Below, in pieces: positions 1 through 48,404 of a stretch of DNA of 48,404 nucleotides. Position numbers and translations under genes: made by a program. This DNA comes from an uncultured Bacteroidota bacterium (GTDB taxonomy: Bacteria > Bacteroidota > Bacteroidia > NS11-12g > UBA9320): positions 1 through 48,404 of the forward strand of contig CAJXBI010000007.1 of assembly GCA_913050005.1 (NCBI GenBank), written 5' to 3'. Below the pieces are notes generated by a model. It was given only the letters and a program-made list of their open reading frames with translations. It was not told the origin of the DNA and made no database searches. Numbering within the stretch: the stretch's first letter is position 1; every line of letters starts with the position of its first letter.

Positions 1-242
1 CCACATGGTCTAATAATCGATTTAATTTCTTCGATGGTCATTTTAACCATATCATATGGGTTATCTGCTTTTGAAAAGAGGAGTGGAGTTATCTTATTTA
101 CACGTTCATCTGTACACTGTGCTGACAATAAAACAGCAATAAGAAGTGTGTATGGATCTTTGTGATCTAGAGGTATGGGTACTTCTGCAAATTCAGATTC
201 TAGAATTTTATGAATTTCATATGCTCTTTCTTTTCTAGTCAT
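1..242 (-). CDS. nth: Endonuclease III, N-terminal part (gene runs off the left edge)
   Basis: Only the first 80 or so codons lie in the window; the rest is beyond base 1. The visible protein begins MTRKERAYEIHKILESEF and contains LLIAVLLSAQCTDERVNK, the first helices of the HhH-GPD base-excision glycosylase endonuclease III, then IKSIIRPCG. The enzyme removes oxidised pyrimidines and nicks the abasic site. The ATG at 242 overlaps the stop of lplA (TAG at 237-235) by eight bases in another frame, so the two are probably co-translated. The catalytic Lys/Asp and the iron-sulfur cysteines would be off the edge and cannot be checked. The family call is firm from the SAQCTD block. Confidence 0.9.
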   Translation of the reverse strand, partial: MTRKERAYEIHKILESEFAEVPIPLDHKDPYTLLIAVLLSAQCTDERVNKITPLLFSKADNPYDMVKMTIEEIKSIIRPC

Positions 243-1086
243 GCTCTAGTATTTTTTTGAAGGGTAGCCCAATTTCGTTAGAATTTTTGGATTCTATTAC
301 TTTACCTTTTCTTATTTTATAATTCTCACCAGATTTGCCAGTGTATTTAAACTGGGGTGTATGATTAAAATTCCATTCGTCTAAAGCGTATTTTTCATTG
401 ACTAAATTGGTGATTTCTGTCATGTTTGATGGATCTATTTCTTGTACAGAATTTACATCAATTATGATTTTTAATTTTTGGACAATTAATTCAAGAAAGG
501 TTTCTGTACTGCCCCAATCATAGAAATTTCTCAAATTGGAAACAGGACTTCTTTTTGATGGCACTGCATGCGTTTTAATGTTCAATGCTTCTTTTGGTTT
601 TATGCTTCCATTGAGCTTTACGAGATTGCTATCATATAGTAAAGTCCCGTGATGTAATAATCTTTTTAGTGAGCTGTTTACATGTTCAGCGTTACCACTT
701 ACTTTATATTCACCAACAAACAGATCATTTCGTTTAGATATACTATTGGGAATATTAAGTTGTTCTAGGGTTTTACTAATCGGAATAATATGTTCTTTGA
801 AATTGACAAAATCAGTTTCTTTGTTACGCAAAAATGAAAAGTTAATATTTCCTAGATCATGAAAAACAGTTCCACCACCACTTAACCTTCTGATAATTTT
901 AAAATCTCTAGATGGTGATAAATCAACTTCTATCCATGGATTTTGGTGCTTACCTATAACAACAGCGTCTTTATTGATATAAAATAATAATATGTCTTGT
1001 TTTGAGCTAGTTAAAAGAAACTCCTCAAGAGCAATATTTTTATATACGTCATGGGAGGACGAGATGTAAATGTCTATGGGTTTCAA
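235..1086 (-). CDS. lplA: Lipoate-protein ligase A
   Basis: This cytoplasmic enzyme activates lipoate with ATP and attaches it to lipoyl domains of 2-oxoacid dehydrogenases and the glycine cleavage H protein. The sequence has the family core: RRLSGGGTVFHDLGNINFSF at about residues 66-85 and YKVSGNAEH further on, where the GKVSG-type lysine binds lipoyl-AMP. The length of 283 aa suits the short LplA form with a reduced C-terminal domain. The start is TTG at 1086, forming a TTGA overlap with the stop of the prenyl synthase gene; the upstream frame has a stop 12 bases before it and no ATG. The partner pdhA lies elsewhere in this window (34878). An octanoyltransferase-like role is possible but less likely. 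Confidence 0.88.
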   Translation of the reverse strand: MKPIDIYISSSHDVYKNIALEEFLLTSSKQDILLFYINKDAVVIGKHQNPWIEVDLSPSRDFKIIRRLSGGGTVFHDLGNINFSFLRNKETDFVNFKEHIIPISKTLEQLNIPNSISKRNDLFVGEYKVSGNAEHVNSSLKRLLHHGTLLYDSNLVKLNGSIKPKEALNIKTHAVPSKRSPVSNLRNFYDWGSTETFLELIVQKLKIIIDVNSVQEIDPSNMTEITNLVNEKYALDEWNFNHTPQFKYTGKSGENYKIRKGKVIESKNSNEIGLPFKKILEHD

Positions 1087-2045
1087 TTTTCTCTTTTAGA
1101 TAACAAAGTCAAGATTTCTTCTAAATATTCAGTATTTCCAATTTTTGATAAATGATCCAGAATAGAATGACTGTTTGTAGTATACTGTTCAGCTAGATGG
1201 AGTGTTTTTTGATCTGCTTTAGTTGATTGCATTTTCCGTTTAATAAATTCAATTATTTCGTCATCATTTGATGTTTCAAAAACATGATTTATTGAATCTA
1301 TCTCTTCTTGATTTAGGTTAGTCCACATTTCGTTCCAAAGAAATGTTTTCTTTTTATTCAAGATATCACCGCCAATTTTTTTCCCAACTTTGGCTTTTTC
1401 ACCAAAACTATCGAGGTAGTCATCCATTAATTGAAATGATAAGCCCATGGATATTCCCAAATCGTATAACGTGTCAGATTCTATTTTTGATGCACCACCA
1501 AGTAAAGCACCTGCTTGAAGACTGAAGCCAATTAATACTGCCGTTTTTTGTCTAATCATGTGGAGGTATTCTTTGTTGGTGACAATACTTCTCGATTCAA
1601 ACATCATGTCATTCATCTGACCCTCACACAATTCTTTTGCCATTTTATTAAATAGATTAAGAATATCTAAATTTCCAATTTCGGTTAGTTTTTCATACAC
1701 TTCAATTTGCAAAAGATCGCCGCATAATATAGCGGTTGCGTCATCCCATTTAAGATGGACGGTTTGTTGTCCTCTTCTCAATTCAGATTTGTCCATGATG
1801 TCATCGTGCATGAGTGTAAAATTGTGAAACATTTCAATAGCTTGTGCAAGTTTGATTACATCATCAGCAGTTTTATCTTGATATAATTTATATGCAGCTA
1901 AGGTCATTGCTGGACGAATTCGTTTACCCCCGATATTTAAAATATATGAGATCGGTTCGTATACTTCTCTCGGACTACCTGGTTGTGTAGTTATTGACGG
2001 GAGATGAGCTTCAAATTCAGCTATGATTTCTTTTAGTTTTTGCAT
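1083..2045 (-). CDS. Polyprenyl diphosphate synthase, probably geranylgeranyl or farnesyl diphosphate synthase
   Basis: A trans-prenyltransferase that adds isopentenyl diphosphate to allylic diphosphates. Visible motifs are GGKRIRPAMTLAAY near the N terminus, the first aspartate-rich motif DDIMD followed by RRGQQTVH, and the second motif DDYLD. The residue five before the first motif is phenylalanine (FTLMHDDIMD) and there is no insertion in the motif; in known enzymes a bulky residue there shortens the product, so C20 (possibly C15) is more likely than a long quinone side chain. This would suit the carotenoid genes at 6375-8460, but product length is inference. I use the ATG at 2045 rather than the TTGs just upstream. 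It lies 26 bases after rnr and its stop overlaps the lplA start. Confidence 0.85.
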   Translation of the reverse strand: MQKLKEIIAEFEAHLPSITTQPGSPREVYEPISYILNIGGKRIRPAMTLAAYKLYQDKTADDVIKLAQAIEMFHNFTLMHDDIMDKSELRRGQQTVHLKWDDATAILCGDLLQIEVYEKLTEIGNLDILNLFNKMAKELCEGQMNDMMFESRSIVTNKEYLHMIRQKTAVLIGFSLQAGALLGGASKIESDTLYDLGISMGLSFQLMDDYLDSFGEKAKVGKKIGGDILNKKKTFLWNEMWTNLNQEEIDSINHVFETSNDDEIIEFIKRKMQSTKADQKTLHLAEQYTTNSHSILDHLSKIGNTEYLEEILTLLSKREN

Positions 2046-2071
2046 GTGCAACAAATTTACAGTTCTTCCTT

Positions 2072-4183
2072 TTACGAAATAATTTGAAAATCAATGTTTC
2101 GTTTATTCAAATCTGTATTTTTTACACGAATCCATAATTTATCTCCCATATTGAACGATTTACCTGATCTTCTTCCTCTTATCATTTTTTTATCAGGGTA
2201 GTAACTGTATTGATCTCCTTTTATATCTCTTAATCGGACCATACCTTCACATTTATTCTCAATAATTTCTATATAAATACCCCACTCGGTTAATCCACTG
2301 ATGATTCCCTCAAATTCTTCTCCTTTAAAACCACTCATATATTCAACCTGTTTGTATTTAATACTTGCTCTCTCTGCATTTGTAGCTTTTTGTTCTTGCT
2401 TACTACTATGCGACGCCATTGCCTCAACTTGACTATAATCAAATGACTTTTTTTTCTGAAGATAATCATTTAACATCCTATGGGTAATCAGATCAGGATA
2501 TCGACGAATAGGAGATGTAAAATGGGCATAATGATCAAATCCTAATCCGAAATGGCCTACTTTTTTTGTAGTATAATATGCTTTTTCCATACTTCTTATG
2601 GCTAATGGTTGAAGTATATCTCCTTCTAAGGTACCTTGAACTTTACTCACCATACTATTGATAGAAGCTGCAAGTTGTTTGTAGTTTGAAGTATCAATTC
2701 TGAAACCAAAATTTAGAGCAGTTTCTGCAAATTCGGCAAGTTTTTCATGACTAGGTTCTTCGTGAACACGATAAGGAATGGGCATCTTATTATTGTCAAC
2801 ATATAGCTGTCTTGCAACATATTTATTGGCAAGAAGCATATACTCTTCAATCATCTTGTGAGCATCTTTTCTGACTTTAGGAATTACTGCAATTGGTTTT
2901 CCATTTTTATCCAAGGTGAACCGAAACTCGGTTGTTTCAAAATTAATCGCACCATTTTCATACTTCTTTTTTCGAAGTTTTGAAGCAATTAGATTCATTG
3001 TTTTCAACTCTTCAGCATACAGACCTTTTTCTGAATCTATAACTTCTTGGGCATCTTCATACGAAAAACGATGATCAGAGTAAATGACGGTTTTTGCAAA
3101 TCGATAGTCTTTGACATTTGCATCTGAATCAAACTCAAATATTACAGAGAAACACAACGATTCTTCGTGAGGCCTCAATGAACAGATATTATTACTCAAG
3201 ACCTCAGGGAGCATTGGTATTGTTCGGTCAACTAAATAAACGGATGTGGCTCTTTTAATAGCCTCTTTATCAATAACATCTGTTGGATTTATATAGTGCG
3301 AAACATCGGCTATATGAACACCAATTTCAGTATTTCCATTTTTTAATTTTTGAAAACTCAATGCATCATCAAAGTCTTTTGCGTCTGCTGGATCGATGGT
3401 GAAGGTGCTAATTGATCTGTAATCTTCCCGTTTAGAAACTTCATCTTTATGAATAGTTTTAGGAAGTTGAGCGGCTGCTTTTTCAATGGCATCGTCAAAC
3501 TGAGTATCAAAACCAAACTCAGCCACAATAGCATGCATTTCAGCAGAATTGTTTCCAGCTTTACCAAATACTTCAACAATACGAGCATATGGATTCTTGG
3601 CTCTTGCTGGCCAATCCCTAAATTTAATTTTTACTTTATCACCATTTTTGGCATTTTTTAAATACTCATTGGGTATGTAAAAATCAGTATGAATTTTATT
3701 GTTATCAGGGATCACAAAATGCGTATTTCGATTTGATGATAATGTACCCACAATGTATTCTCGATTTCTATTCACTACGGTGTTTACAAACGCTCTTGGT
3801 TTAGTTTTTCCTTCAATGTATGATAATTTGACTTTTACTAAATCACCATCAAATGCATCAAGAGTATTGCCGTATTTTATTTTAATATCATTCTCAAGAT
3901 TATCTGCTACTAAATAAGCATCTCCTTTTGAGTTGAAATCTAAAGTTCCTTCAATTTCGTTGAAATCCTTTTTTTTAAACATGAACTTACCAACTGAAGG
4001 TGATTTAATTTGACCTTCCATAACCAATTTTTCCAGTGTTTGATTAACCTCTTTATAGGATATATGAGGTATTTTAGAACCAATCTGCTTGTAATTAAGT
4101 GGTGTATTGGGTTGATCAATAAGTACGCTTATAACAGAAGTGAAGTTCTTTGTGGTTTTTTGACCTTTTTTCTTTTTTTTCAA
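2072..4183 (-). CDS. rnr: Ribonuclease R
   Basis: A 3'-5' exoribonuclease that degrades structured RNA. The 703-residue protein has a lysine-rich N terminus, a winged-helix-like segment, cold-shock/OB domains, the RNB catalytic domain with DPADAKDFDDALSF at about residues 265-280 (aspartates coordinate Mg2+), the SPIRRYPDL motif in the second half, and a C-terminal S1 RNA-binding domain from about residue 618 (FEGIISGLTEWGIYIEI). The start is TTG at 4183: no ATG or GTG lies between it and the stop of the upstream ABC gene region, and a basic N terminus is usual for these proteins in Bacteroidota. The ABC gene ends 10 bases upstream, so co-transcription is likely. Confidence 0.95.
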   Translation of the reverse strand: MKKKKKGQKTTKNFTSVISVLIDQPNTPLNYKQIGSKIPHISYKEVNQTLEKLVMEGQIKSPSVGKFMFKKKDFNEIEGTLDFNSKGDAYLVADNLENDIKIKYGNTLDAFDGDLVKVKLSYIEGKTKPRAFVNTVVNRNREYIVGTLSSNRNTHFVIPDNNKIHTDFYIPNEYLKNAKNGDKVKIKFRDWPARAKNPYARIVEVFGKAGNNSAEMHAIVAEFGFDTQFDDAIEKAAAQLPKTIHKDEVSKREDYRSISTFTIDPADAKDFDDALSFQKLKNGNTEIGVHIADVSHYINPTDVIDKEAIKRATSVYLVDRTIPMLPEVLSNNICSLRPHEESLCFSVIFEFDSDANVKDYRFAKTVIYSDHRFSYEDAQEVIDSEKGLYAEELKTMNLIASKLRKKKYENGAINFETTEFRFTLDKNGKPIAVIPKVRKDAHKMIEEYMLLANKYVARQLYVDNNKMPIPYRVHEEPSHEKLAEFAETALNFGFRIDTSNYKQLAASINSMVSKVQGTLEGDILQPLAIRSMEKAYYTTKKVGHFGLGFDHYAHFTSPIRRYPDLITHRMLNDYLQKKKSFDYSQVEAMASHSSKQEQKATNAERASIKYKQVEYMSGFKGEEFEGIISGLTEWGIYIEIIENKCEGMVRLRDIKGDQYSYYPDKKMIRGRRSGKSFNMGDKLWIRVKNTDLNKRNIDFQIIS

Positions 4184-4193
4184 TTTTTTTATT

Positions 4194-5825
4194 TTAGATA
4201 GACTCCAAAAGAGTCTTTGTATATTCAGATTTTGGGTTTTTAATTAATTCCTCTGTATCTCCAGATTCTATAATTTTCCCATTTTTTAAAACAACCAGTT
4301 TATTGCAGAAATAACTAACAACATTCATGTCATGAGATATGAGTAAATAGGTTAGATCCTTTTCAGATTTTAGTTGATTTAGAAGATTTAATATTTTAGC
4401 TTGAATGCTGACATCTAAAGCACTTACAGCTTCATCTAAAACGATGAACTTTGGTCCTTTTGCAAGAGCTTTTGCAATACAAATTCGTTGGCGTTGGCCT
4501 CCAGAAAACTCGTGAGGATATTTTTGATAATCATTCTCAGATAAACCAACTATTTTGATGAGTTCAATAGAATTTTGTTTTATGTCTTTTGACTTTAAAT
4601 TCTCTTTTGAAATTTGAAAAACCTCAGATATGGCTCTGCCGATTGTATGTTTTGGATTTAATGATGAGAATGGATCTTGAAATACAAGTTGAATTTCTTT
4701 TGATAGATCAGAGAACGATTGTATTTCATTTCCATGAAGTGAGATTGTTCCTGATGTTTCTTTCCATAATCGTAAAATGATCTTAGCAATGGTACTTTTT
4801 CCACTTCCACTTTCACCAATTAGACCTATGATATCTCCTCGATTCACTTGAAGACTTATATCTTCTAGAACTTGTTTTTTTGTTTTACTAAAGAGTCCAT
4901 TTTGAACATGATATTTCCCTATTTCTTTTAATTCCAAGATAACTTCGTTACTTGGTATATTAGGGGTTAGTCTTTGTAGCTTTGGTTTTTTGTAGGTTAA
5001 ATTTCCGTTAGTTTCGATCAACAGATCGCTTATTTCTTCGAGTATATTTCCTTTTTTACGATATGATGGCCTACTTTCTATCAGAGCCTTAGTGTAAGGA
5101 TGATTTGGAGAATTGAGGATTTTTGAGGTTTTATCTTGTTCAACAATTTCTCCTTGGTACATCACAGTTGTTCTATCCGCAAATTCTCGTAACGATAACA
5201 AATCGTGCGTGATGAACAAGATCCCCATATTATCCTCAACGCTTAATTTTTTTAGCAAGGTAAGGATTTCTCGCTGAACTGCAATATCAAGTGCAGTAGT
5301 AGGTTCGTCTGCAATTAATAAGTTTGGTTTTTTGGCAAGAGCCATAGCAATCATTATACGTTGCCTTTGACCACCACTTAATTCATGAGGGTAACTTTTT
5401 GCAATTCGTTCAACGTCAGTAAGTTCTACCTTGTTTAGCAAATCATAAAGTATGTCATTGTTTTTTGTAAATGAAGATTCCATTATCTGATCTCCACAAG
5501 TTATCAGTGGATTCAGTGCTGTCATGGGTTCTTGAAATATATAGGCTATTTCTTCTTTACGTATTTTTTGCAATTGAGTATTTGAACATTGAATTAAGTC
5601 AATGCATTGTTTATTTGTATAGTAATTAACTGACCCACTATAAATAGCATCTTCAATTAATCTAGTTATAGATTGACTTGCTACAGATTTTCCGCTTCCA
5701 CTCTCACCAATAAGACCAAGAATTTCACCAGCATTCAGAAAAAAACTTATTCCTTTTACAGCCTCAAAATTTGTTCCTTCTTGAGAGAATTTAACGGATA
5801 AGTTATTTATTTCAAGTATTTTCAA
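4194..5825 (-). CDS. ABC transporter ATPase with two fused nucleotide-binding domains (oligopeptide/dipeptide type)
   Basis: One chain of 543 aa holds two complete ABC ATPase domains of the DppD/DppF or YejF type. Domain 1 has Walker A GESGSGKS at about residues 38-45 and signature LSGGQRQR near 148; domain 2 has Walker A GESGSGKS near 337 and signature FSGGQRQR near 438, each followed by a Walker B aspartate-glutamate pair. Such proteins power uptake of peptides or similar solutes across the inner membrane. No permease or substrate-binding gene is present in this window, so the partners must be elsewhere. The start is TTG at 5825, one base after the DUF4293 stop; the upstream frame meets a stop with no ATG. 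The substrate is not deducible. Confidence 0.9.
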   Translation of the reverse strand: MKILEINNLSVKFSQEGTNFEAVKGISFFLNAGEILGLIGESGSGKSVASQSITRLIEDAIYSGSVNYYTNKQCIDLIQCSNTQLQKIRKEEIAYIFQEPMTALNPLITCGDQIMESSFTKNNDILYDLLNKVELTDVERIAKSYPHELSGGQRQRIMIAMALAKKPNLLIADEPTTALDIAVQREILTLLKKLSVEDNMGILFITHDLLSLREFADRTTVMYQGEIVEQDKTSKILNSPNHPYTKALIESRPSYRKKGNILEEISDLLIETNGNLTYKKPKLQRLTPNIPSNEVILELKEIGKYHVQNGLFSKTKKQVLEDISLQVNRGDIIGLIGESGSGKSTIAKIILRLWKETSGTISLHGNEIQSFSDLSKEIQLVFQDPFSSLNPKHTIGRAISEVFQISKENLKSKDIKQNSIELIKIVGLSENDYQKYPHEFSGGQRQRICIAKALAKGPKFIVLDEAVSALDVSIQAKILNLLNQLKSEKDLTYLLISHDMNVVSYFCNKLVVLKNGKIIESGDTEELIKNPKSEYTKTLLESI

Positions 5826-5826
5826 A

Positions 5827-6300
5827 TCACCTTATTCTATCCATTGACCGAATGAGTTGTTCGTCTTTTTTGATTCCACGAAATGCCAATAAGTTAAATA
5901 AAATCAGAATAATAGGGAAAATCACCCCATACTTAAAATTTGATGTTACAGTATTTTCAAAATAGTTTATGTGGAGACTATAGTTGTAAATCAGAGCAAT
6001 CAATAAAAAAATAAATAGATAGTTAAATGCGGTTAGTAGCAATTGCAACTTACGATTTTTAAAACTAAAAATATTGATGAGGCTTGATATTATAATTACT
6101 AGAAGAGAGCCAAAAATCAATTTGTTATTTTCAATCATATTTGAATCTTCATTCATAATATGCGTTTGATTATAATAAACAAATACCTTTTCAGAATTAT
6201 CATTGTTATAAATCTCATAGATTGGAACGTCAGCTAGTGATAAAACAGAACAAATTATAATGATTCCTAAAATGAATAGGGTCTGAGTTCTTTGTAACAT
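5827..6300 (-). CDS. DUF4293 family membrane protein
   Basis: A small integral membrane protein of 157 aa. The N-terminal MLQRTQTLFILGIIII fits the MIQRIQT-type opening of the DUF4293 family, which is known mainly from Bacteroidota and has no assigned function. Four hydrophobic segments can be seen: near residues 7-25, 60-80, 88-105 and 120-138, with a hydrophilic loop between the first two. I choose the ATG at 6300 because it matches the family start; the open frame continues upstream for 31 codons of low-complexity sequence. It is divergent from the carotenoid genes and is the first gene of the minus-strand run that continues with the ABC ATPase and rnr. Confidence 0.8.
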   Translation of the reverse strand: MLQRTQTLFILGIIIICSVLSLADVPIYEIYNNDNSEKVFVYYNQTHIMNEDSNMIENNKLIFGSLLVIIISSLINIFSFKNRKLQLLLTAFNYLFIFLLIALIYNYSLHINYFENTVTSNFKYGVIFPIILILFNLLAFRGIKKDEQLIRSMDRIR

Positions 6301-6306
6301 ATGTTT

Positions 6307-6314
6307 CAAATTTA
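6307..6314 (-). promoter_or_regulatory. Candidate -7 promoter box for DUF4293 gene, within an inverted repeat
   Basis: On the minus strand this reads TAAATTTG, a match to the Bacteroidota -7 box TAnnTTTG. It ends seven bases before the ATG at 6300, which would give a nearly leaderless mRNA. No TTG is found at the expected -33 distance. The box sits inside ATGTTT-N7-AAACAT (6301-6319), a 6-base inverted repeat. In AT-rich DNA such matches occur by chance. Confidence 0.25.
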
Positions 6315-6374
6315 AACATAATCTCAGTTCCAGTGTTTTCATTTCTACAGAATTAGTCAGATATTGCCAACACA

Positions 6375-7853
6375 TTGAAATCAACCAAGCCATTAAATTC
6401 AGCTGTAATAGGTTCAGGCATTGCCGGACTTGCTTCTGCTATTCGTTTAGCTTCTATGGGGGTGAAAGTTGTTGTTTATGAAAAATCTTCAACATATGGC
6501 GGCAAATTGGGTGTTTGGGAAAGCGATGGATATCGATTTGATACAGGACCGTCACTCTTTACTATGCCTCAATATATAAAGGAACTTCTTATTATTGATG
6601 GATTAAATGACGTGGATTTTGACTATGATCAATTAGATATTTTGTGCAATTATTTTTGGGAAGATAAAACTAGTGTATCCGCATACAGTGAAAGAGAAAA
6701 ATTTAAAGAAGAACTTAGGGTTAAACTTGGTGAAAATCCAAATAATATTGATTCATTTCTTGAGGATAGCAAGGCAAAATACCAAATAACAAATCACGTA
6801 TTTCTTGAAAAATCACTTCACAAGTTAAGCACATATCTACGATGGGAAACACTCAAAAGTATGTTAAGAATTCGTAAAGTTGGTGTTTTTAAAAAGATGC
6901 ATACTGAAAATACGAAGCAATTTTCAAACCCAAAATCAGTACAATTTTTTGATAGGTTCGCGACATACAACGGTTCCAATCCGTATGAATCTCCTTCAAC
7001 TTTGAATGTTATTCCTCATTATGAATTTGGAATTGGAGCGTTTTTTCCTAAAAAAGGAATGCGATCTATTGTAGATGCTTTATACGCAAAAGCTATTAAC
7101 ATGGGAGTTCAATTCGAATTCAATACAGTTATAAATCAAATTACTAAATTAGGTAATACTTATACTGTTAATAATGAAGATATTAACTATAATTTATTGG
7201 TTTGTAATATGGATATTGCTACAGCATCTAAAGGGCCATTAAAAACCTTAATCAAAACACAAAATAGTCATTATTCACCGAGTAGTTCTGCTTTAATTTT
7301 TTACTGGGGAATTAAAAGGGAATTTAAGGAATTAGATTTACACAACATTTTCTTTTCGGCAGATTATCAAAAAGAGTTTAAATCAATTTTTGATAATCAT
7401 ACAATTTACGACGATCCAACGGTTTATGTTCAAATTAGTAGTAAATTAAAGAAAGATGATGCCCCTACAAAACGCGAAAATTGGTTTGTGATGGTTAATG
7501 CACCTTATGTGCATGGGCAAGATTGGGATACGTTGATAAGTGCAACTAAAGATAATATTATTTCAAAGTTGAGTCGTTTACTTGATGAAAATATTCAAAA
7601 TCTAATAGAAGTAGAGCATATTTTAACACCACAATTAATTTGGGATAAAACAGGCAGTTATAAAGGGGCACTATATGGTTCAAGTTCGAATAATAGAATG
7701 TCAGCTTTTTTGAGGCACCCAAATTTTAGTAAACATCACAAGGGTTTATATTTTTGTGGTGGAAGTGTGCACCCAGGTGGTGGTATTCCATTATGTTTGT
7801 TGTCAGCAAAAATTACGTCAGATATTATTCATAATGATTTCAAGATTTGTTAA
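6375..7853 (+). CDS. crtD: CrtI/CrtD-type carotenoid desaturase, likely 1-hydroxycarotenoid 3,4-desaturase
   Basis: An FAD-dependent carotenoid oxidoreductase of 492 aa, membrane-associated. The N terminus has the dinucleotide-binding motif AVIGSGIAGLASAIRLAS and YGGKLGVWESDGYRFDTGPS, and the C terminus has FCGGSVHPGGGIPLCLLSAK, the phytoene-desaturase family signature. I prefer CrtD over CrtI because of the GPSLFTMP block and because the next gene is a CruF-type hydratase whose product CrtD desaturates; together these build myxol-, saproxanthin- or flexixanthin-type end groups. A phytoene desaturase role cannot be excluded. The start is TTG at 6375: a stop lies in frame at 6354 and no ATG intervenes. 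It overlaps the cruF start by 20 bases. Confidence 0.82.
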   Translation: MKSTKPLNSAVIGSGIAGLASAIRLASMGVKVVVYEKSSTYGGKLGVWESDGYRFDTGPSLFTMPQYIKELLIIDGLNDVDFDYDQLDILCNYFWEDKTSVSAYSEREKFKEELRVKLGENPNNIDSFLEDSKAKYQITNHVFLEKSLHKLSTYLRWETLKSMLRIRKVGVFKKMHTENTKQFSNPKSVQFFDRFATYNGSNPYESPSTLNVIPHYEFGIGAFFPKKGMRSIVDALYAKAINMGVQFEFNTVINQITKLGNTYTVNNEDINYNLLVCNMDIATASKGPLKTLIKTQNSHYSPSSSALIFYWGIKREFKELDLHNIFFSADYQKEFKSIFDNHTIYDDPTVYVQISSKLKKDDAPTKRENWFVMVNAPYVHGQDWDTLISATKDNIISKLSRLLDENIQNLIEVEHILTPQLIWDKTGSYKGALYGSSSNNRMSAFLRHPNFSKHHKGLYFCGGSVHPGGGIPLCLLSAKITSDIIHNDFKIC

Positions 7854-8460
7854 AATTAACTTTTTTACACTACTACTCGTACCCTATGTAGTTGGTTTGA
7901 TTGGTATTCTTCTACCTCTAGCTAGGTCCTTCTTTCTTAGTTTAACACCCTACATGCTTTTGTTTAGCTTCGTTATTGTCTATCTTGAAGAGGGTAGATG
8001 GGTCATACGTAATTTATTGGCCATCCTTTTGATTATGGCATTTTCTTTTGGAGCAGAATATTTGGGTGTCAATTATGGCTATCTGTTTGGTGATTATACA
8101 TACGGGTCTATTTTGGGTTTTAAGTACTACAAAGTACCTTTAGTTATCCCTATTACATGGGCTTTGCTGTCTATTGCATCTAGGAGTCTGGTTAATTTAG
8201 TTACGAATAGCTATGCAATTTCTGCGTTCTTAACAGCTGTTGTGATAACGGCCTATGATTTTATATTAGAGCTTGTGGCTATTCGGTTTGGTTGGTGGTG
8301 GTGGAATACTGGAAATATCCCAATATTTAATTATATCTGTTGGTTTGTACTTTCATTTATTTTTCAATTATTATTTAGAAAAGTACCATCGATAACCGGG
8401 AGAAGCTATTGGATTATTTTTGTTCATCTTTTATTTTATTGGGTGCTTTTATTGATGTAA
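7834..8460 (+). CDS. cruF: Carotenoid 1,2-hydratase of the CruF type (DUF422 family)
   Basis: An integral membrane protein of 208 aa with about six or seven hydrophobic helices. The segment NYGYLFGDYTYGSILGFKYY followed by KVPLVIPITWALL, and later DFILELVAIRFGWWWW, matches the CruF/bacterioruberin-type carotenoid hydratase family (DUF422), which adds water to the psi end of carotenes such as gamma-carotene. The ATG at 7834 gives a start just before the first helix and overlaps crtD by 20 bases in another frame, suggesting translational coupling. Together with crtD it supports a monocyclic hydroxylated carotenoid. Phytoene synthase and cyclase genes are not in the window. Confidence 0.8.
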   Translation: MISRFVKINFFTLLLVPYVVGLIGILLPLARSFFLSLTPYMLLFSFVIVYLEEGRWVIRNLLAILLIMAFSFGAEYLGVNYGYLFGDYTYGSILGFKYYKVPLVIPITWALLSIASRSLVNLVTNSYAISAFLTAVVITAYDFILELVAIRFGWWWWNTGNIPIFNYICWFVLSFIFQLLFRKVPSITGRSYWIIFVHLLFYWVLLLM

Positions 8461-8461
8461 A

Positions 8462-8893
8462 ATGACTAACCTAATTTATCTAATTATATTTTTGACTTCA
8501 AACTTGTTGAATATTTCAATGTGTAGAGAAGTATACAAGACTCAAGATAAAGAAAGAGTTATATCAACCTTAGCTATTTTATCCGATAAGGAAGATTTAA
8601 CAACGGATGAGCTATGTTATAAGTCTGTTTTTGAGTGTATGAATGCAGAGTATGTACTAAATCCATATAAGAAATTATCATATTTTAATTCAGGGTATAA
8701 TACACTAAATACGATTATCAATGAAAATAATTCAAATGCTGAATACCGCTATCATCGATATATGATAGAGAAATCTGCACCATCATGGCTCATTGAAAAA
8801 AGTCATACCCAGATTGATAAGAAATTCATTATGAATACTATCTCAAAAGAACACCCCATGTACTCATTCATCATGGAAACCATGAATAACTAA
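8462..8893 (+). CDS. Small exported protein of unknown function in the carotenoid operon
   Basis: A 143-residue protein starting one base after cruF stops. Residues 1-19 are hydrophobic and look like a signal peptide (LIYLIIFLTSNLLNISM); a cysteine follows, but the lipobox is poor. The rest is predicted mainly helical, with the pattern CMNAEYVLNPYKKLSYFNSG and then AEYRYHRYMIEKSAPSWL. From memory this pattern recurs in small Bacteroidota proteins near pigment or lipid genes, but I cannot verify a family name. It has no recognisable catalytic motif. The tight spacing before and after (15 bases to the thiolase) suggests one transcript from crtD to the thiolase. Confidence 0.6.
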   Translation: MTNLIYLIIFLTSNLLNISMCREVYKTQDKERVISTLAILSDKEDLTTDELCYKSVFECMNAEYVLNPYKKLSYFNSGYNTLNTIINENNSNAEYRYHRYMIEKSAPSWLIEKSHTQIDKKFIMNTISKEHPMYSFIMETMNN

Positions 8894-8908
8894 CTATTTT
8901 TGAAGCAA

Positions 8909-10108
8909 ATGAAAAGAGCATATGTAGTTGATGCTGCAAGAACTGCAGTAGGAAAATTTGGAGGTACATTAGCTTCTCAAAGACCTGATGATCTTGCCGC
9001 AGAAGTGATTAAGTCATTAATGTACAGAAACCCCTCAATAGATCCCTCCGACATAGAAGATGTTTTGCTAGGTGCAGCAAATCAAGCAGGTGAGGATAAT
9101 CGAAATGTAGCACGAATGAGCCTTTTACTTGCAGGACTTCCTCATACAGTTCCTGGATTGACGATTAATAGGCTATGTGCAAGTAGTTTGCAAGCCATAG
9201 CTGATGTGTCTAAAAATATTGCAGTAGGATATGGAGATGTATATTTAGCTGGAGGGGTTGAGAGTATGTCTCGAGCTCCATTTGTTTTGTCCAAGTCTGA
9301 GACAGCATTTAGTAGAACAAATAAAATTTATGATACTTCAATTGGCTGGAGATTTATAAATCCAAAGTTATCGAAGATGTACCTCCCATATGCTATGGGT
9401 GAAACTGCTGAAAACATTGTAGAAAAATATCAGATTTCGAGGGTTGAGCAGGACGAATTTGCCCATAATTCACAACTAAAATATCAAAATGCTTATGATT
9501 CAGGTAAATTTTCTGAAGAGATTATTCCAATTTCTATCACTAGAAAAAAACAAGATGATCTAGTTTTCAATAAAGATGAACACCCTAGGTTGAGTTCTGT
9601 CGAGGTTCTTTCTAATTTAAAACCAGCTTTTAAAGATGGGGGCTCAGTTACTGCAGGTAATTCTTCAGGTGTAAATGACGGATCCTCAGCTTTAGTAATT
9701 GTATCAGAAGAAGCACTTAAGCGATATAACCTTGATCCAATCGCAGAAGTAGTATCAAGTGCAGCAGTTGGTGTATCCCCTGATATAATGGGTATAGGTC
9801 CAGTAAACGCTACTAATAAAGCTTTAAAGAGAGCTGGAATTTCTATAAAAGATATAGATTTAGTTGAGCTTAATGAAGCATTTGCAGCCCAGTCTATAGC
9901 TTGTATTCGCGATTTAGATCTGAATCCTGATATAATTAATGTAAATGGTGGTTCTATAGCAATTGGTCATCCGTTAGGAGCTTCAGGAGCACGAATTGTT
10001 AGTACTTTAATTCATGAATTAAAAAGACGAAAAAATGCCAGATTTGCTTTAGCAACTATGTGTGTAGGAGTAGGGCAGGGGGTAGCTGTAATTTTCAAAA
10101 AATGTTAA
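8909..10108 (+). CDS. Acetyl-CoA acyltransferase (thiolase)
   Basis: A 399-residue thiolase that cleaves 3-ketoacyl-CoA or condenses acetyl-CoA. All catalytic parts are present: nucleophile Cys in NRLCASSLQA (about residue 90), NEAF and GHPLGASGAR with the active His (about 352), and the second Cys in MCVGVGQG (about 383). The PcaF/FadA-like lineage fits beta-oxidation or aromatic breakdown better than biosynthesis, but the substrate is open. The ATG at 8909 gives the normal MKRAYVVDAARTA start; a TTG three codons earlier is less likely. It closes the crtD-cruF run and is followed by a strong terminator. Confidence 0.93.
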   Translation: MKRAYVVDAARTAVGKFGGTLASQRPDDLAAEVIKSLMYRNPSIDPSDIEDVLLGAANQAGEDNRNVARMSLLLAGLPHTVPGLTINRLCASSLQAIADVSKNIAVGYGDVYLAGGVESMSRAPFVLSKSETAFSRTNKIYDTSIGWRFINPKLSKMYLPYAMGETAENIVEKYQISRVEQDEFAHNSQLKYQNAYDSGKFSEEIIPISITRKKQDDLVFNKDEHPRLSSVEVLSNLKPAFKDGGSVTAGNSSGVNDGSSALVIVSEEALKRYNLDPIAEVVSSAAVGVSPDIMGIGPVNATNKALKRAGISIKDIDLVELNEAFAAQSIACIRDLDLNPDIINVNGGSIAIGHPLGASGARIVSTLIHELKRRKNARFALATMCVGVGQGVAVIFKKC

Positions 10109-10127
10109 GAGTATAAAAATTACTAAT

Positions 10128-10160
10128 AAAAAAAGAGGGATTTTAAAGCCCTCTTTTTTT
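10128..10160. terminator. Bidirectional intrinsic terminator between thiolase and gldN
   Basis: A 12-base perfect stem, AAAAAAAGAGGG paired with CCCTCTTTTTTT, around a nine-base loop. It has an A-run on one side and a T-run on the other, so it can end transcription from both converging genes (thiolase on plus, gldN on minus). It is the clearest terminator in the window. Confidence 0.9.
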
Positions 10161-10178
10161 TATATATTATAAATTAGA

Positions 10179-11012
10179 TTAATATTCCCAAAGATCATGT
10201 TCAAGGATGAATAGCTCGTTTTTAATACGATCACTTTCAAGTAAAGCTTCAACACCATCATCTCTAAATTCTTCAAGTCTAGATATATCTAAATCATACA
10301 TGTTACTTTCTTTGACAATATAGCTACTAAATTGTCTCATTTGAAACCAATGATCAAAACTCATTCTAGCAGCGTCATTTTTTCCATTGAAAACTTCTTC
10401 TTGAGCAAGTTTATCTCTCAAATCATCCATTTTTAACCAGTATAAAGGAACTTCACCTAATTCGATACCAGATTCAGTTAATGGGCTGATTAGTGGAGCT
10501 ATGGCAATGATACGTGCTCTGAAATCGGAGTAATTATAATCAAAAATCCAATCTTCCATCAGTCTGTATTTAACAAAATCTGTTGGTTCTTGAGATTCAA
10601 CAACTGTTGTTGGAACCATATCATACGGATCATCTGGATTATCAGGATTTGGAACCATTACTGTAGTTTCAATACTGATTTCTTTCATAATATCCTCAGG
10701 AGTTTTGATTGAAGTAAGAGAATCATTTGCGTAAGCAGTCAATTCTCCATTCATAGCAGCATTCCAAACAAGAAGGTAAAACGGGTTTCTAGGCCAGTGC
10801 ATTACCTTATTTTGTTTTTCTCTAACATCGATTACACGATGTATACGCTTACTCCATTTTACATTTGCTTCACGTATATAGCGATATGGAACAGCTTTAC
10901 GTTCCTTAACAGCTGTGTGCGGGAAAGTAAAGTCTTCAAATTTACTTATTTGTGCTTCAGACGCAGTGGCTAAGAGCAAAATGGTTGTACATATTAAAAG
11001 TAATCTATTCAT
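10179..11012 (-). CDS. gldN: Gliding motility / type IX secretion protein GldN
   Basis: GldN (PorN) is a periplasmic protein that forms the outer-membrane-associated T9SS ring with the lipoprotein GldK. The 277-residue product starts MNRLLLICTTILLLATASEAQ, a clear signal peptide, followed by FPHTAVKERKAVPYRYIREA and VMHWPRNPF, typical of GldN. The ATG at 11012 is chosen because the signal peptide begins there; the open frame extends 15 codons further upstream without a signal-like sequence. It lies 49 bases after gldM and is the last gene of the cluster, ended by the terminator at 10128-10160. Confidence 0.92.
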   Translation of the reverse strand: MNRLLLICTTILLLATASEAQISKFEDFTFPHTAVKERKAVPYRYIREANVKWSKRIHRVIDVREKQNKVMHWPRNPFYLLVWNAAMNGELTAYANDSLTSIKTPEDIMKEISIETTVMVPNPDNPDDPYDMVPTTVVESQEPTDFVKYRLMEDWIFDYNYSDFRARIIAIAPLISPLTESGIELGEVPLYWLKMDDLRDKLAQEEVFNGKNDAARMSFDHWFQMRQFSSYIVKESNMYDLDISRLEEFRDDGVEALLESDRIKNELFILEHDLWEY

Positions 11013-11061
11013 ATCTTTTATAATCTCGATTCTGCAAAATAACGAATTATTTCTCAATAAA

Positions 11062-12639
11062 TTATTTAATGGTAATAATGATTGGACTTAAATTAGATTT
11101 AAATCCATATTTTGCCTCTTTAGCTCGTATTCCTTCTATTAAGATTCTATCTCCTTTTTTTGCTGATTTTACTAGTGATCTCATTCTTGCAGTTAGTGCA
11201 CCACTATTACTTGCTGCAATTACAGGTGGTTTTCTTTTGTAAGCCATGATCAGTTTAAATCCTTGAACTCTGTAGTTAAGGTTATAAGCAAATCCAGCTC
11301 CCATTGATGCTATAATTGAAGTTTGAGCTGATACTGATGCTTTTCCTTTTGGAAGCCCATCGTTAGGTATACCTCCTAATTGAGCTCTTGGTTGCGGTAA
11401 ACTACGAACTCTAAATTTTTGAGAACCTACCACTTTTGATTTACCATCTTTAGAAATGGAAGCAGTTATTGTTACGGATCTACTCGTACTACTTGGTACT
11501 TTAGCATTATATTTTCCACCACCTAATGATTTAAGATTTAAACCTGGTGCTGATATTCTAACTTCAGATGCTGCGAAACCAGGAACTGAAATAGACATTG
11601 GGTTATCAATACCTTTATAAAGTAGATTCATTTCAGTTGCAGCAATTGTAGCTGCAGGTTTAAATACTGTAAATTCGTCAGTGAATTCAAATTCTTGTGG
11701 ACCTTCTGGACCATTAACAATAATTTTACCTGCAAAAGTTTTGATACCGATTCCTCCAGCGGTTTGAGTATATTTACCTACACCACCTTCAACATTAATA
11801 CTTGTACCGTCAACAGTTATTTGAGGATCACTTTTGGAATCAGACGCCACTATAAGTATGTCAGCTTCATATGATTCACCTTGCATTACATAGTTTGACT
11901 TAGCTAAAACTTTAGCTTCAAGTTTATCAAATTTATAATCAGTTGCATCAACCCTACTTGCTAATTTTTCAAGAACGTTTGCTTCAAGTGATTTAGCATC
12001 ATTTTTAATTCTCGAAAGTACAGCCATTAGTCCAGCAGCTGGAACATGCTCTAAATTTTGAGAAACCCAGTTACCTTTACCGCTTGATGGTTCTTTCGCC
12101 CATAATTGACAAGATGCTAGAGCTTCTTCATATACTTCATTAGTTTCAATATTATACAGAGTATCTAATGGGTCAGGCTTTAAGATATTAAGCATATCCT
12201 CTCTAGCCTTATTAATTCTATCTCTAAATTCTATTCCGTGGCCTTCATTTACAAAGTAGTTTGCGTGCTTTTCCATTTGATCTGCAGCAAGCATTTCACC
12301 TTCTTCATTACGAGCCTCTTCACCACCATACAGTGATTCAGTAGTTGTAATTAAATTATTTACATACTTTACGAAATCATTAGCTATTTTTTGAGTTTTT
12401 CTAGCTCTTTCTATATAAGGTTTTGTTTTTAAAGGCTTTTCATCACTAGATTTCTGTAGCGCATCAATTGTAGCTTTGTTTTTTGCATCAATGTTAATCG
12501 CAGCATTATTAAAGCTTTGCTCAAATAGGTGAAAAGATTTTAAGATTTCTTTTGATACATTTAGGGCAAGAAGAGCCATGAGTACAAGGTACATCATGTT
12601 TATCATCTTCTGCCGTGGGGATAATTTACCTCCAGCCAT
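11062..12639 (-). CDS. gldM: Gliding motility / type IX secretion motor protein GldM
   Basis: GldM (PorM) is the periplasmic shaft of the T9SS rotary motor; its single N-terminal helix sits in the GldL ring and its large periplasmic part reaches the GldKN ring. The 525-residue product begins MAGGKLSPRQKMINMMYLVL, the near-invariant GldM start, with the helix at about residues 13-33 and a long periplasmic region made of a helical domain and beta domains after it. The C-terminal domain includes QLGGIPNDGLPKG, a block typical of GldM. The ATG at 12639 is certain. The spacing to gldL is 35 bases. Confidence 0.96.
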   Translation of the reverse strand: MAGGKLSPRQKMINMMYLVLMALLALNVSKEILKSFHLFEQSFNNAAINIDAKNKATIDALQKSSDEKPLKTKPYIERARKTQKIANDFVKYVNNLITTTESLYGGEEARNEEGEMLAADQMEKHANYFVNEGHGIEFRDRINKAREDMLNILKPDPLDTLYNIETNEVYEEALASCQLWAKEPSSGKGNWVSQNLEHVPAAGLMAVLSRIKNDAKSLEANVLEKLASRVDATDYKFDKLEAKVLAKSNYVMQGESYEADILIVASDSKSDPQITVDGTSINVEGGVGKYTQTAGGIGIKTFAGKIIVNGPEGPQEFEFTDEFTVFKPAATIAATEMNLLYKGIDNPMSISVPGFAASEVRISAPGLNLKSLGGGKYNAKVPSSTSRSVTITASISKDGKSKVVGSQKFRVRSLPQPRAQLGGIPNDGLPKGKASVSAQTSIIASMGAGFAYNLNYRVQGFKLIMAYKRKPPVIAASNSGALTARMRSLVKSAKKGDRILIEGIRAKEAKYGFKSNLSPIIITIK

Positions 12640-12674
12640 AATTTTAGTTATTTAATGTTTAATTATGTGAGTGA

Positions 12675-13328
12675 TTAGTTATTTGGTCTCATTGCGTTTA
12701 GCATTCCACCGTATACTTTATTCAGATTTTGTATATTCTGATCAAAACTGATCAAACTATCGTTCAATGTTGCATTAATATTTGCTACTTGAGCAGTTGT
12801 TTCTTTGAAATTTTCAGTAGTTTCAGACAAACTATCTAATGCATTTATTGCACGTGAGTATGAAGTACCCATTCCTATAATTTGCTCATTTGCTTTGTGT
12901 ATGTTGTCAGCATATTCCTTTGTTGCTATTGTTGCTCCTGACAAATCAGCCATAGAACTCACATTAGAAGATAAAGATTTTAATCCTGAACCAAGACCAT
13001 CAATTAATTCTGGACCTATCTTAGCTTCATTTAGCATCTGATCAAGCTGTTGAGACACAGTACCTGACTTCTTTGATTTGTCATCATCTCCTTCCATACC
13101 AGCTAATTCTGGATGAACAAGACTCCAATCCCATTCTTCATGAAGTGGCTCGAATGCTGATAATGCGAAAATGAATGCTTCAGTACCCATACCAATAATA
13201 AGCATTAAGTCAGCACCTGGAAGGTGTAGAATTTTAAATAATGCTCCAACAATAACTACTGCAGCTCCCAGTCCATAAGCCATTGCCATTACTTTTTTAC
13301 CGGATTTTGATTCAAAGAAATTTGCCAT
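12675..13328 (-). CDS. gldL: Gliding motility / type IX secretion motor protein GldL
   Basis: GldL (PorL) is the inner-membrane stator of the T9SS motor that uses the proton gradient to turn GldM. The 217-residue protein has two transmembrane helices (about residues 13-32 and 37-58, containing KILHLPGADLMLIIGMGTEA with the membrane glutamate linked to proton use) and a cytoplasmic helical tail. The ATG at 13328 fits the MANFFESKSGKKVMAMAYGL family start. A 149-base gap separates it from gldK and may hold an internal promoter. Confidence 0.96.
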   Translation of the reverse strand: MANFFESKSGKKVMAMAYGLGAAVVIVGALFKILHLPGADLMLIIGMGTEAFIFALSAFEPLHEEWDWSLVHPELAGMEGDDDKSKKSGTVSQQLDQMLNEAKIGPELIDGLGSGLKSLSSNVSSMADLSGATIATKEYADNIHKANEQIIGMGTSYSRAINALDSLSETTENFKETTAQVANINATLNDSLISFDQNIQNLNKVYGGMLNAMRPNN

Positions 13329-13367
13329 AATGTATTTATTTATTTTTTGTTATAATTTATTTATTTT

Positions 13368-13411
13368 CAAATATATAGATCAAAATGATATCGATAATCA
13401 TATAATTGATC
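13368..13411 (-). promoter_or_regulatory. Possible gldL promoter box and inverted repeat in the gldK-gldL gap
   Basis: Minus strand: a TATATTTG box (13368-13375) matches TAnnTTTG, 40 bases before gldL. Just upstream, GATCAA (13378-13383) and TTGATC (13406-13411) form inverted arms around an inner ATGAT/ATCAT pair. No TTG at -33 is seen. No T-run follows the repeat, so it is not an intrinsic terminator. It may be an operator or mRNA structure setting gldLMN apart from gldK. Confidence 0.3.
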
Positions 13412-13477
13412 ATTTTTTAACAGAGTTTTAAATAGTGTCTACTAAAATATTTTTGAGATAGTATGCAAATGACAGAT

Positions 13478-14740
13478 TTATCTAGTGTCGTTTGCACTTC
13501 TACCAATATATGTCTGCACACATCTAAATCCAACATATGATTTTGATGTATCTTGGTATTCATATGATCTAGAACCATTTTGAATGAAGTATGCTACATC
13601 TTTCCAACTTCCTCCTCGAGTAACTTTACGTTTTAATGAAAGTGGTCCATCATCATCTGCATTATATTGATAGTCAGGATTTAAGTCATGTGTGAATTGC
13701 ATAGTTGCTTCATCATATGCAGAGATTGTCCATTCTGAAACATTACCTGCCATATTGTATAATCCATAATCGTTAGGGAAGTATGAATCTGCTCTCACTG
13801 GCCACAATCCACCATCTGACATATAATTACCTCTGTTAGGTTTAAAATTAGCTAACAAGCACCCTTTACTATTTCTAGTGTAAGGTCCACCCCAGGGATA
13901 CATATTATTGTCTCTACCGCCTCTGGCTGCAAATTCCCATTCAAACTCCGTTGGAAGTCTCCAGTCTTCAGTTATAGGCATTTCTTGTCTTGACCAATAT
14001 CTGTTCAACCATCGTGTTCTCCAACTACAAAAAGCATTTGCTTGGTGCCAGTTGATACCAACTATTGGATAATCGTCATATTTTGGGTGATTGTAGTACT
14101 GTCTTGTCATTGGCTCGTTGTAGGAGTAGGTAAAGTCTCTAACCCATACAAGTGTGTCTGGATATATTGCTCTTGTTTTAGTAATGAGGTAATCAGCTCG
14201 GTTAGATTCTAGATAGTTACCTTTAGCAGCAGCTTTGAAATCAACGTAAGTGTATGTGTATTCTAATTTTCTAATATCCCATTGCTTACGGTGATCATAT
14301 CTTTCTTTGCCCTTGTAGTAGTATCTATCACCATGTTCGTTGTAGAAATCTTCCACAGTAAAGTCAGCATCGTAGTCAAGTACTTCGTAGTCGTCATATT
14401 CGTCTTCGATTTCAATAGTAGCTTCCATTTCAAGACGCATAAAGCTGTCTTTTACATAAGCTACAAATTGACGATATTCATTATTTGTTATTTCAGTATC
14501 ATCCATCCACATTGCAGCAACAGATACTTGTTTGTTGGGTGCTATGTATGTATGAAAAATATCTTCATCACTTTGGCCAGTGTGGAACGTACCAGTGGGA
14601 ATGTAAACTGTACCATAAGGTTGTGGATGAAACCAAGGTCTTCTACCTTGAACACCAATTAATTCACCATTATCACCCATTCCGCAACCTATCAATGTAA
14701 GGAATGCCATGACTACTAAAGCTTTAGCTGTATATTTCAT
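13478..14740 (-). CDS. gldK: Gliding motility / type IX secretion lipoprotein GldK
   Basis: GldK (PorK) is an outer-membrane lipoprotein of the T9SS ring, related to formylglycine-generating enzymes but not known to be catalytic. The 420-residue protein has a lipoprotein signal ending LTLIGC (Cys at about residue 19), then the FGE-like fold: MDDTEITNNEYRQFV, DYPIVGINWHQANAFCSWRT, WRLPTEFEWEFAARGG, YPWGG and NMAGNVSEWT. Residues of about 100-150 form a very acidic, tyrosine-rich insert (EDEYDDYEVLDYDADF), a region that varies between GldK proteins. The ATG at 14740 is clear. Confidence 0.95.
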   Translation of the reverse strand: MKYTAKALVVMAFLTLIGCGMGDNGELIGVQGRRPWFHPQPYGTVYIPTGTFHTGQSDEDIFHTYIAPNKQVSVAAMWMDDTEITNNEYRQFVAYVKDSFMRLEMEATIEIEDEYDDYEVLDYDADFTVEDFYNEHGDRYYYKGKERYDHRKQWDIRKLEYTYTYVDFKAAAKGNYLESNRADYLITKTRAIYPDTLVWVRDFTYSYNEPMTRQYYNHPKYDDYPIVGINWHQANAFCSWRTRWLNRYWSRQEMPITEDWRLPTEFEWEFAARGGRDNNMYPWGGPYTRNSKGCLLANFKPNRGNYMSDGGLWPVRADSYFPNDYGLYNMAGNVSEWTISAYDEATMQFTHDLNPDYQYNADDDGPLSLKRKVTRGGSWKDVAYFIQNGSRSYEYQDTSKSYVGFRCVQTYIGRSANDTR

Positions 14741-14766
14741 ATCTAATTACTTATTAAAAAGTTTGA

Positions 14767-14797
14767 CAAATTAACGCTTAAATGTTGAGAAAAACAA
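14767..14797 (-). promoter_or_regulatory. Candidate gldK promoter
   Basis: On the minus strand, TTG (14797-14795), exactly 20 bases, then TTAATTTG (14774-14767). This fits the Bacteroidota pattern TTG-N17-23-TAnnTTTG with one mismatch, 27 bases before the gldK ATG. The gap between the porP/sprF-like gene and gldK (131 bases) also holds an 8-base direct repeat TTAACGCT at 14771 and 14821. Confidence 0.42.
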
Positions 14798-14871
14798 CAA
14801 TATTGACATCATTTGGTTATTTAACGCTGAAAATATTATTAAAGTATTTGGACAGTGATCTTTATGTAAAG

Positions 14872-15954
14872 CTACAAGAATCTCACACTTTCTCTGATAA
14901 TTTTAGTCGGAGGTGCAACCGATATTGGAATACAGTATCTAACAAAAATCTCATGTGTACCATTACTCACTTTTTGAATATTAGATACCGTTATATCATA
15001 TGAATATCCGATTTTGATATTTTCTTTTTGATAGCCTAGCAAAATAGAAATTGCATCACTATTCTCCCATTGTCTATATGCTATTCCACCTCGGAACGTA
15101 TTTGCAAACAGAGCAGTCATATTTAAATCAATTTGTGGTTTATATGATCCTTGAAGTAAACCATACTTTGCTAAAATAGCAGGTTCCAGTACAATGTTGC
15201 CCATATCAAAATCACTTCCAATTATTGTATAGTAGTGAGGAACATAGGACATATTTAAAGCTCTATTTTGGCCATCTTGAGTTAAAACCGAAACTGAATA
15301 TTTTGCCTGATTGATGTTAGTCATCGAAAAACCTACATAGAAATTTTTGAATGAACTTACACCAATTTGTTGCTGTTTGTACATCAGACCAATGTTCATA
15401 TCCAATTCCGTTTGATTTCCACCATTTGCTGGTATGTTTGGATCAGCTAAATCTTTAGCTTTAAATTTAGGATCGTCCCATCCCCATTGCGTGCCACCGA
15501 TACCAAGACCAACAGAAACTTCATTGAAACCTCCTTGAAACTGCTTACGGTAGTTGAAATTTGCCATAAATGCAGTAGATTTAGTGTATCCTATTTTATC
15601 ATCAATGATAGATAATCCAGCACCCAGAAATTGATCACCAGATTTACCTAAATTGAAAACTGAATTTATATTCATATTGTAGGTAACTGGAGCTACATCT
15701 TGTCCAGGAGCATCACTGGTTTTGTCTGTTCCTCTATATTCTGTATCATCTGTATAATCTCTCCATTGGTGGTGAGTCAGGCCACTAACACATATCATTC
15801 CTACTCCATATCCCGCTCCTGCAGGATTATATGCTTGTATTACATCTTTAAAATGGGTGTAGTAAGGATCTTGTTGTGCATGTGAATTGATAGCTACAGA
15901 TACTATCAATAGAATTAATAAATTTTTCAGAAATGTTGTTATAGTTATGTTCAT
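14872..15954 (-). CDS. PorP/SprF family type IX secretion outer-membrane protein
   Basis: A 360-residue predicted outer-membrane beta-barrel. It starts with a signal peptide ending NSHAQ, followed by QDPYYTHFKDVIQAYNPAGAG, the usual opening of PorP/SprF proteins (QDPxxSxxxxNxxxxNPAxxG). Known members anchor the T9SS to the outer membrane or help export partner adhesins (SprF with SprB). Repeated strands such as GGIAYRQWENSDAISILLGY and IKIGYSYDITVSNI support a barrel. It lies upstream of gldK in the same direction, as porP does with porKLMN in Porphyromonas, which favours a core-component role. No SprB-like adhesin is adjacent. Confidence 0.88.
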   Translation of the reverse strand: MNITITTFLKNLLILLIVSVAINSHAQQDPYYTHFKDVIQAYNPAGAGYGVGMICVSGLTHHQWRDYTDDTEYRGTDKTSDAPGQDVAPVTYNMNINSVFNLGKSGDQFLGAGLSIIDDKIGYTKSTAFMANFNYRKQFQGGFNEVSVGLGIGGTQWGWDDPKFKAKDLADPNIPANGGNQTELDMNIGLMYKQQQIGVSSFKNFYVGFSMTNINQAKYSVSVLTQDGQNRALNMSYVPHYYTIIGSDFDMGNIVLEPAILAKYGLLQGSYKPQIDLNMTALFANTFRGGIAYRQWENSDAISILLGYQKENIKIGYSYDITVSNIQKVSNGTHEIFVRYCIPISVAPPTKIIRESVRFL

Positions 15955-16023
15955 TGTTCCAAAGGCACAATAATAGAGAATTTAAATGAAATTAATATGT
16001 CACTTAAGTTAAATTAAAACCAT

Positions 16024-17712
16024 TTATTGAATTGATTCATGAACCTTGTCTATAATGAATCCAAGATTCTTCTTTGCAATATTCATAAGTTTGATTGCTT
16101 TTTTGTTTAGATTATAAGCAAATTTTTCATCATTAATATCTTTAGTGTTGATTCTTACATTCATGTATGCACCCTCTATTGCAGTAAGACAACATAATGC
16201 ACCTACGCCTGTGTCTGAGATGGATGCTGGATTTCCAATTTCTAGCATAGCCTTCAATAAATCATACGATTTGTAGCTTGTTTCCATAACCTTAAATGGA
16301 ATTTCTGCTGCATATTTACTAGCATTTTGGATTGCTTCTGATCTTAACTTTTTTTCTTTTTCTGTATCCTTAGACATTCTAATAGCATCAATAATTTGAT
16401 TGAATGATCTTGTATCCTCATCAACTAAAAATAGCAATTCTTTTTGAATAGATTGTCCTATCTCTGCCCAATCAGAAAAAGTATCTAGCTTTTCTTCCCA
16501 ACCCGGTTTGTTTGCGGATAAGTTAGCTACCATAGCACCTAGAGATATGCCAAGAGAACCAACATATGCAGATATACTTCCACCCCCAGGAGCCATACTT
16601 TCTGAGGCTGTTTCTTGTGCTAAATTTTTTGCAGTTAGGTTAATTAAGTTTTCATCACTTTCATTCTTAAGTTGATATTCAATGATTTTTTTATTTGGGT
16701 CAAATGGGCTCAACTCATCAAGTCCCATTGATTTTACGGCAATGTGGATGAGCTCTTCTTCACATAAGCCAGTAGATCTTCCTTGTTTTTTTAAGTAATA
16801 TTTACCCGCGTCTAGCATTGCTTTTAGTGGAATTAACCCAACCAGTTCACTACCTGTAATTCTAATACCTCTAGATAAGCAACTTTTTTGAACCTCATCA
16901 AAAAAAGTATGTATTGGGGTAATTAGATAGTTTGTCAAATTTGCACTCACCTGGGCAACTTTATATTCATCAATATACCATCCAACTGCTTGCACTGCTT
17001 TACATGTACCGGGTTGACGTACCGATTGTCCATTTTCGTCTGTAACTATTTTTCCCGTATATGGATTGCCAATACGTTTTACTCTTCCATTTTCGCGTAC
17101 ATCGAAAGCAACTCGATTAGCAATTCGAGTTGATTTGGTATTTAAATTTATATTGTAAGCGATTAAAAAATCTCTGGCCCCAATTGTAGTAGCTCCAGAT
17201 TTAGCATTGTATTCTTGTGGTCCAAAATCAGGTTTCCACTCAGGTTTATTTATTTTTTCAAAAAACCCTTCATACTCACCAGCCCTTATGATTGATAACA
17301 CTTTACGATTTTTATTTGGTTGTGATTCTCCATAGAGATACACAGGAATGGTTGTAGATTCACCAACTTTTTGGGCCAACTTGGTCGCCCATTTAGCAGT
17401 TTCCTCCATGGTTATGTTGGCTACTGGAATAAATGGACATACATCCGTCGCACCCATTCTAGCATGTTCCCCTGAGTGTTTTCTCATATCGATTAACTCA
17501 CTTGCCTTGACAATAGCTTTGAATGCAGCATCAACTAAAGCTTGTGGTGTTCCAACAAAAGTTACAACAGTTCGATTTGTAGCTGCACCAGGATCTACAT
17601 CTAAAAGTTTAACTCCCTCGATACTTTTAATTTCATTGGTGATTTGTTTTATGATTCCCAAATCACGACCCTCACTAAAATTAGGTACACATTCTATTAA
17701 TTGTTGGTTCAT
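16024..17712 (-). CDS. ftcD: Fused glutamate formimidoyltransferase / formimidoyltetrahydrofolate cyclodeaminase
   Basis: A bifunctional enzyme of histidine breakdown: it transfers the formimino group from formiminoglutamate to tetrahydrofolate and then releases ammonia to give methenyl-THF. The N-terminal part begins QLIECVPNFSEGRD, with DVDPGAATNRTVVTFVG, the formiminotransferase signature, and HSGEHARMGATDVCPF holding the catalytic histidine. The C-terminal 200 residues (from about ESMAPGGGSISAYVGSLG) are the cyclodeaminase domain. I choose the ATG at 17712, three codons inside a TTG. No other hut gene is in the window. It is divergent from truA. Confidence 0.93.
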   Translation of the reverse strand: MNQQLIECVPNFSEGRDLGIIKQITNEIKSIEGVKLLDVDPGAATNRTVVTFVGTPQALVDAAFKAIVKASELIDMRKHSGEHARMGATDVCPFIPVANITMEETAKWATKLAQKVGESTTIPVYLYGESQPNKNRKVLSIIRAGEYEGFFEKINKPEWKPDFGPQEYNAKSGATTIGARDFLIAYNINLNTKSTRIANRVAFDVRENGRVKRIGNPYTGKIVTDENGQSVRQPGTCKAVQAVGWYIDEYKVAQVSANLTNYLITPIHTFFDEVQKSCLSRGIRITGSELVGLIPLKAMLDAGKYYLKKQGRSTGLCEEELIHIAVKSMGLDELSPFDPNKKIIEYQLKNESDENLINLTAKNLAQETASESMAPGGGSISAYVGSLGISLGAMVANLSANKPGWEEKLDTFSDWAEIGQSIQKELLFLVDEDTRSFNQIIDAIRMSKDTEKEKKLRSEAIQNASKYAAEIPFKVMETSYKSYDLLKAMLEIGNPASISDTGVGALCCLTAIEGAYMNVRINTKDINDEKFAYNLNKKAIKLMNIAKKNLGFIIDKVHESIQ

Positions 17713-17735
17713 GTTTTTCAATAAAAATTAGACAA

Positions 17736-17743
17736 CAAAAATA
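17736..17743 (-). promoter_or_regulatory. Candidate ftcD -7 box
   Basis: Minus strand TATTTTTG, a full match to TAnnTTTG, 24 bases before the ftcD ATG. A TTG at the -33 distance is not found, so support is from one box only. Confidence 0.3.
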
Positions 17744-17823
17744 GAATTAGACGTGTACTTTTAAAGATTAATTTTTTAAGAAATTTATTAGAAAAATGAA
17801 ATCTAGAATGATTATGATGTAAA

Positions 17824-17840
17824 TGTCACATCTGTTGACA
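17824..17840. promoter_or_regulatory. Inverted repeat TGTCA-N7-TGACA between ftcD and truA
   Basis: A perfect 5-base inverted repeat with a seven-base spacer in the 183-base divergent gap. The arms and spacing look like a dimeric regulator site (the size suits Crp/Fnr or similar proteins), but no regulator can be named from sequence. The rest of the gap is AT-rich and holds no gene. Confidence 0.3.
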
Positions 17841-17895
17841 TCTCTCATAGTCTTCTATCTTGTTTATAACAAAAAATACATTGATTTGTACTTAA

Positions 17896-18639
17896 TTGAA
17901 ATATGTATTTGAAATAGCATACAATGGAACCAACTATCATGGTTGGCAAATGCAGTTAAATAATATTACTGTTCAAGAAGCATTAGAAAAAAAGTTATCT
18001 AAAATTTTAAAAGCAGAAACTGATATTATGGGATGCGGAAGAACAGATACTGGTGTTCATGCTACACAATTTTTTCTGCATTTTGATTATGACGACCTAC
18101 TTCCAGAAAGATTAATTTTTAGGCTAAATCAAATGCTTCCTAAAGATATTTCAATAAAACGAGCATTTGAGGTCAATAATCAGTTTCATTCCCGTTTTTC
18201 TGCGATATATCGAAGTTATATTTACAAAGCATCTACGATTAAAAATCCATTTCTGGAAAATCAAATGTTGTTTTTATACAGCAAACCGGATATTTCATTG
18301 ATGAATGAGGGTTGCAAAGAGTTACTTAGACACACTGATTTTGCGTCATTTTGTAAACGTGGTGGAGATAACAAAACAACTATTTGCAATTTAATGGAAG
18401 CAAGGTGGATAGAAAAAGACGGAATGATTGAATTTTATGTGCAATCAAATCGATTTCTTCGAAATATGGTCAGAGCATTGGTTGGTACATTACTTGAAGT
18501 GGGCTATGGAAATATTTCTTTGGATGAATTGAAAAAAATAATTAACGATCGCGAACGAAGTAGTGCCGGAAAGAGTGTATCTTCTGCGGGTCTTTATTTA
18601 GTAGAAGTTGGATATAATTGGGATGAGTACAAAATCTAA
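17896..18639 (+). CDS. truA: tRNA pseudouridine(38-40) synthase
   Basis: TruA converts uridines 38-40 of the tRNA anticodon arm to pseudouridine. The 247-residue product opens KYVFEIAYNGTNYHGWQMQ, has the catalytic aspartate in GCGRTDTGVHATQFFLHF, and ends with the FLRNMVRALVGTLLEVG block. The start is TTG at 17896: an in-frame stop lies immediately before it and the family motif begins at once, so no ATG is possible. Its 3' end overlaps the ABC exporter start by 17 bases. Confidence 0.95.
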   Translation: MKYVFEIAYNGTNYHGWQMQLNNITVQEALEKKLSKILKAETDIMGCGRTDTGVHATQFFLHFDYDDLLPERLIFRLNQMLPKDISIKRAFEVNNQFHSRFSAIYRSYIYKASTIKNPFLENQMLFLYSKPDISLMNEGCKELLRHTDFASFCKRGGDNKTTICNLMEARWIEKDGMIEFYVQSNRFLRNMVRALVGTLLEVGYGNISLDELKKIINDRERSSAGKSVSSAGLYLVEVGYNWDEYKI

Positions 18640-20380
18640 GAAGACATCATTTTTAATTGATTTTTATTTAATTTTTAGGATTATAAAATTAGCAAAGCCA
18701 CATAAATCAGTAGCTTATATTGCTTTGTTATTCACAATTTTAGCTACAATTTTAGCTCCCATTCGACCTCTGCTCGTAAAATATACACTTGATTATCCTA
18801 TTGCTAACAAAGATGTCAAAGGCATTACAATTTTTTCGTCATTTATTTTAATTCAGTTGATATTGAATAGCATTGTTGTATTTGGGAATACCTACATTTC
18901 TAATCTACTTGGTCAAAAAGTAATTGAAGATTTAAGAATGAGAGTGTACCGTCATATTTTGTCATTGAATAGTCGTTTTTTTGATAAAAGTAAAGTAGGT
19001 ATGCTTGTTACAAGATCTGTTTCAGATGTTGAAACAATATCTTCTTTCTTCTCACAGGGTTTTATTTCTATAGTTGGCGATTTGGCTCAAATTATAACCG
19101 TTTTAATAGTTATGTTTTATAGTAGTTGGGAGTTGACAATTATTTCATTATGTGTATTGCCATTATTAATTGTTGCTTCTAATTTTTTTAGAAAAGGGGT
19201 GAGAAAATCTTTTCATACTGTTCGCGAGAAAGTTTCTCAAATGAACTCATTTGTACAAGAGCAAATTGTGGGAATGGAAGTTGTTCAAGTATTTGGAAAA
19301 CAAAATCAAGAATATAAAAAGTTTGAAAAAATAAATTTTGAGCATAAAGAGGCCAATAAGAAATCTATTTTTTATTACGCAATTTATTTTCCGATTGTAG
19401 AAATATTGAGTAGTTTGACTTTAGCATTAATAATTTTTTGGACAATCAACTATCCTACTGAAGCAAGTGTTGGACTGATATCTGCATTCATTTTATTCAT
19501 AAGCCTAATTTTTAGACCTATACGATTCATTGCTGACCGATTTAATACCATGCAAATGGGAATGGTAAGTAGTAATAGAATTTTTGAATTATTAGATGAT
19601 GATTCAGAAGTGGAGCAATCTGGTAGTCGGATTTTAACGAATATTAATGGTGAAATTGATTTCAACCATGTAACTTTTTCATATGAAAGAGGGGTGACTG
19701 TTTTAAACGATTTGAATTTTAGTGTTCAAGCTGGTAAAAGTCTTGCTATTGTCGGTGCTACCGGTGCTGGAAAGTCAAGTATAATTAATTTAATTACACG
19801 TTTATATGACTGTCAGGACGGAGAAATTTTGATCGATGGAATTAATGTGAAAGAACTTGATTTAAACTCATTAAGAAAGCAGGTTGGGGTTGTTCTTCAA
19901 GATGTATTTCTTTTTGCTGGTAGTGTTGGAGAAAACATCAATCTTAAGAATAGTGCCATATCAGCTCAACAAATGGAGGATGCAGCCAAAAAAATAGGGG
20001 TAAATGAATTTATAAAAAAATTAGTTGGTGGTTTTAATTATGAAGTTATGGAGAGAGGGGTTACACTTTCAGGTGGCCAAAGGCAGTTAATTAGTTTTGT
20101 TAGAGCTATGGCTGCTAATCCAAAAGTATTAATTATGGATGAAGCTACATCAAGTGTAGATTCAGAGACTGAGGAAATTATTCAGAAAGCGATCAAAAAG
20201 TTAATGGTAAATAGAACCTCTATCATTGTTGCCCATCGTTTAAGTACAATAAGAGAGGCTAATTCTATATTAGTACTTGAAAAGGGATCTGTTGCTGAAA
20301 TTGGAAATCACAAGGAGTTGATGGCAAAAAAAGGAATGTATTTCAACCTTTTTCAAAAGCAATTTGACTCAATTGAATAA
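18623..20380 (+). CDS. ABC exporter, fused permease and ATPase (MdlB/MsbA-like)
   Basis: A half-transporter of 585 aa that works as a homo- or heterodimer in the inner membrane. Six transmembrane helices occupy about residues 20-320. The ATPase domain has Walker A VGATGAGKSS (about residue 378), signature LSGGQRQLI, Walker B VLIMDEATSSVD and the H-loop IVAHRLST. Proteins of this kind in Bacteroidota are often linked to truA; the substrate (lipid, drug or peptide) is unknown. The ATG at 18623 lies inside the end of truA, so translation is probably coupled. Confidence 0.9.
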   Translation: MSTKSKKTSFLIDFYLIFRIIKLAKPHKSVAYIALLFTILATILAPIRPLLVKYTLDYPIANKDVKGITIFSSFILIQLILNSIVVFGNTYISNLLGQKVIEDLRMRVYRHILSLNSRFFDKSKVGMLVTRSVSDVETISSFFSQGFISIVGDLAQIITVLIVMFYSSWELTIISLCVLPLLIVASNFFRKGVRKSFHTVREKVSQMNSFVQEQIVGMEVVQVFGKQNQEYKKFEKINFEHKEANKKSIFYYAIYFPIVEILSSLTLALIIFWTINYPTEASVGLISAFILFISLIFRPIRFIADRFNTMQMGMVSSNRIFELLDDDSEVEQSGSRILTNINGEIDFNHVTFSYERGVTVLNDLNFSVQAGKSLAIVGATGAGKSSIINLITRLYDCQDGEILIDGINVKELDLNSLRKQVGVVLQDVFLFAGSVGENINLKNSAISAQQMEDAAKKIGVNEFIKKLVGGFNYEVMERGVTLSGGQRQLISFVRAMAANPKVLIMDEATSSVDSETEEIIQKAIKKLMVNRTSIIVAHRLSTIREANSILVLEKGSVAEIGNHKELMAKKGMYFNLFQKQFDSIE

Positions 20381-20417
20381 TTTTATTAAAATTAAGTCAC
20401 TTTAAATATCCACAACA

Positions 20418-20448
20418 TTGGTATAATATTATTGGCTTTCTATTTTTG
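20418..20448 (+). promoter_or_regulatory. trpS promoter of Bacteroidota type
   Basis: TTG (20418-20420), 20 bases, then TATTTTTG (20441-20448): a full match to the Bacteroidota -33/-7 pattern TTG-N17-23-TAnnTTTG. The expected start of transcription is about 20455, leaving a leader of about ten bases before the ATG at 20465. The best promoter match in the window. Confidence 0.6.
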
Positions 20449-20464
20449 AGGCTTTAATAAATTA

Positions 20465-21463
20465 ATGTCAAGAGTAGTATCTGGTATAAGACCCACTGGT
20501 AAGTTACATTTAGGTAATTACTTTGGTGCAGTTAAAAGTTTTCTTAAAATGCAAGAAGAACATGATTGCTTCTTTTTCATAGCAGATATTCATTCTCTCA
20601 CTACTCATCCGACACCATCTGATCTATATAGCAACGTCAGTCAAGTCTTGGCAGAACATTTGGCTATGGGAGTAGACCCGGAAAAATGTGCGTTGTTTAT
20701 TCAGAGTGACGTGCCAGCCATAGCTGAACTCTACACTTACATGAATATGAATGCATATATAGGGGAACTTGAGAGAAGTACATCTTTCAAAGAAAAAATA
20801 CGTTCACAAAAAGATAACGTCAATGCAGGTCTGTTGACGTATCCAGTACTTATGGCCGTTGACATATTAGCTCATCATGCTGATTTTGTTCCGGTTGGAA
20901 AGGATCAACAGCAACACCTTGAAATGACAAGAACATTTTCTAATCGATTCAATCATATGTATGGTAATTCGTATTTCAAAGAACCCAAAGCTTACAGCAA
21001 TACTGGAAAACTTATTAAAGTCCCAGGGCTCACCGCCCAAGGAAAAATGAGCAAAAGTAGTGGAGATGCAGACACGATTGTTTTCCATGAAGAAGACCAC
21101 GTTATTCGAAAAAAGATCATGAGGGCTGTTACAGATAATGGACCAACTGAACCAGGTATGCCCAAATCAGAAGGACTGCAAAATTTGTTTGATATCATGA
21201 GTCTAGTTTCAGATACGAGTACAATAACTCATTTTGAAGAGCTTCATCAATCGGCTAAAATAAAATATGGTGATTTAAAGAAGCAAATAGCAGAAGATGT
21301 GTTAAAATTTGTTTCACCAATCAGAGAAAAAATCAATTATTTCAAAAATGATACAGACGCACTTGCAAAGGCAGCAAAAATTGGTGCTGAGAAAGCCAAC
21401 GAAAGTGCTAATAAAACCCTACTAGAAGTAAGAGATATTATTGGATTCAAAAATCTCAATTAA
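20465..21463 (+). CDS. trpS: Tryptophanyl-tRNA synthetase
   Basis: A class I aminoacyl-tRNA synthetase that charges tRNA-Trp. The 332-residue protein has SGIRPTGKLHLGNYFGA (the HIGH-type motif is HLGN) and GKMSKSSGDADTI (KMSKS near residue 195), plus VGKDQQQHLEMTR, which contacts substrate. The length and order are normal for the bacterial enzyme. The ATG at 20465 follows a good promoter. The downstream kinase gene begins 25 bases later and may share the transcript. Confidence 0.97.
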   Translation: MSRVVSGIRPTGKLHLGNYFGAVKSFLKMQEEHDCFFFIADIHSLTTHPTPSDLYSNVSQVLAEHLAMGVDPEKCALFIQSDVPAIAELYTYMNMNAYIGELERSTSFKEKIRSQKDNVNAGLLTYPVLMAVDILAHHADFVPVGKDQQQHLEMTRTFSNRFNHMYGNSYFKEPKAYSNTGKLIKVPGLTAQGKMSKSSGDADTIVFHEEDHVIRKKIMRAVTDNGPTEPGMPKSEGLQNLFDIMSLVSDTSTITHFEELHQSAKIKYGDLKKQIAEDVLKFVSPIREKINYFKNDTDALAKAAKIGAEKANESANKTLLEVRDIIGFKNLN

Positions 21464-21488
21464 TTAAAAAAACTAACTAAAAAATAAA

Positions 21489-22103
21489 ATGCACATAGCA
21501 ATTGCAGGAAACATAGGATCGGGCAAGACCACATTAACTAAACTTTTATCAAATCATTATGATTGGGAACCTCATTATGAGGCCATGGATAACAACCCTT
21601 ACATTACTGATTTTTATGATGATATGACCCGTTGGTCTTTTAATCTTCAGATTTATTTTCTTCATACTCGGTTTAGTAGTTTAATCCAAGCAAAAAACAG
21701 TAGTAAAAATATCATTCAAGATAGGACAATTTATGAGGATGCATACATTTTTGCTCCTAACCTACATGCAATGGGGTTAATGAGTACTCGGGATTTTGAT
21801 ACCTATCAAGCTTTGTTTACCAATATAAAAATCAGTGTAGATGCCCCTGATTTGACAATTTACCTAAGAAGTTCTATTGGAAATCTGGTTGGTCAAATCC
21901 AAAAAAGAGGTAGAGAATATGAGGATAGTATCCGACTTGATTATCTCAAAAGGTTGAATGAACGCTATGAAGCATGGATCAGCACATACAAAGACGGAAA
22001 ACTCCTAATTATAGATGTTGATGATATTGATTTTGAGAATAATCCAGAACATTTAGGAGCAATTATTAATAAAATTGACGCTGAGATTAATGGATTATTT
22101 TAA
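21489..22103 (+). CDS. Deoxynucleoside kinase family protein
   Basis: A 204-residue nucleoside salvage enzyme that phosphorylates deoxynucleosides with ATP. It has the P-loop AGNIGSGKTTLTKLL at about residues 6-20, the WSFNLQIYFLHTRF helix, the DRTIYEDA motif (the Asp-Arg pair of the dNK family), and a lid with arginines (QIQKRGREYE). Bacterial members act on deoxyadenosine, deoxyguanosine or related nucleosides; specificity cannot be read here. The ATG at 21489 places the P-loop at the N terminus as usual. Confidence 0.9.
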   Translation: MHIAIAGNIGSGKTTLTKLLSNHYDWEPHYEAMDNNPYITDFYDDMTRWSFNLQIYFLHTRFSSLIQAKNSSKNIIQDRTIYEDAYIFAPNLHAMGLMSTRDFDTYQALFTNIKISVDAPDLTIYLRSSIGNLVGQIQKRGREYEDSIRLDYLKRLNERYEAWISTYKDGKLLIIDVDDIDFENNPEHLGAIINKIDAEINGLF

Positions 22104-22141
22104 ATCTGGCATACAAATTGATTAATTTAAATAAAACTCAC

Positions 22142-22666
22142 ATGAAAAAGTACTTAATAACAGTTTTAGTTTTATTTTTTACGCTAAATACTATTGCCCA
22201 AAATAATAACTCTTCATTGTCCTCACTTCCAGAAATTACGCTAAAAAATATAGATGGTAAAGACGTTAAGCTTTCAGATTATGGGGCTAATCAAAAAATT
22301 ACAGTTATTTCTTTTTGGGCTACGTGGTGCAAGCCGTGTATCAAAGAATTAAAAAATATGAATGTTCTTCTGGAGGACTGGGTAGATAATTATAATATGG
22401 AATTGGTGGCAATTAGTCTAGACGATTCAAGAAATGCTGCAAAAGTTAAACCTACAGTTAATGCATTGAATTGGGATTTTGATGTACTACTCGACCCTAA
22501 TGGTGAGTTGCAGAGAGCAATGAATGTTGCAAATCCTCCTGTGACTTTTCTTGTTAATCAATCTGGTCATATTGTATATACCCATACGGGTTATGTTGAG
22601 GGAGATGAATATGATCTTGAGGATCACATCAAAGAACTAGTTTTAGAGGAATCTTTGAAGTTATAG
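22142..22666 (+). CDS. Exported TlpA/ResA-like thioredoxin-fold protein
   Basis: A periplasmic thiol-disulfide protein of 174 aa. Residues 1-20 are a signal peptide ending NTIAQ. The redox motif is in SFWATWCKPCIKELKNM (WCxPC, about residues 60-63), with the cis-proline in ANPPVTFLV. Known relatives reduce apocytochrome c cysteines or other extracytoplasmic disulfides, which would suit the multihaem protein at 40015, although the genes are not linked. I use the ATG at 22142 because the signal peptide starts there. Confidence 0.9.
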   Translation: MKKYLITVLVLFFTLNTIAQNNNSSLSSLPEITLKNIDGKDVKLSDYGANQKITVISFWATWCKPCIKELKNMNVLLEDWVDNYNMELVAISLDDSRNAAKVKPTVNALNWDFDVLLDPNGELQRAMNVANPPVTFLVNQSGHIVYTHTGYVEGDEYDLEDHIKELVLEESLKL

Positions 22667-22669
22667 GAT

Positions 22670-22686
22670 AAGCTTAATAAAAGCTT
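22670..22686. terminator. Possible weak bidirectional terminator
   Basis: AAGCTT-AATAA-AAGCTT can form a six-base stem between the convergent TlpA-like and glycosyltransferase genes, followed by short T-rich sequence on both strands. The stem is short, so the call is weak. Confidence 0.4.
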
Positions 22687-22688
22687 GT

Positions 22689-23405
22689 TTATTGACGCCA
22701 AATTTTAGCTTTGGCAGAAATAAGGCATAATTGTAAACCAAGCTTTCCCTCCAAAAAACCAAGTTTAATTAGGTATAGTTTCATAAAAGTTGCTATAGCA
22801 GAAAGGTATGCCATTAGTCTATTTTTGATGGGTTTAGCAAGCTTATTGTATTTGATTATTTTAGCAATATGGTCTTCTTTGTCTTTAATACTATAATGTA
22901 ATATATCTCCTTTGATTGGGATCGTATCAACATCTTTTGGGTATTCTAATTTTTCATGGACCTCTCCAATCCAATTTGTTTTTTCAGCTTCAAAAAGTCT
23001 GATTTTTCGATCAGGGTACCATCCGGCATATTTTATCCATTGTCCACAATAGTTATTTAAACGATTAAATGCGTAAATTTTTCCAGATTCCAGCCCCCTT
23101 TTTTTAAGCTTATTAATGTTTTTAATAAGCTCGTCACTTAAAACCTCATCTGCATCTAACGAAAAAACAAATTCATGTTTGGCAATGGAATTAGCAAAGT
23201 TTTTTGTTTTTGAAAATCCCATCCATTCATTCTCAATAAAGGTAACGTCTAGATTTTTACAAATGGCTTTTGTATTATCTGTACTATAGCTATCTAAAAC
23301 GATAACTTCATCGGCTACTTTTTTTAATGACCCAATACAGGATTTAATCCTTTTTTCTTCATTAAAGGTGATGACAATTCCTGATATATTATGTGTGGGT
23401 TTCAT
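22689..23405 (-). CDS. Family 2 glycosyltransferase (WaaE/KdtX-like)
   Basis: A 238-residue GT-A enzyme likely to act in lipopolysaccharide or surface glycan assembly at the inner face of the membrane. It has GIVITFNEEKRIKSCIGSLK at the N terminus, DSYSTDNT, and the metal-binding DxD-type motif in FSLDADEVLSDEL (about residues 80-90). WIGEVHEKLEYP is typical of the WaaE/KdtX group. The C-terminal 35 residues are hydrophobic and basic and may bind the membrane. The ATG at 23405 directly follows a terminator-like T-run. Confidence 0.88.
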   Translation of the reverse strand: MKPTHNISGIVITFNEEKRIKSCIGSLKKVADEVIVLDSYSTDNTKAICKNLDVTFIENEWMGFSKTKNFANSIAKHEFVFSLDADEVLSDELIKNINKLKKRGLESGKIYAFNRLNNYCGQWIKYAGWYPDRKIRLFEAEKTNWIGEVHEKLEYPKDVDTIPIKGDILHYSIKDKEDHIAKIIKYNKLAKPIKNRLMAYLSAIATFMKLYLIKLGFLEGKLGLQLCLISAKAKIWRQ

Positions 23406-23441
23406 AAAAAAAATCCTGATGACAAATTTGTTATCAGGATT
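23406..23441 (-). terminator. Intrinsic terminator abutting the glycosyltransferase start
   Basis: Minus strand: AATCCTGAT (23441-23433) pairs with ATCAGGATT (23420-23412), with an inner ACAAA/TTTGT pairing, and is followed by eight T ending one base before the GT ATG (23405). It would end the transcript of the cysteine-rich lipoprotein, 33 bases downstream of its stop. Because the T-run touches the next start codon it could also act as an attenuator. Confidence 0.75.
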
Positions 23442-23474
23442 AAAATTCTTTTATATAAAGATAAGTTGTTGTCA

Positions 23475-23810
23475 TTAAATAATATCATCCTCAACAACCT
23501 CATTTTCTAAAATAATATTGTTTGAATCAATTTCTTCTGTGTCTGTTTTTGTTGAGCAACATGGTTTATCACAATCGGGCTTACACTCTTTTTTCTTTTT
23601 GTTGCAACATGGTTTATCATATTCTGGGCCACAAGCTTGGTTTTCTTTTTTACAGCAAGGTTTGTCGTCCTCAGAATCATTGGTTGATGCTTTTTTATTT
23701 TCGCAGCATTCTTTTTTTGACCCTTCTTTACACTCTTTTTTCTCGTTACAAGCAATCACAGTTATACTTAAGATAGTAGTGAGGCTTAATACTTTAATTA
23801 AATTTTTCAT
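23475..23810 (-). CDS. Cysteine-rich lipoprotein with a DKPCC tandem repeat
   Basis: A 111-residue protein I do not recognise. A lipoprotein signal ends at Cys21 (ITVIAC). The mature part is very hydrophilic and has 12 more cysteines, including four CC pairs at residues 35-36, 52-53, 68-69 and 84-85. Residues 49-96 are three 16-residue units, each starting DKPCC and, in the first two, with another Cys at position 12. The tail is acidic (ENEVVEDDII). The cysteine density suggests metal binding or disulfide cross-linking at the cell envelope; this is inference. The ATG at 23810 is chosen because the signal peptide starts there. A TAATTTTG box (23829-23836, minus) may be its promoter. Confidence 0.75.
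   Translation of the reverse strand: MKNLIKVLSLTTILSITVIACNEKKECKEGSKKECCENKKASTNDSEDDKPCCKKENQACGPEYDKPCCNKKKKECKPDCDKPCCSTKTDTEEIDSNNIILENEVVEDDII
23523..23666 (-). repeat. Three in-frame 48-base tandem repeats in the cysteine-rich lipoprotein
   Basis: Units at 23666-23619, 23618-23571 and 23570-23523 each code for 16 residues beginning DKPCC. The sense strand of the last two units shares the gataaaccatgttgc-type block almost exactly, while the first unit has diverged. Such in-frame units can gain or lose copies without breaking the frame. Confidence 0.8.
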
Positions 23811-23845
23811 ATCTATAATAATTAGTTTCAAAATTAGTGAAATAT

Positions 23846-24940
23846 CTAAACATTGAATCTAAAGTGCATGATGTCTCCATCATTTACAATGTATTCTTTA
23901 CCCTCAACTCTTAATTTTCCAACCTCTCTACATTTTGCTTCAGATCCATAGGAGATATAATCTTCATATGCAATAACTTCGGCTCTTATGAATCCTTTTT
24001 CAAAATCAGTATGAATTACACCGGCAGCTTGAGGAGCAGTATTGCCCTGAGTTATGGTCCATGCACGCACTTCTTTTTCGCCAGCGGTAAAATAAGTTTG
24101 ATAATTCAATAATTCATAAGCAGATTTAATAATCCGATTTACACCACTTTCCTTAAGACCCATATCTTCCAGGAACATCATTTTATCTTCTTCTTCCATG
24201 TCAATCATATCTGATTCTATTTCAGCTGATACGAACATGATTTGGGCGTTGTCATCCTTAACCGATTCTGTAAGGGATTCAGTATGTTTATTTCCATTAA
24301 CAACACTAGCATCATCAACATTACAAACATATAGAACGGGTTTTAGTGTCAATAAATTTAAGTCCTTGATTAAATCTAATTGATTTGAGTCTAAATCAAT
24401 TGATCTTGCAGATTTTCCTTGTTCAAGTGTAGACTTAATGAGTGAAATAACGTCATATACCACCTTAGCTTCTTTATTGCCAGTTTCTGCAAGTTTTTTA
24501 ACTTTCAAAATCTTTGTATCTATAGATTCAAGATCCTTGAGTTGTAATTCTGTGTCAATGATTTCCTTATCTCTAACGGGATCTATACTTCCATCAACAT
24601 GCGTTATATTATCATCATCAAAGCATCTAACAACATGGAGAATTGCATCGGTATTCCTGATATTTCCAAGAAATTGATTTCCTAATCCTTCTCCCTTGCT
24701 AGCTCCCTTTACTAAACCTGCTATATCCACAATTTCAACGGTTGTTGGTATTATCTTTTGCGGATTAACTAGGTCTGAAATTTTATTTAATCGTTCATCA
24801 GGGACAGTTATCATTCCAACATTAGGTTCGATTGTGCAGAATGGATAATTTGCACTCTCGGCCTTTGCACTACTTAAACAGTTAAAAAGTGTTGATTTTC
24901 CTACGTTGGGCAAGCCCACGATTCCACATTGTAAAGCCAT
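23846..24940 (-). CDS. ychF: Redox-regulated ATPase/GTPase YchF (OLA1 family)
   Basis: A universally conserved P-loop protein (TRAFAC, Obg-related) that binds ribosomes and hydrolyses ATP; it has been linked to oxidative stress response. The 364-residue protein has G1 GLPNVGKSTLFN at residues 7-18, G3 DIAGLVKGASKGEGLGN, the altered G4 NVDD typical of YchF, and a C-terminal TGS domain. The ATG at 24940 fits the MALQCGIVGLPNVGKS family start. It is divergent from the rhomboid gene and lies 35 bases before the cysteine-rich lipoprotein gene. Confidence 0.97.
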   Translation of the reverse strand: MALQCGIVGLPNVGKSTLFNCLSSAKAESANYPFCTIEPNVGMITVPDERLNKISDLVNPQKIIPTTVEIVDIAGLVKGASKGEGLGNQFLGNIRNTDAILHVVRCFDDDNITHVDGSIDPVRDKEIIDTELQLKDLESIDTKILKVKKLAETGNKEAKVVYDVISLIKSTLEQGKSARSIDLDSNQLDLIKDLNLLTLKPVLYVCNVDDASVVNGNKHTESLTESVKDDNAQIMFVSAEIESDMIDMEEEDKMMFLEDMGLKESGVNRIIKSAYELLNYQTYFTAGEKEVRAWTITQGNTAPQAAGVIHTDFEKGFIRAEVIAYEDYISYGSEAKCREVGKLRVEGKEYIVNDGDIMHFRFNV

Positions 24941-25071
24941 TAATTATCTAATTTTGTTGCAAGTTTAGTCTTTTTTAAGATTTTATTTTATGTCTTATTA
25001 TCTCATTATGGAAATATGGACCTTATGTCAGTTAATAATGGTTGGAACGTATTTTGATATTATTAATCGAG

Positions 25072-25767
25072 ATGTTTTCTTTTTTGATAAAATTAATTGA
25101 TTCTGTGGTTTGGCCTGCTTTAATAATAGTAACTATATGGATTGTGTTTTTTATCAATTTAAGGTATCAACTTGGCTTGAATTCTCATGGTTTGCATCCA
25201 CGAAATATGGAAGATTGGTATGGAATTTTTACAATGATTTTTTTACATGGTAATTTTGATCACCTATTGAGTAACTCCGTACCATTACTATTATCAATGG
25301 GTTTTATTTTTATTAACTTTAATAAAGAACGATTTTCGATTATTTTACTCAACGCAATCTTCACTGGAATTTTTCTTTTTTTTATTGGGCAACAGGGGAC
25401 TAATCACATTGGTGCAAGCGGTTTGGTGTACGCATTAATTTTTTTTGTTGTAACTCATTCTTTTTTGACTCGTAATAAAGAAATGCTTGCAGCATCATTT
25501 ACACTAATTTTTTTATATGGAAGCCTGATCTATGGATTATTCCCAGACTTTGGAAAACTAATAGGAAACAATATTTCTTGGGAAGGTCATCTTTCGGGTG
25601 CTGTCTCGGGTATTCTTTTTGGGATATTATACCGTAGGAAAGGTCCTCAGAATGAGCCACCGATTGATGACGAATTTGATGATTTTGATGAGGATTATTG
25701 GAACCTCCACGATGATGATTCGTCTGGTCCAGATATTCAAATCAACTATACTTATCGCAAGGATTAA
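25072..25767 (+). CDS. Rhomboid family intramembrane serine protease
   Basis: A membrane protease of 231 aa that cuts transmembrane segments. It has six hydrophobic helices, the HGNFDHLLSN motif, the catalytic serine in HIGASGLVYAL and the catalytic histidine in WEGHLSGAVSGILFG. The C-terminal 35 residues are a strongly acidic cytoplasmic tail (DEFDDFDEDYWNLHDDD). I use the ATG at 25072; the open frame extends 10 codons upstream to a TTG. The 131-base gap before it holds no gene that I can support. Confidence 0.92.
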   Translation: MFSFLIKLIDSVVWPALIIVTIWIVFFINLRYQLGLNSHGLHPRNMEDWYGIFTMIFLHGNFDHLLSNSVPLLLSMGFIFINFNKERFSIILLNAIFTGIFLFFIGQQGTNHIGASGLVYALIFFVVTHSFLTRNKEMLAASFTLIFLYGSLIYGLFPDFGKLIGNNISWEGHLSGAVSGILFGILYRRKGPQNEPPIDDEFDDFDEDYWNLHDDDSSGPDIQINYTYRKD

Positions 25768-25790
25768 GTTTATTTTTGTTCAGTATCCTA

Positions 25791-28361
25791 TTATATTTTG
25801 ATTATGGTCGTAGACCAGTGTTGCTCTCTATCAACAATTTCAATAGTATAAATTCCTTTTTCAAGATCACGTAAATCAATCTGATTTTTAGATGTATTAA
25901 TACTATTCTTTTGTATGAGTTTACCACTAATTGTTCGTATTTTGAGTTCAAGAGCTCTACCTAGTTCGTGGTCGAAATACAATGTATGGTCAACAGGATT
26001 AGGATAAATATGAATATCAGGATAATTAAATTCATGAACGTTACTAAATAATGGTAATGAAATTTGCTGACTACTATCTTCAACACATTGATTAGAGGTA
26101 GTAATCTCTAAATTAACATTGACATTTTTACCCTCACTGGTTTTATAATTATGAGTTGGAGAAATATCACTGGATGAGGGACTTCCATCACCAAAATTCC
26201 AGGAGTAAGTATCAAAGGAGCTTATAGTTGGGCTGAATAAATACTCTGATTGAGTTCTAGAATAATCAAAAGAAGCATCAATATTAGATTCAATATTAAC
26301 TCGAAGAACACTGGTAGTATCTATACATTCTCCTTTAGTAATAACTACAAAAATACTATCACCATCAGACATTAGGTTGTTGGTGTATGATGAGCTATTT
26401 CCTGATTGAACCATAGCTCCATTCAATATGAAATTCCATTTGTCCATACTATCAATTGCAATAAAAGTGATATTTTCATCCACACAAAAAGCTTTTTCCT
26501 TTGCAGGTCTAAGATCAGAATTTCTGATTTCATCTACAACAAGAGGGATTTTAATTTCTTTGGCTGGGCATGTAAGGAATGAAGAATCTTTGACCTTTAT
26601 CACATAATCTCTAGATATAGTCGGGTTGAAAGAAAATAAGGTATCTTTAAATGGGCTACCACCATCTATATTTATGCTGTAATTCTCATTTTCTAATCCA
26701 TTGATTTCAATTGTCCATAAGTCTCCAAGACAGATTTTAGAACTGGCATCAACAGTAAAATTAAGAGGTGAGCATGCTTTTGTATAGCATTTCTTACTTG
26801 CAATATCACTAAAAAAACATGGGCTAGGATCTACTCCACGAACCCATATGATTATGGAGTCTTCAGGGTTTAGATTTCCTATTTCATGGGTTTTCCCATT
26901 ATTGCCGCTGGAAGGAAATGACCAATTTTTACCACCATCAATACTAACTTGATATCCGTTATGAACGTATGGGTCAGACCAATTGAATGTTATACTATCA
27001 GGTGTTGATGTTAGGCACGAAATTTGGGCCTTTGGTAGTTTTCCTTTTGTGAAGACATCATATTGAAATGTATCACTCAGACATCCTCTTTGATCTCTAA
27101 CTTGCAATTCAAAAGTAGAGGATGTATCTACGATAACGTCATAACTAGAGTTAGATGAGCTACTTAATAACGTTCCTGAATTGAAAAAGTAGAAACTATC
27201 ATAATTAGTAGAATCAGAGAACAAGGTAATAACACTGTTTTCACAAGTGCTATCATTGGAAGTTTTAATGGAGCTTGATAGAGAGGATATAGGTTTGTTG
27301 TAGAATCTTATACTAATAGTGTTACTGTTTTTACCACAACCATTTGCAGATTGGGCAGAAACAAAATAATCTCCTGGTTTACTGGCCCATATAGAGTCAG
27401 ATTTCAACCCATTATTCCATGTGTATGTAACACCGGGTTCAATGCTAATGGGTTTTAATAGAATGGAATCGCCATTACAAATTGTTCGACTAGAAGCTCC
27501 AGAGATAAACGGTCCAGGAGATCTGAGGACGTTTATTTGTACAGTGTCAGGTTTTGATTTTCCTTTTGCATTAGTAACTGTAAGAATACCTATATACTTA
27601 CCTGGGAAATTAAAAACTACATTCGGATTTTGTTGATTTGAAATACTGGGATTTCCTCCTGGTATGGACCATGAATAGGAAGTTGGACTATTAGTTCCAG
27701 AGCCAGACAATTGAAAGCTTGTATTTTGGCACGGGTTACTATTACTAGTGTTTGCAACGGCCTTGGGTAAAAGAGATGAAGGTACAAGTTTGAATTGTTT
27801 TGCTATGATGATATCTCCGGCAGTTGATGAAGATGAATTCGTTGCATTAACAACGGCATAAATTATAAGTGTATCCTTATTCGAGGATGGAGCTTTCCAT
27901 CTAAAACTCCACGATGCGGAACCAGATCCCGAGGCTCCTGTTCGAGTTTGCCCCATATAGTTTCTTGTATAACCTGATATAGTTGCAGAACTCATGGATG
28001 ATTTATTATTTCCTGAAATTAAACTAAAGCTACCTGCCATTCTATTAGAATTATCAAGGCAAGTGAGTTGGTAGCCAAATTTATTTTTTCCAGTGTGGGA
28101 ATAATTTAATGTTATCGTATAGGTACTATCTGGAATATATCCACCTCCTGTAAAGTTATTAGTTAGGCTAATATTATTGAAGTTTGTGCCACTTGTCTGA
28201 AGTGATCCATTATGGCAACTTGTACAGTTTGATTCATTAGGAGCATTACTGTAACCACCTGGAGCGCCGCCTGTGTAGGTAACACTTTTTTTATTTAACA
28301 AAACTAGCGCGATTAAAAAAATGAGAACAATAGATTTATTTTTGATAGGGGATAAGTTCAT
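25791..28361 (-). CDS. Large secreted protein: CxxCH-bearing N-terminal domain, Ig/PKD repeats, T9SS sorting domain
   Basis: An 856-residue T9SS cargo protein. After a signal-anchor-like start comes YTGGAPGGYSNAPNESNCTSCHNG: a CxxCH haem-type motif (Cys46, Cys49, His50) inside a reelin-like / choice-of-anchor V domain seen in Bacteroidota exported proteins. Next are several Ig-like or PKD-like modules with paired cysteines; one has the WNFGDGSP core of a PKD domain near residue 740. The C terminus (IYPNPVDHTLYFDHELGR, then YTIEIVDREQHWSTTIIKI) is a T9SS type A sorting domain. The ATG at 28361 follows the SDR stop by 43 bases. The GldKLMN system coded nearby would export it. Its ligand is unknown. 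Confidence 0.88.
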   Translation of the reverse strand: MNLSPIKNKSIVLIFLIALVLLNKKSVTYTGGAPGGYSNAPNESNCTSCHNGSLQTSGTNFNNISLTNNFTGGGYIPDSTYTITLNYSHTGKNKFGYQLTCLDNSNRMAGSFSLISGNNKSSMSSATISGYTRNYMGQTRTGASGSGSASWSFRWKAPSSNKDTLIIYAVVNATNSSSSTAGDIIIAKQFKLVPSSLLPKAVANTSNSNPCQNTSFQLSGSGTNSPTSYSWSIPGGNPSISNQQNPNVVFNFPGKYIGILTVTNAKGKSKPDTVQINVLRSPGPFISGASSRTICNGDSILLKPISIEPGVTYTWNNGLKSDSIWASKPGDYFVSAQSANGCGKNSNTISIRFYNKPISSLSSSIKTSNDSTCENSVITLFSDSTNYDSFYFFNSGTLLSSSSNSSYDVIVDTSSTFELQVRDQRGCLSDTFQYDVFTKGKLPKAQISCLTSTPDSITFNWSDPYVHNGYQVSIDGGKNWSFPSSGNNGKTHEIGNLNPEDSIIIWVRGVDPSPCFFSDIASKKCYTKACSPLNFTVDASSKICLGDLWTIEINGLENENYSINIDGGSPFKDTLFSFNPTISRDYVIKVKDSSFLTCPAKEIKIPLVVDEIRNSDLRPAKEKAFCVDENITFIAIDSMDKWNFILNGAMVQSGNSSSYTNNLMSDGDSIFVVITKGECIDTTSVLRVNIESNIDASFDYSRTQSEYLFSPTISSFDTYSWNFGDGSPSSSDISPTHNYKTSEGKNVNVNLEITTSNQCVEDSSQQISLPLFSNVHEFNYPDIHIYPNPVDHTLYFDHELGRALELKIRTISGKLIQKNSINTSKNQIDLRDLEKGIYTIEIVDREQHWSTTIIKI

Positions 28362-28404
28362 GAGAAACAGGTATATACTTGGTTATTTGGATTTATTTAC
28401 AGTG

Positions 28405-29280
28405 TTACGATTTTTTTTGATTTGATCGGATTATTTTTTCTAATATATCCCACTCATCCTTGGTTATAGATTCCATTTGATTAAATTGTCCAGCTCCTTG
28501 TAGCCATTCGCCTCCATCAATTGTTACCACTTCTCCATTGATATAGCTTGAATAATCAGACATCAGGTAAGATGCAAGATTAGTTAGTTCTTGATGTTCT
28601 CCCATTCTTCTTAGAGGAATTCTATTTTCAAGACTTACCTTTTTTGTCATTACTTTAGGGAATAAACGATCCCAAGCTCCTTTTGTTGGAAATGGACCTG
28701 GAGCAATGGCATTATGCCTTTGACCATATTTGGCCCATTCTACAGCTAGACTCCTTGTCATAGCCAATACACCAGCTTTTGCCATAGCACTCGGAACTAC
28801 GTATCCACTTCCAGTAGATGCATAAGTTGTTACAATATTTAAAACATTAGCGGGTATATTATTTTTAATCCAATATTTACCACAACTTAGTGTGCAATTC
28901 TTAGTTCCCTTTAAAACAATATCCAGTATAATATCGAACGCTCTGTGACTCAAACGTTCAGTGGGGCTTATAAAATTACCAGCAGCATTATTTACTAATC
29001 CATTACAAATACCAAAATGGTCCACAATTTGACTGAGAGCAGATTCTACTTGTACACTTTCACGAACGTCGCAAACTACGGTCAGTATCCTATCTCTAGA
29101 AATTTCTTTTTGAGCTTCTTCTAATTTTTCTAACCTTCTTCCAGAAATAGCTACTCTAGCTCCTAAGTTGATAAACGATTTTACCATGGATTTTCCTAAT
29201 CCAGTTCCTCCACCAGTCACCCAAATCACTTTGTCGGATAGAGATTCAGCTTTTAACATTGATTCTTGACGTAAGTTCAT
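28405..29280 (-). CDS. SDR family oxidoreductase, 2,4-dienoyl-CoA reductase-like
   Basis: A short-chain dehydrogenase of 291 aa. It has the NADP-binding TGGGTGLGKSM motif, NNAAGNF, and in place of the usual Tyr-x-x-x-Lys shows SAMAKAG, the serine-for-tyrosine change seen in mitochondrial and peroxisomal 2,4-dienoyl-CoA reductases; IAPGPFPTKGAWDRLFP also fits that family. The enzyme lets polyunsaturated acyl-CoA enter beta-oxidation, consistent with the thiolase at 8909. I choose the ATG at 29280 over a TTG three codons upstream. Confidence 0.88.
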   Translation of the reverse strand: MNLRQESMLKAESLSDKVIWVTGGGTGLGKSMVKSFINLGARVAISGRRLEKLEEAQKEISRDRILTVVCDVRESVQVESALSQIVDHFGICNGLVNNAAGNFISPTERLSHRAFDIILDIVLKGTKNCTLSCGKYWIKNNIPANVLNIVTTYASTGSGYVVPSAMAKAGVLAMTRSLAVEWAKYGQRHNAIAPGPFPTKGAWDRLFPKVMTKKVSLENRIPLRRMGEHQELTNLASYLMSDYSSYINGEVVTIDGGEWLQGAGQFNQMESITKDEWDILEKIIRSNQKKS

Positions 29281-29286
29281 ACTTTT

Positions 29287-29294
29287 CAAATGTA
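29287..29294 (-). promoter_or_regulatory. Candidate -7 box for the dienoyl-CoA reductase gene
   Basis: Minus strand TACATTTG, a full match to TAnnTTTG, ending seven bases before the ATG. This implies a leaderless or nearly leaderless mRNA. No TTG at -33 was found. The 132-base gap to the divergent J-domain gene holds nothing else that I can support. Confidence 0.28.
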
Positions 29295-29412
29295 GTTTCT
29301 AAAATATTGTTTTATATGATTTGGGTATTTTTTTAATCTTTAAGGATTTTTTAGATCAATTTAGTTTTTAAGTGGTTATATCATAGAGAGTTACTTAATT
29401 TGGGAAATACTA

Positions 29413-30336
29413 TTGATTAATTATTACAAAATACTTGGCTTAGAAAATTACGCTTCAATTACCGACGTAAAAACTGCGTACAAAAAACTCATTAAACAAT
29501 ATCATCCTGACGTTAGTGAAGATCCTGACGCAGAAGAAATGACAAAATACCTAAATCATGCAAAAGAATTTTTAGGTGACCAATTATCAAAAGAAGATTA
29601 CGATCGTCAGTTAAAGATAGCATTTTTAGTTGAAACTGATCGTTTAAAAAGACAACCCAAAAAGTCAAAATCCACCAAGAATAGTTATTGGAATTCCTTA
29701 ACAGTTGATCAGAGAAAATCTAGACTTGAAGAGGCACGAAAAATTAAAATCAAGGAAAAATATGAAAAAAGTCTTTCCGTATTTCCTTTAGGATATCGTT
29801 TAATTGGAATTGTAATTTTTTTAATTTGGGGTTTACAATTGATGTACAATAATTATTTTTTGGATTATACAGCATTTGCATATACACGAGCTGTTTTGGG
29901 TTATTTTATTTTCGGGAGTACTCTAGCTGTTTCTGCAAGTGAAATTTATACTTATCTCACAACAAAATCATTGCATCAAACCATAAAATTTAATTATGAA
30001 CGTTTGATTGCTATCTCTTTTGTTTTGCTGTTTACTATGGGTATTTTCAGTATTTCACTTTTGAATTACAGTCGAAAATCATATCTCTTAAAAAATGACT
30101 ATCAACTAACATCAGCAAAAGTTGATTTTGCAAGAAGTTCACTAGACAGGCTAATTATTACGTACGAAATTGGGCAAGTTGAATACACCAAAAGGGTAGA
30201 TGTAATTTATAATGACATTATCAAGCTTTCTGGAGATCGGGTTGTATTAAAATATGCTAGCGTTAATCCGCTAATTTGTGAGGTAGTAATCAAGTCTGAC
30301 TCAGTTGTAAACGAAACCCTAAATTTTCAAGATTAA
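29413..30336 (+). CDS. J-domain protein with membrane-spanning C-terminal part
   Basis: A 307-residue protein with an N-terminal DnaJ domain (residues 2-67: YYKILGLENYASITDVKTAY, then QYHPDVS with the HPD motif that stimulates DnaK), a basic linker, and a membrane part with helices at about residues 128-148, 155-175 and 193-215, followed by a C-terminal soluble domain of about 90 residues. It lacks the zinc-finger and substrate domains of DnaJ, so it may recruit DnaK to the membrane. The start is TTG at 29413; the J-domain begins at once and no ATG lies upstream in frame. Its last 18 bases overlap the end of the TonB receptor gene on the other strand. Confidence 0.82.
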   Translation: MINYYKILGLENYASITDVKTAYKKLIKQYHPDVSEDPDAEEMTKYLNHAKEFLGDQLSKEDYDRQLKIAFLVETDRLKRQPKKSKSTKNSYWNSLTVDQRKSRLEEARKIKIKEKYEKSLSVFPLGYRLIGIVIFLIWGLQLMYNNYFLDYTAFAYTRAVLGYFIFGSTLAVSASEIYTYLTTKSLHQTIKFNYERLIAISFVLLFTMGIFSISLLNYSRKSYLLKNDYQLTSAKVDFARSSLDRLIITYEIGQVEYTKRVDVIYNDIIKLSGDRVVLKYASVNPLICEVVIKSDSVVNETLNFQD

Positions 30337-32799
30337 ACGGAAGTTAAGTCTTCTTCCAGTAAGAAAATTCGGTACACCATATACGTTGTTAGAAAAATCT
30401 TTTACTAAAACATAAGATATCGTATTATTTACTTGAAGTAAATTAAAAACTTCTAAACTAGCCCATAAAGATTCTATTTTCTTGAATTGAGAGGAACGTC
30501 TTTTGGTGTCGCTATCTATTATAATTTTTGAAAAACCAATATCAACTCTTCGATAGGCTGGTATTTTAAACCCTGGATTTTGCCGATTATTCGAATCAAA
30601 GAAAAACGGTAATTTTGATCCATAAATTAGACTTAGGTTGAGCTTATAACTTGGATTACTTGGGAGTTCGTCCTGAAACATTATAGAAAAATTCACCCGT
30701 TGATCAGTTGGTCTTCTCAACCAATCACTGAGTTGTTCATTACCATCATTGTCTATGTAATACAGACGTTCTTTTGTTTGGAGAACAGAGAAGTTAAACC
30801 ATGATTCTATGCCTTGAACAAACTCACCATTTACACGGGCATCAATACCCGTAGCATATCCTTGTGAACTGTTTTCAGCGAGGTACCGTATTCGAACATT
30901 ATCAACCACATATGGTATCATTCGATCTTGATGTTTATAATATAGTTCGCTCATAAACTTAAATGGTCTTCCCCATGCCTCAAAATTCATGTCACCACCA
31001 AAAACGAAATGAATTGATCGTTGTGCTTTAATCGATGGATTTAGTGTTCCGTCTAATCTTCTGAGTTCTCTGTAAAATGGTGGTTGGTAATAATACCCAC
31101 TTGCAAACCTGAGTAACCAGTCACGCTTTGTAACTATGCTATCAAGATTATTGGTGGCGATTTTTGTACTATCGTTATACTTTTTGTTGGGTTCCCATGA
31201 AAATTGTAATCGTGGACTAACTACATTTTCTTGGTTGAAATTCCAGTAGTTTGTTCGTAATCCATAGGTGATTTTTGTATTGTAAACTTTACTCAGATAT
31301 TGGCTATTTTGAATAAATCCATTGACCCGATAACTCTGAATATTAATGTTTGCTTTTAAAAATTCATCCAATATAATTTCGGGTTTATTTTGGTTATTGA
31401 TAGTTGTGATGTTGTATTCACTACTGTCATTATATCTCCATTCTTTCAGTCTGTCGGTTATTTGCTCATTCTTAAATCCAAGACCCCACTGAAGTGTTGC
31501 ATTTCTGCGGATATATTTTCCTTTGTGTGTGGCTGAATAGACTTGAGCTTGGAGATCATTTCGAGCATGGTCGATAAAATATCCAATACCCAATAACGCT
31601 TTTTCATTTGCAAAGTCATCAGATCCAAAATTAGTTTCTAATTCTGAAAGTCTGTATGCTCCCTCTACAGTAAAATGTTCGCGTTCAGTGGTTGTATATG
31701 ATGATGTATTGAATTTAAGAATTAGATCTTTCTTGGTTTTATACTCCAAGCTAAGTGCATTCATCCATGTGGTATATTGCATTAACTCATTACCTGCAAA
31801 TGCAATAAAAAGACTAATGGCACTATTTACATTACCAAAACTTGTCTGTTGGCTCTGAGGCGAAACTAGATATCTGTTTTGCGAGAGGGTACTTAAATAT
31901 GATAAACTAAGGTTCGATTTTAAACGGTATTTTAATAGTGTTTGAATATCAAAGAATAACGGTTTGTAATCACCCTGAACATCTAAACTTCCTAATAAGT
32001 ATTGATTTGTACGTAAACGGGCACCAACCAAATAGCTGAAACGTTTATCTTTACTTCTATTCTCAAAATGTAGACTTGAGCCAAGTAAACTACCGTGAAT
32101 CGTAAATCTCAAAGAGTCAGGCTCTCTATATTTAATGTCTAACACAGATGAGAGCTTATCTCCGTATTTTGCCTGAAAACCTCCTGCTGAAAAATCAATA
32201 CGGTCTACCATGTCAGGATTAATTACACTCAAACCCTCTTGTTGGCCACTTCTAACAAGAAATGGACGATATACTTCAATATCATTAACATAAACTAGAT
32301 TTTCATCAAAATTTCCACCACGAACACTATAACCAGAAGATAATTCACCACCGCTTGAGCTAATGCCCAAACCAATTAATTTTAACTTTTGTTCAAACCC
32401 TGCCGTATTTGAAAAATATTCTAACTTTTTGGGTTCAATAGTAATAAGAGGCCGATCTCGGTTCTTGTCGCCTATAACCACTGCAGTCTCAAGTGATATA
32501 GAAGATTGTAGGTTAAAATTTTTTTGGTATTTCTTGCCTCCCAAAAAGGGTCCTATCTTTCGCTCCAGGGTTTCTGTAGAAACAGATATTTGAATGGTTA
32601 CAATTTTATTGGAAGGAACGGAAATAGAATAGTCACCATCAACGGATGAATAGGTATATGAAGTTAAACCTTTAATTTTTATAAATGCATTTGAAATTGG
32701 GGTTTTTTCTACATCAAAAATTTTGCCATTAATTGTTGATTGCGAATAACTAATCACACTAATTAAAAGAAAAGATATGGCGAGCAGATTTGATTTCAA
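30319..32799 (-). CDS. TonB-dependent outer-membrane receptor with carboxypeptidase-regulatory-like domain
   Basis: An 826-residue outer-membrane transporter. A signal peptide ends ISYSQ, followed by an Ig-like CarboxypepD_reg domain (GKIFDVEKTPISNAFIKIKG) at about residues 23-95, a plug domain (SSGYSVRGGNFDENLVYVND) and a 22-strand-type barrel ending RRLNFRLILKI. The usual SusD partner is absent, so it is not a typical polysaccharide-uptake pair; the ligand is unknown. The start is TTG at 32799; no ATG lies between it and the in-frame stop of rpe. It lies 27 bases after rpe. Confidence 0.88.
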   Translation of the reverse strand: MKSNLLAISFLLISVISYSQSTINGKIFDVEKTPISNAFIKIKGLTSYTYSSVDGDYSISVPSNKIVTIQISVSTETLERKIGPFLGGKKYQKNFNLQSSISLETAVVIGDKNRDRPLITIEPKKLEYFSNTAGFEQKLKLIGLGISSSGGELSSGYSVRGGNFDENLVYVNDIEVYRPFLVRSGQQEGLSVINPDMVDRIDFSAGGFQAKYGDKLSSVLDIKYREPDSLRFTIHGSLLGSSLHFENRSKDKRFSYLVGARLRTNQYLLGSLDVQGDYKPLFFDIQTLLKYRLKSNLSLSYLSTLSQNRYLVSPQSQQTSFGNVNSAISLFIAFAGNELMQYTTWMNALSLEYKTKKDLILKFNTSSYTTTEREHFTVEGAYRLSELETNFGSDDFANEKALLGIGYFIDHARNDLQAQVYSATHKGKYIRRNATLQWGLGFKNEQITDRLKEWRYNDSSEYNITTINNQNKPEIILDEFLKANINIQSYRVNGFIQNSQYLSKVYNTKITYGLRTNYWNFNQENVVSPRLQFSWEPNKKYNDSTKIATNNLDSIVTKRDWLLRFASGYYYQPPFYRELRRLDGTLNPSIKAQRSIHFVFGGDMNFEAWGRPFKFMSELYYKHQDRMIPYVVDNVRIRYLAENSSQGYATGIDARVNGEFVQGIESWFNFSVLQTKERLYYIDNDGNEQLSDWLRRPTDQRVNFSIMFQDELPSNPSYKLNLSLIYGSKLPFFFDSNNRQNPGFKIPAYRRVDIGFSKIIIDSDTKRRSSQFKKIESLWASLEVFNLLQVNNTISYVLVKDFSNNVYGVPNFLTGRRLNFRLILKI

Positions 32800-32826
32800 A
32801 AGAATAGTAACGTAATTATGTGTTGA

Positions 32827-33474
32827 CTATTGTTTCAATGCTAGTATGGTCTCTTTTGGATTTGAACTTGAGAAAACAGAGCTACCAGCCACAAGGACAT
32901 TTGCTCCACACTCAAGCAATTTTTGATAATTTTCAGTATTTACACCACCGTCTACCTCTATAAAAGGCTGGTGATTTTTCATCTGACAAATGCTAGAAAG
33001 TTGCTGGAGTTTCATATATGTGTTTTCTATAAAAGATTGACCACCAAAACCCGGATTAACACTCATTAGACAGATTAAGTCAATTTCCTTAAAAACATCA
33101 TTAAGTAAGTGCACAGGCGTATGAGGATTAATGGCTACACCGGCAAGACAGCCTAATTCCTTAATTGCATTTAGTGTACGATGAAGATGAGTACAAGCCT
33201 CGTAATGAACTGTTATTACCTCTGCACCATTGTCTGCACATTGCTTGAGGTATTGGTCAGGATTAGATATCATTAGGTGAACATCTAAAGGTTTAGTCGC
33301 ATATTTTTTAATTGCTTTAATGACAGGAAAACCAAAAGAAATATTCGGAACAAAAACACCATCCATAATATCAATGTGAAACCAATCAGCTTCACTTTCG
33401 TTGACCATTTCGATGTCTTTTTTAAGTTTTGCAAAATCAGCGGCTAGGATGGAAGGTGCAATTTTGTGTGTCAT
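32827..33474 (-). CDS. rpe: Ribulose-phosphate 3-epimerase
   Basis: A TIM-barrel enzyme that interconverts ribulose 5-phosphate and xylulose 5-phosphate in the pentose phosphate pathway. The 215-residue protein has APSILAADFAKL, the metal-binding HIDIMDGVFVPNISFG, DVHLMI, LMSVNPGFGGQSF and EVDGGVN, all standard. The ATG at 33474 lies two bases after the end of the DUF721 gene, so it is part of the recF-DUF721-rpe run. Confidence 0.97.
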   Translation of the reverse strand: MTHKIAPSILAADFAKLKKDIEMVNESEADWFHIDIMDGVFVPNISFGFPVIKAIKKYATKPLDVHLMISNPDQYLKQCADNGAEVITVHYEACTHLHRTLNAIKELGCLAGVAINPHTPVHLLNDVFKEIDLICLMSVNPGFGGQSFIENTYMKLQQLSSICQMKNHQPFIEVDGGVNTENYQKLLECGANVLVAGSSVFSSSNPKETILALKQ

Positions 33475-33476
33475 TG

Positions 33477-33761
33477 TTAGTAGAAATTTATGTCGTTAAT
33501 TATTTTTTGTTCAGCAAAATCATTGATTTTATCAATAAGTACAAGTTTATGATACCTGAGTTCGTTTTTCAGGGCTGGAGAGGACAGCGTCAAGTATAAT
33601 ACTTTCTTATTTATAAAAATTTTTGAGGTATTCTTTGCAATCATACTGCCTACAATTTGATCCCAGCTATTTATCACACTTGTTTCTTCATATTTATATC
33701 CTTGGTTATAAGATTTAAATACTGAGTTTAAGAGATCTTTTATAGATTTTTCTTCTTTCAA
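33477..33761 (-). CDS. DUF721 family (DciA-like) protein
   Basis: A small basic protein of 94 aa that matches the DUF721 family: WDQIVGSMIAKNTSKIFI, then LYLTLSSPALKNELRYHK. Family members include DciA, a loader or partner of the replicative helicase DnaB in bacteria lacking DnaC. The link with recF supports a replication role. The start is TTG at 33761, immediately after the recF stop codon and in the same frame. Length is at the short end for the family; no extra domain is present. Confidence 0.85.
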   Translation of the reverse strand: MKEEKSIKDLLNSVFKSYNQGYKYEETSVINSWDQIVGSMIAKNTSKIFINKKVLYLTLSSPALKNELRYHKLVLIDKINDFAEQKIINDINFY

Positions 33762-34826
33762 TTAGCTTAGTGTGATTATTTTGAATGGCTTACCGATTTC
33801 ATTGCAAAAAGACGCTAGTCGTTTGGAATCCGTATCCGTAATAAATATTTGTCCAAAGTTACCATTTTTAATAATTTGAGTGAGCACTTTTGCACGTTCT
33901 TCATCAATTTTTTCGAATATATCATCCAAAAGAAGGATAGGCGTCCATTGTTTTTTATCTTGCAAATATTCAAATTCAGCTAATTTTAGTGCAATCAAAC
34001 CTGATTTTATTTGACCTTGTGAGCCATATTTTTTTAAACTAAAGTCATCAATTTCTATTGTAATTTCGTCTTTATGAATGCCGATTGAACTTCTTCGAAT
34101 TGCTAAATCTCTAGATCGATTTGTTCCGACTAATTCAGCGTAAGATTTTTTGGATAACTGACTTTGATAACTTAATTTTATTACTTCTTTGTTACCAGAT
34201 AATTGATGATATTTAGTTCTGAAGTACAAGCTAAATTCGTTAAAAAAAGATGCCCTTGACTCAAAAATAGAGTGTGCTAATGGTCCAATTTGATCATCTA
34301 GCGTTTGAATAAGAGCTAGGTCAACATTATATTCTTTTAGGTGTTTATTTCTGTGGTCTATTAGCTTATTATATTTGACAAGTTTTTGTAAATGTTTTTT
34401 GTCTACTTGACTAATAACTTGATTGACGAAAGATCTACGTTTATCATTTGTGCCATAAATAAGCTCAATATCGTTTGGAGCAATTACTACTGCTAGAAAT
34501 TGTCCAATATGTTCAGAAATATTTTTATAAGGCATATTATCTTTTTCAATAATCTTACGTGATCCTCTTTTTAGCTTGATTTTGAGGTCAAATTGGCTTA
34601 GATTTTCAACTTCAGCTAATATGCCAGACTGTAGTTGGTCGCTTTGAATACACTGAATATCAGTAGAAGAGAAGTAAGACTTTCCGAGGCATAAGAAATG
34701 AATTGCATCCAGTACTGAAGTTTTTCCGACGCCATTTAATCCAGCTATAGCTGTAACCTCCATCATTTCAAGACTAAGGTCAGTATGATTCTTAAAATAG
34801 ACTAAAGATAATTTTTGTACTTTCAA
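33762..34826 (-). CDS. recF: DNA replication and repair protein RecF
   Basis: RecF is an SMC-like ATPase that loads RecA with RecO and RecR at gapped DNA. The 354-residue protein has Walker A GLNGVGKTSVLDAIHFLCLG at about residues 29-48, YGTNDKRRSFVNQVIS, the signature region KKYGSQGQIKSGLIALKLAE, and Walker B PILLLDDIFEKID. The start is TTG at 34826: the frame upstream runs to a stop at 34887 without ATG or GTG. It is divergent from pdhA with only 51 bases between them. Confidence 0.94.
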   Translation of the reverse strand: MKVQKLSLVYFKNHTDLSLEMMEVTAIAGLNGVGKTSVLDAIHFLCLGKSYFSSTDIQCIQSDQLQSGILAEVENLSQFDLKIKLKRGSRKIIEKDNMPYKNISEHIGQFLAVVIAPNDIELIYGTNDKRRSFVNQVISQVDKKHLQKLVKYNKLIDHRNKHLKEYNVDLALIQTLDDQIGPLAHSIFESRASFFNEFSLYFRTKYHQLSGNKEVIKLSYQSQLSKKSYAELVGTNRSRDLAIRRSSIGIHKDEITIEIDDFSLKKYGSQGQIKSGLIALKLAEFEYLQDKKQWTPILLLDDIFEKIDEERAKVLTQIIKNGNFGQIFITDTDSKRLASFCNEIGKPFKIITLS

Positions 34827-34853
34827 GTGTGTTAATTGAGCAATTAAAATTGT

Positions 34854-34875
34854 TATTTTTGCCGCACCAAATATA
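34854..34875. promoter_or_regulatory. Interleaved candidate -7 boxes for pdhA and recF
   Basis: Plus strand TATTTTTG (34854-34861) lies 17 bases before the pdhA ATG; minus strand TATATTTG (34868-34875) lies 42 bases before the recF TTG. Both match TAnnTTTG. Neither has a TTG within 17-23 bases, so the evidence is from single boxes. If both are real the two polymerases could not bind at the same time. Confidence 0.3.
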
Positions 34876-34877
34876 AA

Positions 34878-35870
34878 ATGGCAAAACTAAAGCACACTAA
34901 AAAAACTTACGTAGATTGGTACAGGTTGATGTTATTAATCAGAAGATTCGAGGAAAAGTCAGCTCAAATGTACGGTCAGAATAAAATTCGTGGATTCTGT
35001 CACCTCTATATTGGTCAAGAGGCCGTAGTAGCAGGAATGGTATCTGCAAAAAAGGATGGAGACAAAGTGATTACAGCATATAGGGATCACGGACATGCGT
35101 TAGCAATGGGTATACCAGCCAATGAAGTTATGGCTGAATTATTTGGAAGAATTGATGGTTGTAGCAAAGGAAAAGGTGGTAGTATGCATATGTTTTCTAA
35201 AGATCATAATTTTTTTGGTGGCCATGGTATAGTAGGAGGACAAATACCCCTTGGTGCAGGAATAGCTTTGGCAGAACAATATAAAGGTACAGATAATGTT
35301 TGTTTTTGTTACATGGGTGATGGTGCAGTCAGACAAGGAGCATTGCATGAGACATTTAATATGGCAATGGTTTGGAACTTACCAGTAGTATTTATCTGTG
35401 AAAACAATAATTATGCCATGGGAACTTCTGTTGAAAGAACAACTAATGTGACAGACATCTACAAAATGGCATCCTCCTACGAGATGAATGCTGAACAAGT
35501 CGATGGCATGAGCTGTGAGGCAGTGCATGAAAGTATGAAAAGAACTGCAGACCTTGCTCGAAAAGGCGGTGGTCCCACTTTTGTGGAGCTAAAAACTTAT
35601 AGATACAGAGGCCATTCGATGAGTGATCCTGCTAAATATCGAACAAAAGATGAATTAGAGGAGTATCGCAAAGTGGATCCTATCGAAGTAGTTAAATCTA
35701 CTATTATCAAATCTAAATTTTTATCTGAAAAAGAATTGGAAGAAATAGAAGAAAGTGTGGAAGCTGAAGTTCAGACTTCTGTTGAATTTGCAGATAATTC
35801 TCCCTTTCCTAGTCCAGATGAAATATACAAAGACGTGTATGAAACAGATTATCCCTTTATCATAGAATAA
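34878..35870 (+). CDS. pdhA: Pyruvate dehydrogenase E1 component, alpha subunit
   Basis: The thiamine-diphosphate-binding alpha subunit of the alpha2beta2-type pyruvate dehydrogenase. The 330-residue protein has RGFCHLYIGQEAVVAGM, AYRDHGHALAMG, GGSMHMFS, the ThDP motif GDGAVRQGALHETFNMA...ENN, and the phosphorylation-loop-like RYRGHSMSDPAKYR. A branched-chain oxoacid dehydrogenase role is less likely because of the length and MHMFS block. The beta subunit and E2 gene do not follow: the next gene codes for a TPR protein. Lipoate ligase (235-1086) would serve the E2. Confidence 0.93.
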   Translation: MAKLKHTKKTYVDWYRLMLLIRRFEEKSAQMYGQNKIRGFCHLYIGQEAVVAGMVSAKKDGDKVITAYRDHGHALAMGIPANEVMAELFGRIDGCSKGKGGSMHMFSKDHNFFGGHGIVGGQIPLGAGIALAEQYKGTDNVCFCYMGDGAVRQGALHETFNMAMVWNLPVVFICENNNYAMGTSVERTTNVTDIYKMASSYEMNAEQVDGMSCEAVHESMKRTADLARKGGGPTFVELKTYRYRGHSMSDPAKYRTKDELEEYRKVDPIEVVKSTIIKSKFLSEKELEEIEESVEAEVQTSVEFADNSPFPSPDEIYKDVYETDYPFIIE

Positions 35871-35897
35871 CGTTATTATTGCAATCCATTTATCATA

Positions 35898-36569
35898 ATG
35901 AATACAGAAGAACAAACCACGGAGAATAAAGGAATTGAATCATTAATTCAGTTTTTTGAAAAACATAAAAAAAATGCAATTACTGCAGGAATAGCAATGA
36001 TTGTTTTAGCTTGTGCAATTTACTATTATAATGATGTTTATGCTCCTGAAAAAGAGATGGAAGCTGCAGATAGTTTTTTTATGGCTGAACGCTATTTTGG
36101 CTTGGATTCTATGGATAAAGCTTTAATGGGCGATGGAGTTCATTTGGGTATGATTGATATTGCAGATGAATTTGGATCTACTAAAATAGGAAATCAAGCA
36201 TCATATTATGCTGGTAGAATACTACTAGACCAAGGCAAATTCGAAGAAGCACTAGATTATTTAAATGCAGTATCTATGGATGATGAAATAATGGCTGCCC
36301 AGCTAATCACTTTGAGAGGTGATTGTTATTCAGAGATGGAAGATTATGAAAAGGCTGGCAAAACATACATGAATGCTGCCAGTAAACGAGATAACGAATT
36401 AACTGCACCATATGCATTAATGAAAGCTGGGGCTGCGTTTGAGGAAGCAGGTTCATATAATGCCGCTGCCGATGCATATCGAGAAATAGAAGAATCTTAT
36501 CCAAATTCAAGACAAGCTGAATTGGTAAAAGCTCTTGTTGCACGTGTAAAAGCGAAACAAGCTAATTAA
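35898..36569 (+). CDS. Membrane-anchored TPR protein (YfgM-like)
   Basis: A 223-residue protein with a cytoplasmic N terminus, one transmembrane helix at about residues 30-48 (NAITAGIAMIVLACAIYYYN), and then at least three TPR-like helical pairs (QASYYAGRILLDQGKFEEAL, CYSEMEDYEKAGKTYMNAAS, AAFEEAGSYNAAADAYREIE). The layout resembles YfgM/BamD-like periplasmic scaffolds. The gene lies directly before ribH, with 8 bases between them, an arrangement I recall from other Bacteroidota. The partner is unknown. Confidence 0.82.
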   Translation: MNTEEQTTENKGIESLIQFFEKHKKNAITAGIAMIVLACAIYYYNDVYAPEKEMEAADSFFMAERYFGLDSMDKALMGDGVHLGMIDIADEFGSTKIGNQASYYAGRILLDQGKFEEALDYLNAVSMDDEIMAAQLITLRGDCYSEMEDYEKAGKTYMNAASKRDNELTAPYALMKAGAAFEEAGSYNAAADAYREIEESYPNSRQAELVKALVARVKAKQAN

Positions 36570-36577
36570 TCCTTATA

Positions 36578-37051
36578 ATGGCAGACTATGCTAATCAAAA
36601 ATTCTTGAGCGAAAAAATTAGTCTACCGAATTCTAATTATAAAATTGCTGTAATTACTGCTATGTGGAATAGCAAAATTACTTCTGAGCTAAAATCTGGG
36701 GCAATAAATGTTTTAAATTCGACTGGTATAGCTTCAGAAAATATTACAATATGGGACGTCCCCGGATCATATGAGTTGATTTATGCTGCTAATAAACTTG
36801 CAAATGACGGTATGGATGCCATTATCTGCATTGGTGTAGTCATTCAGGGAGAAACACCCCACTTTGATTTCATTTGTGATGCTGTTGCAAATGGTATAGC
36901 TAAAGTCACTATAATTCACAACATACCTATCGGCTTTGGAGTTTTGACAACTAAAAATCAACAGCAAGCCATTGAAAGAGCTGGAGGCTCACACGGTCAT
37001 AAAGGAGAGGAGGCTGCTTGGACTGTACTCAAACTTCTTGAGAAAAAATAA
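36578..37051 (+). CDS. ribH: 6,7-dimethyl-8-ribityllumazine synthase
   Basis: RibH makes the penultimate riboflavin intermediate from the butanone phosphate and ribityl-amino-uracil. The 157-residue protein shows VITAMWNSKITSELKSGA, WDVPGSYELIYAA, CIGVVIQGETPHFDFIC (substrate-binding and catalytic His region) and GFGVLTTKNQQQAIERAGG. Length and motifs are standard for the 60-mer or pentamer-forming enzyme. The ATG at 36578 follows the TPR gene by 8 bases. Confidence 0.97.
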   Translation: MADYANQKFLSEKISLPNSNYKIAVITAMWNSKITSELKSGAINVLNSTGIASENITIWDVPGSYELIYAANKLANDGMDAIICIGVVIQGETPHFDFICDAVANGIAKVTIIHNIPIGFGVLTTKNQQQAIERAGGSHGHKGEEAAWTVLKLLEKK

Positions 37052-37138
37052 TTCACTTAAGTTTGATTTTTTAACTAAGCTGGCTCTTTGCTCGTATATT
37101 GCGTGAGAATATTTTGTAATAACTACTTTGATACGTAA

Positions 37139-37732
37139 ATGAAAAAAATTTTAATTCATTTTGGTTTGATATGTTCCATTTCTATCCTGATAGGACTGGG
37201 TGTTTTGTGGTATTTGAAAATTTATACAAATCATGATAGTAATCTAATAGAGGTAACAGATTTAAGTTTTAAAGATTCAAATGATGCACTCAAATATCTA
37301 GAAAATATTGGTTTAGAAGGAGAGGTAACAGATACTGTTTATAAGGATGGTGTCAAAAAGCTGGCTGTAATTAATCAAAATCCAGCTCCAGGAATGATGG
37401 TTAAACCCGGTAGAAAGGTTTATTTAGTTATAAATATAAATAGTATCCCTATGGTAAGCGTACCGGATTTAGCAAACAAAAGTTCATTGTCTCAAGCACG
37501 TAACATCTTAATAAGAAAACATCTAAAGCTTGGTAAATTAACTGAGCAGATTTCATTTTCTGTGAAATCAAAAAATGACCAACCTATCCTAGCCCAATAT
37601 TATCCTGGTACTGATAGATCAATTAAACCCGGCACAATGGTCGAACGCAATTCACTTATTGATTTAGTCGTTGGTATTTCAGGTTCTATTAATTTAGATA
37701 GCGTTAATTTAGAAGACATAGTAAAACCATAA
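37139..37732 (+). CDS. Membrane-anchored PASTA domain protein
   Basis: A 197-residue protein with one N-terminal transmembrane helix (about residues 5-26) and two PASTA domains (about residues 37-101 and 102-172: VTDLSFKDSNDALKYLENIG with NPAPGMMVKPGRKVYLVI, then VPDLANKSSLSQARNILIRK). PASTA domains in other bacteria bind peptidoglycan or muropeptides. Here there is no kinase or penicillin-binding domain attached, which is common for Bacteroidota PASTA proteins. It is 10 bases before a T9SS cargo gene. Confidence 0.85.
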   Translation: MKKILIHFGLICSISILIGLGVLWYLKIYTNHDSNLIEVTDLSFKDSNDALKYLENIGLEGEVTDTVYKDGVKKLAVINQNPAPGMMVKPGRKVYLVININSIPMVSVPDLANKSSLSQARNILIRKHLKLGKLTEQISFSVKSKNDQPILAQYYPGTDRSIKPGTMVERNSLIDLVVGISGSINLDSVNLEDIVKP

Positions 37733-37742
37733 ATTACCAGGG

Positions 37743-39725
37743 ATGAATATTTACAAAAACACTTTTAATAAAAATAATTGTTTTTTCAATATGGGAGTTT
37801 TAAAATATGCAAAAACTGGTTTAGCAGTCTTATTTTTAGTAGTTGGCTATTCAACCTTATATGGTCAATTAACTACATCTCCCATTCAAAAAAATCCATC
37901 AATTCATCAGTTTTTAGAGCATAATCCTAATTATACATTCCAGCCTAAATTTAAAAATAAGTTTGGACGGGGAGATACGCTAGAATTACCGTTTTTTGAT
38001 GATTTTTCTGAGCGTAATTTGTATCCCGATAGTTTGAAATGGCTCAACAATCAAGTTTATGTGAACAATCACTTCCCATACCAACCCCCAACAATTAATG
38101 TGGCTACTTTTGATGGTTTAGACTCAAAAGGTAATCCATACAGAAATACAATCAACAAAGACTTTAGCGGACCTGGAGATAGCTTAATTAGTCAACACAT
38201 TAATCTTAAAGATAGTTCTGGTTTTTTACATGCTATATCAGACTCTATCGTATTTAGTTTCTTTTATCAACCCAATGGTTTAGGATATCATTTAAATAGC
38301 GAAGATTCACTTAGACTTTGGTTTAAGGCTGCTAATAATTTATGGGTACAAGTTTGGAGTGTTGGTGGTCAAGCAGTAACAACAAAATTTAATCATGTTA
38401 GTATTCCAATATTAGATAATAATTATCTTCATAAGGGATTTCAATTTATGTTTACAACATATACACGGCAAGTAGGCAATGCAAATCATTGGCATTTAGA
38501 TTATGTTTTACTTGATAAAGATCGCTCGAGTATTGATGATTCATATAATGATTATGCGATACAAAATACACCTTCACCTTTGTTAAATTATTACACACAA
38601 ATGCCCTATTCACATTTTAGTGTGAACCCTAATGATTACATAGTTGATTCTGTGTATTTAAGATTGTCAAATCTCTACAAAGAACCCAAAACACTCCAAA
38701 TAAGACATCAAGCGTCCATAAATGGGTCTTTAATAGCTAGCACTGAATTTGAAAATAGCACAAAAAATATTGGTGCAAAGGCTTCAGCTGTAAGAAACTT
38801 ACTACCTTATTCTTCATTTATTGGACTTTCAAGTGAGGATCCGATTATTATTAATCGTATGGTTGAAGTGAGAGAAAACGGCGTTGTAAATGACTATAAA
38901 AGAAATGACAGCATATCTTTTACTCAAGAATTTTCAGATTTTTATGCCTATGATGATGGAACAGTAGAACAAGGATTTGGATTTGATCAAAATACCAATC
39001 CTAGCAACATACGAGGTCAGGTTGCTTATGGATTTGATATTGCGAAAGAGGATACACTTTATGCAATAGCTACGTATTTTAATCAAGCAGTTTACGATGT
39101 GTCAAGGAAACGATTTAATTATCGAATTTGGAAGGACTTATCTGGAGTAAATACGGCCACTGAAGATGAGATAATCTATGAATCTGAAGAACTTTTACCG
39201 ACCTATTCGTCAGTAAATTATTGGAGAACATTTACACCACATTATTTAGATACTACATTAATTCTCTCACCTGGTAGATACTACATTGGTTGGATACAGC
39301 AAAGTATGTTCAACCTTAATGTGGGTTGGGATAAAAACTACGGTTATTCAAATAATCCTGACAAAATTAATCGAAATATATACTATAGGACATTTGGCAA
39401 TTGGACTAATAATGATTTGCCTACTGGTACACTAATGATGAGACCTCATTTTGGAACACCCAAAGAAATTTATGCTTCTGTTAGTCGAATAGATTTAGGT
39501 AATTATTCAATCAAAATATACCCCAATCCAGCTAATGATATTGTCTATTTACCAAGGGTTTTCTCACACGTACGTATTTGTGAACTTAATGGTAAACAGG
39601 TTTTAGAATTTTGGAATAATTCTAATTTAAATGTGTCTAGCTTAAAAGAGGGTGCCTACTTTGTATTTTTGAATGATAATTTGAAACGCTTATACACAGC
39701 TAAACTAATAATTCACAATAAATAA
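37743..39725 (+). CDS. Secreted protein with T9SS type A sorting domain
   Basis: A 660-residue exported protein. The signal peptide is near residues 17-42 (MGVLKYAKTGLAVLFLVVGY), so translation could also begin at the internal ATG at 37791. The middle (DTLELPFFDDFSERNLYPDS onward) is beta-rich and resembles large uncharacterised Bacteroidota surface proteins with jelly-roll-like parts; no catalytic motif is seen. The last 80 residues (SIKIYPNPANDIVYLP, then KEGAYFVFL) are a T9SS type A sorting domain. It is a second probable client of the GldKLMN system. Function unknown. Confidence 0.85.
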   Translation: MNIYKNTFNKNNCFFNMGVLKYAKTGLAVLFLVVGYSTLYGQLTTSPIQKNPSIHQFLEHNPNYTFQPKFKNKFGRGDTLELPFFDDFSERNLYPDSLKWLNNQVYVNNHFPYQPPTINVATFDGLDSKGNPYRNTINKDFSGPGDSLISQHINLKDSSGFLHAISDSIVFSFFYQPNGLGYHLNSEDSLRLWFKAANNLWVQVWSVGGQAVTTKFNHVSIPILDNNYLHKGFQFMFTTYTRQVGNANHWHLDYVLLDKDRSSIDDSYNDYAIQNTPSPLLNYYTQMPYSHFSVNPNDYIVDSVYLRLSNLYKEPKTLQIRHQASINGSLIASTEFENSTKNIGAKASAVRNLLPYSSFIGLSSEDPIIINRMVEVRENGVVNDYKRNDSISFTQEFSDFYAYDDGTVEQGFGFDQNTNPSNIRGQVAYGFDIAKEDTLYAIATYFNQAVYDVSRKRFNYRIWKDLSGVNTATEDEIIYESEELLPTYSSVNYWRTFTPHYLDTTLILSPGRYYIGWIQQSMFNLNVGWDKNYGYSNNPDKINRNIYYRTFGNWTNNDLPTGTLMMRPHFGTPKEIYASVSRIDLGNYSIKIYPNPANDIVYLPRVFSHVRICELNGKQVLEFWNNSNLNVSSLKEGAYFVFLNDNLKRLYTAKLIIHNK

Positions 39726-39730
39726 AATTA

Positions 39731-40036
39731 ATGATGGTAGATATAACTGTTGAAGAGTTAAAGCAAAAGATTGATAACCAAGATGACTTTCTTCTAATTG
39801 ATGTTAGAGAAGATTGGGAATACAATGAATTTAATATTAATGCTAAACTTATTCCTTTAGGATCACTTCAGGGTGCGATTGATGATTTAGATGATTGGAT
39901 GGAAAAAGAGGTTGTAGTCCATTGTAAGTCTGGAGGCAGGAGTGCAGCAGCAAAAGAGTTTATGATGCATCAGGGGTTCAAAAATGTTAAGAATCTCCTG
40001 GGCGGTATGTTAGCGTGGCAAGCCAAATACGGTTAA
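39731..40036 (+). CDS. Single-domain rhodanese-like protein
   Basis: A 101-residue cytoplasmic rhodanese domain that moves sulfane sulfur or acts as a phosphatase-like fold. It has LLIDVREDWEYNEFNI and the active-site loop HCKSGGRS with Cys65. The family's length and order are complete. The last 22 bases overlap the start of the multihaem cytochrome gene in another frame, suggesting translational coupling. A role in sulfur handling for that gene is inference. Confidence 0.9.
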   Translation: MMVDITVEELKQKIDNQDDFLLIDVREDWEYNEFNINAKLIPLGSLQGAIDDLDDWMEKEVVVHCKSGGRSAAAKEFMMHQGFKNVKNLLGGMLAWQAKYG

Positions 40037-41940
40037 AATATCGATTTAAAAAACTAATTGTTTTTCTAGGACTAATTCTATTAGTCTCTATACTAATGTA
40101 TTGTTCTGATTATTTTCTGGACTCTTCTACTGATTTCCATTATGCTAATCATTCAGACAGTGTTGCGTATGTTGGTATGCAAACATGTGCTAATTGTCAT
40201 CAAGATAAACACCAAACATTTGTTCATACGGGAATGGGGCTATCGTTTGATGTTGCAACACGTCAAAAATCTTCAGGTATTTTTGGTGCAGGTCATCAAG
40301 TATATGATTCATTTTCAAATATGCATTATTATCCTTTTTGGAGGAATGAAAAACTTTACATTAAAGAGTACAGACTTTCAGATACGGATACCACTTACCA
40401 ACTAACCAAAGAAATTAATTATATAGTTGGAAGTGGGCAACACACCAATTCACATCTGCTAGAAAAGAACGGCTATATTTATCAGGCTCCCATTACTTTT
40501 TATGTACAAAAACAAAAATGGGACCTTGCCCCAGGTTTTGAAGGTGGCAATAACTCTCGGTTTAATCGTATTTTAAATTCAGAATGCATTAGCTGTCATA
40601 ATTCAATGCCCAAGCTTGAAGATAATTCCCAATTCAAATTCACTAGTATAGGTAATGGAATTGATTGTGAACGATGTCACGGACCAGGCGAATTACACGT
40701 TAATCAGCGATTAAATGGACAAGGAGTAGACGTAAAAAAAGAAATTGATCCAACGATTGTAAATCCACGAAAACTATCTTGGAATCGTCAAATTGATCTG
40801 TGTCAACGTTGTCATCTTCAGGGTCTTAATGTTCTTAAAGAAGGTAAAAAGTTTACAGATTTTAAGCCAGGAATGAAGCTAAGTGATATTTTTGAAATAT
40901 ACCTACCAGAATACGAGGGAAATCAATCGCATTTTGATATGGCCAATCACTCACAACGCTTCCAGATGAGTATGTGTTTTACATCATCAAATAATGCAGA
41001 TCTAGAATTTACGTGTATATCATGTCATAATCCTCATGTTAGTGTTAAGGTGACAGGAACTGAAGTTTATAATACTGCTTGTGCTCAATGTCACGAACAA
41101 AAGGACTGTTCAACTCCTGGTGATAAACTTATGGCGGCTAATTATAATTGTGTATCGTGTCATATGCCTCCAAGTAGCTCTGAGGATATTCCTCACGTAA
41201 GTGTTCATGATCATTACATTAGAAAACCCCAGAAAAATGAATATAATCTAGATCAAATGCAAAAGTTACTAGGTTTATATGCCGTTAATAATTCTCAACC
41301 TACAATTGAACGCCAAATATTGGCTTATTTAGAATACTGGGAAAAATTTGATAAAAATCCGTTTTACCTCAATAAGGCAAAAGAATTATTGCTAAAAAAT
41401 GATTTCCCCAAACTTTGGATGAAATATTATTATTTAAATGAGGAATATGAAAAAGTAACCGAACTTACTTTTAAATACGGTGAGCTAAATGCATGGCAGA
41501 ATTTTATGATGGGAGAGAGTTATAACAGAGTAAAACAGCCAAGTCAGGCGCTTTATTACACTAAAAATGCTTATGAACTAGAACCTACAAATCAGCTTTT
41601 TGGAGTTCAATTACTCAAGCGTCTTGTTGCCAAAAAATCCCTTAATCAAGCAGAAAAATTTGGGTTTAATTTACTTACTGATTTTAGTGATAACTCACAA
41701 ATATTAAATAGTTTAGCAAAAATTTACGTACTTAAAAATCAACTATCTAAGGCTAAGCAATATGTAAGTAAAGCATACTTATTTGATCCAGACGACATAT
41801 CAATATGGTTGACATATTTGAATTTGTCAGTTAAATTGGGCGATGCAGATAATTTCCAAAAATGGCTCTATAAAATTCAGCAAAGACAACCTGATTTTAT
41901 TCCACCAGATCAAGTTGATAGAATAGTAGACAGTTTCTGA
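40015..41940 (+). CDS. Multihaem cytochrome c-like protein with C-terminal TPR-like region
   Basis: A 641-residue membrane-anchored or exported protein. One hydrophobic helix lies at about residues 14-30, followed by seven CxxCH haem c motifs between about residues 59 and 385 (CANCH, CISCH, CERCH, CQRCH, CISCH, CAQCH, CVSCH), the cytochrome c554-like arrangement. Residues of about 400-640 are helical repeats of TPR type (SQALYYTKNAYELEPTNQLF). The GTG at 40015 is the only start between the in-frame stop at 39988 and the helix; no ATG is available. It overlaps the rhodanese gene. Electron-transfer partner and substrate are unknown. Confidence 0.85.
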   Translation: MASQIRLKYRFKKLIVFLGLILLVSILMYCSDYFLDSSTDFHYANHSDSVAYVGMQTCANCHQDKHQTFVHTGMGLSFDVATRQKSSGIFGAGHQVYDSFSNMHYYPFWRNEKLYIKEYRLSDTDTTYQLTKEINYIVGSGQHTNSHLLEKNGYIYQAPITFYVQKQKWDLAPGFEGGNNSRFNRILNSECISCHNSMPKLEDNSQFKFTSIGNGIDCERCHGPGELHVNQRLNGQGVDVKKEIDPTIVNPRKLSWNRQIDLCQRCHLQGLNVLKEGKKFTDFKPGMKLSDIFEIYLPEYEGNQSHFDMANHSQRFQMSMCFTSSNNADLEFTCISCHNPHVSVKVTGTEVYNTACAQCHEQKDCSTPGDKLMAANYNCVSCHMPPSSSEDIPHVSVHDHYIRKPQKNEYNLDQMQKLLGLYAVNNSQPTIERQILAYLEYWEKFDKNPFYLNKAKELLLKNDFPKLWMKYYYLNEEYEKVTELTFKYGELNAWQNFMMGESYNRVKQPSQALYYTKNAYELEPTNQLFGVQLLKRLVAKKSLNQAEKFGFNLLTDFSDNSQILNSLAKIYVLKNQLSKAKQYVSKAYLFDPDDISIWLTYLNLSVKLGDADNFQKWLYKIQQRQPDFIPPDQVDRIVDSF

Positions 41941-41993
41941 TATAAGCTTTAAAATAACTATTCATTTTCGAGCAAAAAGTTTTCCTTTGTATT

Positions 41994-42341
41994 ATGGCAA
42001 TTATCATAACTGATGAATGTATTAATTGTGGTGCTTGTGAACCAGAATGCCCAAACACGGCTATTTATGAAGCAGGTGCTGAATGGAAAATAGCAGATGG
42101 TACAGGTGTAAAAGAATCTTACAAACTAGAAACAGGTAACGAGGTAGCTGTAGATTCTATTCAACAACCAATATCCGATGAAGTATATTATATTGTTCCA
42201 GACAAATGTACAGAATGCAAAGGTTTTCATGAAGAACCACAATGTGCTGCGGTTTGTCCAGTTGATTGTTGTGTTCCAGATCCTGATAGAGTTGAATCTG
42301 ATGATCAACTTCTTGCCAGAAAAGCTAAACTTCATATTTGA
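41994..42341 (+). CDS. Ferredoxin with two [4Fe-4S] cluster motifs
   Basis: A 115-residue bacterial-type ferredoxin. The first motif is [16 protein letters not shown]; the second is [22 protein letters not shown], with a longer spacer between the second and third cysteines as in the YfhL/Alv-type ferredoxins. The protein carries electrons in the cytoplasm; the partner is not shown by context. The ATG at 41994 fits [13 protein letters not shown]. The stop (TGA at 42339-42341) lies two bases before the next ATG. Confidence 0.92.
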
Positions 42342-42343
42342 TC

Positions 42344-43042
42344 ATGACAAGGGGTATATGTCATATTTCTCAAATCCCTTTAAGAGCTGATTCTAAAAGT
42401 AGCTCAGAGATGGTTAGTCAACTTCTTTTTGGCGAAACATACACCATAATTGAACTACGAGCCGAATGGTCACTTGTTAAGATGGATTATGACGGCTATG
42501 AGGGCTGGTTGAGTAAATCAAGTATTCATATTATGGATATTTCCCAAACTGATTCAGAAACATTTTTGCAGACTGATCTCTTAAAGCATACTAATAATTT
42601 TTTGACTAATCAGCCATTAATTAGTTCAATTGGATCTGAATTAAGGGAAGAAATTTATTCAAACAAACAGTTAAGTGTTTTAGAAATAGCTAGGCTTTTT
42701 TTAGGAGTTCCCTATTTATGGGGAGGTAGACATTTTTCGGGTATTGATTGTTCTGGTTTTGTTCAGGTAGTGTATAAGTGTTTGAATGTTCCCTTACCAA
42801 GAGATGCGTTCAAACAACAAAAAATTGGTAAATCCATTGCTTTTAAAGACCTATTTGATGGTGATTTAGTATTTTTCGATAATGATAATCGCGTATGCCA
42901 TGTAGGAATATATATGGGAAATGGAAAAATAATACATTCTTATGGTATGGTTCGTATTGATGAATTAAGAAAAGAAGGAATATTCAATTCACAAACAAGC
43001 GAACAATCGCATTCATATTATTCTGCAAAGCGAGTACGATAA
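42344..43042 (+). CDS. NlpC/P60 (C40) family peptidase with SH3-like domain
   Basis: A 232-residue peptidoglycan hydrolase. The N-terminal half is a bacterial SH3-like domain (ICHISQIPLRADSKSSSEMV to GYEGWLSKSS); the C-terminal half is the NlpC/P60 domain with the catalytic Cys in GIDCSGFVQ and His in CHVGIYMGNGKIIHS. It would cut stem peptides, usually between D-Glu and the diamino acid. No signal peptide is obvious at the ATG at 42344, so secretion is unclear and a cytoplasmic recycling role is possible. Confidence 0.9.
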   Translation: MTRGICHISQIPLRADSKSSSEMVSQLLFGETYTIIELRAEWSLVKMDYDGYEGWLSKSSIHIMDISQTDSETFLQTDLLKHTNNFLTNQPLISSIGSELREEIYSNKQLSVLEIARLFLGVPYLWGGRHFSGIDCSGFVQVVYKCLNVPLPRDAFKQQKIGKSIAFKDLFDGDLVFFDNDNRVCHVGIYMGNGKIIHSYGMVRIDELRKEGIFNSQTSEQSHSYYSAKRVR

Positions 43043-43089
43043 AATTTGGGCTTTCCTCAAATTTTAGCCATATTGCACATCAAATAATT

Positions 43090-44709
43090 ATGAGCAAATC
43101 AACAGAGTCATGGGGAAGTAGAGTAGGTCTGATTTTAGCCATGGCAGGAAATGCAGTTGGTTTAGGTAACTTTCTTCGTTTTCCAGTAAAAGCCGTCGAA
43201 AATGGAGGTGGAGCTTTTATTATTCCTTACATCATTAGTTTTTTATTAATGGGTATACCATTGCTTTGGGTTGAATGGAGTATGGGACGATATGGAGGTT
43301 CTAAAGGAGATCATAGTACACCTTTTATATTAGACAATATGACAAAGAAAAGTCTTTGGAAGTATTTTGGTGTCTTCGGTATTTTTACAAACATAGGTGT
43401 AATGTCATATTATACTTACATTGAGTCATGGACATTGACTTATACCATAAAATCGCTTAAGGGAGATTTTTTTGGAATGGATATTGCCAAAGTTGGACAA
43501 GTTTTTGATCAATATGTAGATATAAGTGGTGGGATAAATATTCCTATCATCGCACTTTTGGCCTTTACGGTTACACTAGTCATTAATATATATATCCTAT
43601 CAAAGGGTTTAAGTGGTGGTATTGAGAAAGTTGCTAAAATAGCTATGCCATTGCTTATTGGATTTGGTGCTTTCTTAGCGATTATGGCCTTCACTATGGG
43701 AGATACAGGTAAATGTGCTGATTGCAATTCCCATATCGGTATGGACTTTTTGTGGTCACCTCAGTATGATAGTTTATGGAACCCTAAAGTCTGGTTAGAA
43801 GCAGCTGGTCAAATTTTCTTTACTCTTTCAGTAGGAATGGGAACAATTGTTTGTTACTCTTCTTATGTTAAAAAGAAAGACGATATCGCTTTAAATGCAA
43901 TGAGTGCAGGTTGGATGAATGGTTTTGTAGAGATTGTGCTTGGAGCATCTGTTGTTATACCAATTGCTGTCGGTTTTTTGGGTCTGGATTGGGTAAAAGA
44001 AAATGCCGGATTTATGATGGCATTTAAGACAATGCCATATTTATTTGATCAATGGGGACACGTGATTTCTGTAGTTGCTGGAGTGGCTTGGTTTGGCTTG
44101 TTATTTTTTGCTGGAATTACATCATCGTTAGCTATGGGTACTCCCTGGATGGGATTTGTACAGGATGAATTTAATTGGTCAAGGAATAAAGCATCATGGA
44201 CTTTAGGAATTTTTATATTTCTATTGGCTCTGCCTACTATTTTCTTTTTTGAATTTGGTGTATTTGACGAATATGACTATTGGACAGGAACAGTATCTCT
44301 TGTAGTTTTTGCATTGGCAGAAGTGATTTTGTTTGCTTGGGTTTTTGGTATGGATAAAGGATGGAATGAGATTAATTACGGTGCAGATATCAAAGTACCA
44401 ACTATATATAAATTCATTATTAAGTGGGTTACACCACTGTTTATATTAATTATTTTTCTTGCTTCATTATTTACTCCAAAAGATAACGATTGGCATGCAG
44501 CTATAAGCGGCGAATGGATTTTAGATACAAGTAGTATAATAGGGAAAGTGCTCCATATTGGAGAAGATGCGAGTTGGATGCTTGAGGGGAATTTAACAAA
44601 TGTATTTTTTGTTGACATGTCTCGATTACTTCTTCTTTCTACATTTATAGGTTTAGCACTAATGGTTAGGCACGCCTCCAAATTACGTAAAGAAAAATTA
44701 AATAAATAA
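43090..44709 (+). CDS. Sodium-dependent symporter of the neurotransmitter:sodium family (NSS)
   Basis: A membrane transporter of 539 aa with about 12 helices that takes up amino acids or related solutes with Na+. The start GLILAMAGNAVGLGNFLRFP holds the unwound helix 1 sodium and substrate site of LeuT-type carriers, followed by NGGGAFIIPYIISFLLMGIPL. An extracellular loop carries CADCNSH. Two tiny membrane-protein genes follow at 1 and 3 bases, as with the methionine/alanine importer MetP and its small subunit MetS. The substrate cannot be read from sequence. Confidence 0.93.
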   Translation: MSKSTESWGSRVGLILAMAGNAVGLGNFLRFPVKAVENGGGAFIIPYIISFLLMGIPLLWVEWSMGRYGGSKGDHSTPFILDNMTKKSLWKYFGVFGIFTNIGVMSYYTYIESWTLTYTIKSLKGDFFGMDIAKVGQVFDQYVDISGGINIPIIALLAFTVTLVINIYILSKGLSGGIEKVAKIAMPLLIGFGAFLAIMAFTMGDTGKCADCNSHIGMDFLWSPQYDSLWNPKVWLEAAGQIFFTLSVGMGTIVCYSSYVKKKDDIALNAMSAGWMNGFVEIVLGASVVIPIAVGFLGLDWVKENAGFMMAFKTMPYLFDQWGHVISVVAGVAWFGLLFFAGITSSLAMGTPWMGFVQDEFNWSRNKASWTLGIFIFLLALPTIFFFEFGVFDEYDYWTGTVSLVVFALAEVILFAWVFGMDKGWNEINYGADIKVPTIYKFIIKWVTPLFILIIFLASLFTPKDNDWHAAISGEWILDTSSIIGKVLHIGEDASWMLEGNLTNVFFVDMSRLLLLSTFIGLALMVRHASKLRKEKLNK

Positions 44710-44710
44710 T

Positions 44711-44854
44711 ATGAGTAGTTCAGCATTAATAATGATGGTAGTCGTTCAGGTTTCAGTTACTATTATCACGGGATATTTCTTCTACAAAGTATTAGTAACT
44801 CCTACAAAAATGGAGCCTGATTCATACTCCGAAAACGATGACGAAGAAAGATAA
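44711..44854 (+). CDS. MetS-like small subunit of the NSS symporter
   Basis: A 47-residue protein starting one base after the transporter stop: MSSSALIMMVVVQVSVTIIT, then a short linker and an acidic tail (DSYSENDDEER). It has one helix at about residues 5-26. The start MSxSAxxMM plus a single helix is the pattern of the MetS small subunits of NSS methionine/alanine importers. Its size makes it easy to miss in gene calling. The family link is from memory of that pattern, so moderate confidence. Confidence 0.72.
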   Translation: MSSSALIMMVVVQVSVTIITGYFFYKVLVTPTKMEPDSYSENDDEER

Positions 44855-44857
44855 GTT

Positions 44858-45013
44858 ATGTTTATTTTAGAAGCCATAGATAGTGTTCAACGAGCACCAG
44901 ATGCAACAGGACTGTTCTGGGGCATTTCTGAAGTCATAGTTACCCTCATTGTATTCATTGGTGTATACTTAATTTTTAAGCCCGTTTTTGGGGATAAAAA
45001 AGAAAAAGAATAG
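44858..45013 (+). CDS. Second small single-helix membrane protein after the NSS symporter
   Basis: A 51-residue protein, ATG three bases after the MetS-like stop. A short soluble N terminus (EAIDSVQRAPDATGLFWG) precedes one helix at about residues 20-41 (ISEVIVTLIVFIGVYLIF) and a lysine-rich tail (GDKKEKE). I do not recognise a family. Tight spacing with the two preceding genes suggests a role in the same complex; coding status rests on that spacing and the membrane-like composition. Confidence 0.6.
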   Translation: MFILEAIDSVQRAPDATGLFWGISEVIVTLIVFIGVYLIFKPVFGDKKEKE

Positions 45014-45036
45014 TTATGAAACTATTGTTTTAAGCT

Positions 45037-45696
45037 TCAATCTAAATTGGTAGAATCTGTATTCGATGCAGGGAATAATTGTTTCCTAAAAATAAGAATT
45101 GTAAATACTCCAATACTAATTGCTGCGTCTGCAATGTTAAACACTGGTCTAAAAAACTGGAATCGATTTCCACCAATAAATGGAACCCATTCCGGCCATT
45201 GTGTATCTACCAATGGAAAATAAAGCATATCCACTACTTTACCCATGAATAAAGGTGCATAGCCATTTCCTTCATTTAAAAATTTTGCAACATAATGGTA
45301 AGTACTTTCTTCAAAAAAATATCCGTATAATATTGAATCTATAATATTACCAATGGCACCTGCAAGAATCAAGGATATTAAAATAATAGTAATAGATTTT
45401 ACGCCTTCTTTTATTAAACCTTTGATATAAATAATGATTACACAGGATGCTACAATTCTAAATAAAGTTAAGACGATTTTACCCCATTTCCCGCCAAGGG
45501 TTAGTCCGAATGCCATTCCTGGGTTTTCAGTAAAATGTAACTCAAACCAATTAGGGAAAATAGTTTTACTTTCTCCCAACATATAGGTAGTTTTAATATG
45601 AAATTTTAGCCAATGATCAAGTACTAATATTATTATGACTGTCATAATAACATATAGTGCTTGTCTTTTTTGATTAAGGTATGATGTGGATTCCAA
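45037..45696 (-). CDS. lspA: Lipoprotein signal peptidase (signal peptidase II)
   Basis: LspA removes signal peptides of prolipoproteins such as GldK and the cysteine-rich lipoprotein of this window. The 219-residue protein has four transmembrane helices, the NxGMAFG motif (ENPGMAFGL), the aspartate in GAIGNIIDSILYGYF and the second aspartate in FNIADAAISIGV, all active-site regions. An extra loop near residues 115-160 is longer than in the E. coli protein, as is typical for Bacteroidota. The start is TTG at 45696; an internal ATG at codon 18 would shorten the first helix. It lies four bases after the DksA-like gene. Confidence 0.93.
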   Translation of the reverse strand: MESTSYLNQKRQALYVIMTVIIILVLDHWLKFHIKTTYMLGESKTIFPNWFELHFTENPGMAFGLTLGGKWGKIVLTLFRIVASCVIIIYIKGLIKEGVKSITIILISLILAGAIGNIIDSILYGYFFEESTYHYVAKFLNEGNGYAPLFMGKVVDMLYFPLVDTQWPEWVPFIGGNRFQFFRPVFNIADAAISIGVFTILIFRKQLFPASNTDSTNLD

Positions 45697-45700
45697 AGAA

Positions 45701-46081
45701 CTAACGATATTGATTCTTTTTGGCTTCCATACTTTGTGTTGTATGAGGGACAGCTCTAAGTCGCTCTCTACTGATTAAATTACCAGTAACTCTGCATATT
45801 CCATAGGTCTTATTCTCAATTCTTACGAGTGCATTTTCGAGATTTTCTATGAATTTTTGTTGACGTGCAGCAAGTTGACCAGTGCTTTCTTTTTGTTGAG
45901 ATGCACTTCCGTCATCTATCGCAACATATGCACTAGCTGTATCATCCGTTCCATTTTCGTTTTCGGATCTAATTTGCTTTCGTAAATAATTGTATTCTTC
46001 TCTTGCAGATTCTAATTTTTTTAAAATTATTTCTTTGAATTCTGCTAAATCAGCGTCACTGTATCTTAACGATTCTTTCAT
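45701..46081 (-). CDS. TraR/DksA-type protein lacking the zinc cysteines
   Basis: A 126-residue protein with a coiled-coil N-terminal part (about residues 5-80) and a C-terminal zinc-finger-like part where only one of the four cysteines remains (YGICRVTGNLISRERLRAVP). In DksA such proteins enter the RNA polymerase secondary channel and alter transcription; Bacteroidota often carry this cysteine-poor form. The acidic tip residues of classical DksA are seen only in part (DDTASAYVAIDDGSASQ). The ileS-dksA-lspA order is common in the phylum. Confidence 0.88.
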   Translation of the reverse strand: MKESLRYSDADLAEFKEIILKKLESAREEYNYLRKQIRSENENGTDDTASAYVAIDDGSASQQKESTGQLAARQQKFIENLENALVRIENKTYGICRVTGNLISRERLRAVPHTTQSMEAKKNQYR

Positions 46082-46086
46082 AATGT

Positions 46087-48404
46087 TTATTTAGTTAATT
46101 TGATTTGTATTAAGTTAGAGTCAATATCAACCTTATCTGTAGTATTTATATCATCACGCATGATAATTTCCTTCGCAAGAATTTCACCACAAATATATTC
46201 ATTATGTGATTCAATTGCACCTTTAACATAGGAGTCATTGCTAATTGAAACCGTGATTTTATCTGTTACTTGAAAATCTTTTTCTTTTCTTAAGTTTTGA
46301 ACTTTGTTTACAAATTCACGGGCAATACCCTCATTTTTTAATTCGGTGGTTAATTCCAAATCCAGAGCGACAATGTAGTTATTATCACTTATTATTTGCC
46401 ATCCTGGGATATCTGTTGTTTTAATCTCAATATCCTCTATAACTATCTCATAGCTTCTATCTTCAACAGTTATGTGAACAATTTCATCCCTTTCTAGTTT
46501 TGAAATATCATCATTTGTGAAATTGAATATATGACTAGAAACTGCTTTCATATCTTTACCAACTCGCTTACCAAGTGATTTAAAATTTGGCTTTGCAGAT
46601 TTTTTAATGATAGAAGAATCTTTGTCGATTATTTCAATTTCTTTAATGTTTACCTCAGATTTTATGATTTGTTCAACACGCTTTAGCTGATCGCCAAACG
46701 CATCATTAAGTGCTGGAATAATTGCTTTACTAAGAGGTTGACGAACTTTAATTCCTTCTACTTTTCGAATACGAAGTATGAGAGAGGTAATGTCTTGCGA
46801 GATAGCAATTTGACTTTCTAGTTCTGAATTAATCAAATTATTGTCAGCTCGAGGAAAATCTTGTAAATGGATAGATTCATCCATAAATGTAAGATCTCGA
46901 TATAGTCTGTCAGCATAAAATGGACTAAAACTACACATCAATTTTGCTACATTAACGAGACATGTATTTAAAGTTTGATAAGCTGCAATTTTATCTGTAG
47001 TAAGTTCGCCCTTCCAAAAACGACGACGATTTAGTCTGACGTACCAATTACTTAAATCGTTTATTACAAAACTTTGTATCGCACGAGTTGCCTTAGTAGG
47101 TTCGTAATTGTCCATGGCTTTTTCAACCAATTTAGATAATGAATTCAACTTGCTTAAAATCCACTGATCGAGTTCTGTGCGTTGCTTTAATGGAATCTCA
47201 ACTTGGTCGTTTCTAAAATTATCTATATTAGCATAGAGCGCGTAAAATCCGTAAGTGTTGTGCAAAGTCCCAAAAAATTTACGTTGTGTTTCGGTAACCC
47301 CATCCAAGTCAAATTTTAGATTATCCCATGGGGCAGAGTTACTGAGCATATACCATCTAATAGCGTCAGCTCCATATTTTTCTACAGCCATAAAAGGATC
47401 AATGGTATTACCAAGGCGTTTAGACATTTTATTACCGTCTTTGTCTAACACGAGTCCATTAGCAACTACATTTTTGTAGGCAACAGAATCGTTAAGCATT
47501 ACAGATATTGCATGTAATGTGAAAAACCACCCTCTAGTTTGGTCCACACCCTCTGCAATGAAATCAGCAGGATAATTTGTTTTGTTATCAATTTGATTCT
47601 TATTTTCAAATGGATAATGCACTTGAGCAAATGGCATTGCTCCTGAATCAAACCAAACATCAATCAAGTCAGTCTCACGATACATTGGTTTACCATTTGA
47701 ACTCACAAGAGTAATATCATCGATAAACGGACGATGTAAATCAAAATCTGGAGTTATGGTATTTTCGTTCATAAGACCAGCGGTTACAGACTTTGAAACT
47801 TCATTTTTCAATTCTTCGATAGAGCCAATACACAACGATTCTTTTCCATCTTTTGTTCTCCATATCGGAAGAGGTGTCCCCCAATATCTACTTCTACTCA
47901 GGTTCCAATCTACCAAGTTTTCTAGCCAGTTTCCAAATCGTCCTTCTCCAGTGCTTGCAGGCTTCCAATTAATGGTTTTGTTCAGTTCGATAAGACGCTC
48001 TTTAACTGCTGTTGTTTTGATGAACCAGCTCTCTAAGGGATAATATAGAATAGGCTTATCAGTTCTCCAGCAGTGTGGGTAGCTATGTTCGTATTTTTCT
48101 ACTTTAAATGCTTTATTATCTGTTTTGAGACGTATGGCAATTTTTACATCGGTGGTCATGTAGCCATCCGCCTTTTCGTTTTCTTCTTTATAATTTTTAA
48201 CATAAAGTCCAGAAAATTCTCCAACTCCATCCACAAATTTTCCCTCACGGTCAACAAGTGTTAATGAACCTATATTATTTTGTTTTGCGACAATGAAGTC
48301 GTCAGATCCAAAGCTTGGTGCTAAATGAACTATACCTGTTCCGTCTTCTGTGGTTACGAAGTTGGCAGCAATAATTTCAAATGCTTTACCATCTTTAGGT
48401 TGTT
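46087..48404 (-). CDS. ileS: Isoleucyl-tRNA synthetase, C-terminal two thirds (gene runs off the right edge)
   Basis: The reading frame stays open to base 48404, so the N-terminal part with the HIGH motif is outside. The visible part has the end of the editing domain (EDGTGIVHLAPSFGSDDF), WFKTTA-like and SRSRYWGTPLPIWR blocks, ADFIAEGVDQTRGWFFTLH and the KMSKR loop (GNKMSKRLGNTIDP), followed by the anticodon-binding domain and a long C-terminal region. ADFIAEGVDQTRGWF is typical of the eukaryote-like IleRS2 group, known for mupirocin tolerance in other species. No C-terminal zinc finger is seen. The DksA-like gene starts six bases downstream. Confidence 0.95.
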   Translation of the reverse strand, partial: QPKDGKAFEIIAANFVTTEDGTGIVHLAPSFGSDDFIVAKQNNIGSLTLVDREGKFVDGVGEFSGLYVKNYKEENEKADGYMTTDVKIAIRLKTDNKAFKVEKYEHSYPHCWRTDKPILYYPLESWFIKTTAVKERLIELNKTINWKPASTGEGRFGNWLENLVDWNLSRSRYWGTPLPIWRTKDGKESLCIGSIEELKNEVSKSVTAGLMNENTITPDFDLHRPFIDDITLVSSNGKPMYRETDLIDVWFDSGAMPFAQVHYPFENKNQIDNKTNYPADFIAEGVDQTRGWFFTLHAISVMLNDSVAYKNVVANGLVLDKDGNKMSKRLGNTIDPFMAVEKYGADAIRWYMLSNSAPWDNLKFDLDGVTETQRKFFGTLHNTYGFYALYANIDNFRNDQVEIPLKQRTELDQWILSKLNSLSKLVEKAMDNYEPTKATRAIQSFVINDLSNWYVRLNRRRFWKGELTTDKIAAYQTLNTCLVNVAKLMCSFSPFYADRLYRDLTFMDESIHLQDFPRADNNLINSELESQIAISQDITSLILRIRKVEGIKVRQPLSKAIIPALNDAFGDQLKRVEQIIKSEVNIKEIEIIDKDSSIIKKSAKPNFKSLGKRVGKDMKAVSSHIFNFTNDDISKLERDEIVHITVEDRSYEIVIEDIEIKTTDIPGWQIISDNNYIVALDLELTTELKNEGIAREFVNKVQNLRKEKDFQVTDKITVSISNDSYVKGAIESHNEYICGEILAKEIIMRDDINTTDKVDIDSNLIQIKLTK

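Follow-up and report, generated by a model that had tools for sequence, protein, structure and literature searches.

Annotation tends to overlook small membrane proteins, whose function is commonly judged from their operon neighbours. In the 48,404-nucleotide stretch of DNA from an uncultured Bacteroidota bacterium analyzed here (hereafter, the window), the gene of an NSS symporter is directly followed by two tiny genes, s1 and s2, which raises the question of whether the three products form one transporter. The initial annotation had proposed such a joint complex, and the neighbourhood alone does point to a three-part transporter; the comparison of 108 genomes from the order to which the window belongs led instead to a nearly universal s2 and to symporters that are exchanged next to it. 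The relatives compared were metagenome-assembled Bacteroidia.

The ORF coordinates (Table 1) confirm two genes of 47 and 51 codons separated from their upstream neighbours by 1 and 3 bases, and NSS, s1 and s2 all start with ATG. Each small protein contains one strongly hydrophobic stretch, followed by an acidic tail in s1 and a lysine-rich tail in s2, in line with their earlier description as single helices with a charged tail. The common strand and the short gaps suggest that the window's three genes share one transcript. A six-codon frame (ATG AAA CTA TTG TTT TAA, 45017-45034), without evidence of any meaning, lies within the 23-base gap between s2 and the convergent lspA. In the right flank, the two genes that we take to be dksA and ileS were named from their sequence.

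Table 1. Features of the NSS-s1-s2 locus and of its conserved flanks in the window.
Feature	Coordinates	Strand	Basis or remark
Left flank of exchange site, conserved	39731-43042	+	Gene order shared by relatives irrespective of transporter
Rhodanese	39731-40036	+	Left flank
Multihaem/TPR protein (cytochrome)	40015-41940	+	Left flank
4Fe-4S ferredoxin	41994-42341	+	Left flank; Pfam
nlpC, NlpC/P60 with SH3	42338-43042	+	Left flank; Pfam for NlpC/P60
NSS, LeuT-type Na+:amino-acid symporter, 539 aa	43090-44709	+	Pfam SNF PF00209; LeuT alignment
s1, MetS-like single-pass small subunit (putative), 47 aa	44711-44854	+	Gap of 1 base after NSS
s2, single-pass membrane protein, 51 aa, unnamed family, order-specific	44858-45013	+	Profile; selection
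Right flank, convergent with s2	45037-48234	-	Same order in relatives
lspA	45037-45696	-	Pfam Peptidase_A8
DksA-type protein (presumed)	45701-46081	-	Right flank
ileS (presumed), partial frame	46087-48234	-	Right flank

The symporter and its MetS-like neighbour

The NSS protein, present as a single copy of its type in the window's genome, matches the Pfam family SNF over its full length (E=4e-50), and among solved structures those of LeuT are nearest to it (wild-type 2a65, E=2.5e-115, alignment over residues 4-464); this profile match and the conserved Na+/substrate motif of helix 1 place it in the SNF/LeuT type. When aligned with LeuT from Aquifex aeolicus, it shares the helix 1 motif NAVGLGN, V104, Y108 and FFTLS at the pocket, whereas it carries methionines (M250 and M349) at LeuT positions 259 and 359 and, unlike LeuT, has a MetS-like partner gene behind it. 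Judging from the shared pocket residues and the two methionines, the substrate is likely a neutral, hydrophobic amino acid.

The window's symporter is a variant with a short TM11-TM12 loop. In many relatives this loop, periplasmic by LeuT topology, holds an insert of 60-90 aa (L041:4393-4812, L046, L050, L051 and others; within the order, L009, L011, L013 and L014), which AlphaFold2 predicts as a confident beta domain. In Foldseek searches it came closest, with a probability near 1 and E of 0.02-0.1, to cytochrome f and to the sandwich-barrel hybrid region of RNA polymerase beta', and a sub-threshold match to Pfam Biotin_lipoyl_2 was also obtained. The insert would be a candidate periplasmic barrel-sandwich-like domain within an NSS symporter.

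The s1 gene accompanies this symporter with great constancy across Bacteroidota. The s1 profile detected it directly behind NSS in 99 of the 104 loci compared outside the order, and in four of the five loci that it missed an s1 is evident by eye; the commonest offset there is -4 bases, overlapping the NSS stop. Its tail (MEPDSYSENDDEER in the window, also written EPDSYSENDDEER) is usually acidic and PDSYSEND-like across loci. Furthermore, the pooled Jukes-Cantor dN/dS of s1 among the window's close relatives was 0.06, and s1 distances track NSS distances once the effect of species is removed (partial r 0.70).

A comparable arrangement is that of MetPS from Corynebacterium glutamicum, an NSS methionine/alanine importer made of MetP and the small subunit MetS (Trotschel et al. 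2008, as cited in PMC2807442 and PMC3219685). There too an NSS gene is followed at once by the gene of a single-helix protein, and the MetS model fits the first residues of s1; the two systems differ in the conserved acidic tail of s1, in its score below the MetS cut-off and in the fact that the window's NSS is nearest to LeuT. The MetS model NF033493 gave a weak match to residues 1-11 of s1 (12.7 bits, with a cut-off of 25). None of the 198 genomes of the class exceeded that cut-off, the weak matches coinciding exactly with s1 in several of them, and PF16951 was touched by only one of 16 s1 members (E=0.065). The score is thus below the cut-off, but s1 is short, has one helix and lies directly behind NSS, as MetS does; we therefore regard it as MetS-like without placing it formally in the curated family, so that the earlier assignment to the MetS pattern holds for position, single helix and first residues but not for the score. 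By position and architecture, s1 would act like MetS as a dedicated partner of NSS.

An order-specific single-helix protein

The s2 protein comprises a polar N terminus, one helix and the lysine-rich tail KPVFGDKKEKE. Its helix follows the pattern [S/W]E-hhh-T-h-I-V-F-h-G-h-Y-h-I-F-K-P, recognisable in two families of the order as [S/W]E-x3-T-x-IVF-x2-x-Y. In AlphaFold2, run on a shallow alignment of four sequences, helices were predicted at residues 2-12 and 14-44, with a pLDDT of about 90 for residues 21-40, and the positive-inside rule suggests an N-out/C-in topology. The initial annotation had left this protein unrecognised, and this still stands: none of 14 members of the s2 family scanned against Pfam and NCBIfam scored above a curated cut-off, with scattered sub-threshold matches, and no PDB match to the s2 profile was found. 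It is a previously undescribed family.

Relationships to DUF7935, FeoB_associated, the BlyA holin and Flp1-like proteins were considered on account of those scattered matches on the helix, all sub-threshold, and were rejected. The FeoB-associated Cys-rich membrane protein (PF12669) is weakly similar in its helix and basic tail, with a best E of 0.023 among s2 members, but scores are far below the cut-off, and s2 has neither the cysteines nor FeoB. In genome G097 a 48-aa Cys-containing protein encoded directly behind FeoB (L215:3273-3419) has a helix resembling that of s2 (YFIFKPFFSKK); it is probably a FeoB-associated protein whose similarity to s2 is convergent.

A frame as short as s2, with no database family, might be spurious or a regulatory stretch that encodes no protein. 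Against this, conservation is at the protein level across the order, with insertions solely at the ends, and the pooled Jukes-Cantor dN/dS among the window's close relatives was 0.13, synonymous changes far exceeding replacements, which indicates purifying selection; we consider the chance that s2 is not a protein to be negligible. Within the genus, both s1 and s2 are conserved in position and sequence. Purifying selection on s2 is alike with or without a symporter: in one genus, pN/pS was 0.28 in the presence of NSS and 0.13 in its absence, and values of 0.17-0.19 were obtained in two symporter-free genera.

By profile search, s2 was detected in 96 of the 108 genomes of the order, including 62 of the 64 good ones, almost always as a single copy. 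No convincing match was obtained in 295 other genomes of the phylum; six matches outside the order (21-25 bits), mostly inside longer frames, were rejected. Symporters are far less widespread, with NSS in 36 and the alanine symporter AGCS in 15 of the 108 genomes, and 51 s2-bearing genomes possess neither this NSS nor AGCS. These results show that s2 is a real, nearly universal, single-copy core membrane protein specific to the order, which predates and outlasts the symporters next to it.

Exchange of symporters upstream of s2

In the window's family the gene order is constant: rhodanese-multihaem/TPR-ferredoxin-nlpC-[X]-s2-lspA-dksA-ileS, where X is either (i) NSS-s1 of type A, as in the window, (ii) NSS-s1 of type B, whose NSS is about 62% identical to type A, (iii) an AGCS symporter, or (iv) nothing, as in G019, where nlpC is directly followed by s2. 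Genus g4 keeps the arrangement of s2 facing lspA but has different genes on the upstream side. Mapping these four states on the flanking-gene tree of 30 genomes yielded at least 8 changes. In the second family of the order, s2 is usually found near the same rhodanese-cytochrome block without a symporter, next to genes for a CoA-transferase, an M20 peptidase and a RelA-like protein.

The NSS genes adjoining s2 have three separate origins in the tree: type A groups beside Schleiferiaceae/Cryomorphaceae, type B beside Flavobacterium and the NSS of genus g14 beside Pontibacter, and a common origin of these lineages was rejected by the AU test (p-AU 4e-54, 4e-6 and 2e-47). They also occupy two or three chromosomal sites, namely that at lspA, one near TamB and, in G053, a third context. 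At the TamB site of g14, NSS-s1 precedes s2 and a convergent TamB-like gene, and in G350 it lies exactly between s2 and a 151-aa gene which adjoin each other in G051. This 151-aa protein, without a Pfam match, is also found beside s2 in symporter-free g14 genomes (L208:2606-3058 and g14 relatives). NSS-s1 modules of independent origin and the unrelated AGCS have thus been placed into a slot directly upstream of s2.

How does the proposal of one dedicated, obligate complex of NSS, s1 and s2 fare with these data? In its favor, the gene order is tight in the window and s2 lies directly behind NSS-s1 in 27 of the 33 informative genomes of the order with both, the s1 stop overlapping the s2 start in some relatives. 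Lack of such conservation in related species, or of selection on s2, is thus not what counts against the initial proposal. Conservation of the second small gene beside NSS nevertheless ends at the order, NSS-s1 occurring without s2 in all other Bacteroidota examined, and even inside it adjacency is not general: NSS-s1 and s2 lie on different contigs in the remaining six genomes (G054, G370, G383, G384, G386 and G388). Moreover, 63 genomes carry s2 without this NSS, and AGCS stands in for NSS-s1 directly upstream of the same s2 in 9 of the 14 genomes having both. Nor does s2 co-vary with the transporter. Its distances follow the species and flanking-gene tree when NSS distance is accounted for (partial r 0.82), and they show no relation to the type of transporter (partial r -0.04, p 0.75, 28 genomes). 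A weak correlation between s2 and NSS persists once species is removed (partial r 0.34, p 0.04). For instance, the s2 of G023, a genome with NSS, is most similar to that of its sister G027, a genome with AGCS. We therefore reject s2 as an NSS-only subunit, since it persists without NSS and AGCS, adjoins AGCS and tracks species, and regard the obligate three-part complex of the initial annotation as very improbable. A search of the accessible literature found no second NSS small subunit and no small partner of AGCS symporters, and to our knowledge MetPS has no second small gene.

A further caution comes from NSS-s1 loci outside the order, where the gene behind s1 usually encodes a ComEA-like HHH protein (HHH_3; 41 of 72 loci by profile, L029-L101). 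This protein has an N-terminal membrane anchor and is hardly a transporter subunit; thus, a conserved neighbour alone is weak evidence for a subunit. In the Pontibacter loci L048, L062-L065, L072, L074, L083, L086, L088 and L090, an AGCS gene is found on the opposite strand, some 2 kb upstream of NSS; the two kinds of symporter that substitute for one another in the window's family stand close together there.

Transporter helper or permissive slot

Why should symporters of different origin arrive beside the same small gene? One answer is purely positional: s2 would be a housekeeping membrane protein that has nothing to do with the symporters, and its upstream side, where an operon ends against a convergent gene, would simply be a permissive place, an expression or recombination slot. 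The conserved flanks make it possible that symporter cassettes are exchanged through them by homologous recombination. Conservation of both flanks with repeated exchange at one site, the empty site in G019 and the retention of s2 without symporters, with which it does not co-vary, all agree with this explanation, as does the ComEA-like HHH gene, a conserved downstream neighbour that need not be a subunit. It is a serious possibility, although we rate it short of an even chance. Recombination through the flanks leaves unexplained the third-origin NSS-s1 inserted directly upstream of s2 at the TamB site (G350 compared with G051). It does not account either for the co-directional pairs in which s2 is followed, at a distance of a few bases, by the genes of other transporters, namely ZIP in g12 (gap -1 to 9), CDF in g17 (gap 5) and MarC in g168 (gap 1).

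The other answer, to which we assign about an even chance and which is the most likely one, is that this order-specific core protein of the inner membrane, encoded directly downstream of the two-gene NSS-s1 module, is a generic helper of polytopic transporters. Such a helper would tolerate different partners, would not be dedicated to NSS and may contribute to assembly, stability or activity, with the single helix and the acidic residue at its start as the putative contact face. A tie between s2 and transporters is suggested by the three NSS origins, the several chromosomal sites, the AGCS gene in nine genomes and the tight ZIP, CDF and MarC pairs. Close followers of s2 further include a membrane methyltransferase (g13) and another membrane protein (g4). 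Against a helper role speak the six unlinked genomes and the soluble proteins that several s2 genes adjoin (CoA-transferase, peptidase, rRNA methyltransferase). Besides, the pattern of transporter neighbours was recognised in hindsight, with only a crude estimate of the background rate of membrane-protein neighbours, and so it is treated as a hypothesis. On balance, a generic helper role is favoured over a pure positional effect.

The broader form of the helper proposal, put forward tentatively and with less confidence than a generic role as such, is that s2 represents a promiscuous family in which one host-encoded helix would serve whichever polytopic transporter is adjacent, new symporters being recruited into its co-expression slot. 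Candidate partners would possibly be the LeuT-type NSS of three origins and AGCS, and elsewhere ZIP, CDF and MarC. Small membrane proteins of the AcrZ, CcmD and CydX type, listed in PMC10903887, resemble s2: each is about 50 aa long, crosses the membrane once and either works with a large membrane complex or has its gene near those of one. Whereas each of them has one defined partner, s2 stays while unrelated neighbour families change, and no sequence relation to them was found.

Should s2 turn out to be a general helper, the idea that a single small protein can serve several unrelated transporter folds could be put to the test on it, and the repeated arrival of acquired symporters beside it would be explained. 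Otherwise, the locus would illustrate cleanly how an exchange slot at a fixed place can look like a subunit relationship.
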